From Methanococcoides vulcani (GTDB lineage Archaea > Halobacteriota > Methanosarcinia > Methanosarcinales > Methanosarcinaceae), in the NCBI RefSeq assembly GCF_900111645.1, contig NZ_FOHQ01000002.1:248001-312000 (forward strand): a DNA stretch of 64,000 nucleotides, in the 5' to 3' direction. The notes under the pieces are model-generated. The model saw only the letters and a list, made by a program, of their open reading frames with translations, did no database searches and had not been told where the DNA came from. The number at the start of each line of letters is the position of its first letter. Positions within the stretch are counted from its first letter, which is position 1. The translations under genes and the position numbers were made by a program. Shown here one piece after another: positions 1 to 64,000 of this stretch.

Positions 1-270
1 TTTTTCACGGGCATCGCGTATGATCTTGTCGTATTCATCAACAAGTTCATCGTTAAGTTCTGCAAAAGGATCGCGTCTTTGTCCGGTCTTTTTAGGGACA
101 TCTCTTCTTATTTGGGGAGATACTGGTGATATCTTCCTGGATACGGGTGAGCGAGCTTTTACTGCAGTTCCATACTGTGAGCATTTGCTGCACACTTTAA
201 GCTGGCTTCCGTCAATTGTGACTTCTACTGCCTGTCCTTTGATCTCTGTGCCACATATTTCGCATTGCAT
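1..270 (-). CDS. MBF1-type multiprotein bridging factor, N-terminal part (runs off the window)
   Basis: The reverse strand reads from an ATG at 270 to the window edge without a stop, giving the first 90 residues. The start has a zinc-ribbon pattern, with CxxC pairs at residues 3/6 and 27/30, followed by a basic, proline-rich linker. This is the N-terminal layout of archaeal multiprotein bridging factor 1, a transcription coactivator whose C-terminal helix-turn-helix would lie outside the window. It is transcribed away from the PAN gene across an 83-bp gap. The family assignment rests on the zinc ribbon plus linker only, because the Xre-type domain cannot be seen. Confidence 0.8.
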   Translation of the reverse strand, partial: MQCEICGTEIKGQAVEVTIDGSQLKVCSKCSQYGTAVKARSPVSRKISPVSPQIRRDVPKKTGQRRDPFAELNDELVDEYDKIIRDAREK

Positions 271-353
271 CTGGTATCATCTCTTAAAGGCTCTTTGCAT
301 TGCTCTTTACGAAAGGGCTATATATCGTCTCTACTTAAATATTATTCGGGACT
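271..353. promoter_or_regulatory. Divergent promoter region between MBF1 and PAN
   Basis: An AT-rich TATATATC element at about 319-326 lies roughly 30 bp before the PAN start codon, so PAN is probably transcribed with almost no leader. The same element is the only good TATA-like sequence for the leftward MBF1 gene, which has a GAGATGAT stretch before its ATG. Assignment is by eye from the archaeal TATA consensus. Confidence 0.4.
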
Positions 354-1637
354 ATGAGCGAAACAATTGATGATGAACCAAGAAACGATAACTACGGCTT
401 CCATAGTATTGGTAATAATGCCGGGGATCTCGTTTCCGGAAGTGACGAGGACTTTTCTAAATATCTGCTGGATCGAATGAAGCAGCTGGAGTCTCGCAAC
501 ACGCTCCTTAAAGAGCAATGTGGGCAGATGGAGTCTGAAAAGCGCTTTATGGAATCCCAGAAGCTCAAGTATGAGCGTGAGTCTCACAGGCTCCAAACGG
601 AGCTGGATCAGTTGAAATCCGTGCCTCTGGTAGTTGCAAATGTGGTTGATGTTTTTGATGATGACAAGGTTCTGATCAGAAGCAGCACCGGTCCGCAATT
701 CCTTGTAAAGGCGTCTCTGGAACTTGATAAGGATATGCTGGCTCCCGGTGCCAGGGTGGCTTTGAACCAGCAGACATTAGCCGTCGTTGAGATCATTCCT
801 GAATCAGATGAGCCGGTTGTATCTGCTATGGAAGTGATCGACTCTCAGGAGGTCGATTATTCCCAGATAGGTGGGCTCGATGATCAGATAAGGGAGATCA
901 GTGAATCAGTTGAACTCCCTCTCACAAGGCCGGAATCCTTTGTGCGCATAGGCATCTCCCCGCCGAAAGGGGTAATGCTTTATGGTCCTCCCGGAACCGG
1001 GAAGACGCTGCTTGCCAAAGCTGTGGCACACAGGACGCATGCTACCTTCATAAGGGTGGTCGGTTCTGAACTTGTACAGAAATACATAGGCGATGGTGCA
1101 AAACTTGTGCGCGATATCTTTGAGATGGCAAGAAAGAAAGCACCTGCGATCATATTTATCGATGAGCTGGATGCAATTGCTGCTACGCGTTTGAACGATA
1201 CCAATGGTGCGGACCGTGAGGTACAGCGAACTCTCATGCAGTTGCTTGCCGAGATGGACGGTTTTGATAACAGGGGCGATGTTCGCATAATAGCCGCAAC
1301 CAACCGTCCGGATGTGCTTGATCCGGCAATAATCCGCCCGGGAAGGTTCGACCGTGTGATCGAGATCTCTCTTCCTGATCAGATCGGTCGTGAGACTATA
1401 TTCCGCATTCATACTGACCGGCTTTCAATTGATGACGATGTTGATCATGCGAAGCTGGCCAAACTCACTGAAGGTGCAAGTGGTGCGGATATAGGAGCTA
1501 TTGTTATGGAGGCCGGTATGTTCGCGGTTCGCCAGAACAATGACAGTATCAGTATGTCTAACCTGCTTGAAGCCGTGGACAAGGTCATGTCATCACCGGA
1601 TGTCATAACTGACCAGTCCCTTCAGATGTTCTCATAA
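354..1637 (+). CDS. pan: Proteasome-activating nucleotidase PAN (AAA+ ATPase)
   Basis: A 427-residue hexameric ATPase that unfolds proteins and feeds them into the archaeal 20S proteasome. The N-terminus is charged and heptad-like at about residues 30-85 (coiled coil), followed by an OB-like segment. The AAA+ module then has Walker A GPPGTGKT at 211-218, Walker B with DELD near 270, the second-region-of-homology arginines and the AAA lid. Length is typical of the family. The C-terminus, which docks into the proteasome and normally ends hydrophobic-Tyr-X, here ends M-F-S, so Phe replaces Tyr. DUF99 follows 18 bp downstream and may be co-transcribed. Confidence 0.95.
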
Positions 1638-1655
1638 CACTTTCAGATCGGTCGT

Positions 1656-2246
1656 GTGAGCTTGGTTTTTCATATCAAACCGGAGATAAGGATCCTTGGT
1701 ATCGATGATTCTGCACTGATACGTGACAACATACTGATAGTCGGGGCTTTCTTCCGGGGCGGTCAGTGGCTGGATGGGGTGATGCGTTCTGAGGTCACCC
1801 GGGACGGGATGGATGCTACTGACAGGATCGTGGGAATGGTAACTTCAAGCAAGCATTATGATCAGATAAGGGTCATTATGCTGGATGGGGTTACATACGG
1901 TGGTTTCAATCCGGTGGATATTGTAAGGTTGAACGAGGAAACCGGCATCCCTGTTATTGTCCTTATGCGTGAGATCCCGGATCTTGAAAAAATAAAAAGT
2001 GCACTGTGTCATCTGCCGGATGCCGATAAGCGATTGCAGATGATGATGCGCGCAGGGCGTGTCATTAGGACAATATCAAAGGACCCCTCGAATCCTGTTT
2101 TCATTCAGTGTGCAGGCATTGAACCCTGCCTGGCATGCGATATAGTCCGGCTGTCTTCCACAAGGGGAAACATTCCCGAACCTTTACGTGTCGCTCACAT
2201 GATCGCCACAGGCATCATCTGTGGTGAATCAAGGGGGAAGGCCTGA
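1656..2246 (+). CDS. DUF99 / UPF0215 family protein
   Basis: A 196-residue protein with the DUF99 signature: an N-terminal GIDDS acidic motif and an internal strand ending in LDGVTYGGFN. The family is known to be related in fold to endonuclease V, but its function is not established. The start is a GTG at 1656, and no ATG is available before the conserved GIDDS region. It lies 18 bp after PAN on the same strand, so the two may form a short operon. The next gene converges on it with a 3-bp gap. Confidence 0.85.
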   Translation: MSLVFHIKPEIRILGIDDSALIRDNILIVGAFFRGGQWLDGVMRSEVTRDGMDATDRIVGMVTSSKHYDQIRVIMLDGVTYGGFNPVDIVRLNEETGIPVIVLMREIPDLEKIKSALCHLPDADKRLQMMMRAGRVIRTISKDPSNPVFIQCAGIEPCLACDIVRLSSTRGNIPEPLRVAHMIATGIICGESRGKA

Positions 2247-2249
2247 TGA

Positions 2250-3593
2250 TCAGACCTTGCATTTCTCGACCAGTTCCACACCTTCGTTCATAAGCTCTTC
2301 AGCTCTTTCCTTTGTTTTTGCTTCCGCGAATATACGGATTATGGGTTCGGTTCCGGATGGTCTGATAAGCATCCATCCATCCTCGTGCCAGACCTTGACG
2401 CCATCGGTTGTATCAACTTCGTATTTTCCACCCATAACGTGTTCCTTGATGCTCTCCATGGCTGCCTGAAGTTCACTGCAGCGGATCTTTGTCTTGGAAT
2501 TGAAATATTCAGGAACGCTTTTCACAAGGGATGATAATGTTTTTCCGGATGCCATGATCTCAAGCAGCTTTGCAGATGCCATGGCGCCGTCGCGGCAGTA
2601 CTGGTGCTCCGGGAAGATAAGTCCGCCATTGCCCTCTCCTCCAAAGACTGCACCTGTTTCCATCATCTTTCTTGCCACATTGATGGAACCGACGGCTGTC
2701 CAGTGAAGCTCGACCTCTGCTTCTTCAGCAACGTCCAGCATCCGCTGGGAAGAGCTTACAGGTGTAACGATAGGACCTTTGTTATTTTCCAGGATGTATT
2801 TTGCCATCATGGAAAGGAGTATCTCCTCATCAATGAAATCTCCGTTCTCATCGAAGAAAACTGCCCTGTCAGCATCTCCGTCCTGTGCGACACCCATGTC
2901 TGCACCACTGCTCTTTACGATGTCTGCAAGCTCTGTCAGGACATCAGGGGTAGGTTCAGGGTTGCGCCATGGGAACGTCCCGTCGATCTGTGCATTAAGT
3001 GTGATGACCTCACAGCCAAGTCTCCTGAGCAGGAATGGTAATGTGAGAGAGCCGGCACCGCAACCAGTATCCACAACGACCTTGAATCGTTTTTCCCGTA
3101 TATTTTCAGCATTCACTGAATTGATGACGCCGTTGATGTAGTACTCGTTGGCATTGTTGTCTATGTGGAAGTTGCCTGTCCTGTCCCAGTTTGCGGTGGA
3201 GAACTCCTTTGACATGTAGATCCTTTCGACAACTTTCTCTCCTTCCCGTGAGAACTCGCTTCCGTCTCCTGCAACCAGTTTTATCCCGTTGTACTCTCTG
3301 GGGTTGTGGGATGCGGTAACTCCGATCCCTGCATCAGCATGGTCCCTTACATAGTATTGTATTGCAGGTATTGGTGCAGTACCTATGTCTATGACAGTCA
3401 CTCCTGTGGAAAGTGCTCCTGCGATAGATGCAGACTTAAGCATCTCTCCGGATATTCTTGTATCGCGGCCGATAGCGATAATGCCCTTTGAGCCCATATA
3501 GGTCCCAAGGCTTTTTGCAACATCTATTGCAAGCTGCGGTGTGATGTATTCATTGGCAATGCCCCTTACTCCGTTTGTACCGAAAAATGCCAT
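2250..3593 (-). CDS. glmM: Archaeal phosphoglucosamine mutase / phosphomannomutase family enzyme
   Basis: A 447-residue alpha-D-phosphohexomutase. The four domains are marked by the N-terminal FGTNGVRG, the catalytic phosphoserine loop TASHNP (Ser95), the metal loop DGDADR near residue 235, the sugar-binding GEGNGG and the C-terminal phosphate loop RPSGTEP. It interconverts 1- and 6-phosphates of hexoses; the archaeal branch with this layout is usually assigned to glucosamine phosphate for UDP-sugar synthesis, which supports surface glycans. Substrate cannot be fixed from sequence alone. It is a single-gene unit, divergent from SRP19. Confidence 0.88.
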   Translation of the reverse strand: MAFFGTNGVRGIANEYITPQLAIDVAKSLGTYMGSKGIIAIGRDTRISGEMLKSASIAGALSTGVTVIDIGTAPIPAIQYYVRDHADAGIGVTASHNPREYNGIKLVAGDGSEFSREGEKVVERIYMSKEFSTANWDRTGNFHIDNNANEYYINGVINSVNAENIREKRFKVVVDTGCGAGSLTLPFLLRRLGCEVITLNAQIDGTFPWRNPEPTPDVLTELADIVKSSGADMGVAQDGDADRAVFFDENGDFIDEEILLSMMAKYILENNKGPIVTPVSSSQRMLDVAEEAEVELHWTAVGSINVARKMMETGAVFGGEGNGGLIFPEHQYCRDGAMASAKLLEIMASGKTLSSLVKSVPEYFNSKTKIRCSELQAAMESIKEHVMGGKYEVDTTDGVKVWHEDGWMLIRPSGTEPIIRIFAEAKTKERAEELMNEGVELVEKCKV

Positions 3594-3670
3594 TTAATAT
3601 CTCCTTTTTACAATTGCTTGCATATGGGTTCTGACACTATTTTATATTTTTGAGATGACATTTGACCAAG

Positions 3671-3680
3671 TTTAAATTAT
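3671..3680 (+). promoter_or_regulatory. TATA box of the SRP19 gene
   Basis: TTTAAATTAT is the strongest TATA-like element before the gene. Its centre is 27 bp before the ATG at 3702, the usual TATA-to-start-site distance. This favours initiation at 3702-3708 over the ATG at 3681. A second AT-rich stretch at about 3641-3649 could serve an earlier start. Confidence 0.45.
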
Positions 3681-3701
3681 ATGAGTTCTAATCTATGGCA
3701 C

Positions 3702-3995
3702 ATGATGATGCGTGACAAAGGGAAACTGGTTATCTGGCCGGCAAACCTGGACCGATCCAGGTCCAGAAAAGGTGGCAGGATCATCTCCAGGAAAAGTTCT
3801 GTGGAGAAACCCGATCTCAGAGAACTCTCGAAAGCTGCTGAGAAGCTGAACCTGCACCCTGAAGTAGAAGCCGATAAAAAATATCCTCGTTCATGGTGGG
3901 AAGGAAGCGGTCGTATACTGGTTGATAATGAAGAGCCAAAGACCATGGTTGCGAGAAAGATCGCAAAATCAATTAAGGAAGCACGTGGCGGCTGA
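3702..3995 (+). CDS. srp19: Signal recognition particle 19 kDa protein SRP19
   Basis: The protein of about 97 residues has the SRP19 fold signature: an N-terminal DKGK-VIWPANLD strand, a basic SRSRKGGR loop that contacts SRP RNA, and a C-terminal SWWEGSGRILV strand. It binds 7S RNA and prepares it for SRP54 in co-translational targeting. The reading frame is open back to an ATG at 3681, but the TATA box at 3671-3680 would place the transcript start near 3702, and family members begin just before DKGK. Three consecutive ATG codons occur at 3702, 3705 and 3708, so the exact start is ambiguous. Confidence 0.9.
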   Translation: MMMRDKGKLVIWPANLDRSRSRKGGRIISRKSSVEKPDLRELSKAAEKLNLHPEVEADKKYPRSWWEGSGRILVDNEEPKTMVARKIAKSIKEARGG

Positions 3996-3996
3996 A

Positions 3997-4019
3997 GTCG
4001 GATCATTATTTTATCCGAC
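3997..4019 (+). terminator. Stem-loop terminator after SRP19
   Basis: GTCGGAT (3997-4003) and ATCCGAC (4013-4019) form a perfect 7-bp stem 2 bp after the SRP19 stop codon. A T-rich run follows, so this is probably the SRP19 transcript end. Confidence 0.6.
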
Positions 4020-4043
4020 ATTTGTTTTATCAGTTCTTTAATT

Positions 4044-4136
4044 AAGTAGACTTAACTAAGTGAACTTAAACTAAGTGTAATGTGAATACTAAGACTAAGG
4101 TCAAAAAGGCGACCGTAAAAGCTATCTTGGTCTTAG
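4044..4136. repeat. Short 15-bp iterations followed by an 11-bp hairpin
   Basis: AACTAAGTG occurs at 4054-4062 and again at 4069-4077 (period 15), with related TAAG-containing units on both sides. Next, 4089-4099 pairs with 4126-4136 over 11 bp with a single G-U pair. A smaller GGTC/GACC stem at 4099-4102 and 4111-4114 lies inside it. The stretch is between the convergent SRP19 and Sec61-beta genes. It may contain the Sec61-beta terminator or a small RNA; the sequence does not decide. Confidence 0.4.
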
Positions 4137-4171
4137 ATTGAATAAGCTCAAAATAAAAAGTGTGAATTAGG

Positions 4172-4345
4172 TTATGGCCAGAGGCCAAAACCTGCACTTA
4201 ATGCAAGAATAACAATTCCACAGAGTGCTCCAAAGAGCATAACTGTTTTTGGTTGCAGGTGAATTGCTCTTTTATCCGCATCATAGTATCTCATGAGACC
4301 TGCAGATGACATAAGCCCACTTCCGCTAGATTTTTGTTTAGCCAT
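4172..4345 (-). CDS. secG: Sec61-beta / SecG preprotein translocase subunit
   Basis: A 57-residue protein with a Ser/Gly/Lys-rich N-terminus, the conserved GLMRYYDAD motif at about 16-24, and one C-terminal membrane segment at about 35-54 ending in GLWP. This is the compact archaeal Sec61-beta layout, the third subunit of the SecYE translocon. The ATG at 4345 has a GGAG ribosome site about 7 bases upstream. It lies 42 bp after MtnA on the same strand, but the AT-rich gap resembles a promoter of its own. Confidence 0.92.
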   Translation of the reverse strand: MAKQKSSGSGLMSSAGLMRYYDADKRAIHLQPKTVMLFGALCGIVILALSAGFGLWP

Positions 4346-4387
4346 ATTCTCTCCAATTGTTTTTTAAATTTTTAAACTTTGTGGCTG

Positions 4388-5407
4388 TTACATTATTACT
4401 TCATCCAGCAGGAAAGGTGGCTGGAATATTCCTTTTTCAGTAACTATCGCGGTAATGTTCTCCATTGGAGTGGTGTCAAATGCCGGATTGTACACCCTGA
4501 CATTCGCCGGAGCTATCTGTTCACCAGCCATATAGCGAAGTTCATCTCCATCCCTTTCTTCGATCTTCACTGTCTCCTCCCATCCATTAGGGTCGAATGT
4601 GGAGACCGGTGCTGCAACAAAGAATGGGATCTCATGTTCCCTTGCAAGCACTGAATGGGTGTAAGTCCCGATCTTGTTGAAAACAACGTCCTGCGTGACC
4701 CTGTCTGCACCCACTATTACTTTGTCGACCATGCCGTTCTTCATCACATGACCGGACATTGAATCTGTGATAAGTGTGACCGGGATGTTGTCTTGCATAA
4801 GTTCCCATGTAGTGATGCGACCTCCCTGGTTCAATGGGCGTGTCTCGCAGGCAATTACCTCTATCTCCTTTCCCTTTTCCACTGCAGACCGGATCACTCC
4901 CAGTGCTGTGCCCCAGTCCACACATGCCATCCTGCCGGCATTGCAGTGTGTCATCACCCTGTCGCCATCTTCAAGCAGCTTGTGGCCGTGCTTGCCGATC
5001 GACTTGTTGACCTTCACATCCTCATCTGCAATTCTTATTGCCTCGGATATCACAATGTCCTGGATGCTGTCAAGGTCATAGGCATCTTCTGTGGCTTTTA
5101 GTACCCTGTTCACAGCCCATGCAAGGTTCACAGCTGTAGGCCGTGTTGCCTTGAGGGTGTCAGCAGCGACCTTCAGGTCCTTGAGCAGCGTTTCCATGGA
5201 AGTCGCACTGCTGAGAGTAACTGCAAGCGCCATTCCAAATCCGCCTGCTGCTGCGAGTGCAGGAGCACCCCTGACCCTCAGTGACCTGATAGCTTCACAA
5301 ATGGAGGCAAGGTTATCGCATTCAATGATCTTGAGCTCTTTTGGTAGGTATGTCTGGTCTACCAGTGTGATATTTTTGGATTCATCATTCCAGTCTATTG
5401 TTCTCAT
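4388..5407 (-). CDS. mtnA: S-methyl-5-thioribose-1-phosphate isomerase-type sugar isomerase (eIF2B-like fold)
   Basis: This 339-residue member of the eIF2B-alpha-like isomerases has the SLRVRGAPAL N-terminal motif, the catalytic cysteine loop HCNAGRMACVDWG and the acid loop GADRV. Methanogen homologues isomerise methylthioribose-1-phosphate or 5-deoxyribose-1-phosphate, recycling the carbon skeleton of spent S-adenosylmethionine; the aIF2B branch is an older, less specific label. I start at the ATG at 5407, which gives the family N-terminus MRTIDW; the frame continues to a TTG at 5458 without conserved sequence. It is divergent from the HD-domain gene. Confidence 0.87.
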   Translation of the reverse strand: MRTIDWNDESKNITLVDQTYLPKELKIIECDNLASICEAIRSLRVRGAPALAAAGGFGMALAVTLSSATSMETLLKDLKVAADTLKATRPTAVNLAWAVNRVLKATEDAYDLDSIQDIVISEAIRIADEDVKVNKSIGKHGHKLLEDGDRVMTHCNAGRMACVDWGTALGVIRSAVEKGKEIEVIACETRPLNQGGRITTWELMQDNIPVTLITDSMSGHVMKNGMVDKVIVGADRVTQDVVFNKIGTYTHSVLAREHEIPFFVAAPVSTFDPNGWEETVKIEERDGDELRYMAGEQIAPANVRVYNPAFDTTPMENITAIVTEKGIFQPPFLLDEVIM

Positions 5408-5467
5408 GTGGACCACTTCATGACCTCTAATGGCACTTCCGGATAAAAAAGTATTCAATCTGTTCTT

Positions 5468-5530
5468 CCACTAAAGTGGTCGTTGAAGTGGTAGTATTTT
5501 TTGTGATCATCCTACATTCTTTTTATATAT
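5468..5530 (+). promoter_or_regulatory. Promoter of the HD-domain gene with an upstream palindrome
   Basis: TTTTATATAT at 5521-5530 is centred 27 bp before the ATG at 5553, so the HD gene is probably leaderless. A palindrome, CCACT-AA-AGTGG at 5468-5479, lies upstream, and its half-site AGTGGT recurs at 5487-5492. This could be an operator in the mtnA/HD divergent region, but no regulator is indicated. Confidence 0.4.
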
Positions 5531-5552
5531 TGTCTTTCCATATTATTGTCTG

Positions 5553-7403
5553 ATGACAAAACCCAGGGTGGTCCATGATCCTGTTCACGGAACTATCATT
5601 CTATCCGAACTTGAACAGCTTCTGATCGATACCCCGCAGTTCCAGAGACTTCGCGGCATACAGCAACTAGGTCTTGCAGATGTCGTATTTCCCGGTGCTA
5701 ACCATACACGCTTTGAACACAGTGTTGGTACCATGCACACAGCATCCCTTTTAGGTAATTATCTTGAACTTGGGGACGAGTCTGTACTGAAACTGAGGCT
5801 TGCAGGTCTTCTCCATGATGTTGGGCATTCTGCCTTTTCACATGCTGTGGAAAGTGTCCTCAAAAGAGACCCTGAGATCAGACCGAAAGTGAACGGCAAA
5901 GGCTTCCTTACACATGAGGCTTTCACAAAACACATTGTTTCAGAGGTCCTGCCGGGAATATCTGTGATTTCCCGATGGGTAAACGATGAGCTTGGCCAGG
6001 ACCCTTATGAATTCTTTTCCGAGATATCAAAGATCGCCACAGGTGATGTTTCCATTGAAAAACCGTACCTTTCACAATTGATGTCCGGTGATATCGATGC
6101 AGATAGGATCGACTTTTTGCTCAGGGATTCATATCATACGGGTGTATCTCTCGGGCTCATCGATCTTGATCAGATCATACAATGCCTTTGTATCAGGGAA
6201 AACAATGTGGTCCTTGGTGATCCGGAGGCAGGAAGTTTCGGTGAGGAAATGACACTTGCAGCAGCAGAGTCCATGCTTATTGCACGTTCCCATCATTACA
6301 CCGCTATCATACACCATCCACGTACCCAGTCTGTAAGAGTGATGCTCCTGAATGCCCTGGAAAGCACTCTGTCAAAGCTGAGGGGGCAGATGGGAGATGA
6401 AGCAGTAGCTGAAATGGTGGCAGAGTTCTTTACAAGTTACAATGATGCTGACCTGCTCGATCTAATCAGCAGGAATGGCGATGAGGCTGCAAGGAACCTG
6501 TTGCGTGATATCCGTGATGGCAGGATATATACTCCTGTGGCAAGGTTCAACCAGAAGACGCTTTCTCCCGGCACAAGGATGGCACTTTCCACGATCGCAC
6601 ATCATGGTGTGGCAACAAAGATGCTTGAGAGAGGGCTTGAGAAGGAATTAGGTGATGTGCTTGTGGACCTGAGCATTGCAACAGGTGTTCCAAAGACTGC
6701 CATGGTGATGGCAGGTGGTCATGAGAATTTCTTCTATGACGAATCTGCCCTTGCCAATGGGCTGGTACGTGCTATATCCAGGCAGATGTCCCTTACGGCT
6801 TTCACTCATCCCGATGCAGCTATAGGCTCAGAGCTGGCTTCTGCACACCAGAAGATGCGTGAGCTTGTGGATGACCTTTCCCCGAGGTTGCTGAACTTTA
6901 TAAGGGGTGACCAGTACCTGCCGATCGAAGGTCTTATTCTTCTTCTTTATGCTATCCACAAGTTGTTCGAGGTCGAAAAGGATGGTTTCATCTCAATTCC
7001 GCGTATCAGGAACATCACCTGGCTATATCGGAATGTAGCGCTTTTCAGGGAGGACAGCAGGTTAAAATACCTGTTCGACTATGATTTCCACACAAGATAC
7101 GGTTTCCCTTACAGCAACAAGGTATATGAGGACATCCAGTTGCTGGTAGCCATGGGTATTGTGGACGAGGACCTGCGTTACTTTGAGAAGGACGGACGTT
7201 TCAGGCAGCGTTATGAGTATGCGTTCACAGATGCAGGCATTCAGTATGCTGCTTCGATCGTTGATTCCTATGGGCGTGAGTTCGGGATGATAACCGAACA
7301 TCTTACAATGAACAAACATTCAATACCTCGCGATATTGTGACAATTCCTCTGGCAAGGTACCAAAGGGACAGGAAAAAAAGGACATCAGGTGCAAATAGA
7401 TGA
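5553..7403 (+). CDS. HD-domain phosphohydrolase (dNTPase / SAMHD1-like superfamily)
   Basis: A 616-residue protein opening with the DPVHGTI motif of the dGTPase/SAMHD1-like HD family. The metal-binding residues are visible as TRFEHSVG near residue 53 and HDVGHSAFSH near 88, and GDIDADRIDFLLRD supplies the later aspartate. About 300 residues beyond the HD core resemble no domain I recognise. The likely chemistry is phosphohydrolysis of nucleotides. Its stop overlaps the ATG of the tRNA methyltransferase by 4 bp (ATGA), so the two are translationally coupled. Confidence 0.85.
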   Translation: MTKPRVVHDPVHGTIILSELEQLLIDTPQFQRLRGIQQLGLADVVFPGANHTRFEHSVGTMHTASLLGNYLELGDESVLKLRLAGLLHDVGHSAFSHAVESVLKRDPEIRPKVNGKGFLTHEAFTKHIVSEVLPGISVISRWVNDELGQDPYEFFSEISKIATGDVSIEKPYLSQLMSGDIDADRIDFLLRDSYHTGVSLGLIDLDQIIQCLCIRENNVVLGDPEAGSFGEEMTLAAAESMLIARSHHYTAIIHHPRTQSVRVMLLNALESTLSKLRGQMGDEAVAEMVAEFFTSYNDADLLDLISRNGDEAARNLLRDIRDGRIYTPVARFNQKTLSPGTRMALSTIAHHGVATKMLERGLEKELGDVLVDLSIATGVPKTAMVMAGGHENFFYDESALANGLVRAISRQMSLTAFTHPDAAIGSELASAHQKMRELVDDLSPRLLNFIRGDQYLPIEGLILLLYAIHKLFEVEKDGFISIPRIRNITWLYRNVALFREDSRLKYLFDYDFHTRYGFPYSNKVYEDIQLLVAMGIVDEDLRYFEKDGRFRQRYEYAFTDAGIQYAASIVDSYGREFGMITEHLTMNKHSIPRDIVTIPLARYQRDRKKRTSGANR

Positions 7404-8152
7404 AATTAGGTGAAGTAGTGCTGTTAAAGACCAGCCACAGAGGAAAGATAAGGGAATTCATTACATCAGTATCTGATGATAAGTTCCACACGAACTTTGG
7501 TATTATCGAGATGTCGGAGCTTCTGGAAAAAGATGCAGGGGACACTGTGGTCTCCCACATGGGTCAGGAGTTCGTTATCCAGCTGCCAAGGATGCCGGAT
7601 TTCTTCAGGCATGCAAAGCGCACCGGCGCACCTATCATGCCCAAGGACATCGGTATGATACTGGGCTACACCGGCATCAACAAGAACGACGTTGTGCTTG
7701 ATGCGGGAACCGGGTCAGGTATCCTTGCCATGTATCTGGGTTCTATTGCAAAGAGGGTCCTGAGCTTTGAGATACGGGAGGACTTCGTTGATGTGGCCCG
7801 TGAGAATATCCGCCGTGCAGGTCTGGATAATGTGGAAGTTCGTTGTGGTAATATCGTTGATGAGGTAGGAGGCCTTGACGAGAAGTTCAATGCGGTGATC
7901 CTTGATACCATTGATTCGGCAAGTGTTGTGCCCCATGTTCCCTCGATACTGGCTCCCGGTGGTTTCCTTGTTACCTATTCTCCGTTCCTTGAGCAGACCG
8001 CGCAGATAAGAAAAGCGATAGATGAAGCTGATTTCTTCGAGGTAAGGACAATTGAGTGCATTGAGCGTGCAATGTCCTTCTCAGACCGCGGCACACGTCC
8101 TTCTACTTCAAGGGTCGGGCACACCGGTTATATTACCATTGCAAGAATGTAA
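7400..8152 (+). CDS. trmI: tRNA (adenine-N1)-methyltransferase, TrmI type
   Basis: The 250-residue protein has an N-terminal beta domain followed by a Rossmann methyltransferase. The SAM loop VLDAGTGSGIL is at about residues 98-109, and the acidic end of beta 2 (FEIRED) and motif IV DTID are both visible. The family methylates N1 of adenine 57/58 in the T-loop of archaeal tRNAs, which stabilises the fold. It overlaps the HD gene by 4 bp. The TDRGTRPS-like ending near the C-terminus matches TrmI proteins. It converges on radB with a 7-bp gap. Confidence 0.88.
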   Translation: MKLGEVVLLKTSHRGKIREFITSVSDDKFHTNFGIIEMSELLEKDAGDTVVSHMGQEFVIQLPRMPDFFRHAKRTGAPIMPKDIGMILGYTGINKNDVVLDAGTGSGILAMYLGSIAKRVLSFEIREDFVDVARENIRRAGLDNVEVRCGNIVDEVGGLDEKFNAVILDTIDSASVVPHVPSILAPGGFLVTYSPFLEQTAQIRKAIDEADFFEVRTIECIERAMSFSDRGTRPSTSRVGHTGYITIARM

Positions 8153-8159
8153 AAAGATA

Positions 8160-8828
8160 TTATCTGACACCATCTGCGGTTATGGTGAATTCGCAGGTGG
8201 TACCTTCGGGACGGGACCGATGTTTCCAGAGCTTTGCGCGGCGTCTGCCGGTACCTGTTCTCTCAAGCTGGACGATCGTCTTGGAGATGTGTTCAAGACC
8301 AGTACCTCCTATGGGTTTGAGCGTATTGGTATTGATATCTGAGTATACCTGGTTGGTTATTACAACTACAATGCCCCGTTTACGCGCAAGGCTGTGAAGG
8401 AATCCGATCTGGTTTGAGAGCTCCCTTCTTGTCCTTATGCTTGAATCGTCATCGTCCAGTTCGAAACGGTAGTATGCGGTGGCAGAATCCACTATGATAA
8501 GGCCGACATTCTCGGTGCTTATCTTTTCAGTTTCCCTTACTGCAGAATACTGCTCTTCAAAAGTATGGGGTTCGAAGATGATTATGTCCTGTGCGATCTC
8601 TTTGGCATTCTCTCCGGCTATTTGCCTGAACCTGTCTGCTGAGATCCCTTCTGTGTCAATGAAAATAGCCTTTTTTCCGTTCTTAACACATTCAACAGCA
8701 AGCTGGAGGCATATGTTCGTTTTTCCACTGCCTGCTTCTCCGAATATCTGGGTAACTACTCCTGCTTCGAATCCGCCTCCCAAAAGTTCATCTATGGGCT
8801 GGCAGCCTGATGCTAGCTGTTTGTTTAT
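8160..8828 (-). CDS. radB: DNA repair and recombination protein RadB, apparently starting at ATA
   Basis: RadB is the short archaeal RecA/RadA paralogue that lacks the N-terminal HhH domain. Walker A GEAGSGKT (30-37) and Walker B LIIVD (110-114) are present. The first ordinary start, a TTG at 8783, would begin inside the conserved LLGGGF motif and remove the family's N-terminal NKQLASGCQPIDEL strand. That strand is encoded upstream in frame and begins after an ATA codon (8828-8826). A GAGGTG Shine-Dalgarno at 8840-8835 is six bases from this ATA, and an in-frame TAG at 8834-8832 blocks longer ORFs. I therefore extend the gene to 8828 (222 residues). Confidence 0.85.
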   Translation of the reverse strand: MNKQLASGCQPIDELLGGGFEAGVVTQIFGEAGSGKTNICLQLAVECVKNGKKAIFIDTEGISADRFRQIAGENAKEIAQDIIIFEPHTFEEQYSAVRETEKISTENVGLIIVDSATAYYRFELDDDDSSIRTRRELSNQIGFLHSLARKRGIVVVITNQVYSDINTNTLKPIGGTGLEHISKTIVQLERTGTGRRRAKLWKHRSRPEGTTCEFTITADGVR

Positions 8829-9220
8829 TTTCTACACCTCTGCTCGTGGGATGTATCTGGTATTATGGAATTTATGATATACATCTTTTGGCAAAGGGGA
8901 TTTGTCTGGTTGGTCTGATTTAATTGGTACCTCTATTGATAACAAACATGGTTACAATTTTCTCATTATAATGATGATGCGTTTGGACATTTGTTACCAC
9001 ATTTGTTACCATCTATGTTATCCTCTATGTTACATTGTATTCAGTTGTAGGTGTAAAAAGCATTATTAACTGAGAACGCCATACTATTGGTTTACTCATG
9101 TAGAGGTCTTTCCCGCATTATACCGGGGCTACTGAATGCGATTATTATTTTTCAGTTGCTGTGGGGGTTTGTGTGTTGGGTCTCTTGCTTATGTTTAAAG
9201 ATCAAATGGATGGAAGAACT
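8829..9220. other. Intergenic region between radB and the nrd operon
   Basis: This 390-bp stretch has no gene I can support. The radB ribosome site is at its left end. The middle holds the 12-bp repeat array annotated separately. The right end contains an open frame running into NrdH (GTG/ATG codons from 9161), but these residues are not conserved redoxin sequence. Confidence 0.6.
8987..9035. repeat. Tandem 12-bp repeats upstream of the nrd operon
   Basis: ACATTTGTTACC is perfectly repeated at 8987-8998 and 8999-9010. Two diverged copies follow head to tail at 9011-9023 and 9024-9035 (cores CTATGTTA), and a fifth, ACATGGTTAC, lies at 8946-8955. All have the same orientation. They are about 185-235 bp before NrdH and are the only unusual sequence in this promoter region, so they are candidate regulator sites. 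Confidence 0.6.
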
Positions 9221-9472
9221 ATGCCTGGTGTTATTATCTATACAACGGAAACATGCCCGAAATGTGTGCAGCTGAAGAATGTATTAAAAGCAAATGACGT
9301 GGCTTTCACTGAGGCGGACATGTCAACTCCTGAATCATTGACAGAGTTGCGCGTAAACGGAGTGTTCACTGTCACAGCTCCGGTGTTACAGATAGATGAG
9401 GATTTCCTGACATATGACGAGCTCTTTAACAGCGAAGGCGTGAATCTCGATTCACTAAAAGATATATTATGA
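9221..9472 (+). CDS. nrdH: NrdH/glutaredoxin-like redoxin
   Basis: An 83-residue thioredoxin-fold protein with the redox motif CPKC at residues 12-15 and the cis-proline segment TAP about 30 residues before the end. The start is the ATG at 9221, preceded by GGAAG; upstream codons in frame encode no conserved sequence. It sits 13 bp before the anaerobic ribonucleotide reductase. Class III enzymes of methanosarcinas use such a redoxin as reductant instead of formate, so it most likely supplies electrons to NrdD. Confidence 0.85.
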   Translation: MPGVIIYTTETCPKCVQLKNVLKANDVAFTEADMSTPESLTELRVNGVFTVTAPVLQIDEDFLTYDELFNSEGVNLDSLKDIL

Positions 9473-9485
9473 GGGAAGTGATCAT

Positions 9486-11873
9486 TTGCTATCTAATACA
9501 AAGCTTATCGATGATCCCGAAGGGGAAATAGAAGTGGGTACAAAGGAACAGATGCATGATGCAGATGAGCAGGGAGCTGAGATGATGCCTCTCACCGAGC
9601 CGCAGTCCATGCAGCAGACACTTGACGGTCAGCTGATCTCAACAATGCCAAAGGTCCGAACAACCGATGGCCATATGGTGAGCTGGGACCGCAATATCGT
9701 AGTGAACCAGCTACTGAAGGAAACTGCGCTGAGCGAGTGGTACCATAACATCGATTCCATCACAAAAGAGGAAGCGCATGATATTGCCAGGGAGACCGAG
9801 AAGCGTATCCGCAGCATGAACATCAGGTTCCTCTCAGGTCCGCTTATCAGGGAACTTGTAAATATGATCCTGCTGGAGCGCGGACACCTTGAATGGCGTA
9901 ATGTTTCCACAAGGGTAGGTTCTCCTGTTTTCGATGCATGTGAGATCGACCAGGGTTCAGGTTTTGAGGCCAATGAGAATGCCAACCTGCAGGAAAATGC
10001 TGAAACTTCCCACAAGAAGAAAGCTGATAAGATATCAAAGGAACAGTACCTGCTGTTGCTTCCACCAAAGATCGCAGATCTTCACCTCAACGGTGACCTG
10101 CATATCCATGACCTTGAGTACTTCGGTACCCGTGCTTTCTGCCAGGACTGGGATCTCAGGTATTTCTTCTACTATGGATTGATGCCTGATGGATCAGGCG
10201 CAAAGGCAAGCGTGGCAGGACCTTCCATGAAGGCAGAGGTTGCCATGTTGCATGCGGTCAAGGCTCTTGGAAGTGCCCAGACCAACTTTGCAGGCGGACA
10301 GGGCTTCTACAATTTCCTTACCTTCTGTGCTCCATATTTCGAAGGCAAATCATACAAAGAGATCGAACAGCTTATGCAGATGTTCGTCTATGAGATGACA
10401 CAGATGATGGTGGCTCGTGGCGGTCAGCTTGTGTTCTCTTCAGTACAGCTGTCCCCCGGTGTCCCAAAGATGTGGAGGGACAAGCCTGCGGTCTACAAGG
10501 GACGTGTCTGGGATGGTAACAATGGTACCGACAGGCGTGTCTATGGTGACTATGAGCGTGAGGTAAGGCTGGGATTCAAGGCACTTATGAATGTCATGCT
10601 TGAAGGCGACTACTGGGGTAAGCCGTTCAACTTCCCCAAACCGGAAATTTCCATCGAGCCTGATTTCATGGTAGAGGATGAGATGTTCAACCGTGCAAAT
10701 CCGGACCTCCCAACCTATGATGAACTGTACACCATGACCTTTGAACTGACCGCAAAATACGGAACTCCATACTTTGACAACCAGCTTCCTGCATACAGGG
10801 GTGCCGGAGAAGGCATATCCTGTTACCAGTGCTGTGCCTACCAGTTCTCAGCAAATCCAGATGAAGATGATGAGTTCGATGATAAGATGTACTTCAAGGA
10901 AGGAAAACATTTCTCAATGGGTTCCTGGCAGGTAGTTTCATTGAACTGTCCAAGAGCTGCATATGAGGCAGATGGTGATGACCAGAAACTGTTCGCTCAC
11001 CTGAAGCACCTTATGGATGAGGCAATGGAAGTGTTCCAGACCAAGGTCAAATGGGTGACACCAATCATCGAAAATGGAAGGATGCCATTTGCAACACAGC
11101 AGCCAAAGGATCCGGTAACCGGTAAGAAAGGCGCAATTGCTGTAGATATAGGTTCCCTTGTGTTCACCATCGGTGTTATAGGTATTAATGAGATGGTCCA
11201 GTACCACACAGGCTCCCAGCTGCATCAATCGAAATCTGCATTTAAGGTTGCTGTGCGTGCTATGACCGAGATGGAGATGTATGGAAGGGAACTTTCCAAG
11301 AAATATGGCATGGAGATCGCTCTTGCAAGGACACCTGCAGAGACCACCGGTCAGAGGTTCGCAGTCTCTGATATGCTGCATGAGGAATTCAAGGATAAGG
11401 TCCTGTCCGTTGCAAAAGGTGATGTGAACGCAGCAGTTGAGAACATAAAGAATACTCACGACCTGCCGGTCTATTATACCAACGGTACTCACGTACCACC
11501 TGGAGCTGACATATCCCTGGTAGACAGGATCAACATCGAACATGTGTTCTTCCCTATCGTTGACGGCGGGGATATCATGCACATCTGGATGGGTGAGGGT
11601 TCACCTGATGCAAAGGGCCTGAAGGATTTTGCAATGAACATTGCAAGGAACACCCAGGTAGGATACTTTGCGTTCACCAAGGACATGACAGTCTGTATGG
11701 ATGATTGTCACATGATGTCAGGTCTCAAGGACACATGTGAGAACTGTGGGTCCGATAATGTTGAACAGCTTTCAAGGGTCACCGGATACATTCAGGCTGT
11801 AGGTGGCTGGAATGCTGCAAAGAAGCAGGAACTGGAAGACCGTAAGCGCTATGCTTCAGCTGATATGATCTGA
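9486..11873 (+). CDS. nrdD: Anaerobic (class III) ribonucleoside-triphosphate reductase, ATP-cone form
   Basis: This 795-residue glycyl-radical enzyme makes dNTPs from NTPs without oxygen. An ATP cone at about residues 50-145 provides allosteric activity control. The catalytic domain has the substrate-side cysteine in AFCQDWDLR and further cysteines in GISCYQCC. A C-terminal zinc region (CMDDC, then CENC) precedes the radical loop RVTGY, with the radical glycine at about 767. The start is a TTG at 9486 with a GAGGG stretch upstream; the first 45 residues are poorly conserved. The order nrdH-nrdD-nrdG with 13- and 22-bp gaps is a complete reductase operon. Confidence 0.95.
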   Translation: MLSNTKLIDDPEGEIEVGTKEQMHDADEQGAEMMPLTEPQSMQQTLDGQLISTMPKVRTTDGHMVSWDRNIVVNQLLKETALSEWYHNIDSITKEEAHDIARETEKRIRSMNIRFLSGPLIRELVNMILLERGHLEWRNVSTRVGSPVFDACEIDQGSGFEANENANLQENAETSHKKKADKISKEQYLLLLPPKIADLHLNGDLHIHDLEYFGTRAFCQDWDLRYFFYYGLMPDGSGAKASVAGPSMKAEVAMLHAVKALGSAQTNFAGGQGFYNFLTFCAPYFEGKSYKEIEQLMQMFVYEMTQMMVARGGQLVFSSVQLSPGVPKMWRDKPAVYKGRVWDGNNGTDRRVYGDYEREVRLGFKALMNVMLEGDYWGKPFNFPKPEISIEPDFMVEDEMFNRANPDLPTYDELYTMTFELTAKYGTPYFDNQLPAYRGAGEGISCYQCCAYQFSANPDEDDEFDDKMYFKEGKHFSMGSWQVVSLNCPRAAYEADGDDQKLFAHLKHLMDEAMEVFQTKVKWVTPIIENGRMPFATQQPKDPVTGKKGAIAVDIGSLVFTIGVIGINEMVQYHTGSQLHQSKSAFKVAVRAMTEMEMYGRELSKKYGMEIALARTPAETTGQRFAVSDMLHEEFKDKVLSVAKGDVNAAVENIKNTHDLPVYYTNGTHVPPGADISLVDRINIEHVFFPIVDGGDIMHIWMGEGSPDAKGLKDFAMNIARNTQVGYFAFTKDMTVCMDDCHMMSGLKDTCENCGSDNVEQLSRVTGYIQAVGGWNAAKKQELEDRKRYASADMI

Positions 11874-11895
11874 TCTGCCGGATGTCTGGTATCTG

Positions 11896-12681
11896 ATGAA
11901 AGTGAATTTTGGGGAGATCATCCCCATTTCTACTGTTGACTGGCACGGAAAGGCGTCAGTCGTTCTTTTTTTACGTAGCTGTCCTTACAGGTGTCCCTAT
12001 TGCCAGAACTACGAGATTCTCACGGGTTCTGATATGCTGGATGCAAAGGAACTTGAGAAAAAGATAGATTCCTCTTCTCTCTTTGTAAGCAGTGTTGTGT
12101 TCTCAGGCGGTGAACCGCTTGTGCAAAAGAAAGCCGTAATGCACCTTGCTGCCTATGCAAAGAAAAAAGGGCTGCTTGTGGGGATCCATACGAATGGCTA
12201 CTATCCGGAAGTGGTGGAAGAACTGATCGATGCCGATCTTGTAGATAAGTTCTTCATTGATGTCAAGGCTCCCCTGGACGATCCCGTGATGTATGGCAAG
12301 GCTATCGGATTTGGTGATGATGCTATTGTTCCTGAGCCTGCGGACGTTGTGGAGAATGTAAAGCAGACAATATCCATTGTCACGGACAGGTCTATGGAAT
12401 ATGAGCTGCGTACCACTGCGATACGTGGTTTTATTGGGGATCCTGAAGATATTGCAGCGATCGCAAGGTCCATTGTTCCGTATATTTCTATCTCGAATGC
12501 TCCGTATGTTATCCAGCAGGGTCAGCCTGCCCATTCCATGAGAGAAGACCTGCGTGATATTTCGCCTTTCTCTCGTGATGAGATGCTTGAACTTGCTAAA
12601 CGTGCTCATGAATTTGTTGAGAATGTATGGGTCAGGACAAAAGAAGGTGGCAACGAGCAGGTTAACTTCGAATCAATCTGA
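11896..12681 (+). CDS. nrdG: Anaerobic ribonucleotide reductase-activating radical SAM protein
   Basis: A 261-residue radical SAM protein. The [4Fe-4S] ligands are Cys29, Cys33 and Cys36 (CPYRCPYC), followed by the SAM-binding GGEP loop and a short barrel. It generates the glycyl radical on NrdD from S-adenosylmethionine. It is encoded 22 bp after nrdD in the same operon, which fixes the assignment within the pyruvate-formate-lyase-activating-type family. It is somewhat longer than the roughly 155-residue bacterial NrdG, as is usual for archaeal versions. Confidence 0.88.
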   Translation: MKVNFGEIIPISTVDWHGKASVVLFLRSCPYRCPYCQNYEILTGSDMLDAKELEKKIDSSSLFVSSVVFSGGEPLVQKKAVMHLAAYAKKKGLLVGIHTNGYYPEVVEELIDADLVDKFFIDVKAPLDDPVMYGKAIGFGDDAIVPEPADVVENVKQTISIVTDRSMEYELRTTAIRGFIGDPEDIAAIARSIVPYISISNAPYVIQQGQPAHSMREDLRDISPFSRDEMLELAKRAHEFVENVWVRTKEGGNEQVNFESI

Positions 12682-12749
12682 AGTTTAAGTAAAAACTTTA
12701 TATGTTCGCGGTGTAGCTCTTCTTATATATTTATAAGGAGCGTATCAAC

Positions 12750-13628
12750 ATGAAGCGAACATATCCATTACTATTTATTTTTCTGCTTACTTGCGTTATT
12801 GCAGCAGGATGCCTGTCAACGGACAGCAACACTCAGTCCTACGCACCGCAGGAAGAAAGTTTTTCTTTTGGAAGCAAGATGGCTGAAATGGCTGCCGATG
12901 AAGCCTGGGATGTTTCGGATGATATGTTATTCGATGTGGCAGACAGTGGCGAAGCCACAGGAAGCAGCATAACACGCAAGGTGATCACAACTTCTGATGT
13001 TTCCCTTGAGGTAAAGAATGCTTCAGAAGCCGTTGATTCAATTGGTGCTATAGCATCTGAATACGATGGTTATGTTTCCTCTTCGTCTGTTTATGATACT
13101 TACTACGGGGACAGTGAAAGCATGTCCGGCTACATCTCCATACGTGTTCCGGCAGTTGAACATGATGCTGTACTTGACAGGGTCGAAGCTCTCGGGAAGG
13201 TGACATCAAAGAGTACCAGCGGTGTCGATGTGACCGAGGAGTATATCGATGTGGAGGCACGCCTGTCAAATCTGGAAAAGCAGGAGTTGCGTCTTCAGGA
13301 GATCCTTGATATGGCTACCACTGTGGAAGATGTCCTTGAAGTGGAAAAGGAACTTGGTCGTGTTCGCGGGGAGATCGAAAGCCTGACAGGCCGGCTCAAT
13401 TATCTTAAGGACAGGGTGGAGTTCTCAACTATCACTGTTAGTGTCACTGAGCCTCGCAACATAACCCATTCATGGGGACTTCGGGATGCTCTATCCGATT
13501 CCGTGCGTGGCTTTATAGCCAGCGTCAATGGTATCATCGTTTTCATTGGAATTGCTCTTCCAATAGTGATATTCCTGACCATTGTCGGCAGTGTAGTGAT
13601 CTTTGCTAAGAGAAGGGTATGGAGATGA
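12750..13628 (+). CDS. DUF4349 membrane-anchored lipoprotein
   Basis: The 292-residue protein starts with a basic, hydrophobic signal and a lipobox ending at Cys21 (IAAGC), so it is probably lipid-anchored outside the cell. An acidic linker follows, then a DUF4349 domain from about residue 70 with a coiled-coil stretch rich in Leu/Glu/Arg at about 165-215. A membrane helix at about 262-286 and a short basic tail end the protein. The function of DUF4349 is unknown. A TATA-like sequence and an AAGGAGC ribosome site precede the ATG. Confidence 0.82.
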   Translation: MKRTYPLLFIFLLTCVIAAGCLSTDSNTQSYAPQEESFSFGSKMAEMAADEAWDVSDDMLFDVADSGEATGSSITRKVITTSDVSLEVKNASEAVDSIGAIASEYDGYVSSSSVYDTYYGDSESMSGYISIRVPAVEHDAVLDRVEALGKVTSKSTSGVDVTEEYIDVEARLSNLEKQELRLQEILDMATTVEDVLEVEKELGRVRGEIESLTGRLNYLKDRVEFSTITVSVTEPRNITHSWGLRDALSDSVRGFIASVNGIIVFIGIALPIVIFLTIVGSVVIFAKRRVWR

Positions 13629-13679
13629 CCCTTCTTTTTTACCACATTGCTAATAAATATTAAAACTATAAGGTATCCC

Positions 13680-14675
13680 ATGGATAGGTCTGATATTATT
13701 TCCGGCATAGCTGAACGTGAACTTGTTTCCAGACTATGCGGTATCTTCAGGCAACAGGAAGATAAATGCATCATGGCGGGTGCCGGCAAGGATGACTGTG
13801 CTGTTCTGGAGGTCTCGAATAAGGAATGCATGGTCATTACAACGGACATGCTGCATCGGAAGACCGATTTTCCTGCTGTTATGACTCCCTGGCAGATCGG
13901 CTGGATGTCTGCCGCGGTCAATCTGAGCGATGTGGCTTCCATGGGAGCAAAGCCTGTGGGTTTTCTTTCCGCTCTTGGGGTCACGAAGGATCTGCAACTT
14001 GGATATGCTGAGGATATTGCCCGTGGCATGGATGCCTGTGCAAAGTTCTGTGATACATCGGTCATCGGTGGCGATATCGATCTTCATGATGAGCTGACCA
14101 TAACAGGGACTGCCCTTGGGATGGTAAAGAAAGAACACCTTTTAAGGAGGACCGGGGCAAAGCCGGGAGACCTAATCTGCGTGACAGGCAACGCAGGCTC
14201 TGCAGGTGCTGCACTACTGGCGATCCAGCACGGTCTGGATGTCAGCGATGATCTGCTGAATACATTACTTGAGCCGGTTCCCCGGACAGATGAGGGGCAA
14301 AAGCTTGCAAAGACCGGTGCGGTCACTTCTATGATGGATACAAGTGACGGACTTGCAATGTCGCTTTACGATCTCATGGATGCCAATGGAACAGGCTTCA
14401 GGATATATGAGGACCAGTTACCGATAGATGATGAGGTCCGTTCTCTTGTCGGCCATGATGATGCCTTGGAACTTGCCCTTTACACAGGAGGAGATTTCGA
14501 GTTACTGTTCACGGTCTCACCTTCGATGCTGGAAGCCGCGAAATCCGTTTGTTATTTAAATGTTGTAGGCGAAGTTACTGATGACACTTTAATAACTATG
14601 GTAAACAGAGAGAATGCAGAGGTTTCGATATATCGCAAAGGTTATGTACATTTGGGAAGATTTGATAACTTATGA
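13680..14675 (+). CDS. thiL: Thiamine-monophosphate kinase
   Basis: A 331-residue ATP-dependent kinase that phosphorylates thiamine monophosphate to the pyrophosphate cofactor. It has the AIR-synthase-like fold with the N-terminal GAGKDDCAVL loop, SDVASMGAKP metal motif, GGDIDL and TSDGLAMS motifs, and the later GGDFELLF, all typical of ThiL. I use the ATG at 13680, preceded by AAGG; the frame extends to a TTG at 13647 but adds only unconserved residues. The cofactor is required by pyruvate synthase, encoded elsewhere in the window, and a fused ThiD-ThiN also lies here. Confidence 0.92.
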   Translation: MDRSDIISGIAERELVSRLCGIFRQQEDKCIMAGAGKDDCAVLEVSNKECMVITTDMLHRKTDFPAVMTPWQIGWMSAAVNLSDVASMGAKPVGFLSALGVTKDLQLGYAEDIARGMDACAKFCDTSVIGGDIDLHDELTITGTALGMVKKEHLLRRTGAKPGDLICVTGNAGSAGAALLAIQHGLDVSDDLLNTLLEPVPRTDEGQKLAKTGAVTSMMDTSDGLAMSLYDLMDANGTGFRIYEDQLPIDDEVRSLVGHDDALELALYTGGDFELLFTVSPSMLEAAKSVCYLNVVGEVTDDTLITMVNRENAEVSIYRKGYVHLGRFDNL

Positions 14676-14700
14676 TCATATAATATTCGGAGAACTAACT

Positions 14701-17700
14701 ATGAATAAAGGTTTAAAATTATTACTAATGAGTTTGCTCATTGTTGGGATGAGCTGTGGAGTGGCGATGGCTGCCACGACACTGAATGATTCGGTTAGCC
14801 CCACTTTAGGATCGACTACTGATACTTTTTTGTATAAAATAAATTTCACAGACACTGAAAATGATACTGCAGATTATGTGAAATTAACCTTAGATGGTAC
14901 TGATTATTTTATGAGTGCTGTAGATTCAAATGATCATACTACAACCGATGGGAAAGAATATGCAACTGTTACCATTGGGCCATTTGCTGCAGGATCATAT
15001 GCGTTTAGCTATGAGGCTGCGAACGGAACTGATATAGTTCTTGCGGCTCACCCTGGCACATTAACAGTTACAGAACCATTAGCTATTACTGGTCAAACTC
15101 CTCCTTCTCCAGTATCAACTCAGCAGGGAGTTTCACAGACATTCGAAATGAACACCAATAGGATTGCTACTGTAGAATGGTTAATTGATGGAGTCGTTTT
15201 TGAAACACATACTGATACAGACTCTGCTTCTTACAGTAATAGTACTACTCCTGTAGGCAATAACTATAATGTAACTGCAAGAGCAACCAATGGAAGTGAA
15301 TCTGTTCAGTATTCATGGGACTGGACTGTTACATCTTCAAATACCCTTCCTGTATTAGGAAGTGAAGATATTTTACCGTCAGACTCAGGAACACCTTCCA
15401 CAGAGTTTTCTTTCAGGATTACTTATTCAGATGCTGAAAATGAAACTCCTACTTATGTGAGAGTTGTAATTGAAGGAACACCTTATGACATGGATCCTCT
15501 TGATCCTTTAAACAATAACTATGTGGGAGGAGTTGAATATTTCTACAATGATACTTTCCCAGAAGATAACTATAATTACAACTTCGTTACCAGAAATGCA
15601 AATTCTTCTGAGATAAGTTCTGGTTCTTTCTCATTTTCATCATCAGCATCAGACCATGAGCCAACACTTACCGATATTGAGGTAAACGGGATACCTGATG
15701 TTTCCATAGGTTCGACCTTCTTCTTCAATGTAACATATACAGATCAGGAAAATCAGGAGCCTGATTATATCTATGTCAACATTGATGGAATAAACGAAAC
15801 AATGTTGAAAGTTGATGATTCTGATAATACATACACTAATGGCGTCGATTATTCCTACAACACTACATTTTCAGAAGCCAAAGAATACACATATCAATTC
15901 TTCACATCAGATGGTAACTTTTCTGTTAATACAGCACCTGAAAATGTGACAGTCCAAACAGCAAATTTCTATTCCGGTGACCGTATCTGGGATGCTGACG
16001 CAGGTCAATCCCTTGATTACACCTGGAATGCTCTGAGTTATTCGGGATTCTACTATGATCTTGAGTCAGGGCTTGGTTCCGAAACAATGACAATACATCT
16101 GGACAGTGATTCTGACAGGAATATCGGAGACGGTGATCTGGAGTATGCGACAACTCCTATCACTACTGACTTTGAACGCAGTGCATGGGGTTCTTATCAG
16201 ATCATTGGTTTCATGGCAGAGAGATACTTTGCAGGATACACTTCCAATACTTCATCAGAAATTACCTTCGATGATATCAGCATGATGTCCAAAGGACAGC
16301 TTTCAAAGGTCCTTATCGATAGCGACGATAAGCAGTCTGTCTATTCAGGTGCAGGACTTGTCCTTGAGGATGGGTATGTGCTTAACGTTGTTGAGGTCGA
16401 CAAGAATGGTGATCGTGTGTTTGTCATATTGTCAAAGGACGGTTCAGAGGTTGATGAAATGGTTCTTTCCTCTCGTGACACATATACATATGAGGTAGAC
16501 CTTGGTGATGTTGATGATGTCCCTATAATTGCTGTTTACTTTAAAGAGATCTTCAGTGGCATTGAAACAAATGCTATCTTCATCGAAGGTATCTTCCAGA
16601 TATCCGATGAGTACATTGAGGTCGAGTCTGGTGACGATTTTGAAGCCATGGAGGTCAAGTCAATAAGCTCCACACAGATCAGGATGGAGAACGAAGATTC
16701 TATTGATCTTGACGAAGGTGATATAGTTGATATCATGGGCAAACTGAAGTTCATTGTTGCAGACGATGAGGATGGCACCTTAAGATTTGCACCATTTGTG
16801 GACATGTCCGAACCGGGTACTTATGAACTAAGAGGTACCATTGCAGAGAATGAAGGCTTGAACTGGACACCACTTAACTTTGAAGGCTTCTACTACAATA
16901 TCGATGAGGGTATAGGTACTGAGTCACTCAGCATAGTCGCTCTCGATGGAAGGAGTATAGATGAGGATGATCTGGTCTATACGACAAGCCCAGAGCCAGT
17001 TTCCTTTGAACGTGGTGAATGGGGTAAGTATGAAGTCATCGGTTTCATGGCAGAGAAGTACTTTGCAGGCTATCCTGAAGATGCATTTGAAGATGGAAGC
17101 AAGTCTGTAAGCATGATGTCCAGAGGTCAGCTCTCAAAAGTACTTATCGATGAGGATGACAAAAAGTCAGTTTTTGGTGGATCATCAATTATTCTGGAAG
17201 AAGGCTATTCACTGGAGATCATTGAGGTCAACAAGGATGGTGACAAGGTATTTGTGGAACTTTTGAAGGATGGGGACACTGTTGATTCCACTGTATTGTC
17301 TTCAGGAAATCCCTACATCTACGAAGAGGATCTTGGAGATGTCGATGATGTACCTATCATTGCTGTAAACTTCAAAGAGATCTTCAGTGGAACTGAAACC
17401 ACGGCAGTTTTCATTGAAGGTATCTTCCAGATATCTGATGATTACGTTGAGATCGAGTCTGGTGATGACTATGGTGAAATGGAAGTCAAGACGATCAGTT
17501 CCTCAAAGATAGAGATGAGGAACTCTGATGACATTTCACTTTCAAGGGACGATGAGGTCGAGATCATGGGCGACATCAGTTTCAAGGTCGCAGATTCTTC
17601 AGATGTCCGCTACTATCCGTTCGTAGAAGTAACAGTTGAACCGGAAGAAGCCCTTGATGTTGAAGTTGATCCTAAGGTGGTCGTCGAAGGCGATGAGATC

Positions 17701-18597
17701 ACTGTAACTGTAATCTCACGTGGTTCCCTGGTCAACGATGCAACCGTCAAAGCAGGAAGCATTGTGCTTGGTACCACAGATGACGAAGGAGTTGTAGAAT
17801 ACAAGTTCTTCTCTGATGGCACCTACACCATAACTGCTGAAAAAGACGGCTATGCTACCGGAACTGCTGAACTCGAGGTAATATCACCTGATGACCTGAG
17901 CAGGAAGATTAGCATCGAAGTCTCTCCCGAGGTCATCTATGAGGGTAACCTTGTGACATTCACCATTGTGAAAGCCATCGGCGGCGATCCAATGGAGGAT
18001 GTGAGACTTTCCCTTGATGGCAAGACCATCGGGCAGACCGGAAGTGACGGTATTGTGACCGATGTCCTTACAGAGACAGGCATGCACAAGTTAATTGCTG
18101 AAAAGGATGGTTTCCTGAATGCTGAACTGAACATCGAGGTCAAGGAAATGCAGGCAAAGTTCGAGTTCAGTGATCTTGTGCTTGATCCGATCGAGGTCAG
18201 GTCCGGCAAGGATGTGGAGATCACGTTGAATGCTGTGAACAATGGTAATGCAGAAGGCAGCTACACAGTTGAACTGGTGGTTAATAACAATGTGACAGAT
18301 ACCCAGGAGATCTCTCTTGGTGTCAACGAAACCACAGAGGTGACGTTCGAATACCCTTCAGGAGAACCTGGTAGCTATCTTGTGAAAGTTGGAGGAATGA
18401 CTGCAACTCTTGAAGTAGTTGAGGGTGTAAGTACAATACTTTACCTGCTTGGCGGTTTAGCGGTAGCAGTTCTTGGTGGCGCAGCATACCTGTTCACTGC
18501 CGGTGGATGGACTATCGAAACTGCAGGACCGAAAGCAAGTGAGGCAATGGCTGCACTTTCTGAGAAGATATCCAACCTGCTTTCAAGAGGTAAATGA
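14701..18597 (+). CDS. Tandem-domain S-layer protein with extra N-terminal Ig-like repeats
   Basis: This 1298-residue surface protein has a signal peptide cleaved after AMA (residue 24). Three related Ig-like repeats of about 100 residues follow at 25-130, 215-315 and 318-420, with another beta domain between the first two. Two Methanosarcina-type S-layer domains (DUF1608/TIGR01567) occupy about 424-695 and 703-975, each with a GFYYDL/GFYYNI and a GFMAE-YFAGY motif. Two carboxypeptidase-regulatory-like domains, a CARDB-like domain, a membrane helix at about 1243-1265 and a 33-residue tail complete it. A GGAG site precedes the ATG at 14701. The first 1.2 kb is visibly richer in A+T than the rest. 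Confidence 0.9.
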   Translation: MNKGLKLLLMSLLIVGMSCGVAMAATTLNDSVSPTLGSTTDTFLYKINFTDTENDTADYVKLTLDGTDYFMSAVDSNDHTTTDGKEYATVTIGPFAAGSYAFSYEAANGTDIVLAAHPGTLTVTEPLAITGQTPPSPVSTQQGVSQTFEMNTNRIATVEWLIDGVVFETHTDTDSASYSNSTTPVGNNYNVTARATNGSESVQYSWDWTVTSSNTLPVLGSEDILPSDSGTPSTEFSFRITYSDAENETPTYVRVVIEGTPYDMDPLDPLNNNYVGGVEYFYNDTFPEDNYNYNFVTRNANSSEISSGSFSFSSSASDHEPTLTDIEVNGIPDVSIGSTFFFNVTYTDQENQEPDYIYVNIDGINETMLKVDDSDNTYTNGVDYSYNTTFSEAKEYTYQFFTSDGNFSVNTAPENVTVQTANFYSGDRIWDADAGQSLDYTWNALSYSGFYYDLESGLGSETMTIHLDSDSDRNIGDGDLEYATTPITTDFERSAWGSYQIIGFMAERYFAGYTSNTSSEITFDDISMMSKGQLSKVLIDSDDKQSVYSGAGLVLEDGYVLNVVEVDKNGDRVFVILSKDGSEVDEMVLSSRDTYTYEVDLGDVDDVPIIAVYFKEIFSGIETNAIFIEGIFQISDEYIEVESGDDFEAMEVKSISSTQIRMENEDSIDLDEGDIVDIMGKLKFIVADDEDGTLRFAPFVDMSEPGTYELRGTIAENEGLNWTPLNFEGFYYNIDEGIGTESLSIVALDGRSIDEDDLVYTTSPEPVSFERGEWGKYEVIGFMAEKYFAGYPEDAFEDGSKSVSMMSRGQLSKVLIDEDDKKSVFGGSSIILEEGYSLEIIEVNKDGDKVFVELLKDGDTVDSTVLSSGNPYIYEEDLGDVDDVPIIAVNFKEIFSGTETTAVFIEGIFQISDDYVEIESGDDYGEMEVKTISSSKIEMRNSDDISLSRDDEVEIMGDISFKVADSSDVRYYPFVEVTVEPEEALDVEVDPKVVVEGDEITVTVISRGSLVNDATVKAGSIVLGTTDDEGVVEYKFFSDGTYTITAEKDGYATGTAELEVISPDDLSRKISIEVSPEVIYEGNLVTFTIVKAIGGDPMEDVRLSLDGKTIGQTGSDGIVTDVLTETGMHKLIAEKDGFLNAELNIEVKEMQAKFEFSDLVLDPIEVRSGKDVEITLNAVNNGNAEGSYTVELVVNNNVTDTQEISLGVNETTEVTFEYPSGEPGSYLVKVGGMTATLEVVEGVSTILYLLGGLAVAVLGGAAYLFTAGGWTIETAGPKASEAMAALSEKISNLLSRGK

Positions 18598-18629
18598 AGG
18601 AACTGAATTCGGGCCAGGTGGTCCGGTAA

Positions 18630-18657
18630 GCTGCCGGCAGAAATATTGTCTGGCAGC
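18630..18657 (+). terminator. Terminator of the S-layer gene
   Basis: GCTGCC (18630-18635) pairs with GGCAGC (18652-18657), extended by two further pairs including one G-U. A long T tract follows immediately. It begins 32 bp after the S-layer stop codon, as expected for a highly expressed single-gene transcript. Confidence 0.75.
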
Positions 18658-18706
18658 ATCTTTTTTCTTTTTTTATTATCGAAGTAAATGTCTGGCTTTT
18701 TTATAT

Positions 18707-18765
18707 GGCTCTATCACATGGACCTATATGTGGGCCTATATATGGAATCTTTTAAGTGGACCTAT
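18707..18765. repeat. Four spaced copies of a GGACCTAT-like octamer
   Basis: GGCTCTAT (18707-18714), GGACCTAT (18720-18727), GGGCCTAT (18732-18739) and GGACCTAT (18758-18765) lie in the same orientation, with start-to-start distances of 13, 12 and 26 bp. They fill the gap between the S-layer terminator and the convergent regulator gene. The function is unknown; spacing close to multiples of 13 suggests more than chance. Confidence 0.4.
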
Positions 18766-18836
18766 TACCTGTATCCACTACGTGCCTAGTTAGTTCTATC
18801 CATTTGAAATAAAAATAAGAAATAGTGAAAGATCGC

Positions 18837-19364
18837 TCATTCGATCTTACGTGCAACTGCTTCGATAGCCTCTACAAGACTATTCTTTGGCATGATGGTT
18901 GCAACAGGTATGCGAATTATCTTTTCAATAGTTGTGCTGACGATAGGTGCACACACAAGGGCTTTGGCACCTTCCCTTTCGGCACGTACGGCAGCGATGA
19001 TGGCTTCTTCCATTGATGTGGCAGAGTATTCCCTGATCGTGCAAAGGGTGCCGGAGATCTTTCTCTTTGTCTCACTGATATTGTCCAGCACAGGGCGTGC
19101 AGCTATGACTGCAATGAAATCTCCTTTTTCGGAACCCTCGATCGTCCGGATGGTCTTCACTATCTGGCGAAGTGTCCTCATGTTCGGTTCCCTGTTCCCC
19201 GACATTAGCTTATAAAGGGTGCTTGGGGGGATATTTGCATATTCTGAGAACTCGATTGCTGTGAGCTCAAGGTCTTCTTTTATGACTTTCAAAAGTGTGT
19301 TCTGAAAAGCCTCATCCGATTCAAAAGCAGCATCAATAACCTTATTTGCAACGCTAATATTCAC
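18837..19364 (-). CDS. COG1709-type Xre-family transcriptional regulator
   Basis: A 175-residue protein with an Xre-like helix-turn-helix at about residues 25-70 (EFSEYANIPPSTLYKLMSG) and a C-terminal domain containing GTLCTIREY and a repeated isoleucine/valine-rich core that may bind an effector. The architecture matches COG1709 predicted archaeal regulators. It is transcribed divergently from an ABC importer across 146 bp, so that operon is its most likely target. The annotated GTG start at 19364 has GGAGG only one base before it, which is too close; an in-frame ATT at 19358 would be seven bases away. Confidence 0.82.
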   Translation of the reverse strand: MNISVANKVIDAAFESDEAFQNTLLKVIKEDLELTAIEFSEYANIPPSTLYKLMSGNREPNMRTLRQIVKTIRTIEGSEKGDFIAVIAARPVLDNISETKRKISGTLCTIREYSATSMEEAIIAAVRAEREGAKALVCAPIVSTTIEKIIRIPVATIMPKNSLVEAIEAVARKIE

Positions 19365-19450
19365 TCCTCCGCTACACTCCGATTTCCATAAAGGATATAT
19401 TTCACTTCGTATTAATACTTTTAGGACACAATGCGGGCATATATGGTAAG

Positions 19451-19503
19451 ATATAAATAGGTCATTTAGACGAAATACAATAATACTAAGATTTACCAGG
19501 AGG
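19451..19503 (+). promoter_or_regulatory. Promoter and ribosome site of the ABC importer
   Basis: ATATAAATA at 19451-19459 is a TATA box that would start the transcript near 19483. A strong AGGAGG at 19498-19503 lies seven bases before the GTG at 19511, which settles the start of the binding-protein gene. Confidence 0.55.
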
Positions 19504-19510
19504 TTTTTAT

Positions 19511-20503
19511 GTGAAAATCACAACAATTACATTTATTTCTATTATGCTGGTTGCAGCGGTATTCCTGTCCGGATGTACTTCTGCACCTGAAGATGACACG
19601 ATGACAGAGATCAACATTGGCTATCAGCCAAGCACACACCAGATCGCTCATATGACAGCTATGGAGAAAGGCTGGTGGGCTGAAGACCTTGCACCATTTG
19701 GCATTGAGACCGTGAACGAGTTCGAGTTCCCAAGCGGTGCTCCTGAGATGCAGGTAATGCTTGCAGGTGACCTCGACGTAGCTTACGTTGGTGCAGCTCC
19801 TGTGATCATCGCATTGGCTTCCGATCTGGACGCAAAGATCATTGCAGGAGTTAACACACAGGGATCCGACCTTGTGCTAAGACCAGAAGTGCCTTATGAA
19901 AGTCCTGAGGACCTTAAAGGACTGAAGATCGCAACATTCCCACCGGGAACCATTCAGGACACACTTTTGAAGAACTGGCTTATTGAGAACGGTCTTGATC
20001 CTGAGAATGATCTCGAAATAGTAGCTATGGGTCCGGGAGATGCCAAAGCAGCTATTGCAGCAGATCAGGTAGATGGTGTATTCCTGCCGCATCCAGCTCC
20101 AACTTTCATTGAAGCAGAAGGAAATGGTCGTTCTGTCCTTGCATCAGGCGAGATCATGCCGGACCATCCATGTTGTGTACTGGTGGTAAGTGGTGACCTT
20201 ATCAGGAACAACCCTGAAATGGTCGAACAGATCGTCATGACACACATCAAGGCTGTTGAATATGATTCTGCAAATGTCGAAGAAGCTGCTGAAACATATG
20301 GGACCAAGCTTACTGCCGATCCAGAGATCGTTCTTAAGTCCCTTGAAGAATGGGATGGTGTCTGGTCTGCAGATCCACGTCCGCTTGTAAATTCAACAGT
20401 AGAATATGCAAACATACAGTACGAACTTGGCTACATCTCAACAGAGCTTACAGCAGAGGATATCTTCGATGTGAGCTTCTATGAAGCTGTATCTGGGGAA
20501 TAA
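19511..20503 (+). CDS. ABC importer substrate-binding lipoprotein, NitT/TauT type
   Basis: The 330-residue protein has a signal with a lipobox ending at Cys22 (FLSGC), so it is tethered outside the membrane. The mature part is a type II periplasmic-binding fold of the NMT1/SsuA group, with IGYQPSTHQIAHM near the N-terminus and the GDLDVAYVGAAPV hinge region. Members bind nitrate, sulfonates, taurine, thiamine precursors or similar small molecules; the substrate here cannot be read from sequence. GTG start with AGGAGG seven bases upstream. It heads a three-gene importer operon. Confidence 0.87.
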   Translation: MKITTITFISIMLVAAVFLSGCTSAPEDDTMTEINIGYQPSTHQIAHMTAMEKGWWAEDLAPFGIETVNEFEFPSGAPEMQVMLAGDLDVAYVGAAPVIIALASDLDAKIIAGVNTQGSDLVLRPEVPYESPEDLKGLKIATFPPGTIQDTLLKNWLIENGLDPENDLEIVAMGPGDAKAAIAADQVDGVFLPHPAPTFIEAEGNGRSVLASGEIMPDHPCCVLVVSGDLIRNNPEMVEQIVMTHIKAVEYDSANVEEAAETYGTKLTADPEIVLKSLEEWDGVWSADPRPLVNSTVEYANIQYELGYISTELTAEDIFDVSFYEAVSGE

Positions 20504-20539
20504 ATAGAAACATACATTAATGAACAGAATCTATGTGAG

Positions 20540-20573
20540 CCGGACCTGAGGGATAATCCCCTCAGTTATCCGG
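20540..20573 (+). promoter_or_regulatory. Intercistronic hairpin before the permease
   Basis: CTGAGGG (20546-20552) pairs with CCCTCAG (20559-20565), and an outer CCGGA/TCCGG pair (20540-20544 with 20569-20573) closes the structure. The permease ribosome site GGAGG (20572-20576) overlaps the outer stem. The hairpin could protect the binding-protein mRNA or lower permease translation, giving the usual excess of binding protein. Confidence 0.5.
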
Positions 20574-20580
20574 AGGCAAC

Positions 20581-21369
20581 ATGAGCAAAGACAGCGCAAA
20601 AGGACTTTCAGGTAGGGGCATCGAATTACTTTCCCTTGCTACTGCTATTGTTATCTGGCAATTGGTAGCAGCTCATATAGTTGCTGATAAATTTTTGCTT
20701 CCAAGCTTTACTGATGTTCTGTTCGCTTTTTTAAGGATTGTTGAGACCGGAGCATTATTCACTGATCTTTCTATAAGCCTGTTGCATTTTGGGATTGGTA
20801 TCATTTCAGCTTTAGTGATAGGAATTCCCATCGGTGTATCAATGGGCTGGTTTAAGACCGCGAATCGTGCTTTTGATCCCATCATTGAAATAATAAGGCC
20901 CATTCCGCCTCTTGCATGGATACCTTTTGCCATCATATGGTTCGGGCTTACACACATCTCTGCAGGATTTGTGGTATTTGTAGGCGCTGTTTTCCCGATA
21001 ATCATCAATACATTCGATGGTTTTAAAAGCGTTCCAAAAATCTATGTGGAGGCTGCAAAAGTTCTTGGTTGTATGACCAGCGTCCCTCTTATCCGTCATG
21101 TTGCTTTCCCCTCAGCATTGCCTTCAATTGCGTCTGGTATTCGCATAGCGATGGGAGTTGGATGGATGTGTCTTGTAGCTGCGGAAATGTTCGGAGTGAG
21201 CAGCAGTGGTCTTGGTTACAAGATCTGGTGGCATTATTACCTGCACCAGATGGACTTTGTACTCGTTTACATGCTGATCCTCGGTTTCCTGGGTCTTTTG
21301 ATCGACAGGATATTCAGGTGGTATGTGGATGGCCGCCTTCTTAAATGGCGTGCAGGGGTCGTGGTATAA
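20581..21369 (+). CDS. ABC importer permease, NitT/TauT (SsuC) type
   Basis: The 262-residue inner-membrane permease has about six hydrophobic segments. The EAA coupling loop is clear (EAAKVLGCMTSVPLIRHVAFPSALPSI region, near residues 157-183), followed by GIRIAMGVGWMCLVAAEMFG, typical of SsuC/TauC proteins. It forms the channel with the neighbouring ATPase. A GGAGG ribosome site partly buried in a hairpin lies 4 bases before the ATG. The TAA stop shares one base with the ATPase start codon (TAATG). Confidence 0.9.
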   Translation: MSKDSAKGLSGRGIELLSLATAIVIWQLVAAHIVADKFLLPSFTDVLFAFLRIVETGALFTDLSISLLHFGIGIISALVIGIPIGVSMGWFKTANRAFDPIIEIIRPIPPLAWIPFAIIWFGLTHISAGFVVFVGAVFPIIINTFDGFKSVPKIYVEAAKVLGCMTSVPLIRHVAFPSALPSIASGIRIAMGVGWMCLVAAEMFGVSSSGLGYKIWWHYYLHQMDFVLVYMLILGFLGLLIDRIFRWYVDGRLLKWRAGVVV

Positions 21370-22127
21370 TGGGTGAAGTAAAAATATCCGATGTTTCACT
21401 GGCATTTGATAAGGAAAATGGCGAATCCACTCTTGCACTGGATAATGTGAGCCTTGAGATCAGGGACAAGGAATTCATTTGCTTCATAGGACCTTCAGGT
21501 TGTGGTAAGACAACACTTCTGAGGACCATTGCGGGGCTTGAAACACCGGATTCTGGTGAGATCACCCTTGACGGCGAAAGGATCACAGTTCCTGATTCCA
21601 AGAGAGGTATGGTATTTCAGGAGTATTCATTGTTCCCCTGGAACACGGTTATCCAGAACATCACATTCGGTCCCCGGATGCAGGGAATGAGCAAAGGTGA
21701 GTCTCTTGAGAGGGCGGAAAAATACCTGAAACTTGTTGGTCTTGAACAGTTCAGGAACAGCTATCCTTATGAACTCTCAGGTGGAATGCGTCAGAGAGTT
21801 GCAATTGCACGTGCTCTTGCAAATGAGCCCAAGGTACTTCTCATGGATGAGCCGTTCGGTGCACTGGATGCACAGACCAGGAATACCTTGCAGAACGAAC
21901 TTCTCGATGTATGGGCCAAAAATCAGATCACTATTGTATTTGTTACCCACAGTGTGGATGAGGCCGTATTCCTTGCAGACAAGATCGTTGTCATGACCGC
22001 AAGGCCGGGCAAGATCAAAAAGGTTATAAATGTGGAGCTTCCACGACCTCGTGACAGGACAAGTTCTGAAGCAAACGAATTGCGTCATAAACTTCTCAGG
22101 ATGCTGGCAGAAGAAAGACGCAACTGA
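21369..22127 (+). CDS. ABC importer ATPase, NitT/TauT (SsuB) type
   Basis: A 252-residue ATPase with Walker A GPSGCGKT (41-48), the Q-loop FQEYSLFPW, signature LSGGMRQR (136-143), Walker B LLMDEP (157-162) and the switch histidine in VTHSVDEA. This set is typical of the nitrate/sulfonate/taurine group. The ATG at 21369 overlaps the last base of the permease stop. An in-frame ATG earlier (21345) would extend into the permease gene and is unlikely. It completes the importer operon. Confidence 0.92.
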   Translation: MGEVKISDVSLAFDKENGESTLALDNVSLEIRDKEFICFIGPSGCGKTTLLRTIAGLETPDSGEITLDGERITVPDSKRGMVFQEYSLFPWNTVIQNITFGPRMQGMSKGESLERAEKYLKLVGLEQFRNSYPYELSGGMRQRVAIARALANEPKVLLMDEPFGALDAQTRNTLQNELLDVWAKNQITIVFVTHSVDEAVFLADKIVVMTARPGKIKKVINVELPRPRDRTSSEANELRHKLLRMLAEERRN

Positions 22128-22167
22128 TGCTGAGAATGAGATCTTACTGGAATATGATCTTATTATT

Positions 22168-22617
22168 TTACATGTCGGAACGAACAATGAGCTTTGTTCC
22201 CGACTCTATCTCTTTTATATCAACTTTCCCGATAAGTTCAAGGGCACTGTCTGCTTTTGCAAAAGCGACCTCACATCCCGGCCTGATGGACATTTCATTA
22301 CCACATATTGCATGACCTGTGACCTTTACATTGTCAAGCATTGTAAGGTTATGGGCAACATCAACATTCCCTCCTATCTCGCAGCGTGTGCTTATCAGGG
22401 CATCACCTGCTTTGATATTTCCTTTAACAAGGGATGCTTTTCCAAGCTCAAGTGAACCACTGACCTCAAGGTCTTTCCAGAAATTCGCACCTGAACCAAC
22501 GATCATATTGCCATCGATCCTGACAGTATCTTCAAAAAACGCTTTCCTGCGAACAATGTAAGTATTTGTATCTGCGTGGTATTTGACGAATTTATCCATT
22601 TTATGTTCCACATCCAT
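22168..22617 (-). CDS. Bactofilin-like polymer-forming protein
   Basis: The 149-residue protein is made of short beta repeats with regularly spaced glycine and hydrophobic residues (VRIDGNMIVGSGA, LEVSGSLELGKA, VKGNIKAGDA and so on), the right-handed beta-helix pattern of bactofilins. There is no signal peptide or membrane segment. Bacterial bactofilins form cytoskeletal filaments; roles in archaea are not established. It is the last gene of a minus-strand run after nrdD2 and the cyclase-fold gene, 54 bp downstream. A second ATG at 22599 is equally possible. Confidence 0.65.
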   Translation of the reverse strand: MDVEHKMDKFVKYHADTNTYIVRRKAFFEDTVRIDGNMIVGSGANFWKDLEVSGSLELGKASLVKGNIKAGDALISTRCEIGGNVDVAHNLTMLDNVKVTGHAICGNEMSIRPGCEVAFAKADSALELIGKVDIKEIESGTKLIVRSDM

Positions 22618-22671
22618 GATCTTAAAGGCGGATCGCTACGTACTGCAATATATGTCCTATTGTTTGCTGTA

Positions 22672-23442
22672 TTAATCTGTCTTTTTCTTATATATTCTAT
22701 TGTTCTTTGAAATTCCCAGTGTGATGAGCGAAAGTGCAGTTGCTGTAACATCGCCTTCACCTTTTCCCCATGAACCGTTAGCATTCTGCCTGGCCAGGAG
22801 CCACCTTTCCGATTCTTCAAGCTCTTCTTTAAAGCCTGCGATCGACAAGGCCTGGATCACTAGATTGCTTGTGGAGATGAACTTCCAGCCACCGTCTTCC
22901 TTCCTCTCTGATAATACCCATCTTGCACGCTCTTTGATGAGATCGGCAAAAGGATCTTCTTTGATGAGATGGCCCTGTTCGATCAGGGCAGTAATGATAA
23001 GTGAGGTCGTTCCCACGTGTTCCCATTTCTCATCATAGTTCTCAACAAGCCAGCTGCAGCCTTCAGGGTCATGAATACCCATGTCTGCCAGAGCTATTAA
23101 TGCGTAAGTGGTGTCATAAACATCATTTTCCCATGAACCGTTGCTTTCCTGTCTGGAGATCAGCCACCGTGAGCTATCTTCAAGATCAATATCTGATGAT
23201 GCAAGCGCGGAGCAGGCTCTGGCTGTTTCTCTTATTGACCCGTTCCAGTTGTTCCCTGTCCTGAGCCTGATCAGTCGGGAAGAATAGTCATTTTCAACAT
23301 TCCAGAGTTCACATGCAGCTATAAGGCGTGATAGTTCCTTTGCAGTGGATGGATCCTGCCGGGCTGTCCATGTAAATGCTCTTTCGATTGCATCTTCCAT
23401 GCGATAGATGATGCAGGCATCGTTATTTAGTGTTTTTACCAT
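22672..23442 (-). CDS. Terpene-cyclase / prenyltransferase-fold repeat protein
   Basis: The 256-residue protein contains alpha-alpha repeats with QW-like ends: RQESNGSW, ERKEDGGW and RQNANGSW, each followed by a TxALxxL helix. This is the alpha-barrel of squalene-cyclase and prenyltransferase-beta proteins. I see neither the DxDD acid motif of squalene-hopene cyclases nor a signal peptide, so the enzyme activity is doubtful and a binding role is possible. Its start overlaps the nrdD2 end by 20 bp (an ATG at 23400 would avoid this), so the two are probably co-transcribed. Confidence 0.72.
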   Translation of the reverse strand: MVKTLNNDACIIYRMEDAIERAFTWTARQDPSTAKELSRLIAACELWNVENDYSSRLIRLRTGNNWNGSIRETARACSALASSDIDLEDSSRWLISRQESNGSWENDVYDTTYALIALADMGIHDPEGCSWLVENYDEKWEHVGTTSLIITALIEQGHLIKEDPFADLIKERARWVLSERKEDGGWKFISTSNLVIQALSIAGFKEELEESERWLLARQNANGSWGKGEGDVTATALSLITLGISKNNRIYKKKTD

Positions 23443-25237
23443 GGAGGTTGTATCGATGCCTTTCTTCGTACTCTTTCTGTTTTCCCGGATTCCATTGTTT
23501 CACGTGTCCGAAATAACCGGTGACCCTTGATACATGATCTATTGCAGGTTTATTGCAAATTGGACATTCAAGATTCATTCCACGGGTCACATGCCTGTTC
23601 TCACAGACAGAGAAGTCAGGTGAGAAGCAGAAGTATGCAAGGTCCGTTTCGGAGAGCTTCTGTATCAGTTCGCTCATTCCTTCGGGGTCAGGGAAACTTT
23701 CTCCCATCCAGATGTGACTGATAGTTCCTCCGGTAAAATAGGGATGGAACCCGGATTCTATCTTTATTTTCTCTGCAAGGGATATTCTTGAGCTGTAGGG
23801 TACATGTGTGGAATTGGTATAATATGCATCACGGCTGCTTCCCTGGACATGTGCTTTTTCACCGAATGAAGACCTGTCAAGCATGGCAAGCCTGTGTGCG
23901 GTACTCTCTGCAGGGGTCTGTTCGAAGGTGTATTCAATTCCGTCTTCCCTTGAGTATGTCTCTATCTTTGCAAGCATGTGGCGGATCATCTTCATTCCCA
24001 GTTCATGTTGCTCTATCAGCCCTTCTCCTGTAAGGTTTAGCAGGCATTCATTAAGTCCGACCACACCAAAGGTCAGATGTCGTGAATCAAGATCGAAATA
24101 CGGCAGGTCATTTTCGGTTCTCTGCAAAAGCCAGGGCAGTATCTTCCATTCATACAACGATCTCCTGACGATCTCCTGTCCTTCGAGCAGGGCTTTCCTT
24201 GTTAGATCCAGAACTTCATCCAGGTGATCAAAAAATCCATCGATTCCGTCTGCTTCAAGTGCAACTCCGGGCAGGTTTATCGTTACTATCTTGTTGGAGC
24301 CGCTTCCCATCCCGCCAGCTGTCCACACACCCCCGGAATGTCTGGCAAGAAGACGGCAACACATGGCCTGCACGGTGTTCTCTTCAAGATAGTCTGTGGT
24401 CAGGTTCAGGAAATATGGAGCACCTGTGGAAGAAGTGGCATACATCGTTTTTTTCCATAATGGATCTTCAAGGTCGAGGTCCTTTGTTATGGCGGTGGTG
24501 ATCAGCGGGAATGTAAATGGTAGTCCGTCAGCATCACCTTTTGCTGCGATCTCCATAAAGGCACCGTAGATGGCACGTGCTTCTTTTTCAAAATCCGAGT
24601 ATGTCCTGTCGATGAACCTGCCACCATGGACCGCAGGCTCATTTGCAAGGGATGAAGGGCAGTTGATACGAAGTCCGATGTTGGTGAATGCACTCTGTGC
24701 ACCGATACGGTTGGATTGGTTCATCTGGAACATGAATCCCTGTACTATCTGGAGAAGTTGCTCTTCATCGATGTCCGAATAGTGAAGATGTGGTGCAAGC
24801 AGCCAGTTGAACATATCAATAGCCTGCGCTCCTGCAAAGAACTGCTGGGAATGCAGCATGAAGGACATCGCATGGAACATGGCGGCATTGAACTGTTTTG
24901 CAGGAGCGCTTCTGGAGTCCGGGAACTTCAGTCCGTCCATGAGGAATATCCTGCCATCGATACCATTGCAGTAAGGCTTGAAAGGTTCACTCAGGTCGTG
25001 TATGTGTATAATGCCTCTGATATGCGCATTGGCAACATCGTTCGAGTATAGTTTTTCAAGTGCGTATCTTTTCTTGAGCTGTGATGAAATATGCATGTCA
25101 ATGACAGAAGGGCTAAGTCGGGTGTTTGCGTTCTCCCTGATCAGCCAGTTCTTGTCATAGAGGACATCATCTATCAGTTCATCAGTATCCTTAAAATCAA
25201 GACGATCGATCTCATCTTTACCTGTAGTCCCACTCAT
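23423..25237 (-). CDS. nrdD: Second anaerobic ribonucleoside-triphosphate reductase, lacking an ATP cone
   Basis: This 604-residue NrdD paralogue begins directly with the catalytic domain; the roughly 100-residue ATP cone of the other copy is missing. The active-site cysteine lies in PYCNGIDGR, and the glycyl-radical loop RVTGY near the C-terminus puts the radical at about Gly574. The C-terminal metal region reads CENRH then CPIC, so one cysteine of the usual four is replaced. No activase is adjacent, so NrdG from the other operon would have to serve it. I start at the ATG at 25237, 26 bp after the TATA box, rather than a TTG at 25258 inside that box. Confidence 0.9.
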   Translation of the reverse strand: MSGTTGKDEIDRLDFKDTDELIDDVLYDKNWLIRENANTRLSPSVIDMHISSQLKKRYALEKLYSNDVANAHIRGIIHIHDLSEPFKPYCNGIDGRIFLMDGLKFPDSRSAPAKQFNAAMFHAMSFMLHSQQFFAGAQAIDMFNWLLAPHLHYSDIDEEQLLQIVQGFMFQMNQSNRIGAQSAFTNIGLRINCPSSLANEPAVHGGRFIDRTYSDFEKEARAIYGAFMEIAAKGDADGLPFTFPLITTAITKDLDLEDPLWKKTMYATSSTGAPYFLNLTTDYLEENTVQAMCCRLLARHSGGVWTAGGMGSGSNKIVTINLPGVALEADGIDGFFDHLDEVLDLTRKALLEGQEIVRRSLYEWKILPWLLQRTENDLPYFDLDSRHLTFGVVGLNECLLNLTGEGLIEQHELGMKMIRHMLAKIETYSREDGIEYTFEQTPAESTAHRLAMLDRSSFGEKAHVQGSSRDAYYTNSTHVPYSSRISLAEKIKIESGFHPYFTGGTISHIWMGESFPDPEGMSELIQKLSETDLAYFCFSPDFSVCENRHVTRGMNLECPICNKPAIDHVSRVTGYFGHVKQWNPGKQKEYEERHRYNLHGKNTK

Positions 25238-25257
25238 GACTAAATATTTGGAAGTCA

Positions 25258-25269
25258 ATATTTAAATAT
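25258..25269 (-). promoter_or_regulatory. TATA box of the second nrdD
   Basis: ATATTTAAATAT is a perfect AT palindrome centred 26 bp before the ATG at 25237. The transcript should begin at or next to that ATG, so translation is probably leaderless. This rules out the earlier TTG start. Confidence 0.6.
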
Positions 25270-25356
25270 CTATTCAGAAGGACTGAAGAAAGGCAGATCA
25301 AAGTACAAAGATGAGATCTGATAAAATATAATGAAATAATATGCAAAAAGGTTTCA

Positions 25357-25403
25357 GAAGGCACGTTTTGGATGGCAAAGGACCATCACTAAAGAATGCC
25401 TTC
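25357..25403 (-). terminator. Nested hairpin after the Mrp gene
   Basis: GAAGGCA (25357-25363) pairs with TGCCTTC (25397-25403), enclosing a second stem GATGG/CCATC (25371-25375 with 25383-25387). On the minus strand it follows the Mrp stop codon and is followed by a CTTTTT run, consistent with a transcript end. Confidence 0.55.
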
Positions 25404-25413
25404 CTTCAGGTTA

Positions 25414-26250
25414 TTATTTTACGAATTCTTCAACAGCGTCAACGATCTTATTGAAGGTCTTGTACCACTCAGAATCGCCTTTGATGTCCTCGTGAACCTT
25501 TCCACTGTCACTCGTGGCTGCAACTTCTGTCTCTATAGGCAATGTACCAAGTACTTCCACTCCAAAGTCCTCTGCTGCCCTTGAGACTCCGCCTGAACCG
25601 AATACGTGGATCATCTCATTACAATGTGGGCAGACAATTCCACTCATGTTCTCCACCATTCCAATTACAGGTACTTCTAGCATTTTTGCGAAGTTGAGCG
25701 ACTTCCTGACACTTGTAAGTGCAACGTCCTGCGGTGTTGTGACCACGACAGTACCATCAAGGTTTCCAATGAGTTGTGCAATGCTCAGTGGTTCATCTCC
25801 TGTTCCCGGAGGCAGGTCGATGATCAGATAGTCCAGTACACCCCAGTCAACTTCTTCCAGGAATTGCTTGATAGCACCCATCTTTGCAGGACCACGCCAG
25901 ATCACCGGGGAATCATCGCTATCGAGGAGAAGTCCTACGGACATCACTTTCAGGTTATCGTTGACCTTTACAGGAATGATGCCCTTTTCTCCTACAGTTG
26001 GCCTCTGGCCTTTCACACCGAACATCGTTGGGATGGTCGGGCCGTGTATATCGCTGTCAAGAAGACCTACTTTATATCCACGGTCTGCAAGTGTGGCAGC
26101 AAGGTTGGCGGAGACGGTGCTTTTTCCCACGCCGCCCTTTCCGCTCATGACCATGATCTTCTTCTTTATACCTCTAAGATTGGTTACGAGCTTTGGTTCT
26201 TCTGGCTTTGTGCTAAGCAGACTTTCCGGTGATTGGATATTGGATGCCAT
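25414..26250 (-). CDS. Mrp/Nbp35-family iron-sulfur carrier ATPase
   Basis: A 278-residue P-loop ATPase of the ParA/MinD superfamily. It has the deviant Walker A GKGGVGKS (37-44), Walker A-prime LLDSDIHGPTIP, and a CPHC motif (Cys207, Cys210) that binds a bridging [4Fe-4S] cluster in dimers. The family carries Fe-S clusters to apo-proteins, a heavy demand in methanogens. It lies 39 bp downstream of the DUF134 gene on the same strand, a common archaeal pairing. Confidence 0.9.
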   Translation of the reverse strand: MASNIQSPESLLSTKPEEPKLVTNLRGIKKKIMVMSGKGGVGKSTVSANLAATLADRGYKVGLLDSDIHGPTIPTMFGVKGQRPTVGEKGIIPVKVNDNLKVMSVGLLLDSDDSPVIWRGPAKMGAIKQFLEEVDWGVLDYLIIDLPPGTGDEPLSIAQLIGNLDGTVVVTTPQDVALTSVRKSLNFAKMLEVPVIGMVENMSGIVCPHCNEMIHVFGSGGVSRAAEDFGVEVLGTLPIETEVAATSDSGKVHEDIKGDSEWYKTFNKIVDAVEEFVK

Positions 26251-26289
26251 TTTAAATCTCCTTTGATCTTGTTGTTGATTTACCAGAGG

Positions 26290-26613
26290 TCAGTTCGATC
26301 CCTTCTGGTCTTTGATGCTGACATAGTTTCCGCCCTTGATCTCTATTGCTTTGCCTGTGGTCAATGCAAATGCTATCTTCTTTCTTGCACTCTTAAGGTC
26401 TTCCCAGAATGCACGTCTTGATATTCCCATCTGCGTGGCTGCTTCCTGCTGCTGCAGTCCTTCGAAGTCCACAAGTCTTAATGCTTCCAGCTCTTCCACT
26501 GCAACAGAGACTACCTCAAGCTCCGAAAGCGCAACTCCACGTGGCTTAAAATAAAATCCTTCCGGGTTACATTTGACCCTTCTGGGGCTTTTTGGTCTTC
26601 CTCTGCATGTCAT
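26290..26613 (-). CDS. DUF134 family DNA-binding protein
   Basis: The 107-residue protein begins [10 protein letters not shown], has conserved [10 protein letters not shown] and [10 protein letters not shown] segments, and a sigma-70-region-4-like helix-turn-helix ([19 protein letters not shown]) in the middle. This is the DUF134/UPF0251 family of putative DNA-binding proteins. I start at the ATG at 26613, ten bases after GAGGAG; an ATG at 26631 would overlap that ribosome site. It precedes the Mrp gene in a probable operon and may regulate it. Confidence 0.85.
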
Positions 26614-26717
26614 AACATCGTATCTCCTCATATGTTAACTTATATATAAGCAATTCCCACAATGTTTTTATATTTATTCTCATGTGTTTAAAATCATTTT
26701 TTTAATTACATATCCGG

Positions 26718-26748
26718 CTCCATTGTTTTCCAAAAAATAACAATAGAG
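26718..26748. repeat. Inverted repeat upstream of orc1/cdc6
   Basis: CTCCATTGTT (26718-26727) and AACAATAGAG (26739-26748) are inverted copies with one mismatch, separated by 11 bp and about 70-100 bp before the Orc1 start. Archaeal initiators often bind inverted sites beside their own gene, but the G-run of a classical origin recognition box is absent here. The remaining 190-bp gap is AT-rich and otherwise featureless. Confidence 0.4.
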
Positions 26749-26819
26749 GTCCAATAAGCAAAAGGCTATTATGTATTTTCACAGTTAATGTATTAGAATT
26801 CATTGAGGAGACACTGTAT

Positions 26820-27932
26820 ATGAATAAGGACATGCTGATGTGGGACGAGACCCTGTTCAGGGATGGTAGTGTTCTTGAACTGGATCATCTTCCTGACCAT
26901 TTCTCGCACCGTGAAACACAGATGCAATCCCTTATGTACAGTCTGCGCCCTGCTCTTCGGGGAATGCGTCCTATCAACAGCCTTCTCAGTGGTCCGCCGG
27001 GTACCGGAAAGACCACTACGGTCATGAAGGTTTTCGGGGAGATGAAAAAACACGCGGGAAACGTGGTTTTCGTAAAGGTTAACTGCCAGATGGACTCCAC
27101 GAAGTTCGCTGTTATTGCAAGGATCTACAAGGCACTTTTCAAAGTATCTCCTCCTGCATCAGGAGTTGCATTCAGGAAACTTTTTGAAAAGGTAATGAAC
27201 TTCCTTATTGAGAATGAGAAGACGCTGGTCGTCTGCCTTGATGATATCAATTATCTTTACCATGAAGGAAATGCTGACGATGTCATGTATTCTATGCTCA
27301 GGGCCCATGAACAGTTCCCGGGAGCAAAGGTGGGTGTGATCGCTATCGTAAGTGATACCGGGAAGCTCTACCAGTTCGATCCAAAGGTGAACTCGGTGTT
27401 CCTGCCGGAAGAGGTCGCTTTCCCAAGATATGGATCTGATGAACTCCAGGATATCCTTGGCAGGAGGATCGATCTTGCATTCTATCCTAATGTCGTATCG
27501 GATGAAGTAAAGGATGCTATTGTGGAATACGTTGATATGACCGGTGACCTCCGTGTGGGTATCGATCTTCTGAAACGTTCAGGCCTGAATGCCGAAAGGC
27601 GAGCCAGTAGGACAATATCTGTTGAAGATGTGGAAAGTGCATATGAAAGATCCCGTTTACTACATCTTGGAAGGAGCATTATGTCTCTCACACCTGATGA
27701 GCGAACACTTTTAGGGCTTATCGCAAAGCAAAGGGAGTGTCAGACCGGTGATCTCTACAAGCTTTTCCATGAACAGACAGGTCTTGGATACACTCGTTTC
27801 TATGATATGGTCAACAAACTCAATGATGCACGCTATGTTAGCACTGATTTTTCCGGCAAAGGTACTCGTGGTCGTACTCGTATCGTGAAACCAAGATACC
27901 AGCCGGAAGATATTCTCAAGTGCCTTGAATGA
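26820..27932 (+). CDS. Orc1/Cdc6-family replication initiator
   Basis: A 370-residue AAA+ protein with Walker A GPPGTGKT (58-65), sensor and lid regions, and a winged-helix DNA-binding domain from about residue 285. Archaeal Orc1/Cdc6 proteins recognise origins and load MCM. Walker B reads CLDDINYL, so Asp142 stands where most family members have the catalytic Glu. GAGGAG nine bases before the ATG supports the start. A ModE-like gene follows after 12 bp and exonuclease III immediately after that, making an apparent three-gene operon. Confidence 0.88.
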   Translation: MNKDMLMWDETLFRDGSVLELDHLPDHFSHRETQMQSLMYSLRPALRGMRPINSLLSGPPGTGKTTTVMKVFGEMKKHAGNVVFVKVNCQMDSTKFAVIARIYKALFKVSPPASGVAFRKLFEKVMNFLIENEKTLVVCLDDINYLYHEGNADDVMYSMLRAHEQFPGAKVGVIAIVSDTGKLYQFDPKVNSVFLPEEVAFPRYGSDELQDILGRRIDLAFYPNVVSDEVKDAIVEYVDMTGDLRVGIDLLKRSGLNAERRASRTISVEDVESAYERSRLLHLGRSIMSLTPDERTLLGLIAKQRECQTGDLYKLFHEQTGLGYTRFYDMVNKLNDARYVSTDFSGKGTRGRTRIVKPRYQPEDILKCLE

Positions 27933-27944
27933 GGGGGTAGAACG

Positions 27945-28508
27945 TTGGAGACAAGGACCAAAGTATGGCTGACAGAGGATGGGAAACATATAATCGGCGC
28001 CGGCAAGGTACATTTGCTCAAAGCCATTGATGAAGAACGTTCTTTAAGTAAAGCATGTAAAAAACTCGGAATGTCTTACAAACATGCCTGGCTTATCCTG
28101 AAGAAAATGAATGAACGGGGGGACCAGGAGGTCGTGTACACTGTCAGGGGTGGAAAGGACCAGGGTACTTTCCTGACCGAGTATGGTAAACAACTGATCG
28201 ATGAATATGAGTCAAGTCGTTCTTATCTTGATGAAACGATTGGTGATGACACCTCCTGGGAGAACATTGCCTTCAAACTGTCTGCCCGGAATAAATTGAT
28301 CGGAAGGGTGGTGGAAGTTGAGAAAGGCGACATTGTCTCTAAGGTGAAGATCGAGGTGGATCCTGCAGTCCTGACATCCATTGTAACAGCAGAAGCTGTG
28401 GACAGGCTCGATGTAAAGGAAGGGGATGAGTTGTTTGCTATCATCAAATCCACTGAGGTCATGCTGGCAAAACCGTCCCGGGTACCGGATGAAAATGAGG
28501 ATGATTAA
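27945..28508 (+). CDS. ModE-like regulator: winged helix plus TOBE/Mop domain
   Basis: The 187-residue protein has an N-terminal LysR/ModE-type winged helix (LLKAIDEERSLSKACKKLGMSYKHAWLIL) and a C-terminal TOBE/Mop domain at about 118-180 (ARNKLIGRVVEVEKGDIVSKV), the fold that binds molybdate or tungstate. No transport or molybdopterin genes adjoin it, although moaA lies elsewhere in the window. The start is a TTG at 27945 preceded by a G-rich GAGGGGG site. It sits between orc1 and xthA, 12 and 0 bp away. Confidence 0.85.
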   Translation: METRTKVWLTEDGKHIIGAGKVHLLKAIDEERSLSKACKKLGMSYKHAWLILKKMNERGDQEVVYTVRGGKDQGTFLTEYGKQLIDEYESSRSYLDETIGDDTSWENIAFKLSARNKLIGRVVEVEKGDIVSKVKIEVDPAVLTSIVTAEAVDRLDVKEGDELFAIIKSTEVMLAKPSRVPDENEDD

Positions 28509-29288
28509 ATGGCTTCTATCAATATTATGTCATGGAATGTGAATGGTTTAAGATCCATGGTGAAGAAAGGTTTTCTGGAATGGGTAGCTGAATCCCAGCC
28601 TGATATTCTCTGTCTTCAGGAGACCAAAGCACAGGAAAGGCAGCTTCCTACAAATCTGCGACATATCGATAGTTATATTCCTTATTTCTTTTCAGCAGAA
28701 CGGAAAGGTTACAGCGGTGTTGCGGTCTATACGAAATTACCTCCGGTAAATGTTGAATATGGTCTCGGAGAGATACGTTTTGACGTTGAGGGCAGGACTC
28801 TTATTGCAGAATATGAGGATTTCATTCTTTTCAACATATATTTCCCCAATGGAAAGGCTTCTGATGAGAGACTCCAGTATAAGATGGACTTCTATGATGC
28901 ATTTATGGAACGTGCGGACGGGTTCAGGGACGAAGGCAAGGATATTATCGTATGTGGGGATGTGAACACCGCCCACAAAGAGATCGATCTTGCACGACCC
29001 AAACAGAATGAGAAGTCATCCGGTTTCCTTCCTCAGGAGAGGGAGTGGATAGATACGTTCCTGGATCATGGTTATCTTGATACTTTACGTATGTTCGACC
29101 AGGGAGCAGAAAAGTACACCTGGTGGGATCTGAAGACACGTGCAAGAGATCGCAATGTTGGTTGGAGGATAGACTACTTCTTTGCAAGTGAGAGCTTGAG
29201 GGATCGGATCACTTCAGCTTATATACTACCGGAAGTTATGGGTTCTGACCACTGTCCAATTGGGATCGAGTTAGATATTGGTCAATAA
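28509..29288 (+). CDS. xthA: Exodeoxyribonuclease III / AP endonuclease
   Basis: This 259-residue member of the ExoIII/APE1 family cleaves DNA 5' to abasic sites in base-excision repair. Visible active-site motifs are SWNVNGLR at the start, LQETK with the catalytic Glu, GDVNTAH, the WRIDYF strand and the C-terminal SDHCPI with the catalytic Asp-His pair. Its ATG directly follows the ModE stop codon (TAAATG), so it is co-transcribed. A short ACAGCC/GGCTGT stem 20 bp downstream could end the transcript. Confidence 0.93.
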
Positions 29289-29407
29289 TTGTTTTGAAAT
29301 ATTTGTTGACAGCCAAGGCTGTGTAGCTTTTGCTATCCAAAAAGATGTAGGGAATTATATTGTGAGATATAGTAAGTGAGAAATTGTACTTATAAAAAAG
29401 AATTGTC

Positions 29408-29424
29408 GGGCGCAGGATGCGCCC
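29408..29424. terminator. Shared terminator between xthA and the thermosome gene
   Basis: GGGCGCA (29408-29414) and TGCGCCC (29418-29424) make a 7-bp GC-rich stem with a 3-base loop. T-rich sequence occurs on both sides in the proper orientation, so it can stop transcripts from either strand. It lies 21 bp beyond the thermosome stop. Confidence 0.7.
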
Positions 29425-29445
29425 TAATGTTTTGTATTTTTTGAT

Positions 29446-31086
29446 TTACATCATTGGAGGCATACCGCCCATTCCGCCAGGCATACCGCCTTCTGGCATT
29501 GGTGGTGCTCTGGTGGATGCAATGATGTCGTCGATCCTGAGGATCATGACTGATGATTCTGCTGCTGCGTTTATTGCCTGGGTCTTTATCCTGAGTGGCT
29601 CAACAACGCCGTTCTCCCACATGTCGATGACAGTGCCGGTGTAGACGTTAAGACCAGCGGTCTTTGTGCCTTTCTCATGGTGTGAGCGCAGTTCAACAAG
29701 CATGTCTATTGGGTCAAGACCTGCGTTCTCTGCAAGTGTCCTTGGGATGATCTCGAGTGCTTCTGCAAATGCCTTGACTGCGAGCTGTTCCCTTCCGCTC
29801 AAGGTTGCTGCGTACTCGTTGAGTCTGAGTGCGACCTCTACTTCAGTTGCTCCGCCACCAGCGACGAGCTGTTCATCTTCGATAGCAACAGCGACTACAC
29901 GGAGTGCATCCACGAGTGCTCTCTCAATGTTGTCGATAACGTGCTCTGTACCGCCACGGAGGAGGATTGAAACGGACTTTGGATTGACACAGCCGGTGAT
30001 GAAGGTCATGTTGTCGCCACCGATCTTTTTCTCTTCGACAAGTTCTGCCTGTCCAAGATCGTCTGCGTTCATCTCTTCGATGTTGGTAACAAGTTTTGCA
30101 CCTGTGGAGCGGACAAGTTTTTCCATGTCGCTCTTCTTGACACGCCTGACTGCAAAGAGACCTGCCTTTGCAAGGAAGTGCTGTGCCATGTCATCGATAC
30201 CTTTCTGGCAGAATACGACGTTTGCACCACTGTCGGTAATGCTCTGTACAAGGTTTCTGAGCATTGATTCTTCCTGATCAAGGAATGACTGGAGCTGGTC
30301 AGGGGATGTGATGGAGATCTCTGCATCGACCTCTGTTTCCTTAAGTTCGATAGCACTGTTAAGAAGTGCGATCTTTGCACCTTCTACCTTCTTTGGCATG
30401 TTGGCGTGTACCCTTTCCTTATCAAGGATCATACCTTCAATGAGCTCAGAGTCATCGATACGTCCGCCGACCTTCTTCTCGATCTTTACGTTCTCGATCT
30501 CGACCTTGTTTCCGTCGTCCTGGTCGACGATGCTGGTGATAGCGTCTACAGCGATCTTGGAAAGTACTTCCTTTGATGCTTCTGCGCCTTTACCGGTCAT
30601 TGCAGTGTCAGATATCTTGGTAAGGAGCTCTTTGTTGTCGCTTGTGATATGTTTTGCAAGTGTTTTTAGGATATCTCCTGCTTTTGTGGAGGCCATCCTG
30701 TAACCTGCTGCGATGATCGTTGGGTGGACGTCCTGCTCGATCATTTCTTCTGCTTTCTTGAGGAGTTCACCTGCAAAGACAGCTGCAGTTGTTGTACCAT
30801 CTCCGACTTCATCGTCCTGTGTCTTTGCGACCTCGACGATCATTTTTGCAGCTGGGTGCTCAATGTCCATCTCTTTGAGGATGGTTGCACCATCGTTGGT
30901 GATAACTACATCTCCAAGGGAGTCTACAAGCATCTTGTCCATACCTTTTGGACCAAGTGTTGTTCTTACTGCTTCAGCAACTGCCTTTGCTGCCATGATG
31001 TTGTTGCTCTGGGCATCCCTGCCTCTAGTTCTCTGGCTACCTTCTCTTAAAATGAAGATAGGCTGTCCTGCCATCTGTCCTGCCAT
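29446..31086 (-). CDS. thsA: Thermosome subunit (group II chaperonin)
   Basis: A 546-residue subunit of the archaeal double-ring chaperonin. The N-terminus is [20 protein letters not shown]-like, the nucleotide-binding loop GDGTTTAAV lies near residue 95, and the end is a GGM-repeat tail ([14 protein letters not shown]). The first nine residues contain a small duplication, [14 protein letters not shown] is seven bases before the ATG, as expected for a strongly expressed gene. The choice of paralogue letter is nominal, because methanosarcinas carry several. Confidence 0.95.
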
Positions 31087-31314
31087 ATATTTTAACCTCC
31101 TATATTAAACATAGATCAATATAACTACCTGTGTCTCAGGTCGTTTTTACATGTTTGTAGTTCTATATATAATTTTCTGATATCAGGTTTTTTCCATACC
31201 TAATTTCCAGGTGATCCATGAGTAAGCTTGTGACCTAATACTGTCCATCTGCCAAAAGCACAAGCTATCCGGTTAATAGTGTCGATGTTTCATTCAATTC
31301 AAAAAAAGATAGCT

Positions 31315-31333
31315 GGTCTCTTTCAAAGAGACC
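31315..31333 (-). terminator. Second of two tandem terminators after the DUF5350 gene
   Basis: GGTCTCTT (31315-31322) pairs with AAGAGACC (31326-31333) around a 3-base loop. On the minus strand a run of seven T follows within 10 bases. It comes after the first hairpin at 31345-31364. Confidence 0.7.
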
Positions 31334-31344
31334 TTTCTTAATAA

Positions 31345-31364
31345 AGGACTGTTCTTACAGTCCT
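31345..31364 (-). terminator. First of two tandem terminators after the DUF5350 gene
   Basis: AGGACTGT (31345-31352) and ACAGTCCT (31357-31364) form an 8-bp stem with a 4-base loop, 13 bp beyond the DUF5350 stop on the minus strand, followed by TTTATTAAG. Confidence 0.65.
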
Positions 31365-31377
31365 GAAAAAGAGATAC

Positions 31378-31551
31378 TTAGCTGGCAATGGCCTTTGGTG
31401 ATCTCTTAAGGAAACGCCTCTTTGCGCCGCCGGAGGTGTATCTCTGTGCAGGTCCTGGGTGTGCCTTTGCTCCAAAAGCTTTCTGCACTTTGATGACCCT
31501 TCCCTTTCTTCCTTTGACCTTTACCCATTCAATGCTGCCTGTTTTACCCAT
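31378..31551 (-). CDS. DUF5350 small basic protein
   Basis: The 57-residue protein is highly basic (many Lys/Arg), starts MGKTGSIEW, and has an [16 protein letters not shown] segment. It matches my recollection of the DUF5350 family found in methanogens, which has no known function; its charge suggests RNA or ribosome binding. The ATG at 31551 has GAGG eight bases upstream. Two strong hairpins follow the stop codon, an unusual investment for so small a gene and a hint of high expression. Confidence 0.8.
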
Positions 31552-31815
31552 TATCAATCCTCGTTATGATTTTATGTTAATATTAGTTTTAAGGCCCTGA
31601 TGGCCTCTGATATCTATTATATTTGTAATTGGCACAAATGTGGATATTTGTGACCTGATTAATACAATGTTATAGGTTCCCTTTAGATGTAATGTTTATA
31701 GTTAAAGTTTACGGAACTTATGATGTGTGAAGAATGATCATTTCAGGTCAGCAAATTGAGCAATTGAATATAAAAAATAAACAAATATATCTATGTTCCT
31801 GTACATTTGTTTCAC

Positions 31816-33078
31816 ATGACCCTTGAGCCGGTTCACATTAAAGCCATTTCCAGTATGGTATCCCGTATCGATAGTTTATCGGAGGACGATGATCCGGAAA
31901 AGGCACCTGAGCTTTTTGAACTTCTCAGTGAGCTGGAATATGATGGTAAGGTCGTTCTCAAGGCACTCGGGAAACTATTCCGTGCAAAAGCGGACATCGA
32001 CCGGATGTCTCTTGCAAAAGACCCCTTTGAGAAGACCTATTCCTGTGATAGTGGCAGTACTAATCCGATATCCTTCAACAGCGGGCTGTATGTGGACCTT
32101 TGCCATTGCAGTATTGCTTCAACACCTACGGATATCGATCTTCATTCAAAATGGACCATGGTAATGTCAACGTACTCACCAGGTACGGGCATGGTCATCG
32201 ATACAACAGGGGGCTGGGAGCACTTTGATGAAAATGAGGGTCGTGCATCCATTGTAAAGATAAGGCCCGGACTGCTCAAGAAAAGGGTTGACCGGATGGT
32301 GCATAACATTGCATTGTACCTTTCAGAATCAGAACACATACTCTGGCTCATGGAAAAGTTCGATGAAGATGGCTTTTTCATAATGGATGGCCCTATTTAT
32401 CCAAAACAACTGATGTACTGGATGGTCGTGGAATCCGATGATGTGCAGATAAGGGATGATGACAATGCAAAACGGATCCTGCAGAACTATGTGGATATCA
32501 TGGACCATCACATTGCTAACAGAAGACCTCTCATTGGCTTTGTGAAAAATCCGGAGGATATGCAGACAATGATAACCCTCCGGAAAAAATATGCTATGGG
32601 CGATCTTCCCTGGTTGAGGGATTCACAGTTCTTCAAGAACGTGCTCTCGCCGGGAAAGGACGAAGGAAAAGGTAGCAGATGGATAACCTACACCAACTGG
32701 TTCCTGCAGCCCAATCAGTTCTATGAGAATATCATGGACAGCACTTCCCTTGTGCTGGATCTGGACCTAAAGCATGAGTTTCCCAAAGAGGACTATGCGA
32801 TCACATTTTTCATGATCTTTGTTCCTTCCATTGATGTTCTTTTCAAGATCGAATCTCCTTATGGGATAACAAAGGATGAGCAGATGCGGGATATGATCAC
32901 GAGGAAAGTTCTGCACGATATTGCTGTGAATGGCATCCCGATGACGCTTTCAAAGGCAGATTCCCTTGCGAAGATAAGGATCTCTGAGAAAAAGCTGATC
33001 AAAGGTATGTTCAAAGGGCAGAAGATCGATACTATTTACAATGATGTGAGATGGGGTGAATCAATAGATGATCAATGA
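31816..33078 (+). CDS. nurA: NurA 5'-3' nuclease partner of HerA
   Basis: A protein of about 420 residues with the C-terminal NurA pattern: MDGPIYPKQL, then PLIGFVKNPED and a late RISEKKL region. NurA resects DNA ends together with the HerA translocase and Mre11-Rad50 in homologous recombination. The N-terminal catalytic acid motif is not obvious, so the call leans on the C-terminal half and on the overlapping HerA gene. I use the ATG at 31816, about 25 bp after a TATA-like AATATATCT; a TTG at 31807 is open upstream. The last 11 bp overlap herA. Confidence 0.8.
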   Translation: MTLEPVHIKAISSMVSRIDSLSEDDDPEKAPELFELLSELEYDGKVVLKALGKLFRAKADIDRMSLAKDPFEKTYSCDSGSTNPISFNSGLYVDLCHCSIASTPTDIDLHSKWTMVMSTYSPGTGMVIDTTGGWEHFDENEGRASIVKIRPGLLKKRVDRMVHNIALYLSESEHILWLMEKFDEDGFFIMDGPIYPKQLMYWMVVESDDVQIRDDDNAKRILQNYVDIMDHHIANRRPLIGFVKNPEDMQTMITLRKKYAMGDLPWLRDSQFFKNVLSPGKDEGKGSRWITYTNWFLQPNQFYENIMDSTSLVLDLDLKHEFPKEDYAITFFMIFVPSIDVLFKIESPYGITKDEQMRDMITRKVLHDIAVNGIPMTLSKADSLAKIRISEKKLIKGMFKGQKIDTIYNDVRWGESIDDQ

Positions 33079-34900
33079 TACAGACTTATTGGCTTATGCG
33101 TCAGACAGCGATTTTGATGATGATACACATGGATCGTCGGATAACACGGGTTCTGAAAAGGAACTCGAATTCGAAGAGTACGATGTTGGGGGGTCGTTCG
33201 ATCTGAATGCCGGAGGTGCAGAGAATGCCTTTGGTATCATAACAACCGGTTTTGATCCCCTCGAGGTCACCGAATCCGGCTCAAGGATCGCAGGCTACAT
33301 CACTACGGATCACAGGTCACAGGTGCGGCTGGGCACATATGTTATAGTACCTTATGAGGACGAGCACCTCTTTGCACGTATCTGGAAACTCCAGTACCAG
33401 CAGCAGTTCGAAGTGGATGATGCTACCGAGATACATTCACGCAGGATGCTCAGGAGCAACACCACCGCAGAGCTGGATTACAAGTTCCTTGCCTACCTTG
33501 ATCCGATATGCATCCTGTATGAACATGTACCTGGGGATGGATCCTCCCTTATGCGTCGTATGGCAGACCGTATCCCAAGGCCTAACACTCCGATATTGCC
33601 GGTAACTGAAAAACTGAAGATCCAGACCGGCCTGAACATTCCTCGCGAAGGTATCTTCCTTGGTCATCTGAGCGTAGGCGGAGAACTGGTGCGAACCCAT
33701 GCATCACCACCGACCGTGCCTTACTACCTGAGGAATGATTACTCCATGGGCGATCCGTTGATATTCAGGCATATACTGGTCTGTGGTAGTACCGGTACAG
33801 GCAAGACCTTCCTCACAAAGAACATCCTGCGCCAGTTCATGAGCGAGGACAACAGATATCAGGTGCGTGACAACGGCGATGGTGTAAAAAAGAACAAGAA
33901 CCCGTGTCTTGTGATAATGGACCCTCAGGATGAGTATTCCCAGCTTCTGGAGGATAATTCTGAGCTTATCTCTTCTGATGAACATAATATGAACTCCGAA
34001 AGTGTCAGGTTTGGTGGTGTCCCTTCAACAAAGACCTTTGTGGCAAGGGTGGATGGTCAAACCTACAATGGCAGATCACGTGCCGAGCAGGCTGAATTTA
34101 CAATACCTTTCGAGATGGTCAGGAGCAATTCCTGGCTGATCGCTGCAGCAGGACTTACCGAACTTCAGGGAATCGCTCTTGAACTTCTGCTTGAGGACTA
34201 CTTCAAAAGACCCGGCACGCATACGTACAATGGTTTTATCGAGCACATCGATGATGCAGGTGTGAGGGGTACTTATGTTGACAACGGTAAGATCCACGAA
34301 GCATCCTATGATGGAATTGTAAGGAAGGTCAGGAATCAGGCTTTCAGAAGGGTCTTCGACCAGCCTGCAACCCCTATCACCGAAATGCTTGCTGATATCT
34401 TCAAAGCAGGGCAGATCTGTGTGTTCCCTACTGAGTATATTTCGAACACCAGGATACGGGATCTTATCACACTGACCCTCATGACCGTTGTTGTGGACAA
34501 CAAATTGAACACTTCAGGCGATGCACTGGTCAAGGAAACGCCCATGATCCTTGTGCTGGATGAAGCACACAGGTATCTTTCGAAGGGTGCAGGAGAACAC
34601 TCAAAGCGCATCATCTCCAAGTTCGCGGATGCAGCCCGTCAGGGGCGTAAGGAAGGCCTGGGTCTGTTCCTTATCACACAGGACCCTCAGGATATAGATG
34701 AAACTGTGTTCAAGCAGGTTAATAGTCGTGTGATCCTCAATCTTTCCAATGATGCAGCAATAAGTGCAATGAAGGTCAAAAAGGAATACGAAAAGCGTAT
34801 CCCATATCTCAAGAAGGGGCAAATGATAATTCAAAGTCCTGATAACAGCGATGTTGTAGAGGTCATAGGACTTTCAAAGTGTGTTGTAAAGCACGTCTGA
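33068..34900 (+). CDS. herA: HerA bipolar DNA translocase
   Basis: A 610-residue hexameric FtsK/HerA-type ATPase. An acidic N-terminal extension of about 50 residues precedes the HAS-barrel (about 75-170). The ATPase has Walker A GSTGTGKT at 240-247, Walker B LVLDEAHRYL near 495-504, and the late QVNSRVILNLSN segment with the arginine finger region. It powers NurA for end resection. It overlaps nurA by 11 bp, so the two are translationally coupled. The highly acidic leader is longer than I expect for HerA. Confidence 0.92.
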   Translation: MINDTDLLAYASDSDFDDDTHGSSDNTGSEKELEFEEYDVGGSFDLNAGGAENAFGIITTGFDPLEVTESGSRIAGYITTDHRSQVRLGTYVIVPYEDEHLFARIWKLQYQQQFEVDDATEIHSRRMLRSNTTAELDYKFLAYLDPICILYEHVPGDGSSLMRRMADRIPRPNTPILPVTEKLKIQTGLNIPREGIFLGHLSVGGELVRTHASPPTVPYYLRNDYSMGDPLIFRHILVCGSTGTGKTFLTKNILRQFMSEDNRYQVRDNGDGVKKNKNPCLVIMDPQDEYSQLLEDNSELISSDEHNMNSESVRFGGVPSTKTFVARVDGQTYNGRSRAEQAEFTIPFEMVRSNSWLIAAAGLTELQGIALELLLEDYFKRPGTHTYNGFIEHIDDAGVRGTYVDNGKIHEASYDGIVRKVRNQAFRRVFDQPATPITEMLADIFKAGQICVFPTEYISNTRIRDLITLTLMTVVVDNKLNTSGDALVKETPMILVLDEAHRYLSKGAGEHSKRIISKFADAARQGRKEGLGLFLITQDPQDIDETVFKQVNSRVILNLSNDAAISAMKVKKEYEKRIPYLKKGQMIIQSPDNSDVVEVIGLSKCVVKHV

Positions 34901-34988
34901 AAAAAGCATTTGAGGGAGTGGATTCCCTCTCTTCCGATACGTATATATATTGGTACTACGTATGGGAGCAACTACTCACACATGCGTT

Positions 34989-35062
34989 GGGCCGGTAGCT
35001 TAGTCAGGCAGAGCGATGGACTCTTAATCCATCGGCCGAGGGTTCAAATCCCTTCCGGCCCG
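34989..35062 (+). tRNA. tRNA-Lys (anticodon CTT)
   Basis: A complete 74-base cloverleaf. The acceptor stem GGGCCGG pairs with CCGGCCC (35055-35061), with discriminator G at 35062. The anticodon stem ATGGA/TCCAT encloses the loop CTCTTAA, anticodon CTT. The T-loop reads GGTTCAAATCC. No intron is present and CCA is not encoded. A TATA-like stretch lies at about 34938-34948. Confidence 0.97.
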
Positions 35063-35201
35063 CTTTCAATTCATGTGATCTTTTCTGTATCTATATTTTC
35101 TGTGAATCTATACATTTTATGTACCTGTATGGGTTATGTATCGTTCATACTGATACTAGTGTATAATATCGAATGTTATCTGTCATTTTAAGGTGAGAAC
35201 A

Positions 35202-35381
35202 ATGCCAAAAGTAAGTGTTGATATTCCACAGGAACTTCTTGATGATCTTAACGAACATGTTGGGAATGATAAGAAGTTCGTTAGCCAGTCCGATGCTATT
35301 AGAACGGCCATTCGCAAAATGCTTGACATGATGGATAACATAGACAGGCGTCACGGAAGGCTTGAGCAGGATAAGTCCTGA
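35202..35381 (+). CDS. Ribbon-helix-helix (CopG/NikR N-terminal type) DNA-binding protein
   Basis: The 59-residue protein has the RHH pattern: a short strand KVSVDIPQELL, then helix, then FVSQSDAIRTAIRKML. Such dimers bind operators through the strand. There is no effector domain. AAGGTGAG four bases before the ATG at 35202 fixes the start. It lies 140 bp after tRNA-Lys and is monocistronic, so its target is unknown. Confidence 0.8.
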   Translation: MPKVSVDIPQELLDDLNEHVGNDKKFVSQSDAIRTAIRKMLDMMDNIDRRHGRLEQDKS

Positions 35382-35532
35382 TGACTTTATGATATGTATG
35401 ATATGGTTTTGAGGTTAGCCTCATTATATGGCTTTATAATTTTCTTATGATCAGCTTTATGCCGATCAACGAAAAGAGGATGAAAAAGTACGGATCTAAA
35501 ATAAGCATGGTGTAATTATGCTTAATTTTGGA

Positions 35533-36306
35533 TCAAAGTCCCTTCAGAAAATTAAGGCTTTCTCTTCCTTCTTCCAGATCGCTCATCTCGGTGACGAGCC
35601 TGCCTTTGTAATTTGACAATCCTTTTTTCACAGATTCCCAGTTGACGGTGCCTCTGCCTGTTGGAAGATGTTCGTCCCTTTTACCCATGTTGTCATGCAG
35701 GTGCACATGTAGTATCCTGTCACTGCATTTTTCAAGAAAACCCTCAACATGTCCTGTTGTGTTCGCATGTCCTATATCCAGCGTCATTCCTACATTGTCA
35801 CGGTCAACATCATCCAGCATCCTGAGCATTTCATCAGGCTCCCTGCCAAATATCATCGGGAAATCCGGCATGTTCTCCACAGCAATGGAGATCCCGTATT
35901 CTTCAGCAGTATCGCATAGTTCCTGTATGGAACGAATATTTGTGTCCCATGCACGATCCGGTACCTTCTGTCCATATGGTGAAAGGTATCCGGGGTGTAC
36001 GACTGCAAGTTCCACAAATTCAGAAGCCAGAGGTAGGTAATTCTTCATTTGCCTGAGAACTTCCCTGTGTATACCGGGATTAAGACCAGCGAGGTTCATG
36101 TCAGAGAACGGCATGTGCAAGGTGAGTACAAGATTGGTAGTATCAAGCACTTCCTGAACCTTTGACAGGTTATCTTCGCTGAGACACTGGGTGCCTTCCT
36201 GTACCATTTCCCAGCCTGTGAAGCCTATGTCCTCAAGTTGATAGACCCAGGGGAGCGGGTCCTCACGGACTGCATTTGATGAGAAACTTAATCTGCTGAT
36301 ATCCAT
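35533..36306 (-). CDS. Xylose-isomerase-like TIM-barrel protein
   Basis: A 257-residue protein of the AP-endonuclease-2/xylose-isomerase superfamily. The metal-site positions are visible as ENMPDF, LDIGHANTTG, HVHLHDN and the C-terminal TEM strand. Members are sugar isomerases, epimerases or AP endonucleases; the sequence does not say which. It ends an operon with UPF0200 and UPF0201, starting 21 bp after the latter. Confidence 0.8.
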   Translation of the reverse strand: MDISRLSFSSNAVREDPLPWVYQLEDIGFTGWEMVQEGTQCLSEDNLSKVQEVLDTTNLVLTLHMPFSDMNLAGLNPGIHREVLRQMKNYLPLASEFVELAVVHPGYLSPYGQKVPDRAWDTNIRSIQELCDTAEEYGISIAVENMPDFPMIFGREPDEMLRMLDDVDRDNVGMTLDIGHANTTGHVEGFLEKCSDRILHVHLHDNMGKRDEHLPTGRGTVNWESVKKGLSNYKGRLVTEMSDLEEGRESLNFLKGL

Positions 36307-36327
36307 GCTATCTACTTCTCAGCTGCT

Positions 36328-36768
36328 TTATATCTTGGGCATTTCAGGCTCAAAAAGTGGAACCCCTTCTTCTGTGGGGGGTGCTAACCACTCGATGAGG
36401 ATCTCCATATCTTCCGCATTATCTGTCCTTATGTCAACATGTATGGAGCCAAGGGGTTCATCTTGGGTAGCTAAATTCAATTTCCCTATTGTTGCTACCT
36501 GTTTGTTAATGAGGAAATGTGTTCTTGCCGGGTTCTTATAATTGCCAGCGACCAGCCTTGTACGGGCAGTATCAATGATCTTTTCTCTCCTGAACAGGTC
36601 GTGTATGTTCCTGAGACTCTCGACATCACCGGTACCTTCGATGAAATTACCCTCATCGGTAGTTACCGCTTCTATCTCTATCAGCGGGAACATGTTCATG
36701 ACTGCCATCTCCACACGTTCCTTATCTTCTGTGGGATTGAAGGCAGTGCTGACTTTTACTTCGATCAT
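36328..36768 (-). CDS. UPF0201 / COG1325 RNA-binding-like protein
   Basis: The 146-residue archaeal protein begins EVKVSTAFNPTEDKERV and contains RNIHDLFRREKIIDTAR and NKQVATIGKLN segments typical of UPF0201. The family was predicted to bind RNA and linked to the exosome, but no activity is established. It overlaps the UPF0200 kinase-like gene by 4 bp (ATGA), so the two are translationally coupled. Confidence 0.85.
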   Translation of the reverse strand: MIEVKVSTAFNPTEDKERVEMAVMNMFPLIEIEAVTTDEGNFIEGTGDVESLRNIHDLFRREKIIDTARTRLVAGNYKNPARTHFLINKQVATIGKLNLATQDEPLGSIHVDIRTDNAEDMEILIEWLAPPTEEGVPLFEPEMPKI

Positions 36769-37304
36769 GCGTTCTCCAGTATTCCGTTGATCGTGTTCCT
36801 GAATGCATCGATGGTGTCGGTGTTCTCGACAGTTATGTCTGCCACTTTGATGGCTTCTTCAAGTCCCCATCCAAGTTCCCGTTCATCTCTTACCTTCAGT
36901 GCCTCGATGTCGGTCATATCATCGCTTCTGCCACGGTTCGAAACCCTTTCAAAGCGTATTTTCAGAGGTGCATCGATGAAGACCAGTGTAAAATCTTCCC
37001 CGAAATGTTCCTTGAAAAAGATGACCTCTGCTATTCCGCGTACCCCGTCCACAACGACAAGGTCCTTGCCTAAAGCCTCTATCTTTGGAACACAACGCTT
37101 TGCAACAGCATCCATGCCTTCCTTATCCCGCAGGTCGTTTGCCACGCCGCCAGTGTTGGCATCTGTGGGATCGAGTCCTCTCGCTTTGACCTCGTCGCGT
37201 ATAACATCTCCCATGTTTACAACATCGATATTTTCTTCTTTTACAACATCTGATGCTACGGATTTGCCTGCTGCCGGCATTCCTACAAAAGCTATGATCT
37301 TCAT
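36765..37304 (-). CDS. UPF0200 P-loop kinase-like protein
   Basis: A 179-residue P-loop protein with Walker A GMPAAGKS at about 8-15, an RxR lid (RFERVSNRGR) and a C-terminal helix typical of nucleotide kinases. UPF0200 members resemble adenylate or dephospho-CoA kinases, but the substrate is unknown. It leads the UPF0200-UPF0201-TIM-barrel operon; a TATA-like sequence lies in the 144-bp gap to the divergent dus gene. Confidence 0.85.
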   Translation of the reverse strand: MKIIAFVGMPAAGKSVASDVVKEENIDVVNMGDVIRDEVKARGLDPTDANTGGVANDLRDKEGMDAVAKRCVPKIEALGKDLVVVDGVRGIAEVIFFKEHFGEDFTLVFIDAPLKIRFERVSNRGRSDDMTDIEALKVRDERELGWGLEEAIKVADITVENTDTIDAFRNTINGILENA

Positions 37305-37448
37305 ATTTTGTGACCCTATTGTGGTTTAAGTAATAATATATTGAAATTATAGTGTTTACGTATTAGTGTATATTATAGGTATGTTGAACGGGATTATCAA
37401 GGTTTTGATTTTATATATCAGTATGTCTTTGTGTGAGTTGAGCTTAAT

Positions 37449-38405
37449 ATGAGACTGGGCGGCGTGGATCTTGCTGGTAACCTTTTGCTTGCACCTATGG
37501 CGGATGTGACGAATCTGGCCTTCAGGCTGATGTGCAAGAGATATGGCGCATCCCTGACATTTACTGAGATGATAAGCTCAGATGCAGTTGTACACGGTAA
37601 TGAGAAGACCTTCCTTCGGGGGATGACCTGTGAGGAAGAGCGCCCCTTTGGAGTGCAGCTATTTGGTCACTGTCCGGAAACGATAACGGCTGCAGCACTT
37701 GTTATTGAGGAAATGTTCGATCCAATTGTAATTGACATGAACCTGGGATGTCCATCCCCTGCCATTACAAATGCCGGGTGCGGTTCCGCATTACTTCGCT
37801 CACCTGAAATTGTGAGTGACATCTTCAGGGATCTTTGTGAGAACGTGAACACTCCGGTAACTGCAAAGATACGTATCCTTGAAAATATGGATGACACTCT
37901 TGATATTGCGAACCGGCTGGAGGAAGCTGGCGTCTGTGCGCTCACTGTTCATGGACGTACAAGGGAACAGGGCTATCAGGGGTTTGCAGACCATCGTTAT
38001 GCAAAGCGCATTAAAGAGGAACTATCTATTCCGGTTATCGCCAATGGGGACGTAAAGGATGGCGAGTCTGCAAAACGTATTCTGGAATACACCGGATGTG
38101 ATGGTTTGATGATCGGGAGGGCAGCTATGGGTGACCCTCATGTTTTCTATCGGGTATCCCGTTTCCTTGAGAATGATGAGGTCATTGGAACTTGCTGTGA
38201 GCAGCGCAGGGATGATCTGCTTGAATACATTGAACTGCTGGAAAAGTTCGATCTGATGACACATGTGAACATGAAGGCACATTCCCAGTGGTTCACCAGG
38301 GGTTTAAAAGATAGCAGGCGTATGCGTATGGAGATGGGTAGTGCTGATTCTCACGTTTCTCTTGTGGAATGCATTCGCAATATGTGCGGGAATAATTCTG
38401 AATAA
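37449..38405 (+). CDS. dus: tRNA-dihydrouridine synthase family protein
   Basis: A 318-residue FMN-binding TIM barrel. It has LAPMADVTNLAFR, the EMISSDAV strand, DMNLGCPSP with the catalytic Cys, the TVHGRTREQGYQG phosphate region and GDV-KDGESAKRIL plus GLMIGRAAMGDP flavin loop. The family reduces specific uridines in the tRNA D-loop. It is monocistronic; the ATG at 37449 follows an AT-rich leader. Confidence 0.88.
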   Translation: MRLGGVDLAGNLLLAPMADVTNLAFRLMCKRYGASLTFTEMISSDAVVHGNEKTFLRGMTCEEERPFGVQLFGHCPETITAAALVIEEMFDPIVIDMNLGCPSPAITNAGCGSALLRSPEIVSDIFRDLCENVNTPVTAKIRILENMDDTLDIANRLEEAGVCALTVHGRTREQGYQGFADHRYAKRIKEELSIPVIANGDVKDGESAKRILEYTGCDGLMIGRAAMGDPHVFYRVSRFLENDEVIGTCCEQRRDDLLEYIELLEKFDLMTHVNMKAHSQWFTRGLKDSRRMRMEMGSADSHVSLVECIRNMCGNNSE

Positions 38406-38590
38406 CATTTTGTACATATGTGCATTAATTGTCATAAATGCCTTTTGATATCGTTTTTTGAATATATTATTCTATTTTCGGGTTGGTTTTTTTCATTGAT
38501 TTACCGAAAGACTAAATAGTAATCAGGATTGTACACAATTAAACATTGCATTTAGACTGCGATATATATTTTTGGCAGTCAATGTGTGTG
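38406..38590. promoter_or_regulatory. por operon promoter region
   Basis: The AT-rich gap after dus contains a strong TATA box, ATATATATT at 38562-38570. The expected transcript start is near 38590-38595, about 135 bases before porG. I see no gene in it. Confidence 0.5.
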
Positions 38591-38726
38591 GGAAAACAGC
38601 TACGTCCTAAAGGTTTACGCTTTTTGGCGATACATTCCGAATACCTGTTGGATCTTATCCAAAAATGAATGTGGTAGCTGTTCATTATCGAACTATTATA
38701 CACTTATTGTCTTACGGAGAATACAC
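38591..38726 (+). promoter_or_regulatory. Potentially structured 5' leader of porGDAB
   Basis: A perfect 9-bp long-range stem joins AACAGCTAC (38595-38603) with GTAGCTGTT (38674-38682). Inside it ACATTC (38632-38637) pairs with GAATGT (38667-38672), stacked against the first stem, and this encloses a TTGGAT/ATCCAA hairpin (38648-38653 with 38657-38662). A small CGC/GCG stem fills the remaining arm. The leader is long for an archaeal transcript. It could be a riboswitch-like control or an mRNA stabiliser; it matches no known class I recognise. Confidence 0.5.
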
Positions 38727-38730
38727 ATGA
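38665..38730 (+). CDS. Possible upstream leader ORF of 21 codons
   Basis: An ATG at 38665 opens 21 codons, and the TGA overlaps the porG ATG as ATGA. This arrangement would couple porG translation to the leader. No ribosome site is clear, the ATG lies within the leader's inner stem, and the peptide has no recognisable family, so it may be fortuitous. Confidence 0.25.
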
Positions 38731-39269
38731 AAGAAATACGAATACACGGTAGAGGCGGACAGGGTTCTGTTACTGCTGCCGAGCTGCTGGCTGTTGCAGC
38801 TTTTGCTGATGGTAAGTTCAGCCAGGCATTCCCGGCTTTTGGTGTGGAACGCCGTGGTGCACCTGTTCAGGCATTTACAAGGATCAGTGAAGATCCTATC
38901 AGACTCAGGGCTCAGGTCTATGAGCCAGACTATGTTATCGTCCAGGACCCAACTCTCCTTGAAGTAGTCAGTATCGCAAGCGGTGCAAAGGACGACGGAC
39001 TAATTCTTATCAACAGTGACTTTGATCCGGAACACTTCGACCTTGACACCAACGCCAAGATCATGACCGTCAACGCTACAAAGATAGCTCTTGATATTAT
39101 TGGAAGACCTATTGTGAACACTGTTCTGTTAGGTGCTTTCGCAGGTGCGTCCGGTCTTATCGATCCGGCATCCATCAAGGAAGCTGTCATGGAGCGCTTC
39201 CCCGGAAAGGTTGGTGAAAAGAACGCAGAGGCTATCCAGAAAGCCTACGATATGATGATGGAGGCTTAA
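38727..39269 (+). CDS. porG: Pyruvate:ferredoxin oxidoreductase, gamma subunit
   Basis: A 180-residue gamma subunit starting with [17 protein letters not shown] and containing [13 protein letters not shown], both diagnostic of 2-oxoacid oxidoreductase gamma chains. In methanogens pyruvate synthase runs from acetyl-CoA, CO2 and reduced ferredoxin to pyruvate. GGAG seven bases before the ATG at 38727 defines the start; the frame is open for another 47 codons upstream but through the leader. The order porG-D-A-B is standard for methanogens. Confidence 0.95.
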
Positions 39270-39272
39270 GTT

Positions 39273-39533
39273 ATGACAATTCCACTAGGAGGAGTCTGTG
39301 CTCCAGGTTCCACTCTTGTTAACAAGACCGGAGGATGGAGAACATTCAAACCTGTTTTTGATTATGACAAGTGCATCAAATGCAAGCTGTGTGAACTCTT
39401 ATGTCCGGATATGTCCGTAGACCCAAGGGACGATGGTTTCTTTGAGTTCAACTATGACTTCTGCAAAGGATGCGGTATTTGTGCTAACGAATGTCCAAAG
39501 GACGCTATTGAAATGGTTCTGGAGGAGAAATAA
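39273..39533 (+). CDS. porD: Pyruvate:ferredoxin oxidoreductase, delta (ferredoxin) subunit
   Basis: An 86-residue 2[4Fe-4S] ferredoxin-like subunit with two CxxCxxCxxxCP motifs (CIKCKLCELLCPD and CKGCGICANECPK). It wires electrons between the thiamine site of PorB and free ferredoxin. It starts 3 bp after porG and shares one base with the porA start (TAATG). Confidence 0.95.
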   Translation: MTIPLGGVCAPGSTLVNKTGGWRTFKPVFDYDKCIKCKLCELLCPDMSVDPRDDGFFEFNYDFCKGCGICANECPKDAIEMVLEEK

Positions 39534-40747
39534 TGCAGCGCGATTTTGAGAAAGACAAGAAGAACATGGTCGTAGTTGAGGGATCATATGCAGTGGCTAG
39601 TGCTGTAAAATCATGCAGGCCAAATGTTATCTCAGCATATCCGATCACCCCGCAGACACATATTGTGGAAGACCTTTCACAGTTCATGGCTGACGGTGCG
39701 ATACCAAATTGTGAGTACATCAACGTAGAATCTGAGTTCTCTGCCCTTTCCGCACTGGTAGGTTCATCCGCAGCAGGTGCAAGAAGCTACTCTGCAACAA
39801 CCTCTCAGGGTCTTGAACTTATGCACGAGGTACTGTTCAACGTTTCAGGTATGAGATTACCTGTTGTAATGACCGTTGTAAACAGGGCAGTAAGTGCACC
39901 AATCAACATCTGGAACGATCATCAGGATTCCATCTCCCAGAGAGACACAGGCTGGATCCAGCTCTATGCAGAGGACACACAGGAAATTTCCGATATGACC
40001 GCACAGGCATTCAAGATCGCCGAGGATCCGGAGATCCTGCTTCCGGTAATGACCTGTATGGACGGTTTCATCCTGTCCCACGTCTATGAACCGGTCGTAC
40101 TTCTTGAAGATGACATTGTGGCAGAATACCTGCCGCCGTTCGAGCCAGAGTTCAAGCTCGACCCGAAGAATCCAAAGACCTTTGGTGCATTCGCAGATCC
40201 AAATTCCTACACTGAGTTCAGGTACCTGCAGCAGCAGGCAATGGACAAGGCATTGAAGAAGATCGAAGATGCTGCTGCTGAGTTCTATGACCTCTTTGGC
40301 AGGCACTACGGTGGTCTTATTGACACATATGAGACAGATGATGCTGATATCATCCTCATGGCAATGGGTTCAATTGTAGGTACCATCAAGGATGCCATTG
40401 ACAAGCTCAGGGCAAAAGGCGTCAAGGTCGGTCTGTTAAAGGTCAGGTCCTTCCGTCCGTTCCCGGTTGAAGCTATCAGAAATGTCGTCAAGGATGCAAA
40501 AGTAGTTGTTGCACTTGATAAGAACATCTCTATCGGTCTTAACGAGGGTGCACTGTTCACCGAGACCAAGGCAAGCCTGTACAACACCAAGATCGATGTT
40601 CCTGTGATCGGCTTTATGATCGGTCATGGAGGACGTGATATTCCTACAGGTACTATAGAGAACATCATCGATGAGGCAAAGAAAGTAATAGATTCAGGTA
40701 TCACTGTCGAAAGCCAGTTCACTGACCTGAAGGAGGAGTTGTTATGA
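39533..40747 (+). CDS. porA: Pyruvate:ferredoxin oxidoreductase, alpha subunit
   Basis: A 404-residue alpha chain. The N-terminal GSYAVASAV and [14 protein letters not shown] segments and the later [13 protein letters not shown] and NVESEFSAL are family landmarks; the C-terminal half is the transketolase-C-like domain. With PorB it forms the active site. Its ATG overlaps the porD stop, and its stop overlaps the porB ATG by 4 bp. Confidence 0.95.
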
Positions 40748-41619
40748 AATCACTGTTAGCACCAGGACACAGGGGATGTGCAGGTTGCTGTGACGCAATG
40801 GCTGCAAAGTTCACACTCATGGCAGCTGGCGAGGATTGCATTGTTGTGAGTCCTACCGGATGCCTTGAAGTTATGACGACCCCATACCCTGAATCATCAT
40901 GGGGTGTCCCATTTATCCACTCCCTTTTCGAGAACAACGCAGCAGTCGCATCAGGAATTGAAGCTGCTCTCAAATCAAAGGGCGAAATGGGCAATACAAA
41001 GATCATTGCAATGGGCGGTGACGGTGCAACCCTTGATATTGGTATGCGCTCCGTATCCGGTGCATTCGAGCGTGGACACGATTTCACATTCGTCTGTATC
41101 GACAACGAAGCATACATGAACACCGGTGTACAGAGAAGTGCTGCAACACCATTTGCTGCATCCACTACAACCAGTCCATCCGGTAAGGTATCCTTCGGTA
41201 ACATCCGTCCGAAGAAGAACATGCCTGCTATCATAGCTGCACATGGTTCACCATACGTTGCCACAACTTCCATCGGATATCCAAAGGATATGATCAGGAA
41301 GGTAAAGACAGCAGTCGATGTTGAAGGTCCTACCTACGTGCACGCACATTCACCATGTACAACAGGATGGGGATTCGATACTTCCAAGACCGTAGAGGTC
41401 GCAAAGATGGCAGTAGAGACATGCCTCTGGCCACTCTATGAAATGGAAGATGGTGAGATCACCAAGGTCAAGAAGATCAAGAATCCAAAACCAGTAGAAG
41501 ATTATCTCAAGATGCAGCGCCGTTTCAAGCACCTTTTCACAAAGGAAGGCGGAGACGAGTTCATCAAACAGATCCAGGCACTCGCTGACGAGAACATTGT
41601 GAAGTTCGGGTTACAGTAA
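40744..41619 (+). CDS. porB: Pyruvate:ferredoxin oxidoreductase, beta subunit
   Basis: The 291-residue thiamine-diphosphate-binding subunit. The [10 protein letters not shown]...DNEAYMNTG metal/ThDP motif is clear, and [10 protein letters not shown] near the N-terminus with Cys at VSPTGCLE and later CTTGW supplies cluster ligands. GAGG in the porA end precedes the ATG. The terminator stem begins inside its last codons. It is the final gene of the operon. Confidence 0.95.
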
Positions 41620-41626
41620 ACCCGAA
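41605..41626 (+). terminator. por operon terminator overlapping the porB stop codon
   Basis: TTCGGGTT (41605-41612) pairs with AACCCGAA (41619-41626) around a 6-base loop, and long T runs follow. The porB TAA (41617-41619) lies in the loop and first stem base, so a terminating ribosome would cover the hairpin. Confidence 0.75.
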
Positions 41627-41693
41627 ACTCATTTCTTTTTTATTTCTTTTATTTTTCTATCGTTCTTCGCTTCCTGTTCTGATGATGTTTAAT

Positions 41694-43094
41694 TTAGTAG
41701 CTGTCGCTTTCCTCTTTAAGACCGTCAAAGTATTTCCGTGTCTCATGAGAAATTATCCTGCGTAATGCCAGAATAGCTATTAGGTTCGGGATCACCATCA
41801 GTCCGTTAACGATGTCTGCCAGAACCCAGATGGTATCAAGTGTCAGATACACTCCGCCTCCTACCAGTGCGATGTAGATCACCCGGTAAGGCATGATCCC
41901 CCGGACACCTACAAGGAATTCCACACATCTTTCACCGTAGTAATTCCATCCAAGTATGGTCGTGAATGCAAAGAACATCAATCCTATCCCGACAATGTAT
42001 ATCCCGATACTTTCCAGACCTGTAGAAAAAGCATAGCTGGTCATGTAAGCACCTTCGTATTCACTTGTCCATGAACCCGTCATTACAAGGACGATACCTG
42101 TCATTGTACAGACGATTATCGTGTCGAAGAATGTTCCTGTCATGGAAATGAGGCCCTGTTTTGCAGGCTCCTTTATCCGGGCTGCAGCTGCTGCGATGGG
42201 TGCACTTCCAAGTCCTGATTCATTGGAGAATACTCCTCTTGCAATTCCCATCTGGACCGCAAGGATCATGGTGGATCCAAGGAAACCTCCTGCTGCAGCT
42301 GTCGGGGTGAAGGCGGAACGTATGATAAGTGAAATTGCTGAAGGCAGTGAGCTGACATTTGTGGCTATTATGAGCACGCATCCCAGCACATAGGCTATGG
42401 CCATGAAAGGAACTACCACCTGTGCGACCTTCGCTATACTTCTGATGCCGCCGACCGTTACCATGGCCACTAGGACGGTAATTACAATTGCAGTATAGAA
42501 CGGGGGAACATTGAATGTTATAGCTGCTGAATCAGCGATCGCATTGACCTGTGGGAAGATGCCGATCCCGAAGAACGCGACACAGATGCCACTAAAAGCG
42601 AAGAAGGTCGCAAGCGGCTTGCTATATGACTTGTCCGAAAGCCCGTTGGTGATGTAATGCATGGGTCCGCCTGCCATCTGTCCGTTCTCATCGATGGTCC
42701 TGTACTTGACCGCCAGCATGCATTCGGCATATTTTGTAGCCATTCCGAAGAACGCTGCCAGCCACATCCAGAAAAGAGCCCCTGGTCCTCCGGTTTTGAT
42801 GGCAGTGGCAACCCCTACGATGTTGCCGGTGCCAATTGTGGCTGCAAGCGCCGTTGTCAGGGCTGCAAAACTGGAGATATCTCCCGCGTTGTCATTGTCT
42901 GACGGGTCCGGCCTGATAACATACCGTAATGCCAGGGGTAGCCTGAAGACCTGTATAAAACCGAGGCTGAGTGTGAGATATACTCCTGTTCCCACAAGAA
43001 ATAGCAAAAGCGGTGGTCCCCAGACAAAGCTATCAATGGTCCTGAGAACACTGAGAATATCAGGTTCGGCGGTAAACAGGTTCAGAAAATCCAT
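41694..43094 (-). CDS. Alanine/glycine:sodium (AGCS) symporter
   Basis: A 466-residue membrane protein with about 11 hydrophobic segments. The AGCS motifs GTGNIVGVATAI near residue 90 and GIARGVFSNESGLGSAPIAAA in the second half are diagnostic. It imports alanine or glycine, or a related amino acid, with sodium. It is encoded alone on the minus strand, between por and nth, and starts at an ATG with TATA-like sequence upstream. Confidence 0.93.
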   Translation of the reverse strand: MDFLNLFTAEPDILSVLRTIDSFVWGPPLLLFLVGTGVYLTLSLGFIQVFRLPLALRYVIRPDPSDNDNAGDISSFAALTTALAATIGTGNIVGVATAIKTGGPGALFWMWLAAFFGMATKYAECMLAVKYRTIDENGQMAGGPMHYITNGLSDKSYSKPLATFFAFSGICVAFFGIGIFPQVNAIADSAAITFNVPPFYTAIVITVLVAMVTVGGIRSIAKVAQVVVPFMAIAYVLGCVLIIATNVSSLPSAISLIIRSAFTPTAAAGGFLGSTMILAVQMGIARGVFSNESGLGSAPIAAAAARIKEPAKQGLISMTGTFFDTIIVCTMTGIVLVMTGSWTSEYEGAYMTSYAFSTGLESIGIYIVGIGLMFFAFTTILGWNYYGERCVEFLVGVRGIMPYRVIYIALVGGGVYLTLDTIWVLADIVNGLMVIPNLIAILALRRIISHETRKYFDGLKEESDSY

Positions 43095-43237
43095 ATTATT
43101 CTCTATAGGCTCTTAAAGTATATTTATTTCAATGATGTTTTCTGTAGATCGGTTGCAGGATGTTTTGCTTAATTCAATTTGGTTTCATTTCAGGAAATAT
43201 TTTTGTATCGTGCTAACAAATTACCTATGGGATCACA

Positions 43238-43870
43238 ATGGACAATACCAAGAACTTTGATCGCATATGGTCTATACTGAAAAATGAATATCCTGATCCG
43301 CAACCTGAACTGGACTACACTAACGAGTTCGAGCTCCTGATCGCAACGATCCTTTCAGCACAGTGCACGGATGCACAGGTGAACAAAGTTACGGCTGAGC
43401 TTTTCCGAAAATACCCTGATGCCGGGTCACTTGCTGCTGCTGATATAAATGATCTGGAAAAGGAGATATATTCCACCGGATTCTATCGTGCAAAATCAAA
43501 GAACATCAAAAGGACATCACAGTTGATCATTTCTGATTTTGGAGGTAAGGTCCCGGATACCATGGAAGATCTGACATCGCTTCCCGGCGTTGCAAGGAAG
43601 ACCGCCAACATCGTGCTTGCAAGGGGTTTTGGCAAGGTTGAAGGCATTGCCGTGGACACCCATGTGAAAAGAGTTTCCGGCAAGCTGGGGCTTACTGGGA
43701 ATACCGACCCGAAGAAGATCGAACAGGACCTGATGAAGCTTGCAGAACAGGATGAATGGGATGGCCTTTCAATGACCCTTATCCTTCACGGACGTCGGGT
43801 CTGTGATGCGAAGAAGCCGAAGTGCATTATATGCATGATTGCTGAATTATGTCCTTCCAGGCTCGATTGA
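43238..43870 (+). CDS. nth: Endonuclease III
   Basis: A 210-residue DNA glycosylase/AP lyase that removes oxidised pyrimidines. The helix-hairpin-helix LPGVARKTANIV carries the catalytic Lys, VDTHVKRV gives the catalytic Asp, and the C-terminal cluster ligands are CX6CX2CX5C (CDAKKPKCIICMIAELC). Length is typical. It lies near DNA polymerase IV but separated from it by a decayed gene tail. Confidence 0.95.
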   Translation: MDNTKNFDRIWSILKNEYPDPQPELDYTNEFELLIATILSAQCTDAQVNKVTAELFRKYPDAGSLAAADINDLEKEIYSTGFYRAKSKNIKRTSQLIISDFGGKVPDTMEDLTSLPGVARKTANIVLARGFGKVEGIAVDTHVKRVSGKLGLTGNTDPKKIEQDLMKLAEQDEWDGLSMTLILHGRRVCDAKKPKCIICMIAELCPSRLD

Positions 43871-43919
43871 AAATTGGTTTTCTGTAAGTTGTGATATGTC
43901 TGATAATTTTGTAAATTGA

Positions 43920-44060
43920 GAACATAAGATAGTTTACGGCTTGCTGACCCACGAATGGTTGAGCTATATGCAGTACGGGAAAGCCAATTATCCATTCCTG
44001 TTCTCACTGGCGATGAGGATAAATCCGTTCGATAAGGATGCAAGTGTGATAGTGGAGTGA
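43920..44060 (+). pseudogene. C-terminal remnant of a decayed gene
   Basis: A 46-codon open stretch ends at TGA 44058-44060 and is preceded by an in-frame TGA with no good start or ribosome site. It encodes a compositionally normal, protein-like segment (HEWLSYMQYGKANYPFLFSL then NPFDKDASVIVE) that resembles the C-terminal tail of a longer protein. A strong terminator follows 9 bp later. I do not recognise the parent family with confidence; an ion-channel tail is my best guess. Confidence 0.5.
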
Positions 44061-44069
44061 TAATTCCTG

Positions 44070-44107
44070 AGAACTTCCATGAGCATTTTTCAGTTCATGG
44101 GAGTTCT
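44070..44107 (+). terminator. Strong terminator after the gene remnant
   Basis: A 13-bp stem with one G-U pair (44070-44082 with 44095-44107) encloses a 12-base loop, followed by a CTTTTTC-type T-rich run. It follows the remnant's stop by 9 bp and lies about 105 bp before dinB. Confidence 0.7.
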
Positions 44108-44212
44108 TATCTTTTTCATCTTTTGATTGTGAGGTGAATCATTTTAATGATCTCACTTTCACTCCACTTGCCAAATCCTTAAAATCAACTTCATACATAC
44201 TAACTCTTTACA

Positions 44213-45307
44213 ATGTCCCGAATTATCCTCCATGTTGATATGGACTACTTCTATGCAGCCATCGAAGAGCGCGAGGACCCCTCCATCAAGGACAAAGCCG
44301 TTGTTGTCTGCATGTATTCCAACAGGGGAGAAGAAGGAGGAGCTGTCAGCACCTGCAACTACATTGCAAGGGAAGCTGGCATTCATTCTGCCATGCCCTG
44401 CAGGATTGCAAAGTCCATAAAGCCGGATGCTGTCTATCTGCCGGTCCGAAAAGAGTTCTATACTGAGGTGTCGGACCGTATAATGGAGATACTGAGGTCA
44501 TATGCAGACGGTGATGGTGAACTTTTTGAAAAGATAAGCATCGATGAGGCATTCATTGAGATAACGCAGGGGTCTGGCGGTGACTTCGATGTGGCAGACC
44601 AGATCGCAAAGCGGATCAAAGATGATGTAAAAAAGCTGGAGGGCCTTACCTGCTCGGTAGGTATCGGACCGAACAAGATTATTGCCAAGATGGCATCCTC
44701 AAAGCAGAAACCTGATGGTGTCACTCTCATTAGAGATGAAGATGTTGAAGATTTCCTGAAGGAAATGCCTGTCTCAAAGCTCTGGGGCATAGGGAATGTC
44801 ACAGAAGATAAACTGGCCGAAATGGGCATTGAAACCGTGAAAGACCTTGCAGGACGTGATGTACAGGAACTGATAGGGGCTTTCGGAAAGACCCGGGGCA
44901 CCTGGCTCAAAATGGCTGCATCGGGTATCGATGAAAGTCCGGTTAAAGAGAAGACTACCTCGGACCAGATAGGCAGGATGGCCTCGCTGACCCATGATAC
45001 CCGCAAGAGCGATCTTGTGCTATCCCTGCTGGACGAACTTGTGGACGATGTATTCAGAAAGGTCCAGTCACGAAGTGTATCTTTCAGGTCTGTTACAGTA
45101 ACTGTTATTTATTCGAATTTCAAGACCGTTACTAAGAGCCGCACGTTGAATCACCCTGTTGCAGATAAATCAATGCTTCGGGAGGTATCGTATCAGATAA
45201 TGGGTGAGTTATTGGATAGTAGTACGCTTAATTTCAGACGTATCGGTGTGCGTGTTGGGAATCTTCAGGAAAGCAAGGGTCAGAAAACGCTGTCTGAGTT
45301 TTTCTAA
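44213..45307 (+). CDS. dinB: DNA polymerase IV (Y-family, translesion)
   Basis: A 364-residue error-prone polymerase. It begins HVDMDYFYAAIEER with the first catalytic Asp, and SIDEAFIEI carries the catalytic Asp-Glu pair. The HhH thumb has WGIGNVTEDKLAEMG, and a little-finger domain follows. The last eight residues QKTLSEFF form a canonical PCNA-binding PIP box. It is preceded by the terminator of the gene remnant and is monocistronic. Confidence 0.95.
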   Translation: MSRIILHVDMDYFYAAIEEREDPSIKDKAVVVCMYSNRGEEGGAVSTCNYIAREAGIHSAMPCRIAKSIKPDAVYLPVRKEFYTEVSDRIMEILRSYADGDGELFEKISIDEAFIEITQGSGGDFDVADQIAKRIKDDVKKLEGLTCSVGIGPNKIIAKMASSKQKPDGVTLIRDEDVEDFLKEMPVSKLWGIGNVTEDKLAEMGIETVKDLAGRDVQELIGAFGKTRGTWLKMAASGIDESPVKEKTTSDQIGRMASLTHDTRKSDLVLSLLDELVDDVFRKVQSRSVSFRSVTVTVIYSNFKTVTKSRTLNHPVADKSMLREVSYQIMGELLDSSTLNFRRIGVRVGNLQESKGQKTLSEFF

Positions 45308-45387
45308 CAATTTTGATGGTTTGTTGTAATATCCGCCAAAGGCATACATGTGCACAAAATGGATAAATTCTGATAGAACCAATCCTT

Positions 45388-48300
45388 TTATTCAGGCTTC
45401 CCGAACCCGCCGCCACCGGGTGTCTCTATCACAAAGACATCGCCTTCATCCATTTCGATCTCAGCAGTTCCTTCGATCTCCTCGCATTCCCCACTCTTTC
45501 TTATGATCAGGTTCCTGCCACATTTGCCTCCATCTGCACCGTTCATTCCGAAAGGAGGGTATTTCCTGTGTGAAGAAAGGATCGCTGCCTTCATTTTTTT
45601 AAGGAAACGTACCTTGCGTACCACACCGTTTCCACCGGTGTATCGCCCCCTGCCTCCGCTTCCTTCTCGTATCGAGAACTCTTCAAGCAATACAGGAAAA
45701 CGCAGCTCAAGTACCTCCGGGTCGGTTATCCGGGAGTTGGTCATGTGGGTCTGCACAGCATCGGTCCCGTTAAAACCATTTCCTGCACCGGAACCTCCGC
45801 AGATGGTCTCATAATACTGGTATTCGTGATTCCCGAAGGTGAAATTGTTCATGGTTCCCTGCGATGCTGCCATTACTCCCAGGGCAGCATAGAGAGAATC
45901 AACGATGTACTGCGAGGTCTCAACATTTCCGGCCACGACTGCAGCAGGATAGGAAGGATTCAAAAGGCTCCCTTGCGGTATGATGATCTCAAGTGGTTTC
46001 ATGCATCCTGCATTCAATGGGATGTTCTCTTTTACGAGGGTGCGGAAAACATAGAGCACAGCAGCCCTGCAAATTGAGGCAGGTGCGTTGAAGTTGCTCT
46101 CCTGTTGTGGTGAGGTACCGGTGAGATCGATGCATGCAGAGCGGTTCTCATGGTCGATGGTAATATTTACACATATCCGGCTGCTGTCATCAAGTGTGTA
46201 GGTAAAGCTTCCATCATGTAGTACGTCGATAACCCTTCTGACAGCTTCCTCGGCATTGTCCTGTACATGCTGCATGTATGAACTGACGGTTTCAAGTGAA
46301 TATTTCTCCACCATCTTCTCAAGCTGTTGTAGCCCTTTTTCATTGGCAGCCACCTGGGCTTTGAGGTCTGCGATATTCTGTTGAGGATTTCTTGATGGAT
46401 AGCTGTTTGATGTCAGAAGTTCCAGGATATCTGCTTCCTGGAATGTCCCCTCGTTCATCAGTTTGAAATTCTCTATCGATATGCCCTCCTCATATATCGT
46501 CGTGCTCTTAGGGGGCATGGATCCGGGTGTCACTCCTCCTATGTCCGCATGGTGGCCACGGGATGCCACATAGAACTTTACATCTTCGGTCCCGCAAAAC
46601 ACAGGTGATATTACAGTGATGTCTGGAAGATGGGTGCCTCCGGCATATGGGGAATTGAGCATGTAGGCATCCCCTGCTTTCATGTTTCCTTTGGTGGATC
46701 GGATGATGGCCTTGACCGCTTCTTCCATGGACCCGAGGTGAACCGGGATGTGGGGTGCGTTTGCGATCAGGTTCCCATCATTGTCAAAGATAGCACAGGA
46801 AAAGTCCATGCGTTCCTTGATATTGACCGAATGTGCAGTGTTCTGCAAACGGTATCCCATTTGCTCGGCAATGGACATGAAACGATTATTGAACACTTCA
46901 AGCATCACCGGGTCAATATTCGTACCGATGGCAACGTGTTCTGCCGGCGGTTCTGTGCGTGTTAGTACAATGTGGTCTTTGGGTGTGATCTCTGCTTTCC
47001 ATGATGGTTCCACGACAATTGTAGTGGTATCTTCAATGACAAGTGCAGGCCCTTTCACCACATGTCCGGGTTTCAGGCATTTCCTGGTGAAGACTGGTGT
47101 GCAGTGGTATTCTCCACAGGTGTACATGTCAACAGCTGTCTCATGGGAGCATTCACCTTCTGCCACATCGTTTCCGATGATCTCTTCCGGAATTTCATTT
47201 AGTCCTATGATCTCCAGCGAAATATTGGAAACTACAAGTTTCCTGTCTTCCATCACAAAACCAAACTGTTTTTTGTGAGCTTCAAGAAAGCTTTCCACAA
47301 TGGTCCCGATCTTCCCGAAACCGACCTCAAGGGATGTGTCGGTGCCGCTATATTTCACATGGACCTTGTGTTCGAGCACAAGTTCCTCTTCCGGAACTCC
47401 CTGCTCTTTCATAGCAGCAGAGCCATCGCTCTCCAGTTCTTCGAACAAATCTCGAATCTCATGGATCACTTTGTCAGTAAGCTCTTCCTCCACAGACCTC
47501 TCAATGATCATCCTCTGGTCTGCCAGCCCCATTCCATACGCTGATAATACTCCTGCATACGGGTGTATGAATACACGGGATATTCCAAGGGAATCTGCAA
47601 CGAGACATGCATGCTGGGCACCTGCGCCTCCGAAACAGCACAATGTATAATCTTTCAGGTCGTATCCTCTTTGTGTTGAGATCCTCTTGATCGCATTTGC
47701 CATGTTCTCCACGGCAACGGTAAGGAACCCTTCGGCAACCTGTTCGGGTGTGGTGTTCTCTCCTGTGTCTGTGGATATTTTCTCTGCAAGCCCGGAAAAA
47801 TGAGAGCGTACCACATCAGCGTCCATTGGCAATGTCCCGGATTCCCCGAAAACATTAGGGAAGAACTTTGGAATGATCCTGGACAGCATCACATTGCAAT
47901 CTGTAACTGTCAGCGGACCTCCTCGTCTGTAACAGGAAGGTCCGGGATCAGAGCCCGCAGAGTCAGGTCCTACCTGATATCTTCCTTCCTCAAAATGTAA
48001 AATAGAACCTCCTCCGGCTGCAACGGTATGGATGTTCATCATTGGTGAATAGAGGTGTATCCCTGCGACCTCGTTCTCAAAGGAGCGTTCATATTTCCCT
48101 TTGTAATGTGCAACATCGGTGGATGTTCCTCCCATGTCGAAACTGATAATTTTCTCAAATCCTGCCATTCCTGATGCCCTGGCAGCTCCTACGATCCCTC
48201 CTGCAGGCCCCGAAAGAATACTGTCCTTCCCCCTGAACAACATTGCATCGGTCAATCCGCCATTGGATTGCATGAAAAGTAACTTTGTATTATTGTCATC

Positions 48301-49002
48301 TGCATGCAGGACAGCAAGTATCCTGTTCACGTATCGCTGCAGGACTGGGGAAAGGTAAGTATCGACCATGGTGGTCTCCCCGCGACCCACGATCTTGATC
48401 AGTGGACTGACATTGTGCGAAAGTGAGATGTTATTAAAACCAATGTCCTTTGCTATTCCTTCAATGACCAGTTCATGTTCCGGATATCGGTATGAGTGCA
48501 TAAGCACAACTGCCAGCGAACGTATGCCTTTGGCATAGATGGCTTCGAGGTCTTTTCTGATCTTTTCTTCATCAGGCGTTACAAGCTCTTCACCTCTGGC
48601 ACTGTGTCTCTGTTTCACTTCGACCACCTGCTCATAGAGAACTTCGGGCAGTTCAATTTCAAGCGCGAAGATATCCGGCCTGTTCTGGTAACCGATCCGC
48701 AGTGCATCCTTGAATCCTTTGGTTATCACAAGTGCAGATCTCTCACCTTTTCTTTCCAGAAGCGCATTTGTGCCCACGGTGGTTCCCATCTTAATGCACT
48801 CGATCTTCTCTGTGGGAAGTTCATCATCCTTTGAAAGCCCAAGTATCCGGCGTATGCCCTGTATGGCTGCATCCTCATAGTGCTCAGGGTCTTCTGAGAG
48901 CAGTTTGTGTGTAATAATGCTTCCATCCGGTCTCATGGCGACAACATCAGTGAACGTACCGCCTCTGTCGATCCAGAAATGCCATTTTTTACCATTGGAC
49001 AT
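45388..49002 (-). CDS. Fused hydantoinase/5-oxoprolinase (HyuA-HyuB)
   Basis: The 1204-residue single-chain enzyme joins HyuA and HyuB. The N-terminal half has WIDRGGTFTDVVA, the FDMGGTSTDVAHY ATP/metal region and the CFGGAGAQHACLVAD motif; HyuB starts at about residue 680 with the DPVMLEVFNNRF landmark and ends ETPGGGGFG. Members hydrolyse 5-oxoproline, hydantoins or related cyclic amides with ATP. Methanogens more often carry the two parts as separate genes. The substrate is undetermined. It is transcribed alone, divergently from the PAP2 gene. Confidence 0.9.
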   Translation of the reverse strand: MSNGKKWHFWIDRGGTFTDVVAMRPDGSIITHKLLSEDPEHYEDAAIQGIRRILGLSKDDELPTEKIECIKMGTTVGTNALLERKGERSALVITKGFKDALRIGYQNRPDIFALEIELPEVLYEQVVEVKQRHSARGEELVTPDEEKIRKDLEAIYAKGIRSLAVVLMHSYRYPEHELVIEGIAKDIGFNNISLSHNVSPLIKIVGRGETTMVDTYLSPVLQRYVNRILAVLHADDNNTKLLFMQSNGGLTDAMLFRGKDSILSGPAGGIVGAARASGMAGFEKIISFDMGGTSTDVAHYKGKYERSFENEVAGIHLYSPMMNIHTVAAGGGSILHFEEGRYQVGPDSAGSDPGPSCYRRGGPLTVTDCNVMLSRIIPKFFPNVFGESGTLPMDADVVRSHFSGLAEKISTDTGENTTPEQVAEGFLTVAVENMANAIKRISTQRGYDLKDYTLCCFGGAGAQHACLVADSLGISRVFIHPYAGVLSAYGMGLADQRMIIERSVEEELTDKVIHEIRDLFEELESDGSAAMKEQGVPEEELVLEHKVHVKYSGTDTSLEVGFGKIGTIVESFLEAHKKQFGFVMEDRKLVVSNISLEIIGLNEIPEEIIGNDVAEGECSHETAVDMYTCGEYHCTPVFTRKCLKPGHVVKGPALVIEDTTTIVVEPSWKAEITPKDHIVLTRTEPPAEHVAIGTNIDPVMLEVFNNRFMSIAEQMGYRLQNTAHSVNIKERMDFSCAIFDNDGNLIANAPHIPVHLGSMEEAVKAIIRSTKGNMKAGDAYMLNSPYAGGTHLPDITVISPVFCGTEDVKFYVASRGHHADIGGVTPGSMPPKSTTIYEEGISIENFKLMNEGTFQEADILELLTSNSYPSRNPQQNIADLKAQVAANEKGLQQLEKMVEKYSLETVSSYMQHVQDNAEEAVRRVIDVLHDGSFTYTLDDSSRICVNITIDHENRSACIDLTGTSPQQESNFNAPASICRAAVLYVFRTLVKENIPLNAGCMKPLEIIIPQGSLLNPSYPAAVVAGNVETSQYIVDSLYAALGVMAASQGTMNNFTFGNHEYQYYETICGGSGAGNGFNGTDAVQTHMTNSRITDPEVLELRFPVLLEEFSIREGSGGRGRYTGGNGVVRKVRFLKKMKAAILSSHRKYPPFGMNGADGGKCGRNLIIRKSGECEEIEGTAEIEMDEGDVFVIETPGGGGFGKPE

Positions 49003-49057
49003 GTTTGGGAACCTCTATTGCAAAAATGTTTATCCTATACAGTTCCTACAATTATTT

Positions 49058-49573
49058 ATGTCGTTCTCATCCATGGAGCTCCCGATAGTTCAGATGCTGA
49101 ACTCATATCCGGCACTGGATCCTCTTATGGTGTTTCTTTCTGTTATGGGTGAAGGCCCTTTGTGGGTATTAATAGGATTTTATCTTTACCTCTCCGGCTC
49201 AAAGAGAACTGCAGTGTATTTTGGCCTGATGCTATTATCTGTGTGGGTAGCAGCCACTGTCCTGAAATCCTGGTTAATGGTTCCAAGGCCTGAGGACGTA
49301 CGTTTTGTTGTGGAAGCATCAGGATATTCAATGCCGAGTATTCACTCAGGCGTGGCATTTGCAGCAGCAATGTTCCTGCACCAGATAGCAGGAAAATACA
49401 GCTATCTTTTGTGGACTGTTGCTCTAATGATGGCTGTTAGCCGTGTGTTTGCAGGGGTCCATTATCCATCAGACGTGATAGCTGGTGCTGTTCTTGGTAT
49501 CCTAATGGGATACATCTGGATAAGGATTGGTGTGGGTAGTGTATATGTACAAAAAAGAGAGGAGTCGGATTAA
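49058..49573 (+). CDS. PAP2-family membrane phosphatase
   Basis: The 171-residue integral membrane protein has the three PAP2 motifs: K-x6-RP (KSWLMVPRP), PSxH (SMPSIHSG) and SR-x5-H-x3-D (SRVFAGVHYPSD), on about five membrane helices. It probably dephosphorylates a polyprenyl or archaeal lipid phosphate outside the membrane. I start at the ATG at 49058, about 25 bp after a TATA-like TTTATCC; the open frame before it runs antisense through the hydantoinase gene. The end overlaps purF (opposite strand) by 4 bp. Confidence 0.87.
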   Translation: MSFSSMELPIVQMLNSYPALDPLMVFLSVMGEGPLWVLIGFYLYLSGSKRTAVYFGLMLLSVWVAATVLKSWLMVPRPEDVRFVVEASGYSMPSIHSGVAFAAAMFLHQIAGKYSYLLWTVALMMAVSRVFAGVHYPSDVIAGAVLGILMGYIWIRIGVGSVYVQKREESD

Positions 49574-50994
49574 TCCTCGTCCTTGAACTCATCAAGTTTG
49601 AGTTGCTTGCGGTGACACTTTTCACCAGGTATCTCTACAGGGTAAAGTTCAGTAAGGCATCCAAGACAGAGCTCATTCCTGTCAATGCCGATCGACCTGA
49701 CAAGGCCGTCGATGCTCAGATATCCAAGTGAATCTGCAACTATCGCATCTTTGACCATGTCCACGGGTTTTTTGGCAGCTATAAGCTCGTCCCTTGTGGC
49801 CATATCAATTCCAAGATAACACGGGGCGATAATTGCGGGACTTCCGATCCTTGCATGTATCTCTTTAGCACCTGCTTTGCGTACCATTTCAATGATGCGG
49901 CGTGAGGTGGTTCCACGCACGATGCTGTCATCGATGAGAATGACCCTCCTGTCCTTGAGGTTCTCGGAAATGGTGTTCATCTTAAGACGTACCGCTGTTT
50001 CTCGCATTGCCTGTCCGGGCAGGATAAATGTGCGTCCGATATAACGGTTCTTCATCAGGCCTTCCCGATAGTCGATCCCGGACTCTTCGGAATACCCGAT
50101 AGCGGATGTGATTCCCGAGTCAGGTACCGGGGATACTATGTCGGCTTCTACCGGATGCTCGCGTGCAAGTTCCCTTCCGATCTTTTCACGAACCTTGTAA
50201 ACAAGCTGTCCGTCAATAATGGAATCAGGCCTTGCAAAATAAATGTATTCAAAAACACAATGTGCAGCGTTCTTCTCGCTGAACATCTGGTGGCTTTCAA
50301 AGCCATTCTTTGTGATCTCTACAACTTCACCGGGTCTTACATCCCTTGTAAGTTCGCCGTTGAGCGTGTCAATAGCCACACTCTCTGATGCGACCACATA
50401 TCCGCCGCTGATCTCACCTATGCATAATGGTTTGAATCCCAGGGGATCGCGAGCAGCAAATAGTCGGTCATCGATCATCAAGGCAAGGGAGTATGATCCC
50501 TTTAGTCTTGACATCACAGCTTTGATGGATTCTAAATGATCACGCTTTAGCATCTCCTTGACAAGAAGATGTGCTATGACCTCTGTATCAGAATTAGTAA
50601 TAAAAATGCGCCCTTCGGATTCCAGTTCATCCCGAAGTTCCCGGCCGTTCACAAGATTGCCGTTGTGTGCAATTGCAACGGTACCACTCTTGTAATTGAC
50701 CATTAGTGGCTGGCAGTTCTCGATATTTGAATCTCCGGTAGTGGAGTATCGGACATGTCCGAGACCAAGGTTACCTTTGAGTTTCAGAAGATCATCTTTG
50801 GAATAAACTTCCGGAACAAGCCCCATGCCTTTGATGGACTTGACGGTCTCTCCACATTTGACCGTAATTCCGGTAGATTCCTGTCCCCTATGCTGCAAGG
50901 CATAGAGGGCATAGTATATCTGAAGTGAAGCGGGTTTCGCCTGTGCATCTGCATCATGCATCAACACACCAACAACGCCGCATTCTTCTTTCAT
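49570..50994 (-). CDS. purF: Amidophosphoribosyltransferase
   Basis: A 474-residue enzyme for the first committed step of purine synthesis (PRPP plus glutamine to phosphoribosylamine). The propeptide MKEE precedes catalytic Cys5 (ECGVVGV), followed by the glutaminase signature HNGNLVN. The PRPP loop VILIDDSIVRGTT is at about residue 350, and the C-terminal CLGC supplies cluster ligands. It is 29 bp downstream of the L37e gene on the same strand, a conserved archaeal neighbour set with LSm. Confidence 0.95.
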   Translation of the reverse strand: MKEECGVVGVLMHDADAQAKPASLQIYYALYALQHRGQESTGITVKCGETVKSIKGMGLVPEVYSKDDLLKLKGNLGLGHVRYSTTGDSNIENCQPLMVNYKSGTVAIAHNGNLVNGRELRDELESEGRIFITNSDTEVIAHLLVKEMLKRDHLESIKAVMSRLKGSYSLALMIDDRLFAARDPLGFKPLCIGEISGGYVVASESVAIDTLNGELTRDVRPGEVVEITKNGFESHQMFSEKNAAHCVFEYIYFARPDSIIDGQLVYKVREKIGRELAREHPVEADIVSPVPDSGITSAIGYSEESGIDYREGLMKNRYIGRTFILPGQAMRETAVRLKMNTISENLKDRRVILIDDSIVRGTTSRRIIEMVRKAGAKEIHARIGSPAIIAPCYLGIDMATRDELIAAKKPVDMVKDAIVADSLGYLSIDGLVRSIGIDRNELCLGCLTELYPVEIPGEKCHRKQLKLDEFKDED

Positions 50995-51023
50995 TTATAC
51001 TCCGAGTGAGAAAAAGTCCTTTT

Positions 51024-51194
51024 TTAGTATTTGCACTTTCTCTGCCACTGGTAGCTTCTCATGCGTGATGTTTTTCCGAAACCGCATGATGTGCACTGTT
51101 TTGTATGGATGTTGAGTGAAACGCTTCCACAGCGTCTGCATTTAGCGTGTGTGCGTTTTTGCCTCTTACCCATTGATGGAGTACCTTTTGACAT
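51024..51194 (-). CDS. rpl37e: Ribosomal protein L37e
   Basis: This 56-residue zinc-ribbon protein of the large subunit is too short to stand out as an ORF. It begins [10 protein letters not shown], has zinc ligands Cys19, Cys22, Cys34 and Cys37 (CRRC and CTSC), and ends in a basic RKCKY. L37e belongs to the archaeal-eukaryotic ribosomal set. It lies between the LSm gene (116 bp upstream) and purF (29 bp downstream), all on the minus strand. Confidence 0.95.
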
Positions 51195-51310
51195 CTCTTA
51201 ATCACCTTTTGTAAATCTATAATGTAATATGTTCCAGTATATCTCAACTGTTGTTAGCTGTAATTATATTGGTGTGGGTTTATCCCTGATGCACCTATTA
51301 TTCTTATAGG

Positions 51311-51541
<231 letters not shown>

Positions 51542-51757
51542 CTAATGCATTATGTGATTTTGATAAGCTATGTTACTCTCGAACTTAATAAGGTTTTAGT
51601 TCTTGATTTAGTTCTTGATTAGAATCTCCATTGTTGCAAATACTCTATATAAACCTGTCGAAGATATGTCTATCTTGGAAGATCTCTTTAATGATCTCAC
51701 CAGATCATTCCGATGTAACCACTTGGTTTTTATTTAACAAGTTCAATCTTTAACTTC

Positions 51758-53128
51758 ATGATAATAGAAGGCAGGAACATGGATGAGATGGATATAACTC
51801 CCGTAGTATTGACCATCGCCGGCTCAGATTCAGGTGGCGGGGCAGGTATCGAGGCCGACATCAAGACCTTTGGGTCACTTTATGTGCATGGGACCTGTGC
51901 CATAACCTCAGTGACGTCACAGAACACTACCGGAGTAAAGAGTGCATACGATCTGCCGCCTTCAGTGGTGTCCGACCAGATCGAAGCTGTCTGCACCGAT
52001 ATGGACATCAGATGGGCAAAGTCAGGCATGCTTTCATCTGCTGACATTGTCAGGGCAGTGGCAAAAAGTGTGAAAGAATATGGTCTTCATATCATCGTGG
52101 ACCCTGTAATGGCCGCAGAGGCCGGCGGAGATCTTCTGAAGGAAGATGCCGTTTCGGTCCTGAAAGAAGAGCTTTTGCCTCTTAGCTATGCCACAACTCC
52201 CAACATAAGTGAGGCACAGGTCCTTTCCGGTATCACCATAAATTCACGTGAGGATGCCAAAGAAGCTGCAAAGGCCATTGCTGTCCTTGGGGTAAAGAAT
52301 GTAGTGATCACAGGAGGGCATTCTGATGCTGTGGACCTGGTCTATGAATCTGAAAGTGATCTCTTCGCAGAGGTGCCCGGAAGGTTCATTGAAGGAGGTA
52401 CCCATGGTTCAGGTTGCACTTACTCTTCAGCACTTACAGCCTATCTTGCAAGAGGCTATTCTATTGTAGATGCTGCTATCGCTGCAAAGGAATTCGTTGA
52501 ATACGGCATCCTTCTGAGCAGAACTATTGGTAAGGGCGTATCGCCTGTGAACCAGATGGGCTATCTCCAGATGATGGCAACAAAGGATGAAGTGCTTGCT
52601 AACACTGAAAAGGCAGTTAAGATGCTTGAGGACAGCCCCAATTTCGCCAAGCTTGTCGCAGAGGTAGGTTGTAATATAGCAATGGCCCTGCCGCACGCAA
52701 GGAAGGTTTCTGATGTTGTTGCTGTCAATGGCAGGATCGTCAGGCTTCAGGGCAGGCCAAAGGTGGTAGGTTGTGTCAGCTTTGGTGCAAGCAGCCATGT
52801 TGCAAGGATCGTTCTTGCGGCGATGGAGTTCGATCCGGAAATTCGTGCATCGGTCAACATAAGCTATTCAGGGAACGTGCTGGCTATCTGTGAGGATATG
52901 GGACTTACAATGTCCTCTTTTAGCCGTGCAGAAGAGCCTGAACACACCCACACCATGGACTGGGGTGTAACCTATGCAATTGATTCCTATGGCAGGGTTC
53001 CCGCTATCATCTCTGATGCCGGAGGCATGGGTAAGGAACCAATGGTCCGTGTTCTCGGAAGGGATGCAATAGAAGTTGCAAGTATCGCCCTGGAGATTGC
53101 AGACCGTCTTGCAGTTCTGGAGGCTTAA
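51758..53128 (+). CDS. thiDN: Bifunctional hydroxymethylpyrimidine kinase / thiamine-phosphate synthase (ThiD-ThiN)
   Basis: A 456-residue fusion. The ThiD ribokinase-like half (1 to about 265) has [24 protein letters not shown] and the [11 protein letters not shown] anion loop. The ThiN half (about 285-450) is the archaeal thiamine-phosphate synthase, with [15 protein letters not shown] and [10 protein letters not shown]. It therefore makes HMP diphosphate and joins it to the thiazole. With thiL elsewhere in the window this gives the last steps to thiamine diphosphate. A TATA-like element 25 bp before 51758 favours this ATG over one at 51779. Confidence 0.93.
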
Positions 53129-53135
53129 AGTCTCC
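53119..53135 (+). terminator. thiDN terminator containing the stop codon
   Basis: GGAGGCT (53119-53125) pairs with AGTCTCC (53129-53135) with one G-U pair, and the TAA stop (53126-53128) forms the loop. TTCTTCCTTTTTT follows. As at the por operon end, the terminator overlaps the stop codon. Confidence 0.55.
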
Positions 53136-53181
53136 TTCTTCCTTTTTTAATATTTTTTGTCTTAATTTTTATCTTACTATT

Positions 53182-53712
53182 TTATCTGACGACCAGAAGT
53201 TCTGCCGGTGAGTTCCTGATAACCTTGTCCGCAACACTGCCGAGCCTGAACCTGCCATCCGCTGTCTTTCCAAGTGTGCCGATGACAACCAGGTCCACAT
53301 TCTCTTTCTCTGCAATATCAAGAATAACGTTTGCAGGGTGACCTTCCTCTACACGTGTTTCAACCTCTGCTCCCAGCTCTTTGCAAAGATCTTCCACATA
53401 GGATGTAACAGCATTCCCTTTCTCTTCGAGATGCTTGTGTCTTTCAGTCTTCCACATATCATCTGCGACCCGGGCAAATTCATGCCATTGTTCCTTGGTC
53501 ATATGTTCGGTGACCGCCAGTTCCATTGATGCGACGTAGTCCCTGTGGACAGCTTCAGGAGTAACACCTACGGTCTCCATCTCAACAACATAAAGGGCAA
53601 GTACTTTAGCACCGCTCAAAGCTGCTATCTTCACTCCCGATCTTGCAGCTTTCTCTGCGTTCTCGGAACCGTCAGTTGCTATCAGTATCCTGTTATACTC
53701 TTTGTTAGTCAT
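53182..53712 (-). CDS. Universal stress protein UspA
   Basis: The 176-residue protein has the USP fold: ILIATDGSENAEKAA at the start and the ATP-binding GTLGKTADGRFRLGS motif (G-x2-G-x9-GS type) at the end, so it is of the ATP-binding subtype. A charged insert of about 40 residues lies between strands 2 and 3. Its ATG at 53712 directly follows the T tract of the valS terminator, and its TATA box sits in that terminator's loop, so the mRNA is probably leaderless. Confidence 0.9.
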   Translation of the reverse strand: MTNKEYNRILIATDGSENAEKAARSGVKIAALSGAKVLALYVVEMETVGVTPEAVHRDYVASMELAVTEHMTKEQWHEFARVADDMWKTERHKHLEEKGNAVTSYVEDLCKELGAEVETRVEEGHPANVILDIAEKENVDLVVIGTLGKTADGRFRLGSVADKVIRNSPAELLVVR

Positions 53713-53717
53713 AAAAA

Positions 53718-53754
53718 ACCCCCGCGTTTAGTTATATAAAACTAGAGCGGGGGT
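53718..53754 (-). terminator. valS terminator whose loop holds the uspA TATA box
   Basis: ACCCCCGC (53718-53725) pairs with GCGGGGGT (53747-53754), with an inner AGTT/AACT pair. On the minus strand the stem follows the valS stop and is followed by six T and the uspA ATG. The loop contains TTTATATAAC (53740-53731), centred about 23 bp before that ATG, the position of a TATA box. Confidence 0.75.
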
Positions 53755-53771
53755 AAAAATAACTGTTTTGG

Positions 53772-56369
53772 TCAGCGGACTATCACTACGACAGTACCGT
53801 TGACATCAAGAACATCCACAGCCCTGCCGGCTGAAATGACCTCTTTCTCAATGACAACACTTTCAGGTTCAAGCTCAATATCCTCGCCATCAACTGTTAT
53901 GCTGATGTTGCCCTTTGAAGCGATGTCGGCAACTTCCACAGGGTCCATTGATGTAAGTGTCTTGATGATAGCTCCTGCCTGCTTCCTGAACTTTGGACCA
54001 ATGATGCCCATGTTAGGCTTTATGTTCACAGGAACATGCTCAAAGTCAGGTTCGCCTTCGATGATCTCTACGGTTGAGTTTGTCACGCCGATAAGGTCGG
54101 AAGCGTCTCCGAGTGTACCGTATACCTCTATCTTCTCAAGAGGGGCATTTAGTGCCATGCCTGACTCGGACTTGTATCTTCTGACATTGCTCGCAATTTC
54201 CTTGATGAGCTCTCCGTCCTTTTCTACGGATTCACTTATGAGTGACTCGTCAGCTTCCGGCCAGCCCTGTGCATGTACGCTGCCTTCCCCGATCCTTGAG
54301 TACATCTCTTCAGCAAAGAATGGTGCGAAAGGTGCAAGCATGCGTGATAGGGCATCCATTGCCAGGTAAAGCGTATATTGTGCCGTCCTGCGGGCATTTT
54401 CGTCATCTCCGTATAGTCTGGATTTGACAAGCTCGATATAGTTGTCCGCAAGGGTCTCCCATGCAAATCCCCTGATGGACTTGTAAGCTTCATCGAACTG
54501 GTATGCATCAAGGCTTTCAGTTACTGACATGATGAGCCTGTTAAGATTGCTCAGCAACCACCTGTCAATGATCGCAAGTTCTTCCGGCTTGTTGTTCACG
54601 ATGTCTGAAAGGTCATCCTCAAGGTGTGACATGGAGAAACGGTAGATACTCCACATCTTCGTAAAGAATCGTGATGCTGATACGACGTCCTTCCACCTGA
54701 ACATTACATCTGATCCGGTGGAACCACCTACTGCAGCCCACTGCCTGAATGAATCAGCACTGTATTTTGCAATTACTTCTTCCGGTGAGATGATGTTTCC
54801 AAGTGACTTGCTCATCTTGTGACCATCCTCTCCGAGCACCATTCCATTGACGAGTATGGAATCCCATGGTCTCTTGCCGGTCAGTGCCTTTGAACGCAGT
54901 ATACTGTAGAATGCCCATGTGCGTATGATGTCGTGTCCCTGTGGGCGTAGCTGTGTTGGGTTTCTCATCTCCTTGTCGCTTAACCAGCCTGCTACGTGCA
55001 GAGCTGTAAGGGAAGAGTCCATCCATGTGTCAAGTACATCTTCTTCTGGCTCGAAGTCAGTGGAACCACACTTGCATGCTACAGGTGGTTGTTCCTGTGT
55101 AGGGTCCATTGGTAACCATTCTTCTTCTGCTACCATGACCTCTCCACATTTCTTACAGTACCATACAGGTATTGGTGTTGCAAATATCCTCTGGCGGGAG
55201 ATGCACCAGTCCCATTCCATGGTTCCTGTCCAGTTCTGGAGCCTGACCTTCATATACTCAGGCAACCATTCGATCTCATCGGCTGTTTCGAGGATCTCGT
55301 CATTGTCGATCTTCACGAACCACTGGCGTTCGGACAGGATCTCAATAGGGGTCTTGCATCTCCAGCACATTCCAACGTTCTGGTCGAGTGTTTTCTGGTC
55401 ATAGAGGTAGCCTTCTTTCTTAAGGTCCTCAATAATAGCTTCTTTGCATTCAGGAATTGTCATGCCTGCATACTTGCCTGCGATCTCTGTGATGCGACCG
55501 TTCTTGTCAATGGCCTTTCTTAGTGGCAGATCATGCTCTACCCACCATCTGACATCCTGTTTATCTCCAAAGGTACAGATCATGACAGCCCCTGTACCGA
55601 ACGATGGGTCAACATCCTTGTCCCCGATGACCTTTACCTCGTGGCCGAACAATGGTACCTTGACGGTCTGCCCGATATTCTCATTGTATCTTTCGTCATC
55701 AGGATTGATGGCAACTGCCACACATGCTGCAAGCAGTTCCGGCCTTGTGGTGGCGATCTCCAGTTTGTCAAAGTGCAGGAAGTTGAGCTTTGTGTCCCGT
55801 GCATCGTATTCGACCTCAGCAAAGGCAATAGCTGTTTCACATCTTGGACACCAGTTTACAGGATGCTCTGACTGGTATACGCGTCCCATATCCTGCATCT
55901 TGACAAAGGATCTCTGGGTCTTGACATAGTAGTCAGGGTCCATTGTGATGAACTCATTGCTCCAGTCCGTGGAGAATCCAAGGCGGAGCATTGTGGCGCG
56001 CATCTTCTCGATGTTGCCGACGGTCATCTCCTCGCATAATTTTCTGAACTCAGTACGTGGTATCTGGTTCTTGGTAATGCCGTGGATCTCCTCTACCTTT
56101 ACTTCGGTAGGAAGGCCGTGACAGTCCCAGCCCTGTGGGAACATTACATTGAATCCCTGCATTCTCTTATAACGTGCAACGAAATCGATGTAACACCAGT
56201 TGAGTGAATTTCCTATGTGGAAATTTCCTGTAGGATATGGAGGTGGTGTATCTATTATGTACTGTGGACGGCTTTCATCCTTCCAGTCAAAATGATACAT
56301 TGACATATCCCAGGTGTCCTGCCATTTTTCTTCTATTTCATTGGAATCATATTCTTTAGGAATCGTCAT
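53772..56369 (-). CDS. valS: Valyl-tRNA synthetase
   Basis: An 865-residue class I synthetase. The HIGH motif is HIGN at residues 51-54 ([13 protein letters not shown]), the editing CP1 domain and a zinc-ribbon pair (WCRRCETAI-type and CKKCG/CKCG sites) follow, and the KMSKS motif is at HKMSKSLGN. The archaeal ending has an anticodon-binding helix bundle and a short C-terminal domain. A GC-rich terminator follows 17 bp downstream and also carries the uspA promoter. Confidence 0.96.
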
Positions 56370-56508
56370 TAAAACACTCCGATGATAATTAAACAGTTAT
56401 CGCATATTTTGTTAGATTGAGAGGTTTTAGATTATTTAAAATATCTGGTTGGAACTATGATATGACTCTGTATTGAGTTTGTATAAAAAAAGTTAAAAAA
56501 AGAAGGTT

Positions 56509-57579
56509 TTAGTTGGAATCCGTTTCCTTTGGTTCCCAGCCAAACCTTTTCATGACCATCTTGATACGGGCATTGATCTCCCTTTTGTCAAATGGTTTTG
56601 AGATGTAGTCATCGATACCAAGCTGCATACCTTTGAGCTTGTCCTCTACCTCTGTCTTTGCAGAGACCATTATGACTGCAATATCCTGGGCATCACTGTT
56701 CTGCTTGAGTTTCTCGACGACCTCATATCCATCCATATCCGGCATCATGATATCCAGCAGGATCAGGTCGGGAACTTCCTCGATAGCTTTCTTTACAGCT
56801 TCTTCTCCGCTATATGCTATCAGGAAATCGTAGGGTTCCGTGGCAAGTGAGAGTCTTATCAGTTCAGGAATATCTGGTTCATCGTCCACGACAAGGATCG
56901 TCAGTCTTTCCTTTTGCATCTTTTTCTGACTGTAGCTCAGGTCGATCTTTCCATCAACGATGGTATAACGGGCATCAACAATGTTCAATCCGATGTCTGT
57001 GTGCAATTTGCCCTGTTCCGTAATATCGATTATTACGTCAAAGAACGAGCGCATCAGGCCTTCGGTCTCAGTCGGAAGGGCACCTTTTCCCAGCATGGAG
57101 ATGATGCTGCCCTGATTTTCACGAACGTTTCGTTCAAGGAATTTAATAAAATTCTCTACTGTCTGCAGATTGTCTTTGGAAAGTACTGTAAGGTCGTCAA
57201 GGACGAGGATCGATCCGGGTTTTTGACCAAATATCTTTGATGTATGTGAACCGATCTTTATGTAGTCTGTCACAGAATTGCAATAAAGGGTATTCGGGTC
57301 GTTCTTGCCAGGTCCCTCTGTATCAATGAACCAAATTCTGTCCATAAACTCACCGACTTCCAGGCCGTATTCTTCAAATTTTTCAAGAACATGTTTTCTG
57401 GAGGTCTTCAGGCAAAGCCATACAATGTTGCGGGAAGGATCACTCTTCATTGCAGAATGGGTGTAAAAATAGATCATTCTCTCGCTGAACACATTGATCG
57501 GTGCTAACAATAATGCATTCTTTGTGGTTAGTTCCTTACAAAGCGTGCCCATGATCTCATCAGTTTCTTCTGCAGACAT
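56509..57579 (-). CDS. Response regulator with an N-terminal DUF835/RecA-like domain
   Basis: The 356-residue protein has an N-terminal RecA-like domain (about 15-215) with a Walker B strand ILVLDDL at 124-130 but no Walker A, as in DUF835 proteins. A receiver domain fills about 226-345, with the acidic pair Asp232-Asp233, phospho-acceptor Asp276 (LLDIMMPDMDG) and a late KPF lysine motif. It has no DNA-binding domain, so it may act by protein contact. No histidine kinase is nearby. It is monocistronic. Confidence 0.82.
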   Translation of the reverse strand: MSAEETDEIMGTLCKELTTKNALLLAPINVFSERMIYFYTHSAMKSDPSRNIVWLCLKTSRKHVLEKFEEYGLEVGEFMDRIWFIDTEGPGKNDPNTLYCNSVTDYIKIGSHTSKIFGQKPGSILVLDDLTVLSKDNLQTVENFIKFLERNVRENQGSIISMLGKGALPTETEGLMRSFFDVIIDITEQGKLHTDIGLNIVDARYTIVDGKIDLSYSQKKMQKERLTILVVDDEPDIPELIRLSLATEPYDFLIAYSGEEAVKKAIEEVPDLILLDIMMPDMDGYEVVEKLKQNSDAQDIAVIMVSAKTEVEDKLKGMQLGIDDYISKPFDKREINARIKMVMKRFGWEPKETDSN

Positions 57580-57858
57580 CTTACCTCACAATTTCAGTAC
57601 ATTCTATTGTTTTTTTTCTAATATTAACCTTTTCAAATAGAATGGTATTTTTTGATGTGTTTATGCATGTATTTTCTGATCTTATGGCATAATTATCAGG
57701 TCGTAGGGTAACGAATGTAAAAAAAGAGCAAAAAAGTAAAGAATAGTAGAAGATCGGCTTCAAATAGTAAGCTCAGATCGGCTCTTGAACATTATTAAAA
57801 GGTGCTCTTTTCCAGCAGTACCGCAAAAGAACTCCGTTTTGTTCAGTTCAATTCCCGA

Positions 57859-60630
57859 TCATTCGAGCTGTTCTTTTAACAGCTCAATACCGCGATCCAG
57901 GGCGCCGGTCATATTTGATGGATCCGTTCCTCCACCGCGCGCCATGTTAGGGCGGCCTCCGCCACCGCCGCCGACAATTGTGGACATCTCTTTGACGATC
58001 AGGCCCACGTTGACGCCGTTCTTAACTGCTTCATCACCAGCAGCTGCCACGATCTTAACGCCGTCCAGCTCGCTTATCAGCACAGCAACGACATCGTTCT
58101 CCTGTGTCAGTTCACCGGCTGTCTTTGTGAGCTCATCACTGTCTGCATGTGGGACCGTCTTTGCGATGACCCTGATGTCGTTGATGGTCTCAGCATCTGT
58201 GATCAGCTGGCTTACCCTTGCATGAGCAAGGTCTTCTTTGAGCTTTGTGTTCTCTTTCTTGAGATCCTTCCATTCATCAAAGAACCTCCCGATAGTAGAT
58301 GGCAACTGCTCTGCTGATACGCGCAGTGTTTCGGATGAATCGCGCACAAGTGACTCGAGATCCTGCATTGCTTTGATAGCAGCTTCTCCTGCAGCATATT
58401 CCAGACGTTCCACACCGTCCTGTATGCGTTCGGTCTTCAGTATCTTGATCGGACCCACAAGGCCTGTGTTCGTACAGTGAGTGCCTGCACATGCCTCGAT
58501 ATCATTGCCTACCTGCATAACACGGATCATCTTTCCTGGGGGTACACCGCCCTGGTACAGGCGGAATCCGTATTTCTGTTCGGCCTCTGTCCTGTCCATC
58601 CAGTCACTCAGCACCCGCTTGTTCTCCATGACAGTACGGTTTGCAATCAGCTCGATCTGGTCCAGCTCTTCCTGTGTGATACGTTTGTAGTGTGAAAGGT
58701 CAAGACGCGCCCTGTCCCTGAACTTCTGGGCACCTGCCTGCCAGATATGGCTTCCAAGAACATCCCTTGCAGCATCATTGATGATGTGGGTTGCAGTGTG
58801 ATGTCTTGCATGTGCCATACGGCGCTCCTCATCAACCCTGCCGACCACAAGGTCACCTTTTCTGATGTGCAGTTCATCCTCGATATCATCAATGGTATGG
58901 ACCACCACTCCGTTGTAGATCTGGGTGTCCACCACATTAAGTACAACGTCCTCAACGGTCAATGTGCCGTGATCAGCTGGCTGTCCGCCACCCTCGGGGT
59001 AGAAAAGCGTATTGTCAAGTACGATATGCTTTTCAAATATGTCCAGGACAACACCTTCGAACTCCATCCTGTTCGGCTCGTCATAGAACAGGCGTTTTGT
59101 CTTCGGTAACTTTGCGATCCTGTCGGCAAAAGGAATGACCTTTTCTTCCTTCTCTTCGGACTTGCTGTGTTTATCTGCTACCAGTGAATAGAAATTGTCC
59201 GGAAGGTCTACCTCCACACCGACCTCTGCTGCAACAGACTTTGAGATCTCTGGTGGGATCCCCTGACTGTCATACATGTCTATGATGGTCTCAAGAGGGA
59301 TATTTTCTCCACTCTTCTTATAGTGCCTGGCAGATTTCTCCATCATTCTCCTGCCACGGTCAAGTGTGTCCGCGAACTTGCGCTCCTCATGGGCAAGAAT
59401 ATCCTCAATGACATCGAAGTTCTCCTGGAATTCAGGGTACTCCGGCAGGGTGTCGATGTGCATCCGCACGATTTCAGATATGGGGACGTTGATGCCAAGG
59501 TCTTTCATCATCCTGAGCGTCCTGCGTATGACAAGCCTTGCAAGGTATCCGGCCTTAACATTTGATGGTATGCCACCGTCACCGAGCATAAATGTGAGAC
59601 ATCTGGTGTGATCTGTGATAGCGTAGACGCTTTCCACAGGTTCCATTATCGAACTGAGCTTTTCTACGGTAGTTCCGATGCTGGAAGCAACTTGTTTCCT
59701 CAATTCGAACAGGTTTGCTTTCTCACTGACGTCCATAAGTCCTGCCAGACGTGCATTCTGTGAAAGGATATTGGTATACTCTTCGTTCTCAAGCTCATGC
59801 TCGATACCTGCAAGTCCCATTAGCTCGTTCACAATGCTGGGGAAGATCGCATCATAGATGGTGGGTGAACCTTTTGATGCCCACACGAACCTCTCAAGTC
59901 CGTATCCTGTATCCACGATGTAATTATCCATCTTGGAATACTGGTCTCCCTTGATGTTTATATCTCCGGTCTTGTCCTGCTTCAGGTCCATGAACACAAG
60001 CGTTGCGACCTCAAGCCCGCCGATAAGTGTCTCCACACATGGTCCGGCATTTCCGCCACCTGCCCATGGTTCTTCCTTGTATGTGACAGCCATCGGGTCT
60101 GCACCAAGGGAGTCGAGGAGTCCGTCACACAGTTCCAGTGTGTGGTCCTTCCAGTAGATCTCTTTCTTACTGTTGTTGAAGGCATGGTGTGCCATCATTT
60201 CAAAAGTGGTAAGGTGCCTGCCACTCCTTCCCACAGCATCGAGGTCAGAAAGCCTGATGCATGGCTGGGAAATTGTGAGTGGGTTTGCTGGTGGTGGTAC
60301 CTGCCCGGATGTTACAAATGGCTGGAAGTCGGCAATTGATGCAATTGTTAAGTATATGTCGTCTCTCCATCTGGCAATGACCGGGTATCTATCGATGCGG
60401 GTATGGTCCTGTTCCTCGAAAAATTTAAGGTAGAACTCCCGCATTTCTGCAAGTTCCATCTTCTTCTTGAATACGGGATTGCCTATGAATGAATAGGGGT
60501 CGCATGGTGCATCTCCACATGTTGACCTATCCTGGTCTCGTGTCCAGAAGTATTTTCCACATTTAGGACACTGTTTTCTGATAAATCCGTTATCAGAGAA
60601 AAAATCGATTTGATATTCATCTTCAAGCAT
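57859..60630 (-). CDS. alaS: Alanyl-tRNA synthetase, archaeal type
   Basis: A 923-residue class II synthetase. The archaeal N-terminus carries a zinc site (CPKC near 18-21, then CGDAPC), and the catalytic core has the motif-2 region and GGGNAGPCVE. The editing domain has the zinc ligands HHTATH and CAGTHC, and the C-terminal DHHA1-like domain has the glycine-rich GGGGGGRPNMARGGG. All domains of the family are complete. The following 279-bp gap contains a repeated AGATCGGCT and no gene. Confidence 0.96.
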   Translation of the reverse strand: MLEDEYQIDFFSDNGFIRKQCPKCGKYFWTRDQDRSTCGDAPCDPYSFIGNPVFKKKMELAEMREFYLKFFEEQDHTRIDRYPVIARWRDDIYLTIASIADFQPFVTSGQVPPPANPLTISQPCIRLSDLDAVGRSGRHLTTFEMMAHHAFNNSKKEIYWKDHTLELCDGLLDSLGADPMAVTYKEEPWAGGGNAGPCVETLIGGLEVATLVFMDLKQDKTGDINIKGDQYSKMDNYIVDTGYGLERFVWASKGSPTIYDAIFPSIVNELMGLAGIEHELENEEYTNILSQNARLAGLMDVSEKANLFELRKQVASSIGTTVEKLSSIMEPVESVYAITDHTRCLTFMLGDGGIPSNVKAGYLARLVIRRTLRMMKDLGINVPISEIVRMHIDTLPEYPEFQENFDVIEDILAHEERKFADTLDRGRRMMEKSARHYKKSGENIPLETIIDMYDSQGIPPEISKSVAAEVGVEVDLPDNFYSLVADKHSKSEEKEEKVIPFADRIAKLPKTKRLFYDEPNRMEFEGVVLDIFEKHIVLDNTLFYPEGGGQPADHGTLTVEDVVLNVVDTQIYNGVVVHTIDDIEDELHIRKGDLVVGRVDEERRMAHARHHTATHIINDAARDVLGSHIWQAGAQKFRDRARLDLSHYKRITQEELDQIELIANRTVMENKRVLSDWMDRTEAEQKYGFRLYQGGVPPGKMIRVMQVGNDIEACAGTHCTNTGLVGPIKILKTERIQDGVERLEYAAGEAAIKAMQDLESLVRDSSETLRVSAEQLPSTIGRFFDEWKDLKKENTKLKEDLAHARVSQLITDAETINDIRVIAKTVPHADSDELTKTAGELTQENDVVAVLISELDGVKIVAAAGDEAVKNGVNVGLIVKEMSTIVGGGGGGRPNMARGGGTDPSNMTGALDRGIELLKEQLE

Positions 60631-60933
60631 AATGATTCCAACTGTAAGTGTTATTTTGTAATCATGCTGTATGCAATATATGTAGTACGTATAATGTGTT
60701 CTACCACGTATTGTTCGATAGTTTAAATAAATTTCTCATTTTGAGCGCTAATATGTGCTCTTCCTATTCTACAATTTCGATTGTGGCTATAGGTCCTGTT
60801 ATTTGCGATCATCTCGATCGGGTTGTGTTCCGACGTGTACACATTTTCGATCTTTCTGCAAAAATCATGGACACGCTGAATATATGCCTGTCCATAGAAA
60901 CTATGTATTATACCTTAGGGAAAGATGATTACA
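60631..60933. other. Intergenic region between alaS and the hypothetical gene
   Basis: About 300 bp, AT-rich, with an open frame from 60648 that shows no conserved or protein-like pattern and overlaps the next gene out of frame. A TATA-like TATTATA at 60906-60912 lies about 25 bp before the ATG at 60934. I see no RNA gene. Confidence 0.5.
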
Positions 60934-61209
60934 ATGCAGGCAGTCAAATATATGTCACTGGTCTTCAGGGGCGCAGTAGAGGAGTATGATAGTACCGGTG
61001 TCCGCCCATCCGTTTTTCTGGATGCAGCCGGGGACCTGCAGATATACCTCTGCGATCCGATACTTGACGAACCTGAGGCTGAGGGGGCAATTCCTGAAAT
61101 GGAACTTGAGGGCAATGGCGGACAGTTTGTCGGATCCCTTGGTAACAGCTTTAATGTTCCTTATAACAGGGTAAGGTCAGAAGTAGTATCTGAACAGTTG
61201 CCACGTTAA
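60934..61209 (+). CDS. Conserved-looking hypothetical protein
   Basis: A 91-residue acidic protein (SLVFRGAVEEYDSTG near the start, DPILDEPEAEG in the middle). There is no signal peptide, membrane segment or motif I recognise. The base composition and codon use resemble neighbouring genes, and a TATA-like sequence is placed for a leaderless start at 60934; an ATG at 60925 is also in frame. It lies 142 bp before surE. Confidence 0.55.
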   Translation: MQAVKYMSLVFRGAVEEYDSTGVRPSVFLDAAGDLQIYLCDPILDEPEAEGAIPEMELEGNGGQFVGSLGNSFNVPYNRVRSEVVSEQLPR

Positions 61210-61351
61210 ATCTTCCATTTGTATACGACCTGCCTGTTGGGATTGATCCCTTATCCATTTTTCTTAGGTCCACACTCCATCACTATTTTTCACTTTTTAA
61301 TCTCTTTTTGTTCCATTAACTATAATACTACAGAGAACAAAGAAAGCACCA

Positions 61352-62137
61352 ATGTCAACACGAATACTGCTCACTAATGATGACGGTGTCTACGCTGCCG
61401 GTATCAGGGCGGCTTATGGAAGTGTATCCGATCTGGGTGATGTCACAGTTTCAGCACCTGCTATGCAGCAAAGTGGTGTGGGACGCTCTATATCCATATT
61501 TGAGCCACTGCGCATTAATCGTACGGTCATAGACGGCATAGAAGTAAATGCAGTGGGCGGGACTCCTACGGATTCCGTAATACTTGGAATTTTTACAATT
61601 ATGAAAGAATTGCCGGATCTCATTCTTTCCGGATTCAATATAGGGGAGAACATAAGCACCGATACGATCACAACATCAGGCACTATCGGTGCTGCACTTG
61701 AAGGTGCAAGTTATGGTGTTCCTGCTATTGCAGCCTCCATCCAGGTAAAGGAAGAAGGCCTTAAGTTCGATGATCTCAGGGATTTCCAGCATGACTTCGA
61801 TGTAGGTGTGAAGTTTGTGAACAGGGTGGCAAAAAAAGTGTTGAAGGAAGGGCTTCCTGAGAATGTGGACCTTTTGAACATTAACATCCCGCATTTTGCA
61901 GAAGATGGTTGTGAAGTGGAAATAACAAGGCTTGCACGCAAGTTCTTCAAGACTGACGTGGAAGAGCGGCATGATCCTCGGGGAACGTCATATTACTGGA
62001 TCACAGGCGACCCGATCCATGAAGCAGAAGAGGGTACTGATGTCAACGCTATTGAGAATGGTCACATATCTGTTACACCTATCTCGCTGGATGCGACATC
62101 TCCGATAAAGTTCTCAGATATAGAACATCTGGTCTGA
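61352..62137 (+). CDS. surE: 5'/3'-nucleotidase SurE
   Basis: A 261-residue metal-dependent nucleotidase. It begins ILLTNDDGVYAAGI with the metal-binding aspartates, and later SGFNIGEN and GTIGAALEGASYG segments complete the SurE active site. It dephosphorylates nucleoside 5'- and 3'-monophosphates and is often linked to stress survival. It is monocistronic with a TATA-like element about 25 bp upstream. It converges on the small gene and moaA. Confidence 0.93.
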   Translation: MSTRILLTNDDGVYAAGIRAAYGSVSDLGDVTVSAPAMQQSGVGRSISIFEPLRINRTVIDGIEVNAVGGTPTDSVILGIFTIMKELPDLILSGFNIGENISTDTITTSGTIGAALEGASYGVPAIAASIQVKEEGLKFDDLRDFQHDFDVGVKFVNRVAKKVLKEGLPENVDLLNINIPHFAEDGCEVEITRLARKFFKTDVEERHDPRGTSYYWITGDPIHEAEEGTDVNAIENGHISVTPISLDATSPIKFSDIEHLV

Positions 62138-62174
62138 TGGTTTGATACCTCTGACCGGATGAAAATTGTTCGAT

Positions 62175-62324
62175 TTATTTTTTCAGTTTGATGGTGAGGT
62201 CTTTCCAGTCTGCATTGACACCGTGAAGTGTCTCCACAGAAGAACTTGCCATTGCTCCAAGTATCTTCTGTACGAAATGGTTGATCTCGATATCATTACT
62301 GTCAACTGTAAGCTCGACTTCCAT
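62175..62324 (-). CDS. Small conserved protein encoded after moaA
   Basis: A 49-residue protein starting MEVELTVDSNDIEINHFV and ending DWKDLTIKLKK. Similar short proteins exist in many euryarchaea, by my recollection, without known function. The ATG at 62324 comes just after the moaA stop (62326-62328), with GGAG nine bases upstream, so it is co-transcribed and possibly coupled. A longer reading frame continues into moaA but out of its frame. Confidence 0.75.
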   Translation of the reverse strand: MEVELTVDSNDIEINHFVQKILGAMASSSVETLHGVNADWKDLTIKLKK

Positions 62325-62325
62325 T

Positions 62326-63282
62326 TTATTTATCTCCGATGATCGTTCTTTTCTCAATGATCGTTCTTTCTTTAGAGTCCGTGTAGAAAGGTATTCTACG
62401 TTCGATAGATGCCCTAAGAAGCTCGGGAAAGTCCTCCGGATCAGCATTAGAGAAATCTATTAGATTATCATTGACAAGAAGGCAGGGTTTTAACTTACCA
62501 TCCGCAGTTATCCTGAGCCTGTTGCAATTAGCACAGAATTCCGCATTGTCAATAGGTCGTACGAACTCAACTTCTGCCCCGTCGATAATATAGCTTTTAC
62601 GGTGATGCATTTTGCGCATCTTAATTTCATCTGCACGCCTTTCAAGCTTTTTCTCGATCTCTTCAGCATCCAGGTTGTATTGTGCACCGTCCCTGAAGTC
62701 CATGACCTGTATAATTTGCAACACAAGATCGCCCTTGTGACCTCGAACGAACTCCAGCATATCGTCGATCTCATTCTCATTGATGCCTTTGAGAAGTACC
62801 ATATTGATCTTCACAGGGGTCAGGCCAGCATCTATGGCTGTGTTTATTCCCTCAAGTACATCATTCAGGTTTTCCGGTCTTCCATGTGTGATATAAGCAT
62901 ATTTTTCCGGGTCAAGGGTGTCAAGACTGACATTGACGCGGTCCAAACCCGCTTCTTTAAGACTGTAGGCCCGGTCCTTCAGGAGAACGCCGTTGGTTGT
63001 CACTGATACGTCCTTAAGTTCCGGCAATGCCCTGAGGATCTCCTCAAAATCTTTCCTGACAAGAGGTTCCCCGCCTGAGAACTTGACCTTATTGACGCCG
63101 AACTTTGCTGCTGTGGTCACTATGTCGGATATAATTCCAACCGTCATCTCATTTCTGCTGCCTTCATCTCCTTCACTGTGACAATAGATGCAGTCAAGGT
63201 TGCAGCGGTTGGTAAGTGATATCCGAAGACTTCTGACCGTTCGGCCGAACTTGTCTGTAAGAAGATCATTTGAAGTTTTCAT
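62326..63282 (-). CDS. moaA: GTP 3',8-cyclase MoaA (molybdopterin biosynthesis)
   Basis: A 318-residue radical SAM protein. The first cluster is bound by Cys27, Cys31 and Cys34 (CNLDCIYC), followed by SGGEP. A C-terminal cluster uses CANC with a Cys about 13 residues on, and RLRITADGKLKPC is diagnostic of MoaA. It converts GTP to the cyclic intermediate of the molybdopterin pathway, needed here for tungsten or molybdenum formylmethanofuran dehydrogenase. The ATG at 63282 is preferred to a GTG at 63294. Codon-level overlap with the 49-residue gene makes an operon. Confidence 0.93.
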   Translation of the reverse strand: MKTSNDLLTDKFGRTVRSLRISLTNRCNLDCIYCHSEGDEGSRNEMTVGIISDIVTTAAKFGVNKVKFSGGEPLVRKDFEEILRALPELKDVSVTTNGVLLKDRAYSLKEAGLDRVNVSLDTLDPEKYAYITHGRPENLNDVLEGINTAIDAGLTPVKINMVLLKGINENEIDDMLEFVRGHKGDLVLQIIQVMDFRDGAQYNLDAEEIEKKLERRADEIKMRKMHHRKSYIIDGAEVEFVRPIDNAEFCANCNRLRITADGKLKPCLLVNDNLIDFSNADPEDFPELLRASIERRIPFYTDSKERTIIEKRTIIGDK

Positions 63283-63330
63283 GTTCGTATACACTAGAAT
63301 GGATTAAGTTATGAACAGGAATGGTAATGG

Positions 63331-63340
63331 ATATATATAA
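63331..63340. promoter_or_regulatory. TATA box between moaA and cbiA/cfbB
   Basis: ATATATATAA is centred 24 bp before the rightward ATG at 63360, so that gene is probably leaderless. It is also the only good TATA-like sequence for the leftward moaA, and its near-palindromic sequence could work in both directions. Confidence 0.45.
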
Positions 63341-63359
63341 AACCAACTCAATTGGTATC

Positions 63360-64000
63360 ATGAAACGATCGGTCCTAATTGCAGGAACGCATAGCGGCGT
63401 AGGCAAAACAACTGTAGCCATGGGTGTTATGGCCGCCCTTACGAAAAGGAATATGAAAGTCCAGCCTTACAAGGTTGGTCCTGATTACATAGATCCTACT
63501 CATCATACTGCTATCTGTGGCAGGTCCTCCAGAAATCTTGATACATTCATGATGGGTGTTGATGGTGTTCGCAGAACTGTTGATAGCAGCTACAAGGATG
63601 CTGACATCTCTGTCATCGAAGGCGTAATGGGTCTTTACGATGGTATGAACTCAACGGAGATCGCCAGTTCAGCCCATGTTGCCAAGTCCCTTGATATCCC
63701 TGTTATTCTGGTAGTGAACGTGCACGGCATGTCCAGAAGTGCAGCAGCCATAGTCAAAGGCTTCACCGAGTTCGACAAGGATGTGAACATTGCCGGTGTC
63801 ATTCTTAATAGGGTGGGAAGCCCCCGCCATGCCCAGATGATCAAGGATGTGCTTCCCGACATTCCTGTTGTGGGAACTGTTCCAAGGAACAACGATATAA
63901 AGGTTCCTTCAAGGCATCTTGGTCTGCACATGGCCTCAGAACAGGATTATGATGTTGGCAAGCTTGCAGAGTTCATTGAGGAAAATATCGATATCGATGC
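63360..64000 (+). CDS. Cobyrinate / Ni-sirohydrochlorin a,c-diamide synthase (partial)
   Basis: The first 213 residues of a CobB/CbiA-family amidotransferase, cut by the window end. The P-loop region GTHSGVGKTT is at about residues 9-18, followed by PYKVGPDYIDPTHH and SVIEGVMGLYDGM, both diagnostic. The enzyme uses ATP and glutamine to amidate cobyrinate or, in methanogens, Ni-sirohydrochlorin on the way to coenzyme F430 (CfbB). The glutaminase half lies outside the window, so the two activities cannot be separated. Confidence 0.9.
   Translation, partial: MKRSVLIAGTHSGVGKTTVAMGVMAALTKRNMKVQPYKVGPDYIDPTHHTAICGRSSRNLDTFMMGVDGVRRTVDSSYKDADISVIEGVMGLYDGMNSTEIASSAHVAKSLDIPVILVVNVHGMSRSAAAIVKGFTEFDKDVNIAGVILNRVGSPRHAQMIKDVLPDIPVVGTVPRNNDIKVPSRHLGLHMASEQDYDVGKLAEFIEENIDID

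Follow-up and report, generated by a model that had tools for sequence, protein, structure and literature searches.

The radB locus and its start

The window analysed here is a stretch of 64,000 nucleotides from Methanococcoides vulcani (contig NZ_FOHQ01000002.1, here called C8, positions 248,001 to 312,000). Its minus strand carries radB, for which we propose a revised coding sequence, given below with the elements that surround the start.

8160-8828, minus strand: radB, revised coding sequence, from the ATA at 8828; 222 codons plus a stop at 8160-8162
8826-8828, minus strand: ATA, predicted start codon of radB
8835-8840, minus strand: Shine-Dalgarno sequence GAGGTG, with a 6-nt spacer to the ATA
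8832-8834, minus strand: in-frame TAG stop, which bars any upstream start of radB
8781-8783, minus strand: TTG, the next canonical codon downstream (codon 15 after the ATA), which we reject as a start
8874-8893, minus strand: promoter-like element TGCCAAAAGATGTATATCAT, BRE/TATA-like, upstream of radB and conserved among genera

The minus strand reads GAG (8840-8838) GTG (8837-8835) TAG (8834-8832) AAA (8831-8829) ATA (8828-8826), followed by AAC AAA CAG CTA GCA TCA GGC TGC. The radB frame, taken from stop to stop, extends from the AAA at 8831 to 8160, and the first ATG, GTG or TTG within it is the TTG at 8783. No usable canonical start therefore lies upstream of the ATA in this genome. The product is a RadB protein, since in a profile search it scores 264.7 bits against TIGR02237, where the curated cut-off is 172.4, and covers positions 1-209 of the 210 in the model. 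The profile match begins at residue 3 (NF006861) or residue 13 (TIGR02237) of the stop-to-stop frame. In addition, residue 2 of the solved RadB chain 2cvf aligns to residue 5 of the window RadB, numbered from the ATA, and this places the ATA where members of the RadB family start. A non-canonical codon is thus found exactly at the slot where the homologues begin, outgroups having ATG at or near it. These data uphold the first-pass annotation, which had noted that the conserved RadB N-terminus precedes every usable canonical start, that an ATA sits where family members start, and that GAGGTG lies six bases before it.

The element TGCCAAAAGATGTATATCAT is nearly identical across Methanococcoides, Methanolobus and the g3 genomes and is degenerate in Methanosarcina. 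Its position, about 50 nt upstream, would imply a short radB leader that holds the Shine-Dalgarno sequence. The conservation of this element over several genera is striking, and it may perhaps serve as a regulator site as well.

Conservation of the start slot in Methanosarcinaceae

The start slot was compared in 82 Methanosarcinaceae genomes, which represent all 14 genera seen. It is ATA in 76 of these and ATC in the other 6, all of genus g10; ATG, GTG and TTG do not occur there at all. An ATG at this position in relatives had been named at the outset as an observation that would overturn the proposed ATA start, and none was encountered in the 82. In two genomes (G068 and G071) radB is longer by one codon, with ATA ATA or ATA ACA at its start. 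A Shine-Dalgarno motif of the GAGGTG or GGGGTG type is located 5-8 nt upstream of the slot in 82 of 82 genomes, while the frame of the motif and the sequence of the spacer vary freely. This combination of a fixed distance with a free frame and spacer is expected of a start codon and not of an internal one. The codon that corresponds to the TAG of the window is TAA, TGA, TAC, GAC or AAG in relatives. In ten of the 82 genomes the interval from the upstream in-frame stop to Walker A is free of ATG, GTG and TTG. Upstream of the slot, 45 of the 82 have an open canonical codon, in many cases the GTG within the Shine-Dalgarno motif, and minor initiation there might conceivably occur in those genomes.

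The slot was also compared with the rest of the gene. An alignment of 45 full radB genes contains 66 columns that are invariant in amino acid (65 besides the start slot) and none that is invariant in codon; the two other invariant isoleucine columns use ATC, ATT and ATA in mixture. On a radB tree, 16 invariant Lys, Glu or Gln columns, in which the third base may be A or G, have undergone a mean of 6.9 changes each. The start base on the same tree shows a single change, between A and C, and none to G. These change counts are rough, as the tree and the test both derive from one short gene. That comparable A/G sites change about seven times when the start base never becomes G nevertheless points to purifying selection against ATG as the force that would retain the ATA of radB.

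A competing explanation accepts AUA as the real start and dispenses with gene-specific selection, supposing instead that the stringency of start selection is relaxed in this lineage, so that start codons drift. It draws on the start slots of other genes, described below, which switch among ATG, ATA, ATT and ACG. Drift of this kind, however, leaves unexplained why radB is never found at ATG in 82 genomes when comparable sites change so readily, and we regard it as unlikely, although it is the most serious of the alternatives.

Alternative positions for the radB start

The remaining alternatives place the start elsewhere. One is a mixed arrangement, in which GTG is used wherever the frame is open and ATA is used only in the other genomes. 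M. alaskense and its sister species, for example, have GTG-AAG-ACA-ATA, and there the frame is indeed open through the GTG. But this GTG is the Shine-Dalgarno sequence itself, the residues between it and the ATA are not conserved, and the ATA is just as invariant in the open-frame genomes as in the rest. Such a division of labor appears improbable.

Still less probable is initiation at a downstream canonical codon, which in the window would be the TTG at 8783 and would yield a truncated RadB. TTG is a legal start and Walker A lies downstream of it. Yet only 2 of 45 radB genes have TTG at that column, nearly all relatives having CTT, CTG, CTA or TTA, and many genomes lack any canonical codon ahead of Walker A. 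A start at the TTG would also remove SGCxxLDELL, a segment that aligns with RadA, RadB and Rad51. What has been conserved instead is the Shine-Dalgarno sequence and its distance to the ATA.

The first-pass annotation had raised the possibility that translation starts at the GTG at 8837 and that UAG is read as pyrrolysine, giving Met-Pyl-Lys-Ile and so on. The premise is sound insofar as a tRNA-Pyl(cta) is encoded on the contig that carries the window (C8:227208-227279) and the GTG and TAG share a frame in this genome. The reading itself fails in relatives, many of which neither retain the TAG nor put an amino-acid codon in its place within an open frame. TAA or TGA stands here in many of them, a single genome shows TAG-TAA, and Methanosarcina and others carry the GTG in a different frame although the ATA and its spacing are unchanged. 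The GTG at 8837 would, moreover, have no Shine-Dalgarno sequence of its own. We therefore give this proposal very little credence. The suggestion that a sequencing or assembly error had converted ATG to ATA, for which one wrong base in a single genome would be enough, is practically discounted by the recurrence of ATA in 76 independent species-level assemblies, closed genomes included.

radB start codons outside the family

In the neighboring family f5, which contributed 19 radB loci, our reading of the aligned slot gave about 11 ATA, 3 ATT, 1 ATC, 3 ATG and one unresolved case. The near-cognate calls in f5 are less secure, since some of these loci have an open in-frame GTG upstream. Family f3 has ATG save for one ATC, families f18 and f12 have ATC, and in further outgroups, of which f7, f10 and the haloarchaea are examples, ATG mostly occupies the slot or lies close to it. 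Compared family by family, near-cognate starts of radB are thus recurrent, and ATA has become fixed only in Methanosarcinaceae.

A model for initiation at the radB AUA

Taken together, these comparisons make it very probable that translation of radB begins at the AUA at 8828-8826, directed by the Shine-Dalgarno sequence and dependent on near-cognate decoding by the initiator tRNA. In the scheme we envisage, the radB mRNA would be leadered and GAGGUG would pair with the 3' end of 16S rRNA, placing the 30S subunit at the AUA. Initiator Met-tRNA, the presumed decoder, would then read AUA as a near-cognate start, producing a protein that begins Met-NKQLASGC. Initiation at this codon is likely to be slow, so that AUA would cap the synthesis of RadB, and selection may act to keep the protein low. 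The alignment of the slot, the Shine-Dalgarno sequence, the blocked alternatives, the family-wide conservation and the purifying selection on the codon are established at the level of sequence comparison. As to why AUA has been retained, we put the chance that it serves to cap RadB dosage at about even. In Haloferax, RadB assists RadA as a recombination mediator (PMC5480776), and a mediator role makes control of its dosage plausible. Among the points that count against initiation at AUA, a gene for aIF1 is present in this genome, and a published study reports that this factor disfavors non-canonical starts (PMC8211752). We looked at the aIF1 gene for a feedback loop resembling that of infC and found none, as its start appears to be an ordinary ATG.

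In prokaryotes, near-cognate starts are considered exceedingly rare. In bacteria infC, which encodes IF3, starts with AUU and is autoregulated, because IF3 discriminates against AUU. In E. coli the AUU start of pcnB limits a protein whose overproduction does harm. The radB start resembles that of infC in that a near-cognate AUN codon behind a Shine-Dalgarno sequence has been held over many genera by selection against AUG. It differs in that the codon is AUA or AUC, in that the archaeal host employs aIF1 and aIF2 instead of IF3, and in that RadB is not an initiation factor, so that autoregulation of the infC type does not apply. The likeness to pcnB consists in a near-cognate start that would limit a protein; pcnB, however, is bacterial and its case is not one of a family-wide AUA. 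The closest described counterparts of the protein itself are Haloferax volcanii RadB (PMC5480776) and the chain 2cvf, which belong to the same family and share the N-terminus of the window RadB, although radB in haloarchaea mostly carries ATG at this position or close to it, as noted above.

The published baseline also speaks against an AUA start: a reconstruction of start codons in 36 prokaryote groups, comprising 61,358 ancestral AUG starts, recorded one change from AUG to AUU and lists none from AUG to AUA (PMC5622118). These counts presumably rest on annotated starts and hence would be expected to miss cases like the present one. Excerpts from a review of archaeal initiation name only AUG, GUG and UUG, and excerpts from a Ribo-seq paper on M. 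mazei mention ATG, GTG, TTG and CTG starts (PMC11456600). Our search of the literature outside subscription journals turned up neither an archaeal radB described as starting at AUA nor any other account of archaeal AUA starts.

Near-cognate starts at other genes

A scan of one genome for non-canonical starts led by a Shine-Dalgarno sequence returned similar counts for many codons and consisted mostly of noise, so that a comparison of two genomes was needed. The window genome and G005 were compared over 341-352 orthologue pairs, drawn from sampled stretches of about 952 kb and 700 kb, respectively, and cases were checked in 36-40 relatives. About 5-10 of about 350 genes proved to have near-cognate or switching start slots. 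Some flagged pairs were discarded as noise, for example positions internal to radB, AAG and AGG hits, and C8:275989.

One of these genes lies in the window and provides a positive control for near-cognate initiation.

18837-19358, minus strand: gene for an HTH_3 regulator, with ATT at the start slot (19358-19356)

The slot of this gene, which has GGAGG upstream, is ATT, ATA or ACG in 11 of 11 Methanococcoides, whereas almost every other genus has ATG there. It is the cleanest control, because sister genera define the slot by their ATG. A GTG or ATG occurs two codons upstream in several Methanococcoides, abutting the Shine-Dalgarno sequence; it is absent in G001, G004 and G005.

The other clear cases are outside the window. 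An mtxA-like methyltransferase gene (PRK14053; C8:334701) has ATA in 10 of 10 Methanococcoides and TTG or ATG in most others. A gene for an HAE3/MMPL transporter (C8:370041) likewise has ATA in 10 of 10 Methanococcoides, with ATT, ATC or ATA in most others and no ATG across the order in the 36-40 relatives compared; its paralogues have CTG at the start. The dimethylamine corrinoid protein gene mtbC (NF041607; C8:382655 and C5:201121) has ACG behind GGAGG in 21 of 21 Methanococcoides copies, and in other genera mostly ATG or ATT (the latter in copies of G016 and G020, for example), with ACG occurring as well. Since MtbC is a catabolic protein for which scarcity is not expected, its near-cognate start weakens the dosage argument made above for radB: such a start need not always serve to keep expression low. 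Further genes switch within Methanococcoides between ATG and ATA, ATT or ACG.

The radB start is probably one case of a wider habit of this lineage. We consider the odds evenly balanced on a broader proposal, that Methanosarcinales use a near-cognate repertoire of AUA, AUU, AUC, ACG and probably CUG behind good Shine-Dalgarno sequences in roughly 1-3% of genes, missed by rules limited to ATG, GTG and TTG, and that in a subset, radB foremost, selection against AUG has made the identity of the start codon a conserved dosage control. That a recombination gene is fixed at AUA throughout a family, and that further genes behave alike, contrasts with the accepted rarity of such starts, and the rules for translation starts in this lineage look looser than those of the textbook. 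Start-site annotation is probably wrong for some genes here, and in these genomes the annotated N-terminus may be incorrect for RadB and for further proteins. Methanosarcina offers a genetically tractable system in which to ask how the stringency of start-codon choice is set by aIF1 and aIF2, and whether an inefficient start can act as a dosage control.

Several minor observations were made in the course of the survey. An Exonuclease III-like gene (window position 28509, plus strand) starts with ATG here, where the aligned slot of G005 is ATT, and a sulfopyruvate decarboxylase-like gene outside the window (C5:95932) has ATG here and ATA at the same slot in G005. The mtxA-like open frame is 524 amino acids long in G005, G008 and G009, which suggests a fusion. 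Finally, an mtrA homologue in G018 (C37:13442-13891) contains an in-frame TAG that may reflect either pyrrolysine or an assembly fault.
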